Assembly (NCBI RefSeq): GCF_042453785.1
Contig: NC_091664.1
Location: forward strand, 10,637,001-10,701,000
Length of the DNA: 64,000 nucleotides
Direction of reading: 5' to 3'
Origin: Malus domestica
Lineage: Eukaryota > Streptophyta > Magnoliopsida > Rosales > Rosaceae
Positions 1 through 64,000 of the stretch are shown here, in pieces. The notes under the pieces are model-generated. The model was not told the DNA's origin. It did no database searches and was given only the letters and a program-made list of their open reading frames with translations. Made by a program: the position numbers and the translations under genes. Numbering within the stretch: the stretch's first letter is position 1; each line of letters starts with the position of its first letter.

Positions 1-1543
1 CATATCAGTTCTATAGAATACCTCTAATAGGATTCTAGGATCACATTGTCATAACATTTATCATGCTTATTGATAAGATTTTTAACGTCTATGCAAATAG
101 GGTCAAAATCACATGAAATACTTGCAAGAATACAAGGATATTGTAGTATAGATGCTCATGCAAGGTCGTTTTCCTCAAGGACTATTTGGATAATTTATGT
201 AGAAACAATTCCTAATCAAAATACTTAGAATTAAAACTTGAGAAAATAAAGTTTGAGATTGGGTAAATTAAAAAACGAATTTTAATTAAAAGCTAATATA
301 ATCGAAGAAAAGATTTTTAAATACCAATTTATAAGGGCACTAGGGTTCCACCATCACCTAGCAATCCTATGAATTTCTACCAATTACTTACGATTTACAC
401 ATGCTACTTCGAAGGTTAGGTTTTCCTAATATATATTCTCCTCGTGATATTCAAGCAAGAACGTATATCTAACATGCAATCCGTCTGTGATATTCAGATC
501 GAATATAAACATGCAAGACTCATTAAGATTTATGAAAACCTTTTGAAGAACCATGCAACCCCTAAGAACGTGATATTCGCCTTAGATGAAATTACAATTA
601 TCAATCACAAGAAGCAATACTCAATCCTCCGGTGATATTCCGACCGAAATGTATCCAATTACTTATCTAAACATCCTAATGGTGGCCAATCATCAAGATA
701 AGTAGATAGTTTAAAACAGTGATCAATAATTCAAAGTGCGCATGCAATCAATCATAAGCAATTAAATAAAAATTACATATTCATGCTAATGCTCAAGGCT
801 TCGCCCTAGCAAAAGGAATTAGTTATGCATATTCATAATTGAAATCATAGAAAATATTATTACAAATAAAAGGAATGAAAGCACCTTGAAGTAGAAAATC
901 TCCAAGAACCCTAGCCAAGTTCTTTGTCTCTGAAGTTGAATAATAATAAGCGTAACCTAAAACTGTAGACGGCCCAAGCAATATATTTGCTCCGCCCCCA
1001 CAAACCCTAAGACATAGGTTTTTTTATTCCAACTAGGAAACTAAGAAAAATAATAAAACATCTTAGAAAATAAAACCCTAATTAAACTAGGAGAATCTGC
1101 CAATTACTTGTCCAGCCACGTTTTAGCCTCAGATCTCCTCCAAATCCGGCCCAAGATAGGTTGTTTTAAAGATAAGGGCGTTCCGAACACATCTCCAAAA
1201 GGTCACGAAACCATCCGAGGTCATCTTGGGCTCTAAAAACGCACTTTAAGCCCAGAAACGTCATTTTCCAGCACCGCGCATCGCTCCTTTATTTTATCGC
1301 CAGCAAATAACCGCTTGATGGAAAAATCCCAAATTTTGATACGACCAAGCTAAGTAACTCACGAACGTCCTCCAACTGGAATTACTCCAAAATTCGTCCA
1401 TTTGTCCATGTTTTGTTCCAGAGGAAGTCGAAAGTCCTATATTGAAAATACAATTCAAAGTATCAAAATTCTTCCAAAATATTAACCAAAATATACCAAG
1501 AATAGGGTTAAATATATAATATAAAATTCACTTATGCTTATCA
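1..1543 (-). mobile_element. LTR of an Athila/Tat-like retrotransposon (solo or window-truncated)
   Basis: Read on the minus strand, this stretch is recognisably the same family as the LTR at 30286-31718. Both share the start (TGAT...TTTTATATTATAT...CCCTATTCTT), the purine-rich middle near 900, and the end around 105-180 with 'GCAAGGTCGTT' and 'CTTGCAAGAAT'. The minus-strand start lies at 1543. The other end lies near 60-110 but is not sharp, and I found no clear target duplication, so it may be a solo LTR or one LTR of an element extending out of the window. It is more diverged from the 30 kb copy than the two nested copies are from each other. No coding sequence. Confidence 0.7.
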
Positions 1544-3712
1544 TTTACATTAATAAGAAGATAAATAAACACATATATATCACAATATGATGTCGCATAC
1601 ATGTAAACCGACGTATATATGATCTAAAGAAAGTACACTGATTCTGGAATCTTACAACTCAAATAATATCACTCAAATAGTAGTAAGGAAGATTAGAAAG
1701 GAATCTAGAAAGAAAATAGGTGTGGTAAAAATAGTACTCTGCTTCTCCACCAAATCTACAGAAAAACAGCATTATTGGACCAAGTTTAGGCCCCCTTTGG
1801 AGAATCAAAACTAAACCACATCGTGTAATATTATATGGGTTTTGAAGCTTGTGTTTTGTACTTTAAAAGCATATAAAGTTTGTAGAAAACGGAGCTTTGA
1901 TTTGGAAGTTATGCCAACAGAAAAATGGAGTCTTCAAACTGGAAACCCAGTTTTCTGCTGCTGTTTGGCAGCTCGTGACCCAAGTTTAAATAAGGTTTTG
2001 ATAAACCAAAACTCAACGGAACTGAGTGAAAACAATGGGGTTACGATCATGAACATATGTACTTTTGACACACTAAAAATTTTCTCCAAAGGAGCACATA
2101 AAGACTTAGAAATTAAGAGCCAAAGAAGGCTACTCGAAACTTGAGTTGTCTTTGCAAAGAAATCAATTTTCTGCAACTTACATAGCTGCCCACTTCCAAT
2201 TCATATAACAAATCCCAAAATACTTCCTAGTAGTCCAGAATTCATGTATACAACATCCAAAACTAACATGACTCAAAAGTAACAAGAAATTGACCTTCTG
2301 AACCAAACCCTTAATCAAGAAATTTGATCTACACACCCAATCCGAATTACCCAACTCTAATTCATGTTCAGACTGGTTCATTGAATGGTAGAAAACCCTA
2401 AACAAAACTAAGAACTCCAAATACATCATGGCAGTTTCAATTCAAATATATGTGCAGCAAGCGTCGACAACACCGACCAAAACCAAAAAAGAACCTCATG
2501 CTCATTCATTGAATCTGATCAACAAACACCACACACAAACGTAGAACAAGATATTGTAGGACATGTGGAATTAACCCATGGATTTCAAAATTATAAAAAT
2601 TAATCAACAAAACAAGAAAATATCAAACACATTTTAAAGCCTTTTGTCTATTATGCTACTCACCATTTATATGTATAATCTCTTGGTAGTCTTGCTAATC
2701 TAAAGGACATCATAGTGACTGGACCAATATGGAGTCTATCGAATCTCCATCGGCATCAATCGAAAGGTGAGAGTGTGTGTGAGAGTGAGAGAGTCGGTGG
2801 TGTAGCTTGGGGAAAAGTGTGAGCCCCGATAGACTCTTCCCCCCACCCCCTACTTCTCGATAGTTCTCTTTTATTTTTATTTTTATCTAATTAGTTTTCT
2901 CTATCCTTTTTTTGATTGGTCCCTTGCTTTCACTCTCTTCTTCTGATTGGGCCTCCTTCTCACAAAGTGGGAGTTTATTGAATTTATAATCTAAAGTTTA
3001 GTAAATCGATTTTAAATGTCCACAACTATACCGTCATATTCTGGACTCACAAACTGATTTCGCCTATGAACTCGTGGTTTCGAGATCTATTCAAAAACGT
3101 TACTCGTGACCTCGACAGGCCAACAAATTTTAAAGATTCATTACGGAATTTTAAACCGATAACTATTCGATTTAATTTCTAAAATTAACGGAATTAAAAT
3201 TAACTAATGAAAATAGCGTAAACGTGTAATACAATAATGAGATACGTAATTAATAGTGAAATTCTGGGGACGGAATTTCACATCAATTGTGTACAAGATT
3301 AACATAAACAACTAAGAGAGAAAGTAAGAAAGACTAAAAAACTTGGAGATTGAGGCTTGCATAAGATTGAGGCTTGCATAAATGTAATGTCCTAAACACA
3401 GAATTTCGTTCGTACTCTTGTGCTTGTAGTTCGGTAAGTGTTTGTCTCCCAAGATTAAATGTTCTATAATCTAAAATTGAAATCTTTGGGCTCTAGTGAA
3501 CTTTATATATTCCGTAATTTCAAAACACGTCTTGGAATTTAACAAACTAAGAATGAGAGAAATAAAGTGGGAAAACTCTATTTCTCAAGAGTAAGAATTA
3601 ATTCTATTTTCTACTCCTTAATGATAATGGTTTCATGGTTTTATATAGAACCCACATACTTATTATTAAAGAGATGTAATTTTTCATCTTTAAGTATACA
3701 TCCTTTGGCAGC
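1544..3712. other. AT-rich intergenic DNA, possible old LTR fragment
   Basis: No gene is recognisable. Short open frames on both strands at 1842-2430 lack homology I can name. From about 2550 to 3283 the composition changes (GAGTGAGAGAG, CCCCACCCCC, then a region ending 'GGGGACGGAATTTCACA'); that ending resembles the edges of plant Ty3/gypsy LTRs on the minus strand, but I could not place a matching start or target duplication. A 17-bp unit AGATTGAGGCTTGCATA is directly repeated near 3347-3380. Confidence 0.4.
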
Positions 3713-5894
3713 CACTTAGTATTACGGTCAAGTGGTATTCCTTTTCATTGTAAGTGAGAGAGGTCTTAAGTTCAATTTTCACCAAAACCAAAAGCGAATT
3801 TGAATTACATTATTGCTAGCATATTACATGGCTAAGCCCATCTCTCTTTTGACACACCCCGTCCCGAAGGAGGGCATGCTGGCCGTCATGTGAGAGTGAC
3901 GTAACCATTTACACAGTTCGGAAGCTTTAAAAAATACAATTACTAAGATGAAACACCTGAGGGTGAGTCCTACTTTTGTGAATTCTGTCAGAACACCGTT
4001 GGATTCCTCGTGGCCACCAAAGCTCTGTTATCTAGAACCTGGAGGGGCGCAAAACAAAATTGAGTGGGTCAGTAAAACAAAGTTTTTCGAAAACATTTCA
4101 TTTAAAACATTTCTAACCCCTCGCCGTAAAACCTGTATACTTTCCCAGAAAATAACATAATAGCATATACCTTTAAATATCTCAAATCATCAATCTTTAT
4201 CAAAACCAGAAAGTATGTCATGCTATAATGTCAAAAATAGAATATGGATGCATCAATATAACAGGTGAAATAAGGAATCAACTGGAGACCCTGCAGTTGG
4301 TCCTGTACGGTTAATTCTATAGCTTAATATCCAATCCAACCGGAGTCACCACGGTGACCTGTACGGCGCTACTCTGCACATAAATCGGAACTACCTGAAG
4401 TAGTCTGTACGACAAGAATGGTGTAATAATACGCTCTAGTGCTTCTCTCATCAATCATCTGTGCACATAATCTAAGATCACCTACCAGTCGGAACCACCT
4501 CTAATGGTCTATACGACTAGCATGTTGGAACCCTCTATCGGTCTGTACGACATGCACCTACTTGGATCCAAGGTAAGCGTGCGGTGCGGTGAATAATATA
4601 AGCACTAACACCAGGGGTGCAGGTTATGAGCGCTCAACACAATTCACATCATCAATGATTCACATGAATAACATAAAACTCACCTGATACTCACATGTGC
4701 GTCACAGCACCAATTCACATATATATATGCATCAATTATCAATTCATATATCTCATAATATGCATGCATGGCATTTTAAAACGTACTTTCATTTAAACTC
4801 AATTTCTGGGAAAAATATCAATAGTATATAGGTATAAACAGAAATACTGCCCACTCACCTGGAGTTCGCCCAACAACTCTCTAGCACCACACATCAAGGC
4901 GTCATGACGATCGGCGCCTAGAACAATAATCAAATCCAACCTCAGAAACACTTCGATTTCACCAAAATCCGTGCGGAACCCTAGAATTGGGTGAGTTCCA
5001 ATTCGTCTTCAAATCAACTCCGTCGTCCCAACCAATGTTTGGGCTTTGTTCTAGGTCCTAAGGGAATGCTAAAGGTGTTAGTAATTGAAAGAAAACATTT
5101 CAAGATTTGAAGAATTTGAACAAGAAAGTCGCGGCACCCACGGGTGCGTTCTTCACCAATTCACCATCAAATTTCATGATTTTTGGGGTGAAACATGAAG
5201 AGGGAAGGCCTAGGTGTTGATTGGAAGTGGTACCTTGATCCAATTTGTGAGAATTCCGGTGAAAATTGTCGGAATTTGGGTGTGGGTGTCGCGGGTCGAA
5301 ACGGGTCGCGGGTGAAGACCCATTTTTCTTCCTTCTCTCCTCCGCTTCTCACCCTCTCTCCTTTCCTCCTTTATTTGTTCCAATTGGCCGGTCTCCTCTC
5401 TCTCTTCTCCCCATTCGCCTGCACTCTCTCCTTTCTCTCCCGGAGCTCCTGCTCTTTCTTCCTCTGGTTGGGCAGTTTTGCCCAATCTCTTCTTCTTCTT
5501 CTTCTTCTTCTTCTTACGCACACACACACACAAACCTTCTTTCTTCTCATCCCATCCATCCATTTATTTCTTCATTAAATCTGGGCCGTTCACTTTCATA
5601 AAAGAAATTCCAGATTTTACTAAATTATAATTCCTAAAATGCCCAAATTTCAAATGTTAATAAATTCTTCGATATAACTCCAAATCACGCACCGTCTGCG
5701 CCCACGCGTCCGTAGCGACGAGTACTACGAGGATATGTTAAGAAAACAAATCTTAGATGGCACGACACAACAATTAACCTTGAATAATGCGCGTGCCTCA
5801 AAGGGCATTTTTGTAAAATCCTTTATTAAAACTTTAAAACTCTTAAAATCAGGGACGGGCTGTCACATCTTTAGTGTAGATAATATCGTTTATT
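3713..5894 (+). repeat. tRNA-derived SINE split by a solo LTR
   Basis: 3713-3849 and 5868-5894 together make one SINE copy: a Pol III box A-like segment (TTAGTATTACGGTCAAGTGG), a box B-like segment (GTTCAATTTTC) and a 3' end 'TGTAGATAATATCGTTTATTAAAAAA'. The same unit recurs at 6035-6386 and, more degraded, at 16380-16500, 49195-49370 and 50867-51000. The interruption is exactly the LTR at 3850-5867. Family assignment rests on comparison of copies within the window. Confidence 0.6.
3850..5867 (-). mobile_element. Solo LTR, Ty3/gypsy Tekay-like
   Basis: The element starts TGACACACCCCG and ends GGGCTGTCACA on the plus strand and is flanked by a perfect 5-bp duplication TCTTT (3845-3849 and 5868-5872). 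Blocks inside it match the LTRs at 37176-39444 and 21137-23486: the 'CGCTCTAGTGCT' segment, 'AACCCCTCGCCGTAAAACCTGTATA', and the repeated 'GGAACCACCT...GGTCTGTACGAC' units. No internal gag-pol lies beside it, so it is a solo LTR left by LTR-LTR recombination. A TTC microsatellite lies at 5489-5515. Orientation is inferred from the coding element at 24-39 kb. Confidence 0.85.
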
Positions 5895-5902
5895 AAAAAA
5901 TA

Positions 5903-6022
5903 GGGAATTGTTATTGACACTCCAAAAATCTTATTTTACACTCCAACTTTCTATAATTAGAAGGAAAAATACACTTTTAACGAGTGTAGCATGAGATTAT
6001 TGTAGTGCTAATAATAGTTCCC
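5903..6022. mobile_element. hAT-type MITE, 120 bp
   Basis: Begins GGGAATTGTTATT and ends AATAGTTCCC (imperfect terminal inverted repeats). It is flanked by a perfect 8-bp duplication AAAAAATA at 5895-5902 and 6023-6030. Size, termini and 8-bp duplication fit a non-autonomous hAT element. Non-coding. Confidence 0.7.
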
Positions 6023-6034
6023 AAAAAATATTAA

Positions 6035-6386
6035 GTAAAGTCATTTAGTACTACGGTCTAGTTGTATTCCTCTTCACTTGTAAGTGAGGAGAAATGTTTA
6101 GTTATGACGGGAACATAAGTGGTACACCACGTGGTTTAATATGAATGATGGGAAATTTTATTTTTTAAGTTATTAAATTTTTAGCACACATATCCCATCA
6201 TTTGCATAGTGACACGTGGTGTACCACTTCGTGTACCGATTACACTGAAAAATCTCTCGTAAGTGAGAGGTTTTATGTTCGATTCTCGCTAAAGGTAAAT
6301 TTAAACCATAATATTGCTGACTCATTGTGAAGTTAAGCCCACCTCCTGCACTTAACGTAGATAATATTGTTTGTTAAAAAAAAAAC
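6035..6386 (+). repeat. tRNA-derived SINE interrupted by a MITE
   Basis: Box A-like TTAGTACTACGGTCTAGTTG near 6044 and box B-like GTTCGATTCTC near 6279, followed by a conserved body and a 3' end 'GATAATATTGTTTGTT' with an A10 tail. The two promoter boxes are separated by the 170-bp MITE at 6089-6258. Second copy of the family at 3713-5894. Confidence 0.6.
6089..6258. mobile_element. Mutator-type MITE, 170 bp
   Basis: Terminal inverted repeats of the form GAGA(A/G)ATTTTTCAGT, with an inner palindromic pair GTGGTACACCACGTG / CACGTGGTGTACCAC. It is flanked by a perfect 9-bp duplication GTAAGTGAG (6080-6088 and 6259-6267). A 9-bp duplication is typical of Mutator-like elements. A second family member is at 15490-15659. 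Confidence 0.75.
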
Positions 6387-7610
6387 AATATACATCCTTT
6401 TTTTATTTTTTGGAAACTTACAATATACATCCTTTGACTAACAGTAAATATTCAAAGGTCCCTTTCCATTTGGAAAAATATACATGCACTGTTGAATCCA
6501 ACCAACGGTTACAACCATTTTTCATTCAAATTTAGTTACATATTATACTAATTAATATTATAATATATAATTTTTCAACAACTATAACTTCCATCACGGG
6601 GTGTGTACTACTAATATATCTTTGTCAATGTAAACAACTCTGATGAGGTCTCGGTTGGCCGAATTTGGATCATGCTGGAGGACGTAAACACCATAAGTCC
6701 CGATCTTTATGCTCGGATTTCGATCCATTGAATTGCATGAGTTTGATTCCTACCAAATTACTGCAATATAAGTTTAATAGATATGATTGACTATTTTAAG
6801 AAATCAAACTCACTAATATGTGGAATTTGCTTCTATTAAACTTTTAATTTACGGCTAACTAAGTGAGTTTGATTATAATTTATAAGAATCAAACTCAAAA
6901 TTTCCCAATAATTGTGGAAAAATGTTATTCTTATGCAACACCAACAAAGCATTGAATTATTTATTCTCAATGCACTCCATTACAATTCAATACTAATTCA
7001 TAATGTCTAGTCTATCCCAACAAGAAATGGATTGGTTTGGTTTGGTTTAATTACAAAAATCTAAACTGGACCAATTCAAATATAATTATACTTTTACTTT
7101 CATATGTCATCTCAGGTCTAAATCAAATTGAGCCCGCCCTTAATAAGATTGTAACAAAGTGAAGTTCAATTAATTTTTTGTTATTAAAAGAACTAGTAGG
7201 TTTGCAAATTAGAGTAGCTCGCAGTTGGTGCAAGGCAAAGGCAAGGCCCAAAACTTGCCCTCCAACCTAGAATCCATCCGTGGTCCAAAAATGCAAGGGC
7301 AAGTGGTGGGCCAAGCAAAGCCTGCCCAAATGCTCGAGCATCTAAACTCTTGCCTTGCACCAATAGGCATGCTGATGTCAGTATGACGTCATGCTGACGC
7401 CAACCACCTTTTTTTAATTTTTGATATCAGGCGTGTTTAACACATGTGCAAAAAACGGTGAGTGGTACAAGCTCTACACGGGTGGGCTTCGCTGCATTAG
7501 ATAAACAGCAGAGCCAAACGTCTCCATGACATGGCTTGCTGTGAACCTTTGGATTTTCAACGATCAGATGATTTGAAATTGGAAAATACCAAAACAAATA
7601 TTTCTTTTTT
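6387..7610. other. AT-rich intergenic DNA with a small inverted-repeat element
   Basis: No gene is recognised. A small palindromic element lies at about 7222-7366, bounded by TTGGTGCAAGGCAA and its reverse complement TTGCCTTGCACCAA. The open frame at 7531-7752 runs into the neighbouring foldback repeat and has no recognisable domain. Confidence 0.4.
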
Positions 7611-8251
7611 GGGTAGTTTTATTAACACCCCACAATTTTATGAAGACACCCGCATTTTTTTTCCAATTGAACTTCCTCTTTTACCCTTATTGGTTGGGAA
7701 AAAAAAAAATGGCACCAACCAATCCCTTTGCCGGCAGCCAACCACCATATAGCACCACCCTTGAAATGATCTCAATATTTACAGTTGGTATATCAAATTA
7801 ACTAATGCAATCCATTTATTGTGTTGAACTCTGTTTGCTGACTTGGGTTTTGGAATGTAAACAAGTTAATTGATTTGGAAGCATATTGTGGATTGGAGGC
7901 GTTTGATTGGTTGATGTTCGGTGATAGAAAATTTTATTGCTTGAAGTTTGACAAAGACTTTAAATTGGTTGCTTGGGTTTTGCTTAAAGTTTTGGCTTTT
8001 GTATGAATAGGGAACTTTGTAAAAAATTGAAGACGAGAGAGAGGCTAGAGAGGAGGTGACCGGAGTGGATTGACGACTCCGACGGCAGAGGTAATCAGAG
8101 GTTGTTGTCCAGTTGGGGTGTTTGGCCCTCTTTCTTTCGTTGTTAGGAGGTGGGGAGGGTTCAGAAAAATCAGGGGTAAAATTGGAATTTTGTAGGAATT
8201 TTTTGAATGTGGGTGGTTTCGTAAATTTGTGGGGTGTAAATAAAACTACTC
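7611..8251. repeat. Foldback/MITE-like element
   Basis: The left arm (about 7611-7680, GGGTAGTTTTATTAACACCC) and right arm (about 8190-8250) are imperfect inverted repeats of roughly 60-70 bp separated by about 500 bp. The interior is non-coding. No clean target duplication was found, so the exact ends are approximate. Confidence 0.55.
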
Positions 8252-9139
8252 TTTCTTTTTTCAGACAAAAAATAAAAGGTTTATTGCAAATAGTTTTTGA
8301 AATTGACCCTTACTGTCAAGATAGTTATTGAAATTGAAAATCAATCAATGTAGCCCTTAAAAATAGGTGTCGCAAATCAATGTGGTCATTTCGTCACAAT
8401 TCTATTAAGTGTTGATGTAGCACATAAATTGGCCCTATAAGTCATTTTTTTCTCACAAATGATCATTGAAATTGACCCACAACATCAAAATGGTCCCTGA
8501 AATTGATATGCGACATCAAAATGGTCCCTAAAATTGACTCGCGACATCAAAATGGCCTCTGAAATTGAAAATTGATCAATGTAGTCCCGCAACTAAGTGT
8601 CTCAAATCAATGTAGTCATTTCGTCACAATTCTGTTAAAAATTCTGTTATGTGCTGATGTGACACATAAATGGGTCACCCAAGTCTAATTAAATTAAAAA
8701 AAATTACAAATAGGCTTAATAATTTAATAGTTGATAAAAAAATTGTCAACCAAAAAACCCAGTCTTGCAATTACCTCTGATCCGAGTCCACATTTCTCTA
8801 CCTCATTCGCTCTCTATTCTCTAAACAAAATTTCAATACACTCATCTTTACACACTTCGATACCCTTCACCGAATTGAACCTAAATCGAGATCACTTTTG
8901 GTGACGGCTTGGCCTATTGTCAATGACTCACCGTTAACTAGGCGATCAACATCCTCACAACCTTAATCTTGAAAACTTGTTCGGCGCTTTCCTGGTGGTC
9001 TGGTGATGCAAAGAACGACGATATCTGCATTAAGATAATGAGGTTATAACCGAGGTGCGTCTATTATTGGTTGAAAACTATTCACACACCCCTCTTAGGC
9101 ATTGACAAGCCTTGAGCATCTCTTTGGAGTAGATCCTAC

Positions 9140-10365
9140 TAGGGGTGGATTTTTTTGCCAAATTGCCATGCCAACCGAATTGCCAACCGTGCAATACCGA
9201 TTTTGTGCCAAATTTTTTGTACTAATCGATAATGGTACGGTATTGTACCGTACCGAAATTTCATGGTACAGTATTGGTAATAGATACCATTACCACGGTA
9301 TTACCGTACCATACCGAAAATACAATATAATTTATAATTTATAATTTATATAATACATAATTATATAACACATATTTATAATATTCTAATAATTTGAAAA
9401 TAAAACCCTACTTATATTAGCATTGTTGTTAGTGACTTTGATCTCTTAGAATTGTGGAAATCAAACACAAAAGAGTTCCTAATTCTTTCACAAATAGCCA
9501 AAATATCTTTGTAACCCCCACTTCTACTGTTGCTAGTGAAAATGCATTTAGTCTAGGGAGGAGGGTTGTGAACCCTTTTAGGGTATCCTTGACTCTTAAA
9601 ATAATGGAGGCACTAGTCTCTACTAGTGGTTGGCTTAGGGCAGGTGAAGTAAACTTCTATAAGGACCAACGGAAGATATGCTTCAATTTTACAAGGAAAT
9701 AGAAGAAGAGAAAACAAGAAAGATATGCATTAATTTTTTTAGTAAATTTGTTATTAAATGGTTTTCAACTTTAATTCTTCTTGCTACTAATTAATATGTT
9801 TTCTTTGTTTGTAATGTAGGCTTGACACAAACTCAATCTTCTACAAGTTCAATGCCTCCTCCAAAAGCTTCAACATCTCAAGCTTGAATAACTGATCAAT
9901 GAATTCTCTTTTTTGAAGTTTACTTCCAATTTTCATTTGGTTTGAAACTTTAATTTCTATTTGGATTGTTAACTTCTATTTGTTTTGGTTTGTAACTTCT
10001 ATTTGGATTGTAAGCTTAATTTTCATGATGAATCTTGATGAATCTTGATGCTTCATTTGAATTATTATGTGTGTGAATTGTGAATGATGAATAATAGATG
10101 AATTTAATCTATAATGTATGAGATAAAGGTACAAAAAAAGAAGTTTTGCCCTTGAATTGGGTTAAAAAAACTAAAACATATTTTGTCCCAAAACAAAATG
10201 GCAATTACCATTGCCATACCATGCCAACCAAACTTTTGGCAATACCGAACTTCGGTATACCGAAAGTTTGGTACGGTAATGGTATTAGATTTTACCAAAC
10301 CAAAAATTTGGTATGGTAATTGGTACAAGGGTTTTGGTACGGTAACCGTTCCGAACCCACCCTTA
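9140..10365 (+). mobile_element. Internally deleted hAT transposon
   Basis: Termini TAGGGGTGGAT and ACCCACCCTTA are inverted repeats, flanked by a perfect 8-bp duplication GATCCTAC (9132-9139 and 10366-10373), the hallmark of hAT insertion. Subterminal regions are rich in GGTACGGTA/TACCGTACC motifs in both orientations, as expected for transposase-binding repeats. Only the 3' transposase exon survives (9454-9702), so this copy is non-autonomous. Confidence 0.85.
9454..9702 (+). pseudogene. hAT transposase C-terminal dimerisation domain (fragment)
   Basis: A short open frame of 82 codons contains the hAT dimerisation signature: a hydrophobic run, then 'STVASENAFSLGRRV', 'NPFR.SLT' and a terminal 'EALV.TSGWLR'. 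In intact Ac/hAT transposases this domain ends a protein of about 600-800 residues; the catalytic DDE part and the BED zinc finger are absent. The domain recognition is from memory of the family consensus. It is a relic inside the transposon at 9140-10365 and is not a host gene. Confidence 0.8.
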
Positions 10366-11102
10366 GATCCTACTATAAGAAAAAGAAATTTCATTGTGCA
10401 AAAAGGCATTTAGACAACCTTTTTAATTAATTATTAAACCCACATCAGCACATAACAATTTTTTTTTACAGAATTATGACAGAATGATCATATTGATTTG
10501 CGACACCTATTTTTAAGGACTACATTAATTGATTTTCAATTTCAGGAATCATATTGATCGTGTTGATCAATTTTAGGGGCCATCTTAATAGTGTGGGTCA
10601 ATTTTAGGGATCATTTGTGATAAAAACCTGTAAATCATATGAGACCTATTTATGTGCCACATCAATATTTAACAGAATTTTTAATAGAATTGTGTCTGAA
10701 TGACCACATTGATTTGTGACACTTATTTTTGAAGATTACATTGATTGATTTTTAATTTTAAGGACCACCTTGATAGTGGTGATCAATGTCAATGACTATT
10801 TGTAATAAAAATCTAAAATAAAATAATAAGTTTCTCAAAAAAAAAAAAAAAGAAAAAAAAAGGAATTGGGAAAGAATGAAAAAAACTAACAGATGTCTCC
10901 AAATCACAGCGTGTTGAATTAGTCTCCCGACCATTTGAATCCCATCCTCAAATTTCAATCAAAATTCGTCAACTTTCCGTCGGATCCCAAATGGGGAAAT
11001 GGAATGCTGATTCCCCAAAATCTTAATTTCAAATTCTTAGGGATTCCTGATTTTTCATGGTTTGATTCATCTTTGGAAAAAGGTCGATCAGGAGAAGCAG
11101 CA

Positions 11103-14100
11103 ATGGCGTGGAACGCGTTCAAGTTATGTACGGCTCTGCGCGCCCTCGGCTACGTGATGGTGCTGGTGGTTGTCGCCATAGTCGGGCTCACCTACTACGC
11201 CGTCGTTTTGGTCAATTATTTACCTAGCATCCTTAGCGGAGGCGTCAATTTCGTCATTGCCTTCCCTCTCTTGATCTTGTTCCATTTTCTGGTAATTCCC
11301 GTTTCCCCCTAAATTTTTATTTATTTTAATCAATTTTCATTCTCTAATTCAATTTAATTTACCTAGAAATTAAGAATATGCATAAATTCATATATGAATG
11401 TGTGATATGTACGAATTTGTGATAGTTTTTGTATATTAAGCTAGAAGGTTTTGCTTTATGTTTGGATTATTTGATAAAAAAACAGGACGACCCCAAGCCA
11501 ACAGGGCTCCTCGCTTTGCAAGGGCCGGGAGAACGTCTATCCTAAGCAGTCTTATCCTTGCTTTGCAAAAAGGTTGTTTCCATGAGGAATGACCTTTCTG
11601 TTGCGCCAACCTTTCTATTGGACTATTTGATAAGGGGAAAATTGGAGCAATGAAACCATGGTAAAATGCTTTGAAATTTGCTATTTATGTGTTGGAATCA
11701 AAGAGAAGCAATTGGGTAGTAAAGTTAGTGACTTGAGTTTTCTACTTTACAAGCTGGGAAAGTGACATATTTTGTGTTTGAAGTTTCTCGGAGATTTTCT
11801 TAACTACTTCAGATTAAGGGAAACGTTACTGGTAGAGGATTGTACATTGCTCTGGTCATAGTAAAATGTTTACTTTAGAAATAAAGCTTTCAGTTGGGAA
11901 ATGTTATTGTTCAACTGTAGTACAACTTATGGTCTTACCAATACCATGCATCGTGCATGTGAGGATTGAAGATTGCCTTTGTGCATATAATGTTCTCATC
12001 CACATGAGTGTAGTAAATTTCTTTGGCCACAAGGCCCGCAACAATTTAAATGTGACACATTTTACTTGGAAGTTGGAAAAAGGAATTTTAATTCGAGGTT
12101 TTAAAGATTTAGTTCCTTTTTTGGTTTTTTGAATTTTCCTATTTTGAACGCTTAAATTGAGAATGGTGATAAATTCAACTTTGCAAATTGGAAAGTATTA
12201 AGTTTGGGAAAGTTAATTTGGTTATGTAGTTGGTGATGCTGTTGTGGAGCTACTTTAATGTTGTTCTGACGGATCCTGGGCGCGTTCCACCAAATTGGAG
12301 GCCTGCAATTGATGAGGAGACGGGTGATGAAGCCCCATTGGTGGGATCAGACCAATCCACCATGGTCAGTGATCCAGCAAATCAAAAAATACGGTTTTGT
12401 CGGAAGTGCAACCACTATAAACCACCTCGTTGCCATCATTGTTCTGTTTGTGAGTACTTTTATTCCAGTTGCCTCTTTTGAAAACGTATATCTGGTGTTG
12501 GACAAAGAATGAAAGGTTCATTCTTTCCATTTATGTGTTTGTTTTAGGTGGGAGGTGTATATTGAAAATGGACCATCATTGCGTTTGGGTGGTCAACTGT
12601 GTTGGTGCACTGAATTACAAGTACTTCCTTCTCTTCTTGGTATGTTACCGCACTATGTTTGTTTAAATCTCTTGAGAGGCACAATTTACCGACTGGCAAG
12701 ATAAGCAGTAACTACTTGAATTAAATGAGATATTATTTGATGTATGACTTTGTATCTTTATTACTTTATTGCAGTTTTACACATTTCTTGAGACAACTCT
12801 TGTCACCTTATCATTATTCAAGTATTTTATGGCATTTTTTACTGAAGAGGAGATACCGGGAACATTGGGCACTGTTGCAGCTAGTTTTATCACATTTGGT
12901 AAGTTTTTAGATGATCAATTTTCTGAATTATTTTTCAATTTGACATCATCCGTATTTTCTCATATTTGCGATTTCCATTTTCAGTTTTGAACTTCGCATT
13001 TGCTTTGAGTGTTTTTGGCTTTATGATCATGCACCTATCATTGGTGGCGTCCAATACCACCACTATTGAGGTGATGGCTTTTATTATACTGAATATGATT
13101 CTATGGCTTATTCTAGTATTTCTTATATGAGATTCTTGATTTCATCAGGCATACGAGAAGAAAGCCACTACTAAATGGCAGTATGACCTTGGTCGGAAGA
13201 AAAACTTTGAACAGGTTTGATTGTTTGTTCTGTATACTTTGTTTTTTTGTTTTTTGTTTTTGTTTTTTGTTTTTGTGGTCGCTGATTGTTTGTTCTGAAT
13301 ACTTTGTTTTTTTTGTTTTAGTTTTTTGTTTTTGTGGTCGCTGTGTGTGTGTTTAATTTATATTCTAACCAATACTATAAATTCTCTGTCTTTTATGTAA
13401 GACTCTTCTAATTAATGTCAAACCATTAATCTTTGATCAGCTGTAACGTCTTATGTGACTGAGAGTGAGATACACCGCCTTATAACATATATTACCTTAT
13501 TACTGACTTGCAACTTGGTGCGATGGCAAGTGCCTTCGCCCATGAGCGGTAGGTCTTGGGTACGAGACTTGGGAGCAGCCTCTCCATAAATGGGGGTAAG
13601 GCTAGCCGACATTCACCTCTCCCAGACCCTGCGTAAAGTGGGAGCCTTGTGCACTGGGAACGACCTTTACTGACTTGCAACTCCATACGTTCCTTCTGTA
13701 ATCAGTTCCAGCGCACACTCACTTGCACATTTTATTAAAAGCAACAGCATTTGCGGGAAAACTAACCAAACTTGTACAGCATTTTGGTAATGCAATATCT
13801 GAATCCGGCTTACGTCCATGAGGATGGCCTCCCCCAACCCCTTTTTGTAGGTGTTATTCTATGATCCTCAACAAACCAGTTTGAAATTAGATCATTTTTG
13901 CAAATCCAACCCCCACAATTGACTTCAAAACCCCCACAGATGATCAGAACTGAAAGTTATACTTTGCCTGTAGAGGATAAACAGTGCTGATTTTTCCCCC
14001 AAGTTTGTGAAGAATATGTTAGAAAGTTGTACCAAAACCTAACTGAACTAGTTGTCTGATTTGCAGAAGTATACGCTGTTGCATGTAATGTTGAATTTAC

Positions 14101-14243
14101 CATTATTTTGTTAGGTGTTTGGGACGGATATGTGGTACTGGTTCATCCCTGCATATTCGGAGGAGGATTTAAGACGGATACCAGCTCTCCAGGGTATTGA
14201 TTATCCAACAAGGCCCGAGTTGAATGCACTTCAGCCATTATAA
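11103..14243 (+). CDS. DHHC-type protein S-acyltransferase (PAT)
   Basis: Seven coding exons: 11103-11291, 12230-12449, 12548-12639, 12775-12898, 12985-13070, 13149-13214, 14115-14243. They splice in frame to 301 aa, a normal size for small plant PATs (close to the Arabidopsis PAT13/PAT14 type; exact orthology not tested). Seen: two N-terminal membrane segments (about residues 15-35 and 45-70), 'DPGRVPPNW', the cysteine-rich domain starting FCRKC, the catalytic DHHC at residues 145-148, two more membrane segments, and the 'TTTIE' (TTxE) motif after the fourth. Known role: transfer of palmitate to protein cysteines at Golgi or other endomembranes, via an acyl-enzyme on the DHHC cysteine. Introns 1 and 6 carry SINEs. 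The start is the ATG opening the first membrane helix; an upstream in-frame stretch (from 10935) reads as leader. Confidence 0.93.
11478..11619 (-). mobile_element. SINE (Au-like) in PAT intron 1
   Basis: On the minus strand this reads as the 3' portion of an Au-like SINE ('GCAAAGCAAGGATAAGACTG', 'CTTGCAAAGCGAGGAGCC'), with its A/T-rich tail against the left boundary. It is bracketed by a 14-bp duplication GGATTATTTGATAA (11464-11477) / GGACTATTTGATAA (11620-11633), one mismatch. It lies antisense in the intron of the S-acyltransferase gene. Confidence 0.7.
13516..13666 (+). mobile_element. Au-like SINE in PAT intron 6
   Basis: A tRNA-derived head (GGTGCGATGGCAAGTGCC; box B-like GGTCTTGGGTACGAGAC), the conserved body 'GGGGGTAAGGCTAGCC', and the end 'GCACTGGGAACGACC' with a short T tail match the Au SINE layout. 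A perfect 16-bp duplication TTACTGACTTGCAACT flanks it (13500-13515 and 13667-13682), so the insertion is well delimited and fairly recent. Confidence 0.85.
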
Positions 14244-14735
14244 GTATTCATGGTAGCGAAAGGACAATGTTGCAGTTCTCTCCTCTTATGCACATGTATA
14301 GGGGAAGCAGAAATTTGTGTTTCTTTCGTACAAGGCTCTTTGCTCGTCAACACTGCATTGACCTGCATGCACCGGCAGCAGTTCAGATCATACTTTTGCT
14401 TGGGAGACATAATGGCTGGAAGTTAATTGAGGATTGGCTCAATTGGTGAATTTACGCGCATAGATTTTTGGTCGATACATTTTATATAGTGATGTAATGT
14501 GTGATCTCCACGAGGAACGTGAGCATTTTTCCGTACAACTTGTTCCGTTCCTAATGTCGTGTGCAGGCTTGTTGAATTGATCCTGTGAATTTCTCCACCT
14601 TGTACCAATTTCTCCTTAATCTCTTGGATTACAGAAAAGAGTAGCATCTAGATTGTCGTTTGAGTTGTGTATGAGATTTCGGATTTTACTGTTTCTTTAT
14701 GTCTAATTGAAAAATGGCTCTGCTGTGGGGAATGG

Positions 14736-14739
<4 letters not shown>
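14244..14739 (+). other. 3' UTR and downstream flank of the PAT gene
   Basis: Probable 3' untranslated region after the TAA at 14241-14243. It contains T-rich and TGTAAT-type motifs (near 14490) but no canonical AATAAA close to the stop. The short open frames at 14267-14647 have no recognisable homology. Confidence 0.5.

Positions 14740-14794
<55 letters not shown>
14740..14794. repeat. (GA)n microsatellite
   Basis: Uninterrupted AG dinucleotide repeat of about 27 units following a GGGAGGG tract. Open frames running through it (serine/leucine-rich on the minus strand) are artefacts of the repeat. Confidence 0.95.
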
Positions 14795-14797
<3 letters not shown>

Positions 14798-15091
14798 GAA
14801 TGACTGAGTTAAACTTGCTTGTGCCACATAAGCCATTCTAACATTTATTTGACAGAATAGAAATAAGCATGATACTTCTTGAGAAGAAGTTCTTGAGAAG
14901 AAGAAGAAAAAAAAAAAAAAAAAAAGAGTTTTATAGGGGCAAAGTAAGAGCAAGTATAAATTTCGGACTGACTGACGTAGATAAGCCTATTATCAATAAA
15001 AAGGGCACTTATTATGCTCCATATTATCAATTTACCCATACATGCTCCCTGTCCAATGATTAGTTTGTATGGACATGTGACATTATTAAGG

Positions 15092-15421
15092 CCTGGTTTG
15101 GTACTGAGGTGATTCTGTAAAAAAGTGGGAGCTGTTTTTGTGTTTGGTAAACATTTAGCTTCAGTTTTTTTTCACAGTTTTTGGGTGAAAAAAAGCCAAA
15201 AACAAGAAGCTGCAAAACCCAGTTTTGAAAAACTGGTTTTTTTTCACATCTGTTTTACATAAAATTTTACCAAACACTATAATACAGTTTTTTTTTTTCA
15301 AAAGCACTTTTACAAAAAAGTTTACCAAACACTCTGCTACTTTATTTCACAGCTGCTTATTCTCACAGCACAGCATAATCAGTTTTTTTTTCAAAGCACA
15401 GCAATACCAAACCAACCCTAA
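15092..15421. mobile_element. MITE-like element, about 330 bp (copy 1)
   Basis: Starts GGCCTGGTTTGGTACTGAGG and ends GCAATACCAAACCAACCC, so the ends are inverted. The body carries several 'TTACCAAACACT' and 'AGTTTTTTTTTTTC' blocks. A second copy in inverse orientation lies at 46226-46567. Ends are hAT-like, but I found no clean 8-bp duplication. Confidence 0.6.
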
Positions 15422-15489
15422 ATCTATCAAATACCGAAGGAAACTATGGCGCCTCAAAGCACTTTTTAGCAAGGTATCCTCAAAGGTGG

Positions 15490-15659
15490 GAGAAGTTTTT
15501 AGTTGTAATTGGAACACGGATGGTACACCACGTGTTTTTATGCAAGTGGTGAAAAATTTTAGTTTTTAAGTTATTAACCTTTTAACACGCATAACCCACC
15601 ATTTATACATAGACATGTGGTGTACCACCTTATATGACGGTCACACTGAAAAATCTCTC
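15490..15659. mobile_element. Mutator-type MITE (copy 2)
   Basis: Same family as 6089-6258: start GAGAAGTTTTTAGTTG, inner GGTACACCACGTG / CATGTGGTGTACCACC pair, end ACTGAAAAATCTCTC. Flanks CAAAGGTGG and CAAAGATGT agree at 7 of 9 positions, consistent with an older 9-bp duplication. Confidence 0.65.
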
Positions 15660-15668
15660 CAAAGATGT

Positions 15669-17253
15669 GGTTATCATTTTGCCAAAAGTAAACCTACTTG
15701 CACAAATTTATAGAATTCATGCTTTTAGTTGAAAGAAAGTCATTGAATTTTTTTTTTTGACTAATTGGATTATTAGTCCCCAATGATAGGGTAATTGAAA
15801 GATAGTATCTGTGGTAAAAAAAACTATGATATAAGCTCTTATGGTGAAGTCTGTTAGGATTTATGCGCAAAATTAAAAATTTTGTTAACTTTCTGTTAAT
15901 TGTTAATATGTAAGCCACACATATTAGGCTAACATGGAGTTCTCCATACACATATTAGGCTAAAACGGAATTCTTTGCTAATTGTTAGCACGGACTGGCT
16001 CGTGTACTAATAATTAACATAAAGTTGACGGAATTTTTAATTTTAGGCATAAATATTCCTAACAGACTTTATCACAGGGCTTAAATCCTATTTTTTTTTT
16101 TTTTAAGATTTTGGCTATATTTTAACTACCTTATTATGGAAACTATTAATCTAACTAAGCTTTTTTTTTTAATAAAAAACACGATATTTTAATAAATAAA
16201 CTATAAGCGTGCAGGACGTCTGCATATTAAGCAATAAACTCGGAAGAAAAAACTTCGGAACATTTAATCAAGACCCAAAGTCAAGCTCATACAACAAAAT
16301 CTTGATATCATGGGTGACTAGGAGTCAAATATTCTGTACAATCAACGGATATAATAAAAAGAAAAAAATCACTTAAGTATTCCTCCTTATTTATTAAATT
16401 TTAAGTTTGATTCTCGTCAAAAATGAAATTATTATTAACATATTATAAAATTAAACCCACTGTTTAGCTTTTAGTGTATCGTTTGTTAAAAAGGAAATAA
16501 AAAGAAAATAAAAAAGAAAAAGGCAAAAGGAAATGTGAAAAAGAAAACAATGGGCCTGGGCCGCCTGGCCTAAAAGAACAAAAGAGAGAACTTTTTGGGC
16601 AGATCACGCCATGGCCTAGCGACACGTAACAATGGCGGCAACACTTGTACGGTGACGTTTGGTGACAATACTAGAACCTTCCAGCACATCGATTGAATTC
16701 TTTGCGTCTCTCTCTTCCGCCATTGGAGTCGGTTGAGCTAGCTTATCAAAACCCAATCAACAGAGGCACCTGGAAACCCCTTTCATCGAAGCATTTGCTA
16801 CTGAGCCGATTAGGGTTTTCTGCGGTTCCGATTCAATTTCCTCCGATTTCTACTTCCTTTCCGACGAGGTACTCATTTCTTAACTTTTTTTTTTTTTTTA
16901 TTGTAGAAAAGCAATTCACATGAAAAAATGAAAAATAAAAAATGATCATCCTCTATGATTTAATTGCGATCATTGCTTTGTTTGATGATTTGTGAATTAA
17001 TACGTGATTTGGTGTAAATTGATCATTTTCTTGTTGAATTCTGACCCGATTTAGGGCTTTACTTTGCGATTTGTATAGGAAAGAAGTTTCTAGATTTAGG
17101 GTTCATGTTGCTAGTAGGGAAATGCTTATAGCTTGCTTTACAAAATTATCCGGATTAATCAAATGAATTTCAAATTTTGGTGACTCTGGATTGTGGAAAA
17201 CGCTTCATCCACTGCATGTGTTAAAGTTAGGGGTTGCCCCTTTTTTTTGTCAG
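15669..17253. other. Intergenic DNA and 5' region of the MLF-like gene
   Basis: 15669-16600 is AT-rich with a degraded SINE remnant near 16380-16500. From about 16690 to 16867 the sequence becomes pyrimidine-rich and looks like a non-coding first exon (ending ...CCGACGAG before a GTACTC donor), followed by an intron whose acceptor TTTTTTGTCAG ends at 17253. The transcription start cannot be placed from sequence alone. Confidence 0.45.
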
Positions 17254-17272
17254 GGATTATAGTAGCTAGAAA

Positions 17273-19333
17273 ATGCAGAGAGGCAGAGGTGGACCAGGTG
17301 GGAGGGGTCCTTTCTCCGACTTCAATGACCCGTTTTCCGGTTTTGGGGGCTTTGGGGGATTAGGGGGTCAGAGGAGTTTGATTTCTGACTTTTTTGGAGG
17401 AAGGGATCCTTTTGATGACCCGTTCTTCACTCGCCCATTTGGAGGTATGTCCCCGTTTGGAGGTATGTCTCCATTTGGAGGTATGCCCCCATTTCGAGGG
17501 ATGTTGGAGTCGAGTGTTTTTGGTCCAAGTGGTGCCAATTTTCCGGATATGCAGCCAAATGGGTTTATTGAGCATCAGGCTCCAGAGCCCAAGAGATCAC
17601 GGGGCCCTATCATTGAGGAGATAAACTCTGATAATGAAGACGAAGATGCTGACAATGAGAAAAAGGAAAATCCTCGAAAGCGCAGTGGACCGAGCAATGA
17701 ACCATATGTTGAGGATCCTGATGATGAAGTTGAAGGTAGATTGTTTTATTTAGTTTATTGCTGTTGGACCTTGGTAATTGTTGAATGTCTTTTTTGAGTC
17801 CAAAATATTTAGGGCTACTTTTTCCCCTTTGGTGCAGAGAGGAGCAGCAAGCAATTGCAGCATAGGGACAACTACAGCCGGTCTAATTCTATGCAAGCGC
17901 AGCCTCAAGCTCACAGCTACACGTTTCAGAGCTCCACCGTCACTTATGGTGGTGCCAATGGCGCATATTATACATCCTCCAAGACAAGGAGGATGGGGAG
18001 TGATGGGGTAAGTAGTTGTGAAAGATTCATGGCGTTCCTTTTTTACCCTCGTAGTTCTTTTTCTCATTTCCACTTTTTGTGTGGGTAGCTGGCTTTTGAA
18101 GAAAGCAAGGAAGCTGATAGTACTTCTAGGCAAGCAACTCACAGGGTATCAAGAGGGCTCCACAATAAGGTGTTTTATGATGACATGCGGATACTTATGC
18201 TGATGTCTCTTTTGCCTTTTGGATTCAAATCTTTGGTCATCAATTTCATGACGTCCAGTAGGACACTTACAGTGAGGATTCTTCTTTTAGGGCCATTCAG
18301 TTACGAGGAAGCTCAAAACGGATGGTAAGGTGGATACAATGCAGACCTTGCACAATCTTAATGAAGGTATGTGGACCTTATACACGATGCCATGTTTGTG
18401 CAACAAGGTTCTTAAGAAATTGTTTTAGTATATAGAGAGACTAACTTGGAGTATCTGATTGGTTCAATACTAGATGAGCTTTCCGGGTTTGAAGAAGCAT
18501 GGAAAGGAACTGCTAAGAAACATTTGCCTGTATTGGCTGATAAATTTGGTGGATATGAAAATATAGGTGAGTTTATATTGTTTACTAATCTGAAATCATG
18601 CATTCAGCAATGGTCAAATATCATTTTTGCGTTTTGATGTTGACCAAATGTTCTGCGTACAAAACTGGGCAACATATTTGGCGTATGAATACTGGCTGAT
18701 TTCTACTGCTTTACTTGATTAAACTGTTTGTTTACTGAATATACCACTAAGTGGGTGAGAAAGAATTCCTGGATGAATTCCTCAAGGTTCTTACAGCTTT
18801 CTAGTGCCTGTTTGTATATTATTTTCTGTCCCTTTTCAAGAGGTTTTGAGAGGTGCTTTGTCTTGTTAGTTTGCGTTGGCAACCTGGAATATATTCAGGG
18901 ATAACGAGTTGTAATTGTGCAAGTGCTACAGGTGCATACTATACCATGAACCTATTTGCATATGTTGCTCGTCTGTTCCCTTTTTATGAGGGGAGCTATT
19001 TTAGGATTTAGTTGAATGGAGGCCAACGTTAAAAATGAAAAATTATGAACTCTTATTATTGTCACAAACCAACTGGGCCCCGACATGTTTTTTTCATTTT
19101 AACCCGTAGCGGTTTTTTGTTCGTTTCTAGGAGCCGGCAGCAGCGGACATGGGCAGGCTAGTCGGCAAGGTTGGGCGCTTCCATCCAATGAGCATGTACA
19201 GAACCCCGGCAATATGATTGAAGATGCTAGAGACAAGGCGGGAGGATCTTCTCACTCAAACAAGTCTGGTAGTAGGATGAGAGCAGATGTAAAGGACACG
19301 AGTGGCTATTCCCGTGGGAGAGGAAGAGCGTAG
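17273..19333 (+). CDS. MLF (myeloid leukemia factor)-like protein
   Basis: Six coding exons: 17273-17735, 17838-18007, 18089-18169, 18291-18366, 18474-18566, 19131-19333, in frame for 361 aa. The N-terminus is Gly/Arg/Phe-rich with phenylalanine-glycine units and a tandem 'SPFGGM' repeat near residues 55-75. An acidic linker with a basic cluster (residues about 110-150) follows. The C-terminal half carries the Mlf1IP signature: 'YGGANGAYYTSSKTRR', then 'GHSVTRKLKTDGKVD', 'TLHNLNE' and 'DELSGFEEAWK'. Animal MLF proteins are nucleo-cytoplasmic adaptors; plant members are poorly characterised, so no precise role is claimed. The ATG is the first in exon 2, 19 nt after the acceptor; exon 1 is probably non-coding. 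An AATAAA at 19593 could serve for polyadenylation. Confidence 0.92.
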
Positions 19334-19902
19334 ATTCGAGCTAGCACAGTGAGTGCCTAATATGCCATCGGTCCCATTGGACTCGTGCTTTACCGCATAA
19401 TAGCGTAGTGTTTTGTTGCATATTTTGTGGTCATGGCCGAAGAACATCGGGTGTTGGTAGCGGGCATATGTTTACGGTTTAGTTTTAATTGATGCTATGT
19501 GAGATGGATATGGTTATGTAATCTTAATCGAGTCTTATCTGATGCCCATGAATCTTTGATTAAAGGGGTTCCGTAGTTCATTGATAATGGAGAATAAACA
19601 TTCACGGAGTTCCTTCTTTTGGCAAATTAATTCTGTTCTTTGTTTCGATGTGTATTTTGATGGATGGCAAATTAATTAATTGGATGATATTTAGGTACTC
19701 ACTAGTCTCTGAAATCTGACGGGTGTATCAATCAAAATGGTAAGTAAGAATACAAGTAAGGAACAATTACGTAAAATGAAACAATGGTGAGCGTAGTAGG
19801 CAGACGAACACGGAAGGTGGTCAAAGGTGGTCAAAGTGTCATGTTTAGCCTTGTAGTTTTGCAAGAAATTATTTTTTAATGAATAATGCTAGATCATATT
19901 TT
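19334..19902 (+). other. 3' flank of the MLF-like gene
   Basis: Contains the probable 3' UTR (to about 19610) and short AT-rich DNA. No further gene is visible. Confidence 0.45.
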
Positions 19903-20498
19903 ATATCATCTTCAACCGAGGAGGCCAAAGGTTCATTGGCTAAAACATAGCCCGTTTGACTAAAAACCTATCTCTAACCGAAGGGGGCTATTTTTTAGCC
20001 CCTTCAATAATTTATTATTTTATTGAATTCATACGGTTAATTGAATTAAACTATCATATTAAAATAAAGTTTTCGGATATATTTTGAGTGCTACTTGTCG
20101 CTAAATGAATAAGTCTCCGGATTTCTTATCTTTATATAATGAAAATGATGTGAAACATTGATGAAGAATTGAAATAAAATGAGGTAAGATAGTATGGAAT
20201 GGTGAAAATGATGTGAGAAATGGTGTAGGAATGACTTAGGCATTTATAGGAAAAAAATTTGTCTAAAATAATTAATAAAATTCAAATCCAACAATAACTT
20301 GACGTCAACTAGTATGGGTTTAGGCTGGTGCAAACGGGTTGGCTGGCTGGCTCCTTTTGGCCAGCCCGTTGGCCTGGTGGATGAAATATGGCCCGATAGG
20401 GCCCACAAGCCCAGCCCTCAGTTAGAGACAATTTTCGTGTCAAAACGAGCTATATTTTGGCCTATGACCCTTTGGCCGGGTCAGTTGGAGATGGCCTT
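19903..20498. mobile_element. MITE-like element, about 600 bp
   Basis: The left end (CATCTTCAACCGAGGAGGCC) and the reverse complement of the right end (CCATCTCCAACTGACCCGG) match over about 45 bp, both followed by a 'GGCCAAAGG(T/G)TCAT...AAAA.ATAGC' block. The interior is non-coding and rich in GGCC/GGGCTGGC motifs. The boundaries are approximate and no target duplication was confirmed. Confidence 0.55.
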
Positions 20499-20697
20499 AC
20501 TGCCCAATTCATACATCCAAATTATAAGACTATATTTTGAGAGAGACCAATCTTTTTATTTATCTCAAAGAGGGACACAACTTATCTATGTGACATGTGA
20601 TGTCATAGTTGTTTTCTAATTGCTTTTGCTTTTACAATTCACTCCCTCTATAATTAAAAAAATGAGTCTTTATCTCCTTATTTGTACCGTTTCTTTT

Positions 20698-20935
20698 TTT
20701 CTCCTCCTTTTATCTCTCTCTCTCTCTCTTCCATTTCCTTTCCATTTGTCTCTCTCTTTCTCTCTCTCCCCTCCTCCTTCCTTGTCTTCCCCTCTCTCTC
20801 TCATTCTTTCTCTCTATCACTCTCTCCTCCTCCTTCGTTCTTCCCTCTCCTATTTCTCTTCATACTTCTCTCTCTCTCTCTCTCTCTCCTCCATTGTTTC
20901 TTCATATTGTTTTCTATATTTAAGCGTGTTTTTTT
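20698..20935. repeat. CT-rich low-complexity tract
   Basis: Nearly pure pyrimidine on the plus strand, with CT dinucleotide runs and CTCCTC blocks. The open frames across it (Ser/Leu/Phe only) reflect composition and not a protein. Confidence 0.9.
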
Positions 20936-21136
20936 TTCTCTAAGAACGATTGAGATTTTTTATTTTTTATTTTGGTATTTTTGAAAGGATTTAGTTTTGA
21001 GGTTTTTATTGATTTGGATGCACGAATTCTGAAATGATCTTGCAAAAGTGCAAGAATTTTGAAACTAATATTTAGAAATAATGGAATTTTGAAACTGCCT
21101 TGCAGAAGTTTTAAAAAATTTGAAACTGATATTGCA

Positions 21137-23486
21137 TGACACACCCTGACCGGAGTCGAGACATGCTGGCTGACACCCGAAGGTGACGTAACCAAAAAGG
21201 AAAGTGAAGCATAAAAGTATGTATAAATTTAAACCAAAGCTAACATTTATTTAATCTAAAGTAGAGAGTGCGCAGTAGTGGGAAGAACCCATAAAACATA
21301 AGTGTTCAAAGTATAGATGACAGTACAACATAAATATAGCAGTCGAATCTAGTTAAGGTACTTATTACACCACCAGAAATAAACTCCTACATTTATTTAT
21401 GGAAATGTTAGAACTGCTAGAGATCCCTCGTACGCCACAGAGACTAACTAAGTCCTGGAAGGGCGAAAAACAGAAGGGTGAGTGGGCAAAAACAAAGGTT
21501 AAAAAAAACACATTTGTTTTCTGAACATACCAACCCCTCGTCGTAAAACATGTATATTTTCTAAAAAAATCATACTACATATAAGTATGAAATCAAATGT
21601 AAATCAACAATAATTCCATAAATACGCCAATCATAATATCTCAACCATAGCATAAGAAAAATCAGGTACTCATCAATCTATGCTAACACACGTGTTCATG
21701 CAAAGGGAATTTGGCATGAACATGACTGTGTGTAATCATAATATACGCTCTAGTACTACAATCACGTGAAGATTGGCGCTAGGTGCATCATATACTAGTC
21801 CTAGTTGCCTATTGCAACCTAGGATAGGACTGGCACCTACAATGGATCCAAGGTGAGCGTGTGGTGCGATGTGAACATACATGTAAAGCCTGGCCTTGGC
21901 CCGGGCGAGTACAACACTGGTGCAAGCATGCATGATGAGCAAGTATAATGTATGTGAACATGCCATGACAATATATAAATCTCAACTTCATAGTAGCATT
22001 TTTAAAATTAAATAAATCATGGCATATCAACATAATATAAATCCAAAAGCATTTGTAGAAACTATAAAGCTTTATATATATATAAACAAATGCCCACTCA
22101 CTGATACGTAGTCGGATCGTAGCCTCATAGCCTTGCTTGTCCACGTACCTCTTCAGGGTAATTCTCTCCTATATGAGAAACAAATATACTAATTAATTAA
22201 TTAATTAGGACATACAATAAAAGGCTAGGAAAATCCCCCATAGTTTGCTCAAATAGAGGGTTTAAATATACGAAAATATTCCACTTGCCGCCACGAGGCC
22301 GGATGTGCCCTCACGTGCCGTCAACTTACGGCCACACGCTCGCCCATGTGTTTGCATGCGTTGGCAGATTCCCAGGGAATATTCCGTCAGGTTTGATGGA
22401 ATATTCCAATAAGTCTAACGGCGTCAGAATATTTGTTAACTTTAACAGAATATTCTCCTTCTTCTCTGGTTGTCCTCCGCTGCCCGCCACCGTTTGGTTT
22501 GTCAGATTTTGGAAAAAGTCGTCGAATTTCTGGAAAATTTTTAAAACTTCATATCTTCTTCATTTCTCAACCATTTTTTATGTACTTTATAAGGAAATGA
22601 AGCTTTTGAAGAGTAGAACAAGTCTATACCTTTTGGAAGTCCAAAAGTGGACGGAAATGGACTAAAATTAGCTTGAACCCTCACACCTATTTTCAACTCC
22701 TTAAAACTGCGTGTTTTGACGTTGCCTTAGCTTCAAACTTGAACTAGAGACCTCGAGGAGTTGTGCGGATGCTTCCTAGTCTTCCAAAATCTTGTAACAC
22801 GAATGGAAAGATCATCAAGGAACCTACACTCGAGTCAAAGCTCCGAGTTGCTCCAAGTTGGAAGCTTAAAACTAGTCCATTCTAAGATCGGTTCATACAG
22901 ATGGACTCGTGGTGATGAAAGGAATACGATGGTGATAGTTTGAAGTTCGATATGTGAAGTTTGATGATGATGTATGGTTGTTACAGAAAGGAAAAAGTTA
23001 CGGTATGAAAAGAAAGAAAAAGAAGAGAGAGAGAGAATAAGTCTGATTGGACAGAAAGAAGAGAGATGTCTGATTGGGTGAAAAAGTGTGGGAAATGAAA
23101 TAATTGGTGGTGAGGTATGGGTTACCAGACATGTTTTAAAATGGAAAGAGATCAAGCTTGTACAATTTGAAAGTAGACGAAATCTAACGCACCTTATCAA
23201 AAACAATATTTGTACCACTAAATTATTAGCACACACGTGTACAATTCTATCCGTTGTTAACGCATTTTAACTAAACGTAACTTCATCGTTACAAATCCGA
23301 TTCGGGTCTAACTCGCGCTCACGCATTCATAACAACGAGTACTATTTAATTACGATAATAGGAAAAATAAATTAAAAGCCAAATAACGACGTCCACATCA
23401 GGTTCCACTTTGCCAGTAAGGGCATAAACATCATTTTACACACTCGTGAAGGAAATTACATGGAAAATTAGGGATAGGTCGTCACA
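21137..23486 (-). mobile_element. Solo LTR, Ty3/gypsy Tekay-like
   Basis: Plus-strand ends TGACACACCCTG and GGTCGTCACA match the solo LTR at 3850-5867. Flanks TTGCA (21132-21136) and TTGTA (23487-23491) agree at 4 of 5 positions. The interior shares the 'ACCCCTCGTCGTAAAACATG' and 'CGCTCTAGTACTACAATCACG' blocks with the LTRs at 24447 and 37176. There is no adjacent coding region. The surrounding DNA repeats 'GAATTTTGAAACTxxx'. Confidence 0.8.
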
Positions 23487-24446
23487 TTGTAGAAGTGCAT
23501 GAATTTTGAAACTAATCTTGCAGAAATGCAAAAAATAATTTTTACGGATCCAAAATCAGTTTGAAGTTTTTATAGATGATGTCAGTTTATAGTTTTAGCT
23601 TGGTTAAGTAACAAGTCTATTGAGGACATGGCTGAAATTTTAAAAGTTTGGTTTGCTTGTTTTTGGGCTAGATTTGTTGGAGTTTGGGCTTTTGCCTCTC
23701 ATTAAAATAATTCAAATTTAGTAGAGTTTTATGAAATGTATTTTTTATATATATTTTCTCTCTATAGGTAAAGCTCCCTAAAAAGAAATAAAAAAAACAA
23801 AAAAACAAACCAAGAAAAACATATCTTATGAAAGGAATTATAGTGCTACACATGCACTCTCTCAATCTCTCTCCATAAGCTCATACCTGAGTACCGAGTC
23901 AAGGTTTTCATACTTGAGTACCTGAGTACCGAGTCAAGGTTTTCATCTTCTTCGTATGTCGAAGGACATCATGAACCGCCACGCCATGCCAACAACAACA
24001 CCCAATGACTAAGCTGGTCAAAGCACCAACAAGCCACGCCTCAGCGCACATTATCTCTATCTTTCTCCCTCACTGCTCTCTCTCTGATTTGACAACGGCC
24101 TAGTCGGTGCTTTCACTTCCTAGACGGCCGAAGCTCAAATGCTCAAGTTCAATCCATCGTCGATAAAGCTAAGCCTAATCTCCGAGCTGATGAATTTGAG
24201 ATACCAAGCTTGTTACCTATCTGTTGTTGGAACATCTAAATGCCTTATGGGATACTCCAGTGTTTACCAAATGTTGGGGAATCAAAAAGTTGGTCGGACT
24301 CACGCGAATTTTGAAATACAACTCCAAAATTTGGAGGAATTGAATTCCCTATATTTGGGTGGCATTTGAATTTTAGGTTGTTAGGGGAATCATAATAGAT
24401 TTTTCCTCCCCACAAAATTCAAGATTGCACTTCGCTTTAGCACAAC
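23487..24446. other. Intergenic DNA, no gene recognised
   Basis: Holds a direct duplication of about 33 bp (units starting TGAGTACCGAGTCAAGG near 23888 and 23921) and a proline/threonine-codon-rich stretch near 23960-24060. The 76-codon open frame at 24139-24369 has no domain I recognise. Confidence 0.4.
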
Positions 24447-26176
24447 TAACACACCCCGACCTAGATCGAGGCATGCTGGCCGTCACGTGTGGGTGACATA
24501 GCCATGTGCACAGTGCAAAAGCAATAGAGATATAAGGAAATACGAATAACTAAAAACCAAACCAACTAGAGCACTAGATAAGATAAGGTGCAAGTGCGAT
24601 ATTAAGTGTGAGTTCATAATCAGAGCATAAGTAGCATAAGTGCAGTCCATCAGGACGAATACTAATTATACAACCACAAAGATAATCCTACATTGGTGAT
24701 AATCTGTCAGAGCTGCCGTGAATTCCTCGTAAGCCACCGACAAGCACTCCTAACTAGAACCCAGAGGGGTGCAAAACAGAAAGTGTGAGTGGGCAAAAAC
24801 AAAGCTTTTCAAAACCATTTCATTTAAAAAAAGTTCTAACCCCTCGCCGTAAAACCTGTATAATTTCCAAAAAAATAGAATGCATAAATATAGATACATA
24901 TCTCAAAACCATGCTCAGAAAACGATATTCCTAAGTATGCCATGCCAAATAACTCAAATAACCGAATAAGTAACTCAGGTGAAATAATATATCAGCCAGA
25001 TCCACCTAAAATGGCCTGTACGGTTGAATCTATAGCTCAACAAATATGCCTGCACACGAGTTGGAACCACCTAAAGTGGTATGCACGACATGACTGGGTG
25101 TAAATAAATAAATACGCTCTAGTGCTACAATCATGTGAAGATTGCGAATAATCGCGGGTCACCTACGAATCGTAACCATCTATAGTGGTCTGTACGACAG
25201 GACTGTGCACCTAACTTGGATCCAAGGTGAGTGTATGGTGCGGGAGGGGAACATCACGTAAAGGCATGTGCCCTGGCCACGGGCAGGAGCACTAACACAA
25301 GAGTGCAGGTTCATAAATTCTCAACACATCTCACATAATCATCAATTCACATATAAACAATCTACAACTTACCTGGTGCTTACCTGAGTGTCCACAACGT
25401 CAAATCACATTATGCATACTATAGTAATTCATACTCTAAATATAACTCAATATGCATGACATTTCAAAACATAATTTCATTTAAATGCATTTTCTGGGAA
25501 AAATACCAAGTATATAAGTATATACTGAAAACCAAAAGCCCACTCACTGATATGTGGAAGGGTCGTAACCCTCGAGCCTTACGTGACTGCGCTCGTCCTC
25601 AGGATATGTCTCACTTATATGTGAAACAACTATATAAACGTTATTTAAAGCACACAACCAAAACTAGCTAATAACTTCTCATACAATGCTCAAATGGGGT
25701 GTTTGAATATACCAACGTGATCTACTCAACCTCATGAACATCCCCATATTTTAAAAAAAAAAATTGGACGTCTCACGCGCCGGCCAAGGCACCGTTAGAC
25801 GCACCCCCACTCGCGGCCAAACCCTAACTGAGCCTAACGGTAGTTAGGATTATTCCGTTAAAACCTTAATAAAAGTTAACGGCGTTACCTGACACCGTTA
25901 GAATATTCCGTCAAACTTGACGAAATATTCTCCTTCGTCTTCCTTGGTTCGTCGGAGACCGTCGCCGGCACCGCTGCGATCGCCAGTTTCTGGAAAATAT
26001 TCAAACCTTCATTTCTCACTCATTTTTGCACCAAAATCCATGAAATTTGTCTTAAAATGAAGCTTAGAGTGAGTAGAACACATTCTTACCACTTTCAAGC
26101 CTTGAAATCCATGGGATCTCGCCGGAGAAACTTCGATAATCCAGCCAAAATTTGAAACTCGTCAAAATAAGCTTCC

Positions 26177-26823
26177 TGATGAGTAGATTTTATATTATAT
26201 ATTTTACCCTATTCTTAGTATATTTTGGAAGAATTTTGATACTTTGAATTGTTTTTTCAATATAGGACTGTTGACTTCCTCTGGAGCAAACCAGGACCAA
26301 ATGGACGAATTTTGGAGTAATTCTAGCTGTAGGACGTTCGTGAGTCAATTAGCTTGATTGTATCAAAATTTGGGATTTTTCCACCAAGTGGTTATTTTTT
26401 GGCGATAAAATAAAGGAGCGATGCGCGGTTTTGGAAAATGACGTTTTTGGGCTTAAATTGCGTTTTTGGAGCCCGAGATGACCTCGGATGGTTTTGTGGC
26501 CTTCTGGAGATGTGTTCGGAACGTCCAAATCTTTAAAATAGGCTATCTTGGGCTGGATTTGGAGGAGATCTGAGGCTAAAACGTGGCTGGACAAATACTT
26601 GGCAGATTCGCCTAGTTTAATTAGGGTTTTATTTTCTAAGATATTTTATTATTTTTCTTAGTTTCCTAATTGGAATAAGAGACCTATGTTTTAGGGTTTG
26701 TGGATGGCTAAGAAAATATATTACTTTGCCGTTCTTTATTTATGTGGGTACGCTTTATTTTATGCAACTTTGGAGACAGAGAGAATTGCTAGGGTTTTTC
26801 GAGATTATCTACTTGAAGGTGCA
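26177..26823 (+). repeat. Truncated 5' LTR of the nested element
   Basis: Matches the first about 600 bp of the right LTR (30286 to about 30887), then breaks off after 'ACTTGAAGGTGC' into a pure A tract of 27-28 bases (from about 26822). The remaining LTR half (about 830 bp) and any primer-binding site are missing. Relative to the right LTR it carries about 40 extra bases near 26730-26770, which the right copy appears to have lost. Confidence 0.8.
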
Positions 26824-27243
26824 AAAAAAAAAAAAAAAAAAAAAAAAAATTCAAAAATATGTTGCTTCCTTTATTTACCCAGTTGATTTTTATATTTTTT
26901 TAACGCATTTTGGTTAATTACAGGTTGCAAACATGGAAAATAAAGAGCATCCTATACTGGAATCGTGCACCTAGCAGCAAGTCTACATTAACATCAACCA
27001 TATCCACACTATGCTAGAAATTTAAAGCAGTCAACATGAAGTCATTCACAAATGCAAGTTTGGGGGTGATTGTTGCAGATCCAGCACATAAACATAATTT
27101 TGAGCAGTTAATTTTTTGCAGCTCAGTTTTGCAATGCATGGAGGAGAAGCACAGTTAAATCACAGATCCATACACCACAGAACTGAGTACAGCTGTTACT
27201 ACCAGTTCTATAACAACTAAACTTGCAGGGATTCAAATTTTAC

Positions 27244-28178
27244 CTCCCAAATGCACATATCTGGGTCCTGAGGCTTTTGCTGTTTGTGTTCGTTGAGCTT
27301 GTGTGTTTACTTCCTTTTCCCTCGGCTCTATCCTGGATCCGTATACTCCTACACAAAGAGCACCAATATGAGTACATGCAGGACATAAAACGAGCATCTA
27401 TATAGATCAGGACCCAACCAAAGTCTGGAATTAATCTTACTTTCTCATGGACATCGGATCTGAGATGTCCGAGCTGTTCATGTCTTCGACCTCTGTGAAG
27501 GGGCCAAACTGGAGTTCCTATACAGATCAAAACAAAAATCACTAGATTCATGAGTTAGAAACCATCAATTTTTTTAGCAGATCTATTACTCATGCATGGG
27601 AGTTGAATAGTATGTCATTATTCAAGTATGGGACGGGTTATTCATTATGTCCTCTAAACAGTTCCAGTTCACATGGTTTACATGTATGTTCTCAGGTCTG
27701 ATCCAGGGCTTACTTAATTCTTTTATGGGAGCAAATGTGTTTTAGTCCGTAGTTGTTACCGGTTTAGAGATCCAAGTTTTTCAAGCGCATGTATGTATTC
27801 AGTTCGTATAAAGTCATTTTGGGAGTATATACACAGTAAATATGGCATTATAAATGAAATGTAGTTGAACCTGTAAATGTTAAGCTTAGCAAAAGCAGAA
27901 GAACGAGATTTTTACCTTTCTGATTTGCAGAGGCCGAGACATTTGCCGTTTATTTTGTCTTCTGGGACCACTGGACCGGAAGCTTAAGGTTGTTTTCTCT
28001 CGGTTGTACGTTGTATTTGAGTGTCATTTTTCAGTCACAGTAGTGGTTTTATTAATCAAATACCAGATCATAGTCAATCAATCAAAAGGGTTACGGTTTC
28101 TACCTCAAAATTTGCAGATCCGTGAGTTTGGAAACTATTCGAGTCAATCTTTTTAGTCTCTCTGTGAATCTCGGGTAC
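27244..28178 (-). pseudogene. Unidentified multi-exon gene-like relic inside the nested element
   Basis: On the minus strand four candidate exons with GT donors and AG acceptors, 28104-28178, 27916-27982, 27441-27517 and 27244-27347, splice into one frame with no stop of about 107 codons. Pieces read 'RLKRLTRIVSKLTDLQ', 'QMSRPLQIRKELQFG' and 'VEDMNSSDISDPMSMRK'. An upstream minus-strand open frame with an ATG at 28700 ends at a donor near 28557 but does not join in phase. The exon-intron layout and the amino-acid composition look like host coding DNA. I do not recognise the family. It is antisense to the element. Chance splicing cannot be ruled out. Confidence 0.4.
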
Positions 28179-28959
28179 CTAATACAAAAGAACATCAGTG
28201 TAAGCTTCTACAGAGATTCATCACGAAAAAAATAGCCCTCAGAGATTTTTCGCAAATTGAGAGACATGTATATTGAACCAAGTGGGAGATGATTACTGTT
28301 GCATGTTCGAAATGGTCTCGATCTACATGACTAGAAATCGAATCCATGATGGCTTGAGGCTTGGGAGACACATGATTTGGTTGAGAAGAGATGGCGACTC
28401 AGGGTGTTTTTCTTGTGTTGTTGTCTCAGATTTGCAACTATTAGGGGTCCTCACACAGATAAAACGACATGCATGTGTTAGATCTTGTTCCATTTCTCTA
28501 AAACAAATAAATCTGACAATGAAACCAAAAGATTGGAGGATAATTTTACCTTTGGGTTTCAGTTTTGCCGATTTTCTATCGTAGCTCGTGTGTGTTGCTG
28601 GGTTATTGGCTGCATCACGGATGAAGAGTTTAGAAAGGATGAAGGCGCTGCTGTGAAATGGAGGTTTGAATTGATGACTGGACTTGAGAGTTTTGAACAT
28701 GGGAAAAGCTCCGAGAGAGTCTCTTCGGATTTTCTAAAGAGAGAGAAGGCTCTTGCGTTTTTGAGAGAAATGAAGAAGAGAGAGAGGGCTGAGATGGATG
28801 GGTTTGAAATAAGAGGCATGAGAGATGTCTCTCATTTTTCTAGAGAGAAGAAGAGGCTTTGGGGTTTACAATTAACATTATTATTCTGCTTCGTCCGAGA
28901 AGGGGTTGTGAAATGGAACGATATGGAGCCGTTCGGCTCTGGGCTCGATGACTAACACA

Positions 28960-30285
28960 AACTTAAGATTGATGACTGACACGCCATTTTCAAATTCACA
29001 TGCCAGCTGCATGCCATTCTCACGGGGAATCCAATGTTCCTCTTTAGAGTTTTTCTTTACGGGTTGGGTTCAAACCGCACTGCTATTCAATCGGCCACGT
29101 ACGTGTGTAGTTTTTCAAGGCCCAAGTTTGTCAGGCCATGATGGTTTCCAATTCAAGCCCATGTGTTTTTCTCTCCTTTATTTTCATTTTGTTTTATATG
29201 TTTTTTTTATTATTATTATTTTATTTTATTTTCGTCTTATAGTTTTATTGTTTCTTTTTTGTGTCAGTTAGGGTTTTTGTGTTTTATTCTATTGTTCATT
29301 TCATTTTTCTTTTTGTTTCCACACCTTGAGGACAATGTGTGATTTAAGTTTGGGGGTGGGAAAGTAAATTTTAGGCTTCTAATTTTTGTGTCAGTTACAA
29401 ATTTTCGTTTTTAAGTTAATATCCATAGATTATTTTAAATGTTAGAACAAATGGACTTGGTGAAGGTTAATCCCACATTAGAGTTTTTTCTATTTATCGT
29501 TGCTTAGACACTAATTCATGAATTATACTTTGAACTTTGCACTTCACACCAACATGGTTTGTGGGGAGTGAGATTGAAACACTTACTTTTAGTCTAAGTT
29601 TATTTTTAATTTTTGTTTCAAGTAAAGTCAATTATTATTGTGAGACTTTGCCTAGTAACCGGGCCAGTCTTGCTTAATATGCAGTGATTCTCACGTCAAA
29701 CGGTAGAGTTTTGGTATGGGGCAGGGTGGTTAGTTGGTTTCGTAGCCTTTTCAGCTTAGGTTAATAAGTCCTTAGAGGTGTTCTACACCTAGTGCCCTAA
29801 AGCCTTAGTGGTTTGGGAGTCATTGACTTAAAGCTTGTTACATGGGTTGGATCGAAAGCTTAAGTGAACCGACATTGCACGACCACTACTGTTACTGAAA
29901 AAAATTGTTATATATGAAAAAAAATTGAAAAGAAAAAGAAAAAGAAAGAAAAAAGCTATATTCAAAGTTAGTATGTGTGAAATAAAGAAGGACGAGAGGT
30001 AAGGGTTTTAGTCGAGTCTCCTTAACTATGTTGGTTCACTTTACACCAAAGGAAGTTTGTGAATTCTTTTCTAATTGATTCTAAATGGCTTAAACTCTAT
30101 GGTGGGATTGGTTGGAACTTTTGAAAAGATGTTCTGATTTTTAACGTGTTCTATGGATTGCAACTTTGAAGGTGAAATTTTTTGTCAGTTAGTTTTAGTT
30201 AAGTTTCTAGTTTGTTAGTTTTTATTTTTGTTTTCTAGTTTTATTTTGCTTGAGGACAAGCAAAAAGCTAAGTTTGGGGGTATTT
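28960..30285 (+). other. 3' internal region and polypurine tract of the nested element
   Basis: Non-coding AT-rich DNA with motifs typical of Athila-type 3' regions: 'ACCTTGAGGACAATGTGTG' near 29322, an A/G-rich stretch at 29915-29960, and 'CTTGAGGACAAGC...AAGTTTGGGGGTATTT' directly before the LTR at 30286. No envelope-like frame was found. Confidence 0.6.
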
Positions 30286-31718
30286 TGATGATTAGATTTT
30301 ATATTATATAGTTTACCCTATTCTTACTATATTTTGGTAAATATTTTGGAAAATTTTTGATACTTTGAATTGTATTTTCAATATAGGACTGTCGACTTCC
30401 TCTGGAGCAAAATAGGAGAAAATGGACAAATTTTGGATTAATTCCAGTTGGAGGATGTTCGTGAGTCACTTAGCTTGATCGTATCAAAATTTTGGATTTT
30501 TCCACCAAGCGGTTATTTTATGGCGATAAAATAAAGGAGCGATGCGCGGTTCTGGAAAATGACGTTTTTGGAGCCCGAGATGACCTTAGATGGTTTTGTG
30601 GCCTTCTGGAGATGTATTTGGAACGTCCTAATCTTTAAAACAAGCTATCTTGGGCCGGATTTGGATGAGATCTGAGGCTAAAACGTGGCTGGACAAGTAC
30701 TTGGCAGATTCGCCTAGTTTAAGTAGGGTTTTACTTTCTACGATATTTTATTATTTTTCTTAGTTTCCTAATTGGAATAAGAGACCTATGTTTTAGGGTT
30801 TGTGGATGGCTAAGCAAATATATTGCTTTGCCTTTGGAGACAGAGAGAATTGCTAGGGTTTTTGGAGATTTTCTACTTGAAGGTGCTTTCAATCCTTTTC
30901 TTAATAATATTTTCTTTGATTTTAATTATGAATATGCATAACTAATTTCTTTTGTTAGGGCGAAGCCTTGAGCCTTAGCATGAATATGTGATTTTTATTT
31001 AATTGCTTATGATTGATTGCATGCATACTTTGAATTATTAATCACCGGGATTAAAACTATCTAATTGTCTTAATGCCTGATCACCATTAGGATCTTTAGA
31101 AAAGTAATTTGATGCAATTTTGGTTGGAATGTTCCCTGAAATTGACGATGACTTCTTGTGATTAATAATTGTGATTTCACCTGGGATGAACACCACGTCT
31201 TAAGGGTTGCATGGTTTTTCAAGGGGTTTTCATAAAGCATAATGAGTCTTTCATATTCAGATTTGATCTGAACGTCCGAACGGGTTGCATGTTGGATATA
31301 CGTTCTATGTTGGAGGTTCCAAGTAGAATATGAATTAGGAAAATATAACCTTCAAAGTGGCATGTGTAGATCATAAGTAATTGGTAAAAGTTCATAGGAT
31401 TGCTAGGTGATGGTGGAACCCTAGTGTTTTTTTAATTTGATTTCTCCAAAAACTGTTTTCTTTTCCCTCTAGTTTTAATATTGCAGATTAGTTTACTTTT
31501 ATTAATTAAATTCGTTTTTAATTTAAATAGGTTATAAAATCAATCATCTCAATTTCTACTATGCAATAATTAATTGGAATTTGGTTTGTTTCGAATTATT
31601 TAATAATCCCTATGGAGAACGACCTTGCAAGATCCGTTTATACTACAATAACCTTGTCATTCTTGCAAGTATTATAGGAGTTTTTAGCCCATTCACATGT
31701 GTAGTAAAATCCCTTTCA
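30286..31718 (+). repeat. 3' LTR of the nested element (1433 bp)
   Basis: Full-length LTR, TGATGATTAG to CCCTTTCA, preceded by the polypurine tract and followed by the CTTCC duplication. Homologous to 26177-26823 and, inverted, to 1-1543. Confidence 0.85.
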
Positions 31719-32381
31719 CTTCCCGACGTCCAAAACACTCCAACTTTCTTCCCCGAGCTTCGTGAAGATGTTCTAAAGCTTCTTAGGATCTCAAAACTCC
31801 TTGAAAGTACGATCACATAAGCAATGCTCAAAATTGGGGTTCTTGGTTTATCGGGAAAACGAAGGCTTCACATCCAATGAAAGGTATGGATGGGTTCCTA
31901 AGCTCACAAGGAACACGAAAGCAGGCTCCTCGACGTCGATCCGTGAAGAAATGGTCTGGTTTGAGGTTTGTTCGTATAGTTGTACGGGCTTTCAGAAAAA
32001 TCCGAGAGAAGGAGAGAGAGAAGGGTCAACGGGGTTGTTTGAGTGTGTGTGTGTGGTCCTAGTTTGGGCTACCAACCAAAACAAACAAAAGCTTAAGTCC
32101 TAAATGGGTCCAAACACTTAGGAAAGATTTTAATTGGTCCAAATCCTTAGCCTAATAACACAGACCACCACCAACATGCTCAAGGGCAATTTAGTCATTT
32201 CATGCCATCGATAAAAAAAAAAAATTAAGACGGGCTGTGACAACCTACCCTTTTAAGAAAATTTCGTCCTCGAAATTTAAACAATAATTACAAACCACTA
32301 ATAATCATGCAACAACCTTGGATACATATCTTTTATCCGATCCTCTGTCTCCCATGTGGTTTCTTCCACTGAGTGATTTCT

Positions 32382-33623
32382 TCACAAAACCTTTACTAGG
32401 CGTACGATCTTATTCCTCAGCACCTTATCTTTCCAATCCAATATCGTCACTGGCTCCTCATCATAAGTTAAATCCAGATTAATTTCCAATGGTTGAGGAG
32501 GTATCACATGCAATGGATTAGAAACATAATGACGAAGCATAAAGACATTAAAAACATTGTGTACTTTAGACAACTCTGGAGGTAACTCAAGCCTGTAAGC
32601 AACTTCACTGACTTGCTCGGTGATTAGGTACAGTCCGATGTATCTAGGACTTAGCTTACATTTCTTCCCGAACCGTACCACGCCTTTCCACGGTGATAGC
32701 TTCAGAAACACCCAATCACTTACATTATACACTCGGTCAGTGGCATGCCTGTCTACTAAACTCTTCTGTCGATCCTGGGCCGCTTTCAAGTTAGATTTAA
32801 TTACATGAATATTCTGAGTAGTCTCATCCACAATCTCAAGGCCCACCAAAACAATTTTGCCAACCTCTGACCAACATAAAGGTGTACGACAAGATTTGCC
32901 ATAAAGTGCCTCAAATGGTGACATACCAATACTTGAATGAAAGCTGTTGTTATAGGCAAATTCCATTAAATCCAACCGCTTATGCCAAGCGTCACCAAAC
33001 TGCAATACTAAAGATCTCAGCATATCTTCCAACGTCTGAATAGTCCTCTCTGATTGTCCATCTGTTTAAGGATGATATGCTGTACTATAAAGTAATCTTG
33101 AACCAAGAGCTTCCTGGAATGCTATCCAGAACTTAGAAGCAAATCTAGGATCACGATCCGAGATAATACTAACTGGAACTCCATGGTACTTCACAATCTT
33201 CGATATGGACAATTCAGCTAATCGGCTTAAAGAATACTTCTCCCTCATAGGAATAAAATGTGCTGACTTAGTAAGCCGATCAACTATCACTCAAATGCCA
33301 TCATAACCATTATGTGTACGAGGAAGCTTGTACACAAAATCCATAGTAATATTTTCCCATTTCCACTGTGGAATGGGAAGTGGCTGCATCAATCCAAAAT
33401 GCTTCTTTCTTTCTGCTTTGACTTGTTGACAAATGACACACTTACTCACATATTCAGCAATTCCTCTTTTCATACCCGACCAATAATTAAATGGTCGAAT
33501 GGTATGATACATTTTAGTACCTCCTGGATGCATTGCATAAGCTGAAATATGTGCTTCATCAAGAATTACTTTCTTTAATTCCATATTATTCGGCACATAC
33601 ATTCTACTCTCCTGCATAAGCAT
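32382..33623 (-). pseudogene. Retrotransposon integrase (broken)
   Basis: Three minus-strand frames cover the integrase. 33291-33623 holds the end of the HHCC zinc module ('CVICQQVKAERKK') and the start of the core ('WENITMDFV'). 33066-33290 holds 'IVDRLTKSAHFIP' and 'SDRDPRFASKFW'. 32382-33032 holds 'AYNNSFHSSIGMSPFEALYGK' split by normal family spacing, plus the C-terminal region. Stops separate the frames at 33291 and 33063. A stop replaces the tryptophan expected after 'RLVKVL' at 32382, just before a chromodomain-like tail continuing to about 32330. It belongs to the Tekay-like element and is inactive. Confidence 0.88.
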
Positions 33624-33679
33624 GCCATCAGTTTCTCGAATTCTGATGTCTTTCTTCTTCCCCCGATTCCTTGCTTGAA

Positions 33680-34270
33680 TTATCTCCTGGTCTCTTCATC
33701 ATCCATCTGGGCTTCAAGTACACGATCAATTAAAATTGGCCTGACTTGAAAATTAGCAAGTAAGGCTTCCTCTTGATCTTCCACTCCTAACTTCACTCTA
33801 GTGGACCTCAAATCCGCAAGAATAGGAACATGACAAGCATAAAAAGCATTAAGTCTAACTAGAGTTTTCCTACTAAGTGCATCAACCACAACATTTGCAC
33901 AACCAGGGTGATACTTAATCGTGCAATCATAATCACTAAGCAACTCAACCCACCTTTGTTGCCGAAGATTAAGATCCCTCTGAGTAAAAAGATACTGAAG
34001 ACTCTTATGATATGTGAAGATCTTACATTTCTCATCATAAAGATAATGTCTCCAAATCTTCAAAGCAAAGATGATAGCTGCTAACTCCAGATCATGAGTA
34101 GGGTAATTCTTCTCATGATGCTTCAATGGTCGTGAAGCATAAGCAATCACCCTACCATGTTGCATCAACACACATCCCAGACCATTCAAGGAAGCATCCT
34201 TGTAGACCTTAAAATTACCACTATCATCTGGGAGTGCCAAAACAGGTGCATGAGTGAGATAATACTTCAA
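33680..34270 (-). pseudogene. Retrotransposon RNase H domain (broken)
   Basis: The frame contains the Ty3-type RNase H landmarks: '[15 protein letters not shown]', '[16 protein letters not shown]', '[10 protein letters not shown]' and '[16 protein letters not shown]'. The 'T-D-H-K' position reads T-Y-H-K, losing a conserved aspartate. It is cut off from the RT frame by stops between 34271 and 34480. Confidence 0.85.
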
Positions 34271-34480
34271 CTGCTGAAAACTTTGCTCACAATTATCATC
34301 CCATTCAAACTTAACTTATTTTCTAGTCAACCTCGTTAATGGCAAAGCAATGACTGAAAAATCCTTAACAAACAGTCTATAATAGCCTGCTAAGCCAAGA
34401 AAATTCCGTACCTCAGTGACGGTTCGTGGTTGTTCCCAATTCTCCACAATTGCCACTTTCTGAGAATCCACCTGAATACC

Positions 34481-35788
34481 TTAAGTAAAAATGACATTTC
34501 CCAAAAATGCCACTTGATCTAGCCAAAATTGGCATTTGCTAAACTTAGCATACAACTGATGTTCCCTCAATTTCTTCAACACCAAAGTAAGATTTCGAAC
34601 ATGCTTTAATTTAGACTTAGAGTATACCAGAATATCGTCAATGAAAACAATAACAAACATGTCTAGGAATTGCTGGAATACTCGATTCATTAAATCCATA
34701 AAAGTTGCAGGTGCATTAGTTAACCCAAATGGCATCACAAGAAACTCATAATGACCATATCGAGTCCTAAAAGCTGTCTTGGGAACATCTTCACTTTTAA
34801 TCTTCAATTGATAGTAACCAGACCTCAAATCAATCTTAGAAAAGACACAGGCACCTCGAAGCTGATCAAATAAATCGTCTATACGCGGCAATGGATAACG
34901 GTTTTTAATCGTTACCCGATTCAATTGCTTATAATCAATACATAGCCTCAAAGTTTTATCTTTCTTCCTTACAAACAAAACTGGAGCTCCCCAGGGTGAA
35001 GTACCAGGCTGAATAAAACCTTTATCGACTAATTCCTGCAACTGGACTTTCAATTCCCTCAATTCAATAGGAGCCATTCTATATGGAGTCAAAGATATAT
35101 GATCTGTACCTGGAAACATATCAATAGTGAACTCCACATCTCGGTCTAGCAGTAATCCAGGTAAATCATCGGGGAATACATCAGGAAAATGCATGACCAC
35201 TCGAACATCTTCCACACTACTAGAAGCATCATCATTCAGCACTACATGAGCTAAATATCCCTGGCAACCTTCTGATAACAACCTTTTTGCTCTTACAATA
35301 GAAATAACACCATGCCTCACCCCACTATGTTCACCCATAAAAGTAACTTCAGGTAATCCCGGACGATGGAAAGTAACTGTTTTCCCGTAGCAATCTATAT
35401 TGGCACGATTATAATGCAACCAATATGTGCCTAAAATCACCTATAACGGGATAAGATTTGCTAGCATAACTACCTCTTCCACCATCACTGGACATCCTGG
35501 ATATACACAATCAACATAACATCTCTCCCATCTAGGCATAGCAAACTCTAAATCATACCCTAGAGGTGTAGGATGAGGTTGCGTCACTTGAGCAAATGTA
35601 TGAGAAATGACAGAATGCGTAGCACCACAATTAATTAAAACTCTAGCAAATTGACCAAGAATGTTTAACATACCCATGATCAAGTCCAGATGATTTTGAG
35701 CATCCTGCAAAAAGATATTGTTAATACGTCCCTGGGCTGGTTGTCGTCCCCCACGACCTCTATTAGCTTGATTACCTTGCCCCTGCAC
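34481..35788 (-). pseudogene. Retrotransposon protease and reverse transcriptase (broken)
   Basis: 35441-35788 is the aspartic protease; its active-site triad reads N-C-G in 'NCGATHS' where D-S-G is expected. A stop at 35441-35443 separates it from 34481-35440, which holds the protease end ('ILGTYWL'), then RT motifs: 'LCIDYKQLN', '[10 protein letters not shown]', '[12 protein letters not shown]' and the catalytic '[10 protein letters not shown]'. The RT core is intact as a frame, but the N-terminal protease substitution, the internal stop and the premature end at 34481 make the pol product defective. Confidence 0.92.
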
Positions 35789-36067
35789 ACCTCGCCCCTA
35801 ACTTGGCTAACCAGATTGCCTTGAAGATCCTGCACTACTGAAAGCAATCTCTACTTGCTAGGGTTGTCCTCCCTGGTACCACTGAGATCCACCAGTTGGA
35901 ATGGGAGGATACGGCGTATACCCTCCAGGATACTAAGAATACCCACTTTGGTAATAAGGATCCTGCGAATACTGATATGGTCCTGGAGCATAAGGAGCGG
36001 CATCACCCTGATAATGGTAAGCACCACCTCGACCCATCTGACCATAACTACCAGACCCTTGAACTTG

Positions 36068-37135
36068 TTAGATCGGCTCTGGTGGTGGCATAGAAGGCTG
36101 ATGGGGCCTCTGCTGATTATGGGGACAATTTATAGCTCTATGTCCCATCTGCCCACAAGTAAAACATCCACTGCTGCCCTGCTTACACTCTCCGAAATGC
36201 CTATTATCACATTTGCGGCATAAAGGAGCACTTCCTCTTCCAAAATCTCCCTGCCTTTGGAATCTAGGACTGCCTGAAAATCTACCACCTCTCCTCTGAC
36301 CAGTGGCACTAAAACCTCCACTGGAAAAGTTGGAACTAGTTCCACTTCTCTTAAAGCTCTGAGTCTTGCAAGGTTCTTGAGAAGACTGACCTTTACCTGT
36401 ATCATCTCTCATCTGATTTCCATCATTTTCTTTATCCTCATTATCGCTGGGCATATTCTCCGAATCTTCAATTCACAGCAGAACCTCATAAAACTCTTGA
36501 TAAGTAGCACAGGAAGTTGTCGTCGCCATAGAACGCCACTTCTTTTTAGTACCCAATCTGAAGCGACGAAGCATCTCAACCGAATTAGTAACAACCTCCG
36601 GGTGGTAGCGAGATAAATCAGTAAACCTCCTGTAGTACTCATTAGCCGTCATCTTTCCCTGCTTTAGATTTGTAAACTTTTGTTTCTTGCAATCTATATA
36701 CTTTGGAGGAATAAATCTCTTATGAAATAACTGCTTAAAAACTTCCCAATCAACAACTTCTTCTGGTGATAGCTAATAAGACTCTTGTCTCCACCAGGAT
36801 GCAGGCTGCTCCCTTAAAAACCAGGTAGTCGTCTCAACCCACCTGTCATCTGGAAGATTTCCCTGTCTATGCATCAAATGGAAAGTCTTCTTAAGATGAT
36901 TAATCTATTTCTCTGCTCCTTTAGACCCTTCATTACCCAAGAAATGATTCAACTTCAAATTATAAAGAGTCTCAAGAGGTGTCCTTTCGGGAGGACAAAG
37001 AGAAGACTGAATAGCATTAGCAATAGCTTCCCCTAACTGAGCGATATCGGGGAAACTAGGCTCAACAGAATGACGTGGATTTCTATGAGACAGCATAGTT
37101 CTGACAGAAGACACCAAAATAATTACAAAATTCAC
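36068..37135 (-). pseudogene. Retrotransposon gag (broken)
   Basis: The start ATG side is at 37135 ('RNPRHSVEPSFPD'). A stop at 36905-36907 and later frameshifts break the capsid region. The last frame, 36068-36454, carries an Arg/Gly-rich segment and two cysteine knuckles, 'CRKCDNRHFGEC' and 'CFTCGQMGHRAINC' (the second a canonical CCHC). Another stop region separates it from the protease. Confidence 0.88.
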
Positions 37136-37157
37136 AAGATATGCAGGACTGCAAACC

Positions 37158-37175
37158 TAGGCTTTGATACCAAAC
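37158..37175 (-). other. Primer-binding site of the Tekay-like element
   Basis: On the minus strand, directly after the 5' LTR end, the sequence TTTGGTATCAAAGCC appears. It resembles the complement of the 3' end of initiator methionine tRNA (TGGTATCAGAGCC), with one mismatch. Confidence 0.75.
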
Positions 37176-39444
37176 TAACACATCCCGACCTAGATCAAGG
37201 CATGTTGGTCATCACGTGAGGATGGCGTAGCCATGTGCCCAGTGCGGAAGCAATAGAGATATAAGGAAATACGAATAACTAAAAACCAAACCAACTAGAG
37301 CACTATATAAGATAAGGTGCAAATGTGATATTAAGTATGAGTTCACAATCAGAGCATAAGTAGCCTAAGTGCAGTCTAGCAGGACAAATACTAATTATAC
37401 AACCACAAAGATAATCCTACATTGGTGATAATCTGTCAGATCTGCCGTGAATTCCTCATAAGCCACCGACAAGCACTCCTAACTAGAACCTGGAGGGGCG
37501 CAAAACAGAAAGTGTAAGTGGGCAAAAACAAAGTTTTTCAAAACCATTTCATTTAACAAAAGTTCTAACCCCTCGCCGTAAAACCTGTATAATTTCCCAG
37601 AAAATAGAATGTATAAATATAGATACATATCTCAAAACCATGCTCAGAAAACGATATTCCTAAGTATGTCATGCCAAATAACTCAAATAACCGAATAAGT
37701 AACTCAGGTGAAATAATATATCAGCCGGATCCACCTAAAGTGGCATGTACGGCTGAATCTATAACTCAACAAGTATGCTTACACACGAGTCGGAACCACC
37801 TAAAGTAGTTTGTACGACAGGACTGGGTGTAAATAAATAAATACGCTCTAGTGCTACGATCACGTGAAGACTATGCGAATAATCGCGGGTGACCTACGAG
37901 TTGGAACCACCTATAGTGGTCTGTATGACAAGACTGTGCACCTAACTTGGATCCAAGGTGAGCGTATAATGTGGGAGGTGAACATCACATGAATGCATGT
38001 GCCCTGGCCACGGGCGGGAGCATTAACACCAGGGTGCAGGTTTATAAATTCTCAACACATCTCACATAATCATCAATTCACATATAAACAATCTACAACT
38101 TACCTGGTACTTACCTGAGTGTCCACAACGTCAAATCACATTATGCATACTATACTAATTCATACTCTAAATATAACTCAATATGCATGGCATTTCAAAA
38201 CATAATTTCAGTTAAACGCACTTTCTGGGAAAAACACCAAGTATATAAGTATATATTGAAAACCAAAAGCCCACTCACTGATATGTGGAAGGGTCATAAC
38301 CCCCGAGCCTTGCTTGACTGCACTCGTCCTTAGGATAGGTCTCACCTATATGCGAAACAACTATATAAACGTTATTTAAAGCACACAACCAAGACTAGCT
38401 AATAACTTCTCATACAATGCTCAAATGGGGTGTTTGAATATACCAACGTGATCTACTCAACCTCATGAACATCCCCATATTTATTTTTAAAAATTTGGAT
38501 GTCCCACGCGCAGCCACGCGACGGCCAAGGCACATCTAGACTCGCCCCCACGTGCGGCCAAACCCTAACTGAGCCTAACGGCTGTTAGGAATATTTCGTT
38601 AAAACCTTAATAAAAGTTAACGAAATTACCTGAAGCTGTTAGAATATTCCGTCCGATTTGACGGAATATTCTCCTTTATCTTCCTTGGTTCGCCGAAGAC
38701 CGTCGTCGGTGCCGCTGCGATCGCTGGTTTCTGGAAAATATTCAAACCTTAATTTCTCACTTATTTTTGCACCAAAATCCATGAAATTTGTCTTAAAATG
38801 AAGCTTAGAGTGAGTAGAACACATTCTTACCACTTTCAAGCCTTGAAATCCACAGGATCTCGCTGGAGAAACTTCGATAATCCGGCCAAAATTTGAAACT
38901 CGTCAAACTAAGCTTCCCTACATCCAAAACACTCAAACTTTCTTCCTCGAGCTTCGTGAAGATGTTCTAAAGCTTCTTAGGACCTCAAAAGTCCTTGAAA
39001 AGTCCACAATTACGATCACATGAACAATGCTCAAAATCGGGGTTCTTGGTTTCTCAAGAAAACAAAGGCTTCACGTCCAATGAAAGGTATGGATGGGTTC
39101 TTAAGCTCACAAGGAACACGAAAGCAGGCTCCTCGACGTCAATCCGTGAAGAAATGGTCTAGTTTGAGGTTTGTTCGTATAGTTGTATGGACTTTCAGAA
39201 AAATCCGAGATAATGAGAGAGAGAAGGGTCAACGAGGTTGTTTGGGTGTGTGTATGTGGTCCTAGTTTGGGCTACCAACCAAAACAAACAAAAGCTTAAG
39301 TCCTAAATGGGTCCAAACACTTAAGAACGATTTTAATTGGTCCAAATCCTTAGCCCAATAACACAAACCATCACCAACACGCTCAAGGGCAATTTAGTCA
39401 TTTCACGCCATCGATAAAAAAAAAATTCGGGACGAGCTATGACA
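37176..39444 (-). repeat. 5' LTR of the Tekay-like element (2269 bp)
   Basis: Intact LTR, TAACACATCCCG to GAGCTATGACA on the plus strand. Its inner edge abuts the primer-binding site and its outer edge the ACAAC duplication. It aligns throughout with 24447-26176 and 31724-32242. Confidence 0.9.
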
Positions 39445-39449
39445 ACAAC

Positions 39450-41119
39450 ACCACCAACCGTTATGCAATTTAATATTAAATTTAATAACAATTAAAATTA
39501 AATTTCATGTGTTTAATATTTGGTGAACAGAGGCATTTAACATTTTTTTTTCTATTAATTAGTATATAAAATTTAACCAAAAAATTAGTGTATAAAATAA
39601 TTATCTCAATTAAGGGCATTTTAGTAATTATATTGATTTCTATTCCGATTCAGGTGAATTAGTAAATAGTTTATATGGAATCTATTCCAATCTTGTTCCA
39701 ATTCCAGAAGGTTTTAATAAATAACTTCAAGATGAATTCAATTCTGACACTTTTCCATTCCAACTCCTCATTAATTAATTCTTCGCATTTTGATTATGAA
39801 TTAGTAAACGAGCCACTAATTGATTGTAATTGCTCATCGGCTTGATGCTCCTAGGTGGGAGATGAAGACAATGATTATTTATTTATTTATTTAAAATATT
39901 TTATTTCTTTTTTCTATTTAAGTTTTATTGGTTTTAGTTTTTAACTCTTTTAAAAATATTTTTTTATAGTTATTCTATGTGGGACCGTATAATTGGATAT
40001 GAGGGACCCTCTAGCGTGTTACATCAGTACACTACAAATTTTATTTATTTATTTTTGTCGAAAGTACACTACAAAAAATTTAACGAAAAGACAAATGAAC
40101 GACCAAATTGATTTGTCAGACTCATTTTTAAGGATCAAATTGATTAATTGAAAATTTCAATGAACATTTTGGTTGATATGTCATCCGTCCAACTTCAGAA
40201 ATCAATTGTTATAAAACCATTAGGGGTGTGATATCCGCACACCCCATTTTATTCTTACACACATTTTTAATTTTCGGCCGTTGGATCAGATGAATTGAAG
40301 AAGATCAACGGACAGAAATTATTAAGGGGTGTGTGAGAAGTAAAATGGATGTGTGGATAGCACACCCCAAACCATTATTTACTTTTTTACTATTTTATGT
40401 AATTTTACTTTTTTTTTATTATTCGACAAAAGCACCCCTATCAATTTTTATCACTTATTTTAGATTAGTTTTGATTTTTTTTTGTTTCATGGGCTTTTTA
40501 GTCCAGTTATTTTTTGTGAATCCCAAAATGAGACTCTAGTTTTTTAAGAGAATCTTTAAAGGAAATGTCAAATTTCAAACATAATATTCAAATTCAACAA
40601 TTTATGTGGCACTTTAATATTTTCAAGATTTTGCTCTTCAACGATATGTAAAATTAAAGGATTATTTTATTATTAAACTATTATAATAAATATTTTAAAA
40701 CAGAAAGATAATAATAAAATTAATAAAATGTATTTAATAATCAAATAAAAAAATATTTGAAGCTGCAGTTGATTTTGGCAAGATAGGTGAGGGCTGCCAA
40801 TATATGTCATGCTGCATCAAATTTGGTTCTTCAATTGGAAAACATTGTTGCTATTTTTTTTTTTAACTTTTTGTATTTACCTGAACATTTTGACATCTTC
40901 TTTAACGATACCATAATAATAAAGTTACGATTTGGACCATAAGTTGTGTGAACCAGCCACTAAATTAATTGAGGAGAAGCTCCTCCTCAATCACGAGGAG
41001 CCAAATCTTTCTCTGATAAAGAAAAAGGGAAACAGAAAAAGGTGACCAGAAAAAAAGAAAAGAATAAAACTGATAATTTAACATTTAAACGGTTTTAGGG
41101 CTTTTCTCAAGCAGGGAAA
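39450..41119. other. AT-rich intergenic DNA and promoter region of the ICT1-like gene
   Basis: 39450-40210 is AT-rich; a MITE-like remnant lies near 39650-39815, and a segment at 40090-40210 resembles the arms of the 8.3-10.8 kb inverted-repeat element. 40369-40960 is AT-rich without recognisable genes. From about 40970 a purine-rich leader (AAAGAAAAAGG type) precedes the ATG at 41120. Confidence 0.4.
40222..40368. mobile_element. hAT-type MITE, about 147 bp
   Basis: Ends AGGGGTGTGATATCCGCACAC and its inverted partner (GTGTGGATAGCACACCCC), flanked by a perfect 8-bp duplication AAACCATT (40214-40221 and 40369-40376). The inner segment 'GTTGGATCAGATGAATTGAA' is shared with the copy at 46895-47045. 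Confidence 0.75.
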
Positions 41120-43618
41120 ATGGCGGTTCTGAGAACCACAACGAACATGATCCTCAGGCACATCTGCCGACCATCCTTGTCATTTCCTTCATCAATCCCT
41201 ACGATTGTACTCCGCTCCTCCAATGGAGGAACCGGAATCGGAATCGGAATCGGAATCGGCCGTGTCCGTTGCGCCGCTTCGGACTCCGGCGGCAGCGGGA
41301 ACAAGGTGTCGGCTCGGCTCTCGCAGGTCAACCAGCTCCTGCAAGCGGCCGAGGAGCGAGCTCTCTCGGCTGACAAACATCCCCCTCCTAAAATCACGCT
41401 AGGTCACTGCCGCTATTCCAATTATGTTTCTATTGATTACTGAATATTTCTGTCTGTTTCGGTGGATTTTCTACTTCTGGTTATCGAAAAACTTGTGTAA
41501 TTGCTTAATTTGCAGCATAATATTATGATTATTATTTCGTAATTAATTTATTGCATCGTGTAATTAGACAGAAAATGATAGAAATTAAGTGTAGAATGAT
41601 GGTTTTTTTCATTCTCTATGTTGTGTTTAAAGTGGTAGAAATTATTTTTTAATGGGACTAACGTCGAGGATTCTATCCATTCGACTTGCTATGAGAAATC
41701 TAATACCGCCAATTGATTTAATCATTCAATTATGTACTACTTACCATTCTATGAATTTGCATACTTTGCCCGGCGAACATGAATTATAGCAACCGAGACT
41801 TACTTATTTGCCAACAGCCGGGGGCGGTTGATTGCATGTTTTACCGCAATGTTTTAGTGTTTACGTTAAACATTCTTCTATTTGATCATTTGTTTTTTTT
41901 CTTTTATGTATGTGTGAAGACCATGTAACTGTTAGTTTTGCCAGAAGTGGAGGGCCTGGAGGGCAGAATGTTAACAAAGGTCTGTGAACGTCTTTGCTTT
42001 TGTCCATGGATTGCAGTTTTGTATTCTTTTCTTTTGGTATTATCCAAGTGTTACTTTTGTTCTGCTATCGATTGCACAGTGAACACCAAGGTGGACATGC
42101 GCTTCAATGTAGAAAAGGCGTATTGGCTAAGTGAATGGGTCAGGGAGAGGATTTTGCAAATGGTATGTGGCTGTGAATCCTAATTTCCACGACTTGTGTT
42201 CTTACTGTTAAGAAAAATAAGAACGTCTTTGTTAGACGGAGGGCAGTATTGATCATTATTATTCCAGTCACTGAAGTAAGATATGCTCAGAAGTCAGAAC
42301 GCATAAGAGTGGTGGATTTTACTTATATGCATGTAATACATGGGAGTAGGAGGGGTTTTTGATGAGGGAATCCCTTCATGAGAATTTTGAAACGGAAATG
42401 AGAAAGAGCTCATATCGTAGTCCCTGCATAATGCCTACCGATATCTCATTAATTTTACTGGACAGTTGTGTAACTTTAGAATATTTGGGTGTCCACAAAC
42501 TCTTTTGATGTTGGCATGTTTACTCATATTGCACCCAACGATGCCTCAAAACGACAAACACTACATGAGCATGTTGAATGTGCGTGCCCTAGAATAGTAA
42601 CCCCAGCCTCAATAATTTTAATAAACCCATACTGTATGCATTATTGCCGAGCCTGGTAGCGTAGGCTTGTAACTAAGCAGGGCATTAAAACGATTGATGG
42701 ATGATGGAGCCTTAGTCAAGTGAGGCATGGTGTTCGAAATTCTATTCACCACTCTTGTGAAGTCACTTTAAGCATGCCCTAAGCCCCTTGGGTTAGTAGG
42801 GCCGCCCCACCCTTACGAGTGGGGTAGCAAACTTTCTTTCTATTGTCTATCTACAATTGTATGCGTTATATGTTGGTTGGTAGTCTCCTTTTTGTTGTGA
42901 TTAGTTGACCAAACTTTCTTTCTATTGTCTATCTACAATTGTTCATTTTTCTGGTTATTAACAGGAGAAGAATCGGATCAACAAAGATGGGGAGCTTGTG
43001 ATTTCTTCAACTAAGACTCGGACGCAAAAGTAAACTTCTTTTCTCTTCTCTCCTCTATGTTATCAGTTCTGCTTATGTTTTTCCAAATGAATTTGGTTTG
43101 GTGCAACCATTTTTCTTCAGGGGTAATATTGAAGATGCTCTGGAGAAATTTCAGGTAGTAAAAATCAATGCGTATTATTTACGTTTTGTGGGATGATGCG
43201 TTATGGCCAGTGTTTTGGTGCAAATACATAAGATGATTCACTCAATTATGGGAAATAAGATTGCCTAGATTTTGGCCATTCCCCAAACCGTTCTGATAAA
43301 TTAGTGAAACAGGCAATTATTGATGCTGCTTCTTATGTCCCACCTCCTCCCTCGGAAGAGCAAAAGAAGAAGATAGCTAAAATGTGAGAGCTCGTTATCA
43401 TGTGTTTGCAGATTTTTTACCTTTAGTTTTGCTGCTGGCCTCTTCACAATACCCCTTGTACTCTGTAATTTCTTTGTGTTCGGAATTGTTTTGGCTCTGA
43501 TATTGTCATTGTCTCTCTGTTTTGTAGGGCTGCCATTGGGGAACAAAAACGCCTTAAGAGCAAGAAGGTTCTTTCAGACAAAAAAGCATTTAGAAGAAGC
43601 CGAGACAGTTGGGACTGA
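41120..43618 (+). CDS. ICT1/ArfB-type peptidyl-tRNA hydrolase (GGQ domain)
   Basis: Seven exons: 41120-41402, 41920-41979, 42080-42162, 42965-43029, 43121-43154, 43313-43383, 43528-43618, in frame for 228 aa. Exon 2 encodes 'HVTVSFARSGGPGGQNVNK' with the catalytic GGQ at residues 108-110. Exon 3 continues 'NTKVDMRFN'. A basic tail (exons 6-7: 'EEQKKKIAK', 'RLKSKKVLSDKK') matches the positively charged C-terminus of ArfB/ICT1, which probes the empty mRNA channel. Known role: hydrolysis of peptidyl-tRNA on stalled ribosomes without a stop codon. The Ser/Arg/Thr-rich N-terminus (about 75 residues) reads as an organelle transit peptide; chloroplast or mitochondrion cannot be told. A (GGAATC)4 hexamer array encodes a Gly-Ile repeat within it. 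Confidence 0.92.
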
Positions 43619-44280
43619 CTGCTATTATAGTTGATAATTTTGTACGTGTTGGAAGTTGGCACGCTCTCTCCTCACTCGCAATCCGGTTGTTTGTCATTCA
43701 TAAGCTGTTACTACTATGTCCGTCCTGCACCGCGTCTAAGCAATATTGATCCAAGCAGAGGCCGGTGCATCATGTTCGTATGGAGACAATTCAAGGGCAG
43801 ACACCTCGGATTCAAGGGCAGACTCGCTAAATGTTAAGGGAATACGTTGTCCATGAGTAATGTTGAAAATACCAGTTGCTGAACATGGCCTTTCAAATCT
43901 TTACCTTGTATATGAAATTCAACGTAGAAGCTCGGGTTTTCGCCTCTACCATAAACTGCTCGTTGCTTAGATTAAGACGTGTTTCCTCAAACCCTCAGTT
44001 GCTTAAGATTTGCAGCGCGTTATTTCCGCAAAGGCTCGGATATTTTCCAGCTGCCGGTAAACGCTTTCAGAGGGGAAAACAATATAAATTGAACTGAATG
44101 TCTGAAATTAACATATTCCGGAACACTACAGAATTTTTGTAAAAGATGATTGGGTCCATGAGACAAACTTTGTACACAATTGGGTTCACAGAGACAAAAC
44201 TATGTGCATTTACAGATTAAAAAACAATTATGGAAAAAAGTTACAAAAAAATTAAAAAAATTACTATTTCTCGAGGAAAA
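43619..44280. other. Shared 3' flank of two convergent genes
   Basis: Lies between the stop of the ICT1-like gene and the stop of the DUF1442 gene and probably holds both 3' UTRs. The 73-codon open frame at 43876-44097 has no recognisable domain. No canonical AATAAA is close to either stop. Confidence 0.45.
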
Positions 44281-45151
44281 TTACTTTCTGATAACATGTT
44301 CTTCCCCGGATCGTTGATCAAAATGTTTAACCCATTTATTTTCTCCTTTTCCCGACTCCAAATTCCCTCCACTGCTGGACACGTGCGCCATATCCAGACC
44401 CTTCCCGACCGGCAAAAAAACCGACCGGACCACGCGCCGCGACCCACAATCCACCACGCTCCGCCACCGGAAGCTCGAAGCGTTTCTCGAACTAGCGTTT
44501 TTGCACACAAGCACCGCCCCCCGATGGCTGAGCCGCGCCTGCCTTAAAACCCTTGCGAAGTCCTTCCGCTTCGAATCCACTACCAGAAAATCCACCCCCA
44601 CGAGCCCAGCCATCACCTCCTCCGGCTCCCCCACAAGCACTTCCGCCTCCATCCCCGCCTCCTTCATCGCCGCCGCGTATTCTTCCCTCGACTGCTCGTC
44701 TGGCACCACGCACACGTGCCTCCCGCGCGTGTGGCGGCTGGCGATTTCAAGCCCAATGCTGGTGGCGATCACCCCTCCCGAAGACCACGTCTCGACGATG
44801 AACTCCGCGTTCCAGCCGGCCGCCATGGCCGAAACAAGCTCCGCCACGCCGGATTCTTGAAAAACCTCGCACTGCGAACAAAACCCCCATCACGAAATTA
44901 ATTAATTCGCTAAAATGAATGATTAACAAGGCATCAAAATTGATTAAAGCAAGAAACTTTTTATTCTTCGAACAAAACCCACATCGCAAAATCAATAAAA
45001 CCGATCGAATTAACCATTAAAATAACAAAAGACCATGAAATTCAATCAAACAAGGAACTTTTGGGCTTTGAGGAATGAAAGAATTGCTTACGGATCGGAC
45101 GGTGTCGATGTAGGCCTTCGTTGCAGTATCAGGGGACCAAATCAGCTTCAT
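44281..45151 (-). CDS. DUF1442 family protein
   Basis: Two exons, 45092-45151 (20 codons) and 44281-44871, joined in frame for 216 aa. The N-terminus 'MKLIWSPDTATKAYIDTV' and following 'ESGVAELVSAMAAGWNA' are the signature of plant DUF1442 proteins. Later landmarks are 'GIVATSIGLEIAS'-like (here GGVIATSIGLEIA), 'CVVPDEQS' and 'VDFLVVDSKRKDFARVL', reminiscent of a Rossmann-type methyltransferase fold with its C-terminal strands. Function is unknown; no catalytic residue can be assigned. Exon 2 is strikingly GC-rich against AT-rich flanks. The start is the only ATG upstream of the conserved LIWSP. The gene converges on the ICT1-like gene. Confidence 0.9.
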
Positions 45152-46225
45152 TTTCTCTGTCAAATTCCACTTCCGATTCTTCTTCTTTGCTTTTAATTGT
45201 TGCACAGATGGATCAAATGGTTTTTTTTTTTTTTTTTCCCTTCTAAATTTCTAAATTTTGGAAGAGGTGGGTGCTTTTCTTTGATGGAAAGCTAATAAAA
45301 TTCTGGGTTCGAGAAACAGTGTGTCCAAGTTTTGGGTTTATATGCGAGAGAAGGACAGAGGTCCTTCAAGGGCTTCTCGAGAACCGTTGACATTGTGCCG
45401 CTGCCGCGCATGACCAACGTGTTCGATTGCTATTAGTTTCAAGATATGTCTAGCTTTTTATTTATTTATTTATTTTGTGCACACCAACCTGGTTTTCTGT
45501 GTGCTTTCTATTTAGGTAAAATGTACAGGTTGGAGAGTTTGTATTTGTGTTCCAATTTTGTCAGATAACCCAATTTTTCTGCCTCAATTCCTCCTAATAT
45601 TGTGGATTTGAGTAAATACTACACTTGGACAAAATCAAATCAATTCCCAAAGTTTGGACTTTGAGTAAAAGTGTGTTTTAGTAGTTGTTTATATTTGTGT
45701 TTGATCATATCTATGTTTATTTTTAGTACGTAAGATACTGTATGTTATCCACGTTTATTTTTAACTATATATCGTTAATGATGCTATAGTGTAACTAAAT
45801 TCATTTGTTTCGCCTTATCCGAAATAAGAAATAGATGAAAACATAATGTTGCAATGTATCTAGTTGTGGTTGAATTTGTGAGTGAAAATGATGGGTGCGA
45901 TTGATTTTATACGCATTAAAACAGAAGAACTCTATGCTTGTACGGCATTAAAATAGCGTACCTGTGTCAAATTTCAAATACCATGAGAATATAATATATA
46001 TGATTAGATGTTCAACCATGAATTTACATTTATTTTTAATTTCAAAGAGTTGCTAAATCTCAAATTTTAAAACATTTGACCCCAAAATAAAAAGGAAAAT
46101 ATACAACAAGTTGCCTCAGCCGTGATGATATATACGCAGCGTCACTGATCAAGACAAATTAGAAAATTTAAAAACAAAACAATGTACACAGATTATAGTT
46201 AATCAGGGTTAGTGGTTTTATTAAG
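45152..46225. other. 5' flank of the DUF1442 gene and AT-rich intergenic DNA
   Basis: A T-rich tract (45221-45239) and leader sequence precede the minus-strand gene; beyond about 45450 the DNA is AT-rich without recognisable coding sequence. Confidence 0.4.
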
Positions 46226-46567
46226 GGCTAATTTAGTATTGCTGTGCTTTGAAAAACAAACTACTTATGCTTTGTTGTGAGAATAAGCAACTGTAAAATA
46301 ATGTAACAGGTGTTTGGTAAACTTTTTTGTAAAAATGATTTTGAAAAAAAAAAGTAGTATGATACTGTTTGGTAAACTTTTATGTAAAATAGATGTGAAA
46401 AAAACCGGTTTTTCAAAGCTGGGTTTTGCATCTTTGTGTTTTTGGCTTTTTTTCATCCAAAACTGTGAAAAAAAACTGAAACTGAATATTTACCAAACAC
46501 AAAAAAACTGCCAACTTTTTTTTATATCTATTTTTTTCATAATCACCTCAGTACTAAACCAGAACTA
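46226..46567. mobile_element. MITE-like element (copy 2 of the 15.1 kb family)
   Basis: In inverse orientation it repeats the blocks of 15092-15421: 'AGTATTGCTGTGCTTTG', 'TGAGAATAAGCA', 'GTTTGGTAAACTTTT' twice, 'AAAACTGTGAAAAAAA' and the end 'ACCTCAGTACTAAACCAG'. Confidence 0.6.
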
Positions 46568-46596
46568 AGTGTATGCATGGCAGCCAAAGTCAAATA

Positions 46597-46597
46597 T

Positions 46598-46634
<37 letters not shown>
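46597..46634. repeat. (AG)n microsatellite
   Basis: AGAGAAAG followed by an AG run of about 16 units and a G7 tract. The open frame across it (46569-46841) is a composition artefact. Confidence 0.95.
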
Positions 46635-46641
<7 letters not shown>

Positions 46642-46894
46642 ACGGCGTCCCTAAACCGGAGGGTAAGTGGGAAGCACAAAAAAGCCAATGTCAACGTCCT
46701 CCACCTGCCTTTGACGTCAAATCTCTATCGCTTCACGCTGATTGGGTGGTGGTTGCCACGTCATACGCCTGTGGACCAGTTCTAGGGCTCATTTTTCTAG
46801 GCTATCTGCAGACTGCAATGCACGTAAAAAGTGAAGTTTAATGTTAATTTTTTTACTTCAAATTTGACCCAATTTCCTTTCTATGCATAAAAAA

Positions 46895-47045
46895 AATATA
46901 TATGATATCTACACATTTTATTTTATTTCTTACATATTTTTTTAATTTTCGACCGTTGGATCAGATGAATTGAAGAAGATCAGCAGAGAGAAAATTATCA
47001 AGAATGTGTGAGAAGTAAAATGAGGTGTGTAGATAGCACATCCTA
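46895..47045. mobile_element. hAT-type MITE (degraded copy)
   Basis: Shares 'GTTGGATCAGATGAATTGAA' and the end 'GTGTGTAGATAGCACATCC' with the MITE at 40222-40368. The termini are weathered and no clean duplication remains. Confidence 0.6.
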
Positions 47046-49805
47046 AAAAAAAAAATGAAAAGTTGGAGTCATATATGTCTCACAAGTTAAGTGCGAAGTT
47101 ATACATGATTATGCATTTGACTACATACGATATATTTGATTCTTAGTTAATGTGCATTGGGGTTGATATAAAACTTAGAGCTAAATTTGACTCTATAATT
47201 GACTTAAGAATTTTAACTTTTAACTATTAAATTAGAGATTTCTCACGTTAATACCGTCCAAGCTTAAAAATGTAAATGTATAACTTTGTCACATAGGAAT
47301 GGGTATCTCTAGACATTTTTACAACACTAAACGGTTACAATTATTTTGCCCATGCACATATGATTGATTTCTCATTGTTAATGCATGTGAGTCTCATTAT
47401 CACACACTAATACAAATCAACGACTAAAAGCTAATTACACATCTACTGAGTGACCCTAACATTTTTCTTTGACATGTAATATATATATTTTTCTTTGACA
47501 TGTAATACATATATATATATATATATTATATCAAAGAAAAGTACAAATGCTTTTTTCACATGAACTGTTATGAACTTTACAGTACAAATACTTGTATAAG
47601 AAGATAATATTGGACTTGCTACTTATTACTACATTTTATGTGTACAATTTCTTTTTATTTGTAAGTGTGAAATTTTAAGTTTGAATTACGTGGACGGAAT
47701 ACATGTTGGTGGTTGGTCCAACCATAGGGATATAAGTGCAAAAATATATGTTTTAACTGTGCAATGGAACCGTACTTAATTTTATATATTGATGCGAAAA
47801 GTCTCCAAAGATTGTTTGAAGTTTCACTAAGGATAATGGTGGTCACGGGTATGGTGAAATTTCCAACTAGCCTCCTCTAAGCCCGGAAGAAGTGGATAAC
47901 TGTGATTTGTCATCAGTTGTCCCCCATTTTCAACCAAAAAAAAAAGTAATTAATTTTACCTATTCAATTCATTTGTTTTCAAACATGGTGTCTGGGTTCT
48001 CTCTCCGTGCAGATTTCTCTGGCAAGAATAATTCTCTGATATCAAATCGTTTGAACCAACATAAAGGTGAAGCCGGAGAATTGGATTCAAGGCCACACTT
48101 CTAGATGTTTTTTGAACCCAAAAGGGGACTCGTGAAAGTTTGAAACTACTTTTGTGGGCGTATATAGAAGCATTCTCTGCAAACCTAATTTATTTGTCAT
48201 TATGCAAGTGGCTCTTTATCATAGTGGTGAAAAGTGTTGAGCTCTTGCATAAAGGCGTGAGTTCAAATTTCGTCGGTAGTTAATCTAACATCTAATCTAA
48301 CAAGATTTATCATTTGACAAAAAAGAAAATTAATTTTCTTTATCTTCTCTAGTAATTCTCTCCAAATTTGTTTAAATAGTATTCTACATTTCTTTTAATA
48401 CTGCCTACAGAGTTCCAATTTAAAACTTCAAACTTACATATAAAAAAGAAATGTACCCATAAGCTGTAGTAATAAGAAGCAAGCATCCAATATTATCTTC
48501 TTATATAAGCATTTGTACTGTAAGAGCATCTCCACCTTTTGGTGGAGACCAAGGGGTTAATATTATTTTTTTTAGTATAATAATATATTTTACACTACGA
48601 GGAGGAGAGAGTTCGGCTAATCCACATAATGAACAATCTAATTTGATATCAAATTTGTTATCCATAAAATTCAAACTTAAAACTTTTTACTGACAAATAA
48701 AAAGGAATTCAACCGTTTAGAAGGAGTAAAGACAAGTTACATGCAATTAATATTCACAAATATATTTTTTAATTTTTTTGGCGTTTTCTTCGAACTGCCC
48801 TCTCATTTTTTTGGAGAAACTTTCTGTGGGCAAATATGCAAATTTCACCCAATTGCAAGGATAATTAGGGATGGATGGAGATGCTCTAAAGTTGATGGCG
48901 TTTATTTCGATATAATATTATGATTAATGCAGAGTCGGTTGCCACCCAATAACAATAATTCGGTAAACTTTCCTCCAAATTTATGAATAAACAATTATTA
49001 GATGACCAACATGGATTAGCATATATTGATTTGATGCCACTCTTTTACTTGCACCACAAACAATCCAATACAAAGATTCCTCTAAGCACCCAAATAAATA
49101 AAAATGAAACGTTGTTTAAGGAAGTCAATTCATGAATATGATCTCTATTTTTTAATTAAAAATAAAAATACCTTCTAATGATAATTTTTTTTAGAACAAA
49201 TAATAGTACACTAAAAGGGTATGGGAGTGGACTAAACCTTATAATGGACTTGACATAATAATATAGTTCAATTTTGTCTTTAACGAGAATCGAACCTAAG
49301 AGTTTTCACTTACAATTGAAAAGGAATATCCCTAATCCTAAGTGGCATGATAAATCTAATTAATCTTCTGTTTTTTATTTATTTTCTATCCGGCCTCCTT
49401 TTAGAATTGTAAATATTAATTAATCAGTCAAACCACAAATACATTCGATATAGATTGTGGTATTTTGGTGTATCAATGCATGTATGGTTGTCTAGTTAGC
49501 ATGGATTATCCTCCAAGTCATCTGCTATGAAACAATATCCAGTCAAGTCTTTTGGGTTTAGTCAAGTCTCCAAATATCCAGAATTTATAAAAAGAAAAGA
49601 AAAAGAAAAAGAAATATCTAATTCCTAATATCCTTTGCGTTTACAGATTTAAGACATAAAAAATAAAATAAAAAAGATATGTACACGTGTTCACCTTAAA
49701 ATTTGCAATACCTTCAATATCACCTAAAAAATAATTTCTTCAATTTCTTACTTTCTCAAATTGCTGGTAAGTTGGCGGTGGGACCGATGCTAGGGATGGT
49801 AGAAA
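47046..49805. other. AT-rich intergenic DNA with SINE remnants
   Basis: No gene recognised. A tRNA-like SINE copy lies at about 48192-48325 (box B-like GAGTTCAAATTTC; end 'TTATCATTTGACAAAAAA'), the family seen again at 63838-63985. A minus-strand copy of the 6 kb SINE family lies at about 49195-49370 ('GAGAATCGAACCTAAGAG'), with a further fragment at about 48560-48740. A TA run is at 47508-47526. Confidence 0.45.
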
Positions 49806-51814
49806 GTAGGGGTGGGTTCAAAAAATCAAAAACCGAAAAAAATTAGACCGAATACCAAACCGAAACTGAAAACCTGAAAATGAAAAAAAAATCAAACCGT
49901 AAAAGGAAAAATCAAACCGAACTTTATTAGTTCATTTTCGGTTTTGGAGGTTTGGAAACCAAACCGAACCAAACCAAATCCCTTTACACTTTATGGATGT
50001 ATGCCCATAACGTTTCTTTTGTGAAAACTTTGTTGCCAAGTTTGAAACTAAGTCTAGGGCTTTTTCAAGGAGCATACTTGGTTTCAATTAGGGAGGATAT
50101 TCCATTAGTTATAGAGGAAAGTTTTGGAAGACTTTGGAACTTGGAAGAACTTTTCTATTTGTTTGCAATTTTTGAATGGATAATGTGATCATTTTTCTTT
50201 GAAAGGGAGGTTGTTGATAGAATAGGAATGATTTATGATCTTGTATAACTTTCCCCATTTTCTTATTATTAGTCTACCAATACAAAGCCTCTTTCTAAAT
50301 TCCATATTAAAAAAAAAGAGAGTCAAGTTGTATAAAATAAAAAAAGGGAAACTGTACGAAACAAAACTGAAAAAAACCGAACCGAATGAATTTGAACCGT
50401 AGTAGAAGGGGTGTTGGCGCTGTAGTTCGTAATCATTATGGTGAATACAATGCAAGGGGTGAGAATTGTATGCGTCGAAGGTGGGGTGAGAATTGGCGAC
50501 TGACGCAAATCTGCTTCGCCTTGTTGTGATTCGCAAGCGGCTGTCCAGCTGATTTTACAGGAAGGGGAGTGTATGGCTGTCATTTGGTGTTGTATTCAAT
50601 TTCAAGGGGTGCTAATGGAGTTGTTCATCGCCTTGCGAGCAAGGGCTTTCGTTGGCTGATGGATTGTATCAATGATGAAATTGTACGCGTTTGAGAGTTT
50701 GATTCTTTGTTTATGTTCGCATGCTCGGCCTCTTTTCTTCGGGGGAGGTTTTTTCAGAGGCCTTTTCTTGAGCATGCCCAATCATATTAATGTGCGTTTC
50801 CATCGGTGTTTTGCTTGGTGGTCTTTTATATATATTTTTTTATGTTAAATTTAATGTGCGTTTGTCACTTAGTACTACAGTCTAATATTTTTCTTCATTA
50901 CTTGTAAATGTAAGGTTGTAGGTTTAAATTTCATAAATGATGACTTCGATACCAATTTATTCTCTTACTCCTTTAGTGTAAATATATCATGATATCAAAA
51001 AATAATTCAAAAGGAGAGTTTAACCGATGATCACACTTATAAAGCAATGTATAATATATAGTAGGACTCTAGTTAGGGTACAAATATCCCAATTTTGGTA
51101 AGTTCAGAATTCGATTCACACAAATCATGAAAACAGAAAATGATAAGATAATATTTTCATTTTCCAGTGGGAGAATGCATGCATCCCGCTATTTGTGAAT
51201 AATGTATATTTACTATACAAATATCATAAGTTTATATCCGAATGAACAAACGATCTCATATTTAAATGTATTTTTGTAAGAGTGTGATATTCAAATGCCA
51301 ACAGGATCCTCTCCGGATCCTTTTGGTGATGATCATGGGGATTCGTAAATGGTGTCCGTTCATCGTATATCGTACAGTTAATTTTTGTTAGGTACTATTT
51401 GTATTTAATTTTAAATAAAAATATTTAAAATGATTTCTAATTATACGATGTACGATAAACAAATATGATTCATAGATTCCCGGAATCTAAGAGGATTCGG
51501 CGAGAATCCGGATTCATTCAAATGAGCATTAAAAACTAAGCGGTTCTTATTATATAACATATAAAATGAAAATACATTATTTTAAAGAATGGGAGATATG
51601 TATTTCCCCATGAGAAGATGCAAGTGTTATATCTAGTTAGTCATGGGCTTATTTTTTTATTTTTTTTGACAAGAAATGATAGTATGATATTTCATTAATC
51701 AACACAAACAAATACAAGAATGTGATTAGGTACATAACTTTCGTAACTAATAAATTGATCTGAAATGAATTTGCGCAAACAAACAAATAAGAGTAAACCC
51801 CTAGTATACTAAAC
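49806..51814. other. Intergenic DNA, hAT-like end and SINE fragment
   Basis: 49806 begins TAGGGGTGGGTTC, the terminus type of the hAT element at 9140, followed by AACCGAA-rich subterminal repeats to about 49975 and again (inverted sense) at 50360-50400; the second terminus is missing, so this is a truncated relic. A SINE fragment is at about 50867-51000. 51000-51814 is AT-rich without recognised genes. Confidence 0.4.
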
Positions 51815-52195
51815 TTGCAACCCAAAACCAAACTTGCAACCCAAAACCATCACGACTCACGAGTCACATCACGTGATCCCAAAATCCCAGCCCTTTCCCC
51901 AAAATCCCAATGCACACCCGGCGCCTCCAGCTGCACCTACAAAAACATTGCCTTCCTCATTCAGGACTTTCATCGAACACCTTCGACTCATTCAACCTTT
52001 ACATTACAGACAACCGCCTTTTAACTACACGTGGCGCGAACCCAACACGCCCACAATCACACGCGTCACCACCAAGCAATCTTCGCTTTGCCACCGCCAC
52101 CGCCACCGCCACCTCCACCTCCATAGCCTCCATAGCTCCCTCCCTCCACCTTCGTCATTACTCCTTCTCCTTACCCAAACTTACAGTAACCAAGA
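51815..52195 (+). promoter_or_regulatory. Promoter/leader region of the IBA57-like gene
   Basis: A sharp change from AT-rich to C-rich, pyrimidine-biased sequence at about 51830, with CACGTG (51868-51873; a G-box core) inside 'ATCACGTGATCC' and a (CCACCG)-type repeat near 52097-52120, fits a core promoter and 5' leader. Open frames here are not conserved protein. The transcription start is not placed. Confidence 0.4.
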
Positions 52196-54315
52196 ATGCA
52201 CCGTTTCAAACTCCCCCTGCAGTTCCCTAAATCCATTTCCTGCAGTTACAGAGCTCTCCACGACAAAACCCAGTTGGACAGCGCTGGGTCGCTGGCCTCC
52301 GTCCTCAAGTCGAGGGCGGTGGTCAGGTTCCGTGGTCCGGACACGGCCAAATTCCTTCAGGGTCTGCTGACCAACGATGTACGGAAGTTCGGAGAACCCA
52401 TGGATGAGAAGACCTCCACTTTGGCCACCCTCAATTTGTCCTCCGTGTCCGAACGGCCCATGTACGCCGCGCTGCTGACGCCCCAAGGGAGATTCTTGTA
52501 CGATTTCTTCTTGTACACTCCGCCCAGGCCCGATACCAAGCTCGATAGGACGGGGTCGGCGCCCGGCCCCGACCCAGATGAGGGGGTGGAGGTGTTCGCC
52601 GACGTGGATGCTTCGGTCTTGGATGAGCTATTGAGTACCTTGAAGAAGTGAGTTTTGGTTAATCACTCTGTAGCTTTGGTTATCCTAATAAGGCTGTTTT
52701 GTAATGGGTTCTGTTTGTTTACAAGTTTTGAGTGGGAAAAATGGATTTTTCTTTTGTTTTTTTTTTTTACGGAATTTAGTTTCAGTTGAAATGTGGTTGC
52801 ATATGCATGTTAAGGCTATAAATTGTAATCCATCTCCATGACTAATCCATGTTCTACCTTCAACTCGGATAAAATTTGGAACTTGGTTGCCATGGTTTCC
52901 TTCAACGTTCCTTGAATCTAGCGAGTTATCCAATTCAATCCTAAGCACCATACATGGCCTGAGTCTAACTAAATGCTTTCGATATATGATTCGAGCAGTT
53001 TGGAAATGTCGCTTTAGTTTCAGCATCAAATGTTCGCATTTCCTTGGACATTGTGTCATTTTCCTCTTCTTATAGTGCTTCACTTTGCAATGTAAGGTTG
53101 ACGTCTGTTTCCTTAATATGTTTTTTTTTTTCCATTTTGCAGATACCGTTTGAGGGCTAAGGTTGATATCGAGAATATGGCAGAAGAGTTGAAATGCTGG
53201 CAGTGTTATGCGGGAAACGTCTCTGGAAAATCCTCCTCTGTGGAAGAACCAGAGGCTGCTAGTGTTGGGTGGGGTGCTGGTGTTGATCATTCAGGCATGT
53301 CATCTGCACGCAGGAATGCTCTTGGATGGCAATGGTTTAAGGATCCCAGATTGGATTGCCTTGGTTTCAGAGGGATCTTCCCGTCGGATACATTACGTGA
53401 GTTTTTAACCCTTGGCTGCTTTTGAGCTTTGGATGTGGGATACTTCTTCACAGACCTTGTTAATTAAGCTACGCCTTTTTTCTTCTTTCATTGCAGCACC
53501 TTTGGTTGAAGCTGACAAAGAAACAGATGAACAGAATTACCGTCTATGGAGAATAGAAAATGGAGTTGCAGAAGGCTCAACAGAGATCCCAAAAGGTGCA
53601 TCTTACTTCCTTCCCGACGCTATACTTGAATTTTTAATAAATCCCGAATAATATCTACGATATAAAACTCAAATGTTCTTTGTTCATGATTTACTTGGTA
53701 AGATTTGGCCTTCATTCTCCGTGAGTGGTTCTATTTTGTCCTGGAATTGCCTAGACCCAAGAAAATGTAGTTTTATGTTATCCCATGTACGTTCTGTCGT
53801 CTGAACGTGTAATTATCATGTCTAGGTGAGGCAATTCCTCTTGAGTATAACCTGGTGGGTCTAAATGCAATTAGCTTTCACAAGGGGTGTTATGTGGGCC
53901 AAGAGCTTATAGCTCGTACACACCACCGAGGGGTCATTCGCAAACGCTTGCTTCCTTTAAGGTTTCTCGAGGAAAACGGAGAAGGTAATCAGCCTTCCAA
54001 TTCAACTTTCATAATTTTATTTGTCCAGTATGTTTCCAGAGTCCCAACCCTTAACTTTCTGTTATTTCAGAAGCAGAGCAGAAAGTTGCTCCTGGCTCCG
54101 AAGTGATTGATAGCGCCACGGGAAAGAAAGTCGGGACTGTCACAACTCAACTCGGGTGCCGTGGGCTGGGTGTCTTGCGTTTGGACGAAGCCTTCAAGGG
54201 ATCAAGTACATTGACCATACAAGGACAGAAAGATACAAGGGTTGAGGCTATTAAACCAGATTGGTGGCCTGCTGAATGGCTTCAACAGCATCAACATCAA
54301 AGTGCAGTTGCTTAG
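52196..54315 (+). CDS. IBA57-like Fe-S cluster assembly / GcvT-like transferase, probably mitochondrial
   Basis: Five exons: 52196-52647, 53143-53396, 53497-53595, 53826-53984, 54071-54315, in frame for 402 aa. Exon 1 gives an Arg/Ser-containing presequence, then '[20 protein letters not shown]' and '[14 protein letters not shown]', which are the GcvT/YgfZ fold landmarks. Exon 4 carries the family signature K-G-C-Y-V-G-Q-E at residues 288-295, containing the cysteine conserved in YgfZ/IBA57 proteins. Known role: with ISCA-type proteins, folate-dependent maturation of mitochondrial 4Fe-4S enzymes. It corresponds to the Arabidopsis protein annotated 'transferase At4g12130, mitochondrial' (from memory). 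AATAAAATAAAA at about 54415 is a likely polyadenylation signal. Confidence 0.93.
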
Positions 54316-55443
54316 AATGATGGTGTTGCCCTCTACAGACTTGTTTGATCCTGCATGCCGTCGCCGTGCCGGCAGTAAATGTACTTCTATACATTTATTT
54401 ATTTTGATTGTTGAAATAAAATAAAAGAATGTGTTTCATTGAAATGATGAGACGAGCCGTTTTGGGGCTGCTATGCCAATACTTCTGTTGATTCCAACTC
54501 TTCCTAATAAGGGTATGAGATTGCAAGCGTTGAATACAACACAAAACTCCTACACGATTGTTGCTGCACTTCTTCTTCTGTCTTTTCGGATGCTTTAGTT
54601 TAACTTTCTGGATTTTTTTTGAGTTTGACTTTAAACTAAATGAAAATAAGTTTGATTGGTTCCTAATCTTTGAAGCATTTTTCAAACTCCCGCACCTGAT
54701 CGCTGTAACGCCAATATCTGATCGCTATGGGTCATCAATATTTAATTTTGATCAGTAATGGAGTTTTCATATGTCTTCAACAATAACAAAGCCTTATCTC
54801 ACTAAATGGGTCGGTTACATGAATCCTAGAACGCTATTGCGCTCGGTTTTGTGCCATGTCTTCCGTTAGATCCAAGTAGTCCAAGTCTTTTCTTAGTCTC
54901 TTTCCAAGTCTTCTTAGGTCTTCATCTATTCCTTTAACCCTGAGCTTCTTTCTCGTAATTGTTATCATATCTTCTAGATCCGTCTTTATATATTTAATTT
55001 TGTTTTGATTTCTGATCAATCAAATATATTTGACGTGAAAGAAATTAGCCGTGTGTTGGTTTTCGGTCCTTCTGAAGAGGAAATGACATTCCATGACATG
55101 GTATCAGCTGAAGCCGATGATTTTATTAGTTATTGTCTAACTGAAAAATTATACATTACTAATGATGCAACCAGCACCAGACTTTGAACAGTAACCAGAA
55201 TACATCCCTAAAATGTATGAGAAACCATCGGATAGAATTTCACAGATGGAACAAATGAATCTCAACTCTCCTTTCAATTTCCTCGACTTTCACCTCGAAG
55301 GCTGGCTTTCCAAACATAGATTACAAGTAATCACAGGGAGGTCATTTAGCTGGTTCGCCACTAAGGGTGCAACTCCATTGAGGCCTCACTTTCCGGGGTT
55401 AACATCTGCAGCAGTTTATTCCACATGGAAAATGGCAGTGGTA
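54316..55443. other. Shared 3' flank of IBA57-like and RLK genes
   Basis: No gene recognised. Open frames at 54834-55019 (-) and 55005-55187 (+) have no domain I can name; 55005-55187 reads like a fragment of something coding ('VFGPSEEEMTFHDMV') but is isolated. The portion next to 55443 is the probable 3' UTR of the minus-strand RLK gene. Confidence 0.4.
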
Positions 55444-58291
55444 TCAGGAACTGGCTCCGAGGTTGTTCAGCTCCTGAATGACTTCCGCCATTGTTGGCCT
55501 GTTGTCAGGAAGCTCGTGGGTGCACACCAGTGCGATTTTTGCTAGTGCAGCTGCTTCAGGTTCTGAGAATTTCCCTTTCAGGTTGGCATCGACAAATTCT
55601 TCATATCTGCATGATTCTGCAGCTGATCGCATTGAACTACTAAGTTGCAGTTTCCCAGATATAACCTGAAGGATGATGACTCCGAATGCGTATATATCAC
55701 TCTTCTCAGTGAAACGACCCGTGGTGATGTATTCAGGAGCTAGGTATCCCATGGCGGCACTTGTTTTAAGAGTGGAGAAGACAACATCATCGGCTAGCAA
55801 CTTAGGAAGGCCAGAGTCCAAAATCAATGGGTTAGACTGCTGATCAAGGAGAACCTTGTCAACCGATATGTTTTGGTGGATTATGCCAGGTTTAGTTGCT
55901 TCACTGCTGTGTAAATATCCGATACCTGGTCGGAAAATAACAAATAATATCACAAACAACATACTGGAATATGCACACACACATGGACGGGTCATTCTAG
56001 TGAAGATAACTTACCTTTTGATATGCCGTTGACGATAGCGACTCTCTTGGACCACTCGAGGACTTCATTCGTTCCATCTCCTACATCAAGATATCGAGAG
56101 AGGTTTCCCTTGGGAATGAAATCATAGATAAGGAAGCATTCACCCCGGCCCCTAGAGCAGCAGAAACCTTTAAGCTTGACAATGTTTTCATGTCTCAGTG
56201 AAAATAACAGTTCTAGTCCTTTCAAAAATTCAGATTCTTCAGACTTGCAGCTGGTCACATTAACGCTCCTTACAGCCACAAGAGAACCATCTCTTAGAAC
56301 TCCTTTGTAGACAGAAGAGAACTTGCTTCTCCCCAATAAATTCACCTCGGAGAAGTATTGGGTTGCAGACTCTACATCTTCCATGTTGAACCAGTATTTA
56401 TTCAAATACTCCTGGGAGAGACCAATTCCGTTCCGACCATCAGCCAAGGGATCCCATCCGTTAGCGTACTCAAGACTCACAAGTGGAGAGGGACTTCTCC
56501 TGTAGAAATCCCTGGCCTGATCAGTGCTAAGACGACCATCAGAAGGATCTGACGTATTTCCAATCTTTTGTTTTCGTTGCCTGTACCGGATAAGGGCTAG
56601 AAATACTGCCCCAGCCAAAGTGACAGAGAGGGCAATAACGCCTGCAACAACTGCACCTTTCGGAAACTTGGTCGATTTTCTGCAATGGGTTTGGTTGCAA
56701 GACGCTTGGACATCTACAGATTCAGGGTTAGCTTTTGGAGTGGAATCAGTTATGTTTGGTCCAAGTGGTAGTCCATGAGCATTCACGTTGTCCATGTCAA
56801 AAGATGTGCAAGCTCGCAATTTAGAAAATCCAACTCCACATAATCTTGGGTTGTTCTCGCACTGGAATCCTTCTTTTAATCGTTTCAAAGCTTTCATTAC
56901 AAATTATGGAAATAATCAGAACGGTGAAAATACACAGAAAATGCCAAGCGAAGAAAATAGAAACAACAAACGATTTATGAAAATAAGTGAGGATGGATTG
57001 AATAGACATACCATGAGGGGCAACTCCAGAAAGCGAGTTGCTTCGGATATCTAGGACTTCCAAGGATGGGATATCAGCTAGTTTTGCAGGAATTGTACCG
57101 AAGAACTTATTGAAGCTCAGATCAAGCCTTTTAAGCACTCCCAGGTTCCCCAAGCTTGCAGGAATTTGACCGGTTAGTTTGTTATACTGCAAAGCAATAA
57201 CACTTAGCCTCTTTAAGGATCCCATCTGGGTTGGTATATTTCCTGTCAGCTGGTTACAACATAGCTGTAGAACTGCGAAAGACCAAGAAGAAAACAAGAA
57301 AAATTATTATATATGGAATGGGATTAAGCCAAGAACAACTAAATGTAAATGAGCAATTGAAGATGAAACATCGATAGACATAAATCGAAGAATATACACT
57401 TGACTAGCAACCAAATCATAACCAGGAAAAACAAACCATCTTTACAATATAAGATGAAAAAAGAAATCAAGTAAGACGAGTGAGCTTCATTTCCTGGAAA
57501 CCAAACACCAATTTCTCCTCGGGAAATGATTTCTGCACGCCCCTTTTCTCATTCTCCGTTTATTTTTCTCCCTTGATCTCAAAGGCCAGACAAAAATCTG
57601 AAGGAGTGTGCGGAAATCGCTTCCCTCTCTTCTTTCGTCGTCTTCTTGTCTTGCTCGTCTAAGGGAGAAAACATGACTATAAAATTCACCCAATTATACT
57701 AGTTCAAATAGCAGAATTGAACTGAGTTTTGACGAAAAATCAAAGCTTTTCACCACTACATTACGCTATTTCACCCAGTAATTATCCATTCTTACCTACA
57801 AAAAGACGGAAATTTATTTCTCTCAGAAACTGAAACATTTCAGACCAAAAAAATTACCAACCTTGGAGACTAGTCATGTTCCCAATCTCGGAAGGAACAC
57901 CCCCAGTTAGATTATTGATGTTGAGATACAGATCAGTGAGTTCGGTGAGATACGAAATCTCTTTAGGAATCTCTCCTGACAAGTTGTTGTAGTGCAAGTA
58001 CAGACCCGACAAGCACTTAAGCTCCGCCACTGCCGGTGAGACCCGACCCGAGAGACCCTTCCCCACCAAAGAAACATTGGCCACTTTGCGGTGCTCGTTG
58101 CAGGCCACGCCTTCGAATGAACCACTACACGGGTCACCTTCTTTGGTCCACGACTTCAAAACCCTGCCTTCCGGGTCCAGAGAGGCCTTCAACTCCATCA
58201 GAGCTCCGAGCTCGGCATTCCCACAAACAGGTGGTGGGGTAGAACATGCGAGCAGAATAAACAGAGAAACGAGAAAATGAATCAAACCCAT
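55444..58291 (-). CDS. LRR receptor-like protein with predicted pseudokinase domain
   Basis: Four exons: 57862-58291, 57012-57272, 56015-56890, 55444-55925, in frame for 682 aa. Order: signal peptide (1-24), LRRNT with 'CSGSFEGVACN', about five to six LRRs ('LSGEIPKEISYLTELTDLYL', 'LTGQIPASLGNLGVLKRLDL'), a Cys-pair juxtamembrane region, one transmembrane helix (about 309-331), and a kinase fold from about 415. Catalytic motifs are degraded: glycine loop GRSKFSSV lacks two glycines; the ATP-binding lysine is Arg (438) in VAVR; HRD reads HQN (539-541); DFG reads DSG (559-561). The APE motif is kept. This pattern occurs in LRR-RLK relatives such as Arabidopsis At4g22730/At5g51560 (from memory). 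Expected at the plasma membrane as a signalling scaffold. Start: the ATG before the hydrophobic leader. Confidence 0.93.
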
Positions 58292-58419
58292 GTGTGATTT
58301 CGGGTCAAAAACTCGAACTTTGTCCGAAATTCTTGATCTTCAGTGCTCACAGTAGAAACCCATGTTGCTTTTGCTACTAAGTCGGTGAGGTTTTGTGTAT
58401 TTTTTTGTCAGGTAATGCA

Positions 58420-58454
<35 letters not shown>

Positions 58455-59065
58455 ACAAAGGAATGGTGCAGTATATTCAAAACGGAGAGTGCAATAACTT
58501 CCAACTTTTTAGAGTTGCAGAGACAGGTTCACATTTGGATTGGGGTTTAGATTTGGGGTTGACAGTTGTCTTTGATGGCTTTTGACGATTGGCGCATTTT
58601 TTGCATCGTGGATTGGAATTTTGGTAGAAAGGTTGATGTCATTTGGTCGTCAGACCTCGAGTGCTGTAAAAAGGAATAACACAATGGAGTAGTTTTCATT
58701 CATCTTTTGCATGCGCTTTATTTTTACAGAAAAGCAAAGGGTACTCCCCAGATTTTATAGCGTATATGGTCGGATTATCGTATGTTATTGTATAATTAGA
58801 GAATATATTTTTTAAGTGTCCTTTTAGTTGTATAAGAGCAACTCTATCGTTGCGTATCACTTTGGAGATAGGCAACTCAATCCACCCATTCTTTTCAAAA
58901 CACTTCAGCCCACTCGGACAATTGGATTCAAGGTGAGCCCGATGGATAAGTCAAACAATAATCGCCTGACCTAGCAACCTGCTTATGTGATGCAAGGTTG
59001 ATGTCACCATGACATAAACCACAATTTAAATTATTAAAAAAATGATAAAAATGGTTAAAATTATA
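58292..59065. other. 5' leader/promoter region of the RLK gene
   Basis: On the minus strand upstream of the ATG at 58291; contains the GA microsatellite at 58423-58453 (CT repeat in the sense of transcription), a common leader feature in plants. From 58800 to the LTR element the DNA is AT-rich with nothing recognised. Confidence 0.4.
58423..58453. repeat. (GA)n microsatellite in the RLK 5' region
   Basis: About 15 GA units beginning at ATGAGAGAGAG, 130-160 bp upstream of the RLK start codon, read as CT on the coding strand. Confidence 0.95.
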
Positions 59066-59070
59066 AAAAC

Positions 59071-59427
59071 TGTTGATGCACAAAACCAGAGGTCTTGGAA
59101 CAACGAAAATCTGACCGTGGATCTGCAAGAAATGTAAATAACACAAGATGTATCGTGGTTCACCCCAATGTTTGGGCTACGTCCACACTGATTATGTATT
59201 TATCTGAGATGTGAGGAAGAGAACATCTGAATATGAGAGGGGATGTGAGAGGGGTGAGAAGGCTTCAGAAATGGCCTCTTCTAATTGTGAGGGTGAGGGG
59301 TTCTTTTATAGAATAAGGACTCTTCACTTATTACATATTTGCCCATTCCTTTAACACATAATTACATTTAAGTCCATCGAGTATTTGTACGAGATCTAAA
59401 TACGAGGCCCTAAATATGGTATAAACA
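59071..59427 (-). repeat. 3' LTR (357 bp) of the gene-capturing element
   Basis: TG...CA termini. Contains 'TTTTATAGAATAAGGACTC', the motif that is amplified in the internal array at 59645-60230. Confidence 0.9.
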
Positions 59428-59440
59428 GTAGTCCCCCAAG
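59428..59440 (-). other. Polypurine tract of the gene-capturing element
   Basis: Minus-strand CTTGGGGGACTAC directly before the 3' LTR start TGTTTATACC. The same 'AGTCCCCCAAGT' plus-strand string recurs at about 60099, 60196 and 60254, so tract-like copies exist inside the element. Confidence 0.65.
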
Positions 59441-59644
59441 TCTAAAGTTAAGAGAGTCTTTTGGCTGGAGACTTGAAATTCAGTCCATGTGTGGGCCGAA
59501 GTAACTAGATGTTGTCTTGAACTGATGTTCGATATGAGGCGGTGTTCAATCTGAAATAATGCTCAACTAGAAGTAGCACATGCTGCGAGGCTGCTTGGCT
59601 CGTGGCTTATGTTGCCTTGGTTGGCTCGGTTTGTGGCGTTGAAG

Positions 59645-60235
59645 GTGAGGGAGTCCCTTTTATAGAATAAGGGCTCGTTCCTCAATACATGAATGATGGG
59701 CTAGAGTTGATGCTCTCTAATGATGGTGAGGGAGTCCCTTTTATAAAATAAGGGCTCGCACCTCAGTACATGAATAATGGGTTAAGAGTGATGCTCGTGG
59801 CGAGGCGGTTGCTCAGCTGGGGGCGATGCTCTCTAACAAAGGTGAGGGAGTCCCTTTTATAGAATAAGGTCTCACTCCTCAATACATAAATATGGGCTAG
59901 AGTTGATGCTCGCGGGGAGGCGGTTGCTCAGTAGGCGGCGATGCTCTCTAATGATGGTGAGGGAGTCATTTTTATAGAATAAGGGCTTACTCATCAATAC
60001 ATAAATACGGGCTAGAGTTGATGTTCTCTAATGGTGGTGAGGGAGTCCCTTTTATAGAATAAGGGCTCGCACCTCAATACATGAATGATTGGCTAGAGTC
60101 CCCCAAGTATTTTTCATGAGTGCTCTCTAATGAAAGTGAGGGAGTCCCTTTTATAGAATAAGGGCTCACTCCTTAGTACATAGATAATGGGCAAAGTCCC
60201 CCAAGTATTTTTCATGAAGCCCAGTTGAGGCCCAA
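59645..60235. repeat. Tandem array derived from an LTR motif (six units)
   Basis: Six imperfect units start at about 59645, 59726, 59841, 59957, 60037 and 60136, each opening GGTGAGGGAGTCCCTTTTAT and continuing 'AGAATAAGGGCTC...TCAATACAT.AAT'. Unit lengths run from about 80 to 116 bp because of variable inserts (for example 'GAGGCGGTTGCTCAG' in units 2 and 3). The core resembles the LTR segment GAGGGGTTCTTTTATAGAAT, so the array seems to be expanded from LTR sequence. Confidence 0.85.
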
Positions 60236-60359
60236 TATATGGTACATAGTGTAGTCCCCCAAGTCTCCGGTCAATAGAGTCTGTTGGCTGGAGACTTCAA
60301 ATTGAATCCTTTTATGGGCCGAAATGGCGGTTGTTCGGAGGCGGTATTTGTATACCCTA

Positions 60360-60840
60360 CACTGAAGCTTTATAGGTGAAGCTTTGCATGTGAAGCTTTG
60401 AAGCTGGATCTCTGTAAATGAAGCTTTCGAAGCTGGAGCTCTGTAAATGAAGCTTTTGAAGCTAGAGCTTTTGTAAATGAAGCTTTTGAAGCTAATTGAC
60501 ATGAGTGATGCTCATGGATGTTGACATGAGTGATGCTCATGAATGTTTATGTATGATTGGATGAGTGATGCTCATGAATGTTTATGTATGATTGACATGA
60601 GTCATGCTCATGTATGAGTACTAGGCGTACTTTTAATCACCTGGTTGGTGGCATGAAGGAGAGTACGGGTTGTACATTTCATCACCTGGTTGGTGGCATG
60701 AATGGCTAGTTGCCAAATGATATTAGAGTACGGGTTGTACATTTCATCATCTGGTTGGTGGTAATAGCGGTAAGTTGCCAAATAATTTTTGGAGTACTGG
60801 GCGTACTTTTGATCACCTGGTTGGAGCTATTTTGGGCTTA
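60360..60840. repeat. Short tandem repeats (three types)
   Basis: 60360-60495: units around 'GAAGCTTT(T/C)GAAGCTGGAGCT...GTAAAT'. 60500-60625: 'GACATGAGTGATGCTCATG' and 'AATGTTTATGTATGATTG' alternate. 60620-60830: 'CACCTGGTTGGTGGCATGAA' and 'GAGTACGGGTTGTACATTTC' alternate, three to four times. All are non-coding; the minus-strand open frame 60212-60502 merely reads through the first type. Confidence 0.75.
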
Positions 60841-61285
60841 TGGACCTTCGCCCTCTACACAACATTCCAGCCCATTTATTTTGGGCTTTGCCTTTTTTTT
60901 TTTTTACCCTCTGATGGGGTTTATACAGATGTCTCCGAAAGATAAAAAATAATTTACACCATTCAGAAACAAGAAAAGTAAATCACATCATTCTGGTGGG
61001 GTGTTTATTCCTTGCTTTTGCTTTCTGCTGCACTCTCTCTGTCTCTTCACCTGATAGACAAAAGGAATCGTAATAATAGGAACCTTATGATTTTGCCCCT
61101 TTTCTTCTTTTCTCTTTCTTCTTTGCTCTTTTCTTTTTCTGCTGTATTGCAGGTTTACTGCATGGGTGAGGAGCGCAAAACCCTAGCAAAAGGTGGGTAG
61201 TCCAGCTGTAAAAGGTCAGTATCCAGGTGCTTTATCCCTTTTTCTTTTCCTGCTGCATTGCAGGTTGTTGAGTGGGAGGCATTTG

Positions 61286-61563
61286 GACAGCTGCCTAGTT
61301 CTTAGCAGCCTCACCGATTAGTCTCTCATTGTCAGAGAAAACCACCCATGAAGGGGTGATACGGTTACCCTGGTCATTGGCTATGATTTCCACGTGACCA
61401 TTCTTGTAAACACCAACACAGGAATAAGTGGTTCCAAGATCAATTCTAATGATTGTTCGAACTTGGTCACTTCTTCTTCCGCGATGGAAATTGCAAAAAG
61501 GCATCTGAATGTGACCATCGCAAGCATGACGAGAGATCCTCAAGCTCTCCACGAGCCAGCCAT
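61286..61563 (-). pseudogene. BiP (ER HSP70) first-exon fragment, captured
   Basis: The minus strand from ATG 61563 reads 'MAGSWRA', then after a stop a hydrophobic signal-like segment, then the HSP70 start '[20 protein letters not shown]', '[13 protein letters not shown]' and '[11 protein letters not shown]'. '[14 protein letters not shown]' with an ER signal is specific to the luminal chaperone BiP. Defects: TGA at 61540-61542 (codon 8), a 1-bp frameshift near the signal/ATPase junction, TAG at 61295-61297, and loss of similarity after about 61286. The preceding bases look like a 5' UTR. Only about 90 of roughly 660 residues are present; it is a relic inside the LTR element. Confidence 0.85.
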
Positions 61564-61607
61564 GGCGTCTGCGCAGAACGAAAACTCTCCGCGTCTTCTC
61601 TCTACGT

Positions 61608-61775
61608 CCGAGGATGACGGCGTCCTTAGGGTGGATGTAGTGGTCGACAGCCTAGCGGACGGTGTGTGCGCTCTCGTCAGAGAAGTTGACGATGACACCG
61701 AGCTTGCGGAGGGCTCCGGCGGTGGGGGTGGGAGTGGTGACGAGGGGAGTTGGGGTGGTGGATTATGATATGGGG
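61608..61775 (-). pseudogene. Universal stress protein (USP) fragment, captured
   Basis: Minus-strand frame reads a Thr/Pro-rich lead, then 'RKLGVIVNFSDESAHTVR', a TAG stop (61652-61654) where the family has tryptophan, then '[14 protein letters not shown]'. This matches the N-terminal beta1-alpha1-beta2 of plant USP proteins (consensus of the type R-K-I-x-V-A-V-D-x-S-x-E-S). The ATP-binding C-terminal part is absent. It sits between the LHCB6 and BiP fragments in the same orientation. The recognition rests on the family consensus from memory. Confidence 0.75.
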
Positions 61776-61897
61776 GAGTTGGGAAAGCTGCTGCATGTGA
61801 TTCATTTGGGTTTTGCAGAAGCTGCCCACAAGTTCATACATATATCTATGACAAACTTCGAATAATTATAATGTGGATGATAATATATGAAACTCAC

Positions 61898-62127
61898 GAG
61901 CCATTGAGCCACTCGGGGTCGATGAAGTTGCCATCGCCTTTAACCGCCGGGTTCCAAGACTTCTTTGCCATAACAGCAACCACAATGAACCTCTTAGGAG
62001 TAGGAGAAACACCACCAACCTTGCTTCCAACGGTGGCAGCAGAGAGCAAGGCCTGACTTCTCTTGCCCTCACATAAGAAGGCTGCCGAGTTCAACCCTTT
62101 GAGCCCCGCACCGGTGGTTGCTGCCAT
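61898..62127 (-). pseudogene. LHCB6: LHCB6 (CP24) first-exon fragment with retained intron start, captured
   Basis: The minus-strand ATG at 62127 opens 77 codons: transit peptide 'MAATTGAGLKGLNSAAF', 'GKRSQALLSAATVG', then mature start 'AKKSW' and 'FIDPEWLNGS', the N-terminus of the photosystem II antenna protein CP24. After GS a GTGAGT donor follows and the sequence runs into apparent intron (to about 61790), so the copy is from unspliced sequence. A 5' UTR (to about 62165) is included. The frame is open, but the three membrane helices and chlorophyll ligands are missing; it cannot make an antenna protein. Confidence 0.85.
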
Positions 62128-62431
62128 CTCTCTCTCCCCCCTCTTTCTTTCTAGAACTAAGAAAAAATAGAGACTCAGAGAGTTTTTCTGGTGGCAATAA
62201 ATGTTTGAGAGTTGTTTGGGTGGTGGTGTTTTCTCACCGTGAGTTTTAGAGAGAGAGAGTTTGCGGTGTTTTGTTTGAAGAGGTGAAAGAGATCAGAAGC
62301 AACAGAGAGAATTTTGGTTGTCATTTGGGTTTTGCAGATCCATGGTGGACAGTGGTGAGGTTGTGAAGGTTTCACGGTGGTGAGATGGAAAATTGAAATA
62401 GAACCGACATAGTTTTTTGTGTCGATTCCCA

Positions 62432-62445
62432 TAGACGGCGCCAAA
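62432..62445 (-). other. Primer-binding-site-like sequence of the gene-capturing element
   Basis: Directly inside the 5' LTR, the minus strand reads TTTGGCGCCGTCTA. TGGCGCCGT equals the first nine bases complementary to the 3' end of plant tRNA-Asp, as used by Athila/Tat-type elements; the match then decays. Confidence 0.6.
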
Positions 62446-62802
62446 TGTTGATGCACAAAACCGGAGGTCTTGGAACAACGTAAATCTGACCGTGAATCTG
62501 CAAGAAATGTAAATAACACAAGATGTATCGTGTTTCACCCTAAGGTTTGGGCTATGTCCACATTGATTATGTATTTATCTAAGATGTGAGGGAGAGAACC
62601 TCTGAATATGAGAGGGGACGTAAGAGGGGTGATAAGGCTTCAGAAATGGCCTCCTCTAATTGTGAGGGTGATGGGTCCTTTTATAGAATAAGGACTCCTT
62701 ACTTATTACATATTTGCCCATTCCTTTATCACATAATTACATTTAAGTCCCTCGAGTATTTGTACGAGATCTAAATACGAGGCCCTAAATATGGTATAAA
62801 CA
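62446..62802 (-). repeat. 5' LTR (357 bp) of the gene-capturing element
   Basis: Direct copy of 59071-59427 with about 20 substitutions and no evident indels. Flanked outside by AAAAC. Confidence 0.9.
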
Positions 62803-63266
62803 AAAACCAATTAAAAATATAAAAAAATTATATATAAATATATACACACACACACATAACCACGTTCTTTCACTTTACACTACATTTCAATATTTTCAAA
62901 TATTTTAAACCAATATTTTATTATAATTTGAAATTTGAAATAAAAATATTTTATTATTTTGTAAAATAAAAAATACTAATATTTTAATACGAATTGCCTG
63001 AGCTATTCAATTTATGGGTAAAGATGCACTGAGGCAGCTATTGTTCACTGCACAAAGTTATTGTTCATTTAAAGGGATTAAGTTGCCTATTACCTAGGAG
63101 CCTTACTACACTAGAAGTGCTCTAATAATGTGTGATGTTTGTGTTTTGGGCACATTGAAAAATCTCTACTCAAATTGAGACTCTCCATGCTCTGTCACCT
63201 CACATTTTATTGTCAACTTTTGTGCCAACATTAAAACATTGTGTCAAAAATATGAACCTCCTTAGA

Positions 63267-63432
63267 GTAATGCTAAGTAGACCAATTTTGTGGACTAAAT
63301 TGCAAACTAAATGATGTGTTACCAATAAAAAATAAGTATGTTAATTAATATTTAAGTGATAATCTAATTATCAACTTGCATGTCATTTAGTTTACAAAAT
63401 TTTATCTACAAATTTAGTTTCTCTAGCATTAC
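63267..63432. mobile_element. MITE, about 166 bp
   Basis: Perfect 9-bp terminal inverted repeats GTAATGCTA / TAGCATTAC, extended imperfectly by 'GTGGACTAAATTGCAAACTA' against its inverted partner near 63385-63420. AT-rich, non-coding. Target duplication not resolved. Confidence 0.65.
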
Positions 63433-63837
63433 CCGTCTCATTAACATTTCTCTTATTTTTGTTTTTGAAAATTTGAAATATGATGCTTTATTTTTATTCT
63501 TATTTTGTCTTTTTTTTTGGGTAAAGATTCTTATTTTGTTTTAAGCAACATACTTTTGAAACTTTAGGTACACTATTTAATGTTTGGGGTGTTTCTATAT
63601 AGATCCAAATTTCATAGGCTTATATGTCTTCAGTGGTTACATATGTGAACATTTTATCTTACTGTTTGACAATCTCATGTTATCACATACCTTATTTTTA
63701 GGAATGCTAGCATCTTTTTGTTTAAACATTATCGTTCTACCTTCTCGGCTTTTCTTCTCATGCTATAATATTGTTGGATGGCAAATTTGTCTACTTCTTA
63801 CATCACTCTCTAAAAATTAATATGCTAAAAATTAACA

Positions 63838-63985
63838 AACCTCAAAATCGTCTAGTCATTGACAAGTGGTCATTTACCATAGTGGTGGAAATATGTTGAA
63901 CCCTTGCATGACAGCGTGGGTTTAAACCCTGTCGGTGACTAATTTAACATCTAGTCTAACAAAATATATCGTTTAACAAAAAAAA
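63838..63985 (+). repeat. tRNA-derived SINE-like copy
   Basis: Shares 'AAGTGGTCATTTACCATAGTG', 'GTTGAACCCTTGCATGACAG', box B-like GGGTTTAAACCC, 'TTTAACATCTAGTCTAACAA' and a terminal A9 run with the copy at about 48192-48325. Confidence 0.55.
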
Positions 63986-64000
63986 ATTGTTTAATCATTT

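Follow-up and report, generated by a model that had tools for sequence, protein, structure and literature searches.

The element at positions 59071-62802 of the window, the 64,000-nucleotide stretch of DNA analysed here, is a real and complete LTR retrotransposon on the minus strand without genes of its own. It belongs to a genome-wide LTR family whose copies differ in an internal patchwork, and many of these patchworks are traceable to host genes. We consider it probable that this non-autonomous family combines a fixed frame with an exchangeable payload, with template switching onto packaged host RNAs as the best explanation of the exchange. The features are listed below in the orientation of the element.

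62803..62807, no strand: right copy of the target site duplication (TSD) AAAAC, read directly
62446..62802, minus strand: 5' LTR, 357 bp, TATA-like TTCTATAAAAGGAC near 62685
62426..62445, minus strand: primer-binding-site-like (PBS-like) site TTTGGCGCCGTCTATGGGAA, directly after the 5' LTR
62248..62445, minus strand: element leader, common, partly or wholly, to other family copies, CT repeat at its end
61833..62259, minus strand: LHCB6 (CP24) fragment, left edge inside the CT repeat 62248-62259
61820..61832, minus strand: 13-nt remnant, absent from the LHCB6 donor, shared with copy L054 apart from one change
61610..61819, minus strand: PHOS32-like universal stress protein (USP) fragment, with 5' UTR end, start codon and part of the CDS
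61287..61612, minus strand: BiP fragment, with 5' UTR, exon 1 and part of exon 2
61141..61286, minus strand: further payload segment; of 1842 candidates 40 were scored, and among these only the copies in the window and on C13 cover it
60893..61140, minus strand: element 3' region, whole or partial in 40 scored genome places (of 1842 candidates)
60223..60892, minus strand: short tandem arrays with 29, 25-35 and 65-bp units, recurring across family copies
59640..60217, minus strand: 80-115-bp tandem array, in which six TATA-like motifs are similar to that of the LTR
59428..59441, minus strand: polypurine-tract-like (PPT-like), purine-rich ACTTGGGGGACTAC, directly before the 3' LTR
59071..59427, minus strand: 3' LTR, 357 bp, 94.1% identity to the 5' LTR, K2P 0.0615
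59066..59070, no strand: left copy of the TSD AAAAC, read directly

The initial annotation had listed the 357-bp LTRs, the AAAAC duplication, the primer-binding-like site, the polypurine tract and the lack of gag-pol, and all of these were found again on re-reading the sequence. In element orientation the LTRs read TGTTTATACC...GCATCAACA, and the two differ at 21 of 357 sites with no gap. The element thus has the paired LTRs with TG..CA ends, the 5-bp TSD and the PBS-like and PPT-like sites of an LTR retrotransposon. TTTGGCGCCGTCTATGGGAA may resemble a PBS of the tRNA-Asp type. No gag-pol, the mark of an autonomous element, was seen, and the longest stop-to-stop ORF overlapping the element is 138 aa. 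A Pfam scan of 10 sequences gave HSP70 alone above the cut-off, and the window had no hit in Rfam or in a tRNA scan. The Tat/Ogre lineage (Ty3-gypsy) is defined by relatedness of the reverse transcriptase (RT); the element has no RT, and its 3' tandem arrays are at most suggestive of this lineage.

All three host gene pieces lie in sense to the element, as annotated, and their donors were found by DNA match in the same genome (651 Mb). The LHCB6 piece matches C8 at 93.2% and C15 at 87.1%. It consists of 5' UTR, exon 1 and 65 nt of intron 1, with the ATG at 62127 and a GTGAGT donor site at 61897, so that one template or more had not been spliced. The exon frame is open in the element for 77 codons, and the identity of the piece is confirmed by PDB chains of CP24 (best E 1.7e-14). 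The USP donor is C11:32543328-32543608 (87.5% over 128 nt); the gene, which we take to encode a PHOS32-like universal stress protein, reads MNHTQQPSQPQDLSDPQLPNIRIHHPNSPRHH...TPTPTAGARRKLGVAVDLSDESAHAVRWAVDHYIRPGDAVILLHV. Pfam and PDB gave no match for the USP piece in searches where two queries had a partly wrong frame. A protein database search with a wrong-frame N-terminus returned one candidate and nothing significant, and the peptide string was not found in the literature. The joined ORF MDLQNPNESH..., considered as the USP start, was rejected, as the donor sequence shows it to be in the wrong frame. The BiP donor is C6:24072601-24073872 (94.5% over 326 nt), and HSP70/BiP matches confirm the identity of the piece. 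The BiP piece lacks the 948-bp donor intron (GTGAGT...ACAG), with a join of the same length near 61503-61507, and therefore derives from spliced RNA. The USP and BiP pieces are interrupted by stops and frameshifts, and LHCB6 and BiP are each nearer to one of two duplicate genes. The donor alignments thus bear out the retention of 5' UTR and first exon in LHCB6 and BiP, but the description of the pieces as simply first exons does not hold.

A search for other copies with the same fragment set found one on C13. It carries the same three pieces in the same order, has its own TSD (ATACT/ATACT) and a 3' LTR that starts with TA. With its own TSD, this copy indicates that the LHCB6-USP-BiP chimera has moved as a unit. 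The possibility that the 357-bp repeats are unrelated to LTR elements was also checked, and they belong instead to a high-copy LTR family with 3887 first-look candidates; the 40 places scored all match at 92-100%, including the two LTRs of the window. Among 16 copies with the common leader and 3' region, the payload of 0.95-1.45 kb is common only to the window and C13 pair.

The payloads of the other copies are strongly biased towards sense. In the top ORFs of 49 other payloads, 36 Pfam families were found in the 147 sense ORFs and one in the 147 antisense ORFs. A host domain was recognized by Pfam (E<=1e-3) in just 5 of 14 complete leader-A payloads. At least three host regions per payload were found in all four payloads that were donor-searched (window, L036, L038 and L054), the last three being chosen for recognisable genes or shared LHCB6; some of these donor regions may be other element copies themselves. 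Six donor matches in the four payloads are split by a genomic gap missing from the payload: BiP (948 bp), gene 1 of L038 (~528 bp), papain (~107), TRAP-beta (~1.4 kb) and two genes of L054 (96 and 92). Apart from papain, each of these matches has another locus whose split falls at, or close to, that query base. Splice sites were read for BiP only among the six, and the tally is one-sided, since an intron retained in full would pass as an unbroken match where genes are not annotated.

The initial annotation had proposed serial capture of unrelated host genes by a non-autonomous LTR element, and this is supported. Its suggestion of 5'-end capture is not supported as a rule, since in other copies the pieces can be internal or C-terminal, as with TRAP-beta and the ADP/ATP transporter. 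The copies at C17:34093409 and C15:21433106 have 3' payload parts in common, so exchange is not always 5'-anchored. The suggested antisense potential of LTR transcription is likewise unsupported, since the pieces run in the same orientation as the LTR. The LHCB6 start is common to six copies, and four of the six depart after ~165-430 nt into different sequence. Junction overlaps are short (CT repeat, TCTG, CTC, and 7 nt in L038).

Gene pieces might instead be patched into the copies at the DNA level, through the repair of breaks or through ectopic recombination, a route that has been suggested for certain DNA transposons. The retained part of LHCB6 intron 1 would fit this, as would a perfect 18-bp direct repeat around the LHCB6 block, longer than the 13-nt maximum of 300 shuffles. 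However, the 18 nt adjoining USP are native USP 5' UTR and start, the other copy is element leader, and the left edge of LHCB6 is ~60-90 nt away from the repeat copy. The six split donor matches and the sense bias also speak against capture from DNA, which we regard as unlikely. The same repeat was the sole apparent case of a fragment inserted separately at a later time; the donor sequence rules it out as the TSD of an LHCB6 insertion into USP, and it is no target duplication. Processed retrocopies, made for example by LINEs, could also have been inserted later and independently into element copies. The genes are varied and the pieces mostly intronless where this is visible, but the three pieces of the window element have no poly(A) tail or own TSD at their edges, and payloads are bounded by the same leader and the same 3' region. 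Taken with the sense bias, this makes such insertion very improbable. We give still less credence to read-through transduction, in which an element picks up neighbouring genes. PMC13317346 describes it as one way in which retrotransposons are known to capture host sequence, but one payload draws on several chromosomes (LHCB6 C8, USP C11, BiP C6), and the pieces are flanked by the element's own leader and 3' region.

Template switching is favoured by the second copy on C13, the missing BiP intron and the other split donor matches, the sense bias, the common LHCB6 start, the short junction overlaps and the closeness of LHCB6 and BiP to one of two duplicates each. Counted against it are the 18-nt identity of leader and USP, the LHCB6 intron part, the one-sided splice tally, the 5 of 14 Pfam figure, the chosen sample, the donor regions that may be element copies and the 3'-shared payloads. 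In brief, the fixed frame would be LTR, leader, 3' tandem-repeat region, PPT and LTR, and reverse transcription would take place inside particles from a helper. The enzyme would quit the element RNA, copy parts of host RNAs that had been packaged, most of them spliced, and then go back to an element RNA. Every round would swap part of the older payload for new sense host pieces, and switching among element RNAs would reshuffle them. In the window lineage the capture of LHCB6 presumably preceded that of USP and BiP, with the chimera afterwards inserting at least twice.

TRIMs have very small LTRs and a total length of ~1 kb, and LARDs have very large LTRs and a conserved noncoding internal domain. 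With LTRs of 357 bp, a length of 3732 bp and an internal middle that differs among copies, the window element is neither. Pack-MULEs have terminal inverted repeats and a 9-bp TSD, and the window element has direct LTRs and a 5-bp TSD. The annotated analogy to Pack-MULEs is supported and reaches further than first proposed, because other family copies hold other host pieces. Pack-MULEs, also described in PMC4717578, are likewise a family of transposons with differing host fragments in many of its members, at times from several genes; however, they are DNA transposons whose captured pieces contain introns, whereas the pieces in the window family are mostly spliced, sense and between LTRs.

The maize LTR retroelement Bs1 similarly holds segments of three host genes (PMC13317346), comprising exons only according to PMC4717578. 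Processed host exons within an LTR pair are also seen here, with the BiP intron absent and LHCB6 not fully processed. Bs1 is reported as a single element, with a chimeric gene that is transcribed and translated, whereas the window family has several copies with differing payloads, and the window copy has no long chimeric ORF. According to PMC4717578, the soybean TRIM GmaRetroS15 carries pieces of three host genes, exons without introns and one 5' UTR, and has more than one copy, as do the window and C13 elements. The gene-bearing TRIMs described there measure 1.17-1.45 kb (30 elements and 7 subfamilies in all); the window element differs in its 357-bp LTRs, 3.7 kb length, tandem-repeat 3' region and variable payload. 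PMC2774510 describes 425 maize LTR retrotransposons with host gene fragments, as here, from at least 189 captures; none was found there to combine fragments from two or more standard nuclear genes, unlike the several genes in each of the four payloads searched here. A payload-exchanging LTR family of this kind was not found in the open-licence literature, and the terms 'captur' and 'gene fragment' were not found in the available text of the Rosaceae TE paper PMC11197308.

So far, most descriptions of gene capture by LTR retrotransposons concern scattered elements, and few cases inform the debate on the mechanism. Here the constant frame, varied payloads, same-genome donors and series of copies with a shared start make the mechanism readable, and junction positions, microhomology, splicing state and capture order can be counted within the family. 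These observations suggest that one retrotransposon family is able to spread sense fragments of many unrelated genes genome-wide. Whether swapping the internal region for host mRNA mosaics is the normal way of life of the family, with the frame sampling the transcriptome repeatedly, is in our estimate evenly balanced. If so, many, perhaps thousands of, copies would carry individual sense chimeras, making the family a retrotransposon counterpart of Pack-MULEs from which chimeric transcripts or small RNAs would keep arising. A helper was looked for at a C13 LTR pair ~7.5 kb apart, and no gag-pol-like ORF was seen by eye in 3 kb of the middle. These 3 kb show another family leader.

The features of the window to which we refer are as follows.

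59071 to 62802, minus strand: the element, an LTR retrotransposon
62248 to 62445: leader of the element, after the 5' LTR
62321 to 62338: 18 nt in the leader, TCTGCAAAACCCAAATGA
61802 to 61819: the same 18 nt in the 5'UTR/start of the universal stress protein (USP) piece
61141 to 61286: end of the payload, after the BiP piece
60893 to 61140: R3, the 3' region of the element
59664 to 60155: tandem array before the 3' LTR
58291 to 55444, minus strand: downstream gene, which we take to be LRR receptor-kinase-like
32382 to 36472, minus strand: ORFs lying apart from the element

The 651 Mb assembly (19 contigs, here C3, C4 and so on) was searched, and the window was placed at C4:10637001-10701000. 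Element coordinates (el) equal 62803 minus the window position. The matching LTRs and AAAAC duplication of the initial annotation were confirmed: the LTRs are 357 bp each, end in TG..CA, differ at 21 sites (13 transitions and 8 transversions, K2P 0.0615) and are flanked by AAAAC on both sides. PBS-like and PPT-like motifs lie where expected for an LTR element. The longest stop-to-stop ORF overlapping the element is 138 aa, and among the element sequences scanned the BiP part alone passed the Pfam cut-off. The tandem array holds six TATA-like motifs, mostly TTCTATAAAAGGGACTC, that resemble the TATA region of the LTR itself, and are thus promoter-like repeats within the element.

The LTRs belong to a large family, a point on which the initial annotation had staked its reading. 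An LTR search gave 3887 first-look candidates, and the best 40 scored, the window's two LTRs included, all match at 92-100%. A query holding R3 (60890-61320) gave 1842 candidates; the best 40 scored all match, mostly over R3 alone. Where a copy has both leader and R3 (n=16), the two lie 0.95-1.45 kb apart. In an all-against-all blastn of such copies, only the window copy and one on C13 share a payload, and the remaining matches are leader remnants, CT repeats or a 63-nt 3' edge. The C13 copy (C13:42450618-42453432), the one copy found with the same leader-LHCB6-USP-BiP series, is 91-96% identical in the aligned parts, with an internal loss in BiP. It has its own target duplication (ATACT/ATACT) and LTRs that are 94.4% alike; the chimera must therefore have integrated at least twice.

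As first described, the three pieces have the sense orientation relative to the LTR, and each aligns to donor genes. For LHCB6 a whole-genome search (best 40 of 62 candidates scored) pointed to two genes, C8:28146211 at 93.2% and C15:51661314 at 87.1% identity. The fragment starts in the CT repeat of the 5'UTR, has an open exon frame of 77 codons and ends within intron 1, of which it keeps 65 of the donor's 85 nt, opening with an intact GTGAGT; the template was therefore RNA or DNA with intron 1 still in place. The USP piece aligns to C11:32543328-32543608 in three segments (88-100%), against 75% for a relative on C3, and contains one stop and one frameshift. For BiP, the piece aligns to C6 at 24072601-24072706 (95%) and 24073658-24073872 (94%), and less well a gene on C14 (82 and 90%); its codon 8 is a stop and one base is lost. 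Between the two matching parts the BiP gene has 948 bp, starting GTGAGT and ending ACAG, that are absent from the element, where the join has the same length. The BiP source was therefore spliced RNA. The first-exon capture originally proposed needs correction: the LHCB6 piece runs from the 5'UTR into intron 1, and BiP spans the spliced-out 948 bp. The stretch at 61141-61286 had no donor among the candidates scored, and is possibly from a fourth gene.

Three further payloads were traced, chosen for recognisable genes (loci L036 and L038) or for shared LHCB6 (L054). In L038, the first gene matches C14 in two parts (q10-472 and q473-541) with ~528 bp between them, and C6 is split at the same base. 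This is joined by a COPT copper transporter (C12, q517-1004, 93%), a papain-type protease (C6, 97%, split by ~107 bp) and a further stretch, possibly a gene, with matches on C5, C10 and C13. L036 holds up to six candidate donor regions within 956 bp, including TRAP-beta (C17, 1.4 kb between parts; C9 is split within one base) and a piece matching C3 and C11 that we presume to be SR-protein-like. This payload recurs, whole or partial, at C13:29890453, C11:23654545 and C17:34093409. Past LHCB6, L054 has two genes split at 96- and 92-bp gaps (their second loci are split in the same way) and a further stretch whose matches may include other element copies. Across the window element and these three payloads, there are six donor matches interrupted by a gap absent from the payload, a tally that is one-sided since without annotation a complete retained intron appears as an unbroken match. 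The proposed capture of 5' ends is not general: the TRAP-beta match covers profile positions 44-83 of 178, and that of an ADP/ATP transporter 312-472 of 491.

A wider sample comprised 51 leader-bearing loci among those fetched as best matches to the LTR, R3 or the LHCB6 block; 28 payloads end at R3, and the other 23 are truncated where the locus stops. From 49 payloads, omitting the window and C13 copies, the three longest ORFs were taken in each orientation, sense and antisense; some of the 49 have payload parts in common. The sense ORFs (n=147) matched 36 Pfam families at E<=1e-3, including ADP/ATP transporter, PMR5, inositol-phosphate kinase, Alfin, NDUFA5, oleosin, copper transporter, TRAP-beta, YTH, ferritin, cytokinin dehydrogenase, DnaJ, linker histone, SBP, SecY, papain and Myb, and among the 25 of these 36 families that were listed there is no retroelement protein. 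The antisense ORFs (n=147) matched one, cupin (Cupin_1, E 6.6e-19), the single exception to the sense rule. Among the 14 complete payloads with the common leader, a host domain passed E<=1e-3 in five: L034, L036, L038, L047 and, by way of an ORF ranked below its top three, L029. L050 (0.0013) and L043 (0.005) are borderline, and the other seven gave no Pfam match in their top three ORFs. This rate counts as a result against our reading. Pfam undercounts capture: L036 gave one family, yet has several donor regions. At C13:13134102-13141984 two family LTRs lie ~7.5 kb apart with a further leader between them, which suggests tandem or nested family elements.

Payloads are also exchanged in part. 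Six copies (window, C13, L054, L056, L058 and L059) share the LHCB6 start adjoining the leader; likeness to the window is lost after ~430 (L054), 350 (L056), 210 (L058) and 170 nt (L059), where other sequence follows, and L056 and L058 have a further 81 nt in common. A common start followed by divergence is also seen in the groups L060/L061/L066, L062/L069, L063/L064/L067/L070 and L071/L080. The reverse is found at C17:34093409 and C15:21433106, which have just the 3' part of the L036 and L054 payloads, respectively. Template switching between RNAs, from element to host RNA or from element to element, would yield such partial exchanges. The junctions overlap by a CT repeat (leader/LHCB6), TCTG (LHCB6 lineage/USP), CTC (USP/BiP) and 7 nt (L038). 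LHCB6 was probably captured before USP-BiP, assuming no later loss, since some copies have LHCB6 but lack USP-BiP, and no copy of the reverse kind turned up in a search in which all 24 candidates were scored. The 18 nt common to leader and USP gene exceed the longest exact repeat, 13, in 300 shuffles of el 431-1662. Here the window lineage has AAATGA, as does L071, in place of the AAGAGA of four other LHCB6 copies, which makes the leader stretch identical to the USP gene. One possibility is that USP cDNA paired with the leader during capture.

Capture by LTR elements, even of several genes, is already known. Bs1 holds segments from three host genes (PMC13317346), GmaRetroS15 has three, exons only (PMC4717578), and 425 maize LTR elements carry fragments, none from more than one nuclear gene (PMC2774510). 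In the open-licence literature we found no report of a family whose copies bear different multi-gene mosaics. By default we regard the payload pieces as passengers. The antisense potential once ascribed to the LTR transcript is unlikely, because the pieces are sense to the LTR. The start codon of the downstream gene (58291) lies ~780 bp from the element end at 59071; the element is upstream and in the same orientation, and its 3' LTR therefore points at this gene. The ORFs at 32382-36472, judged by eye, resemble those of Ty3-gypsy gag, reverse transcriptase and integrase.
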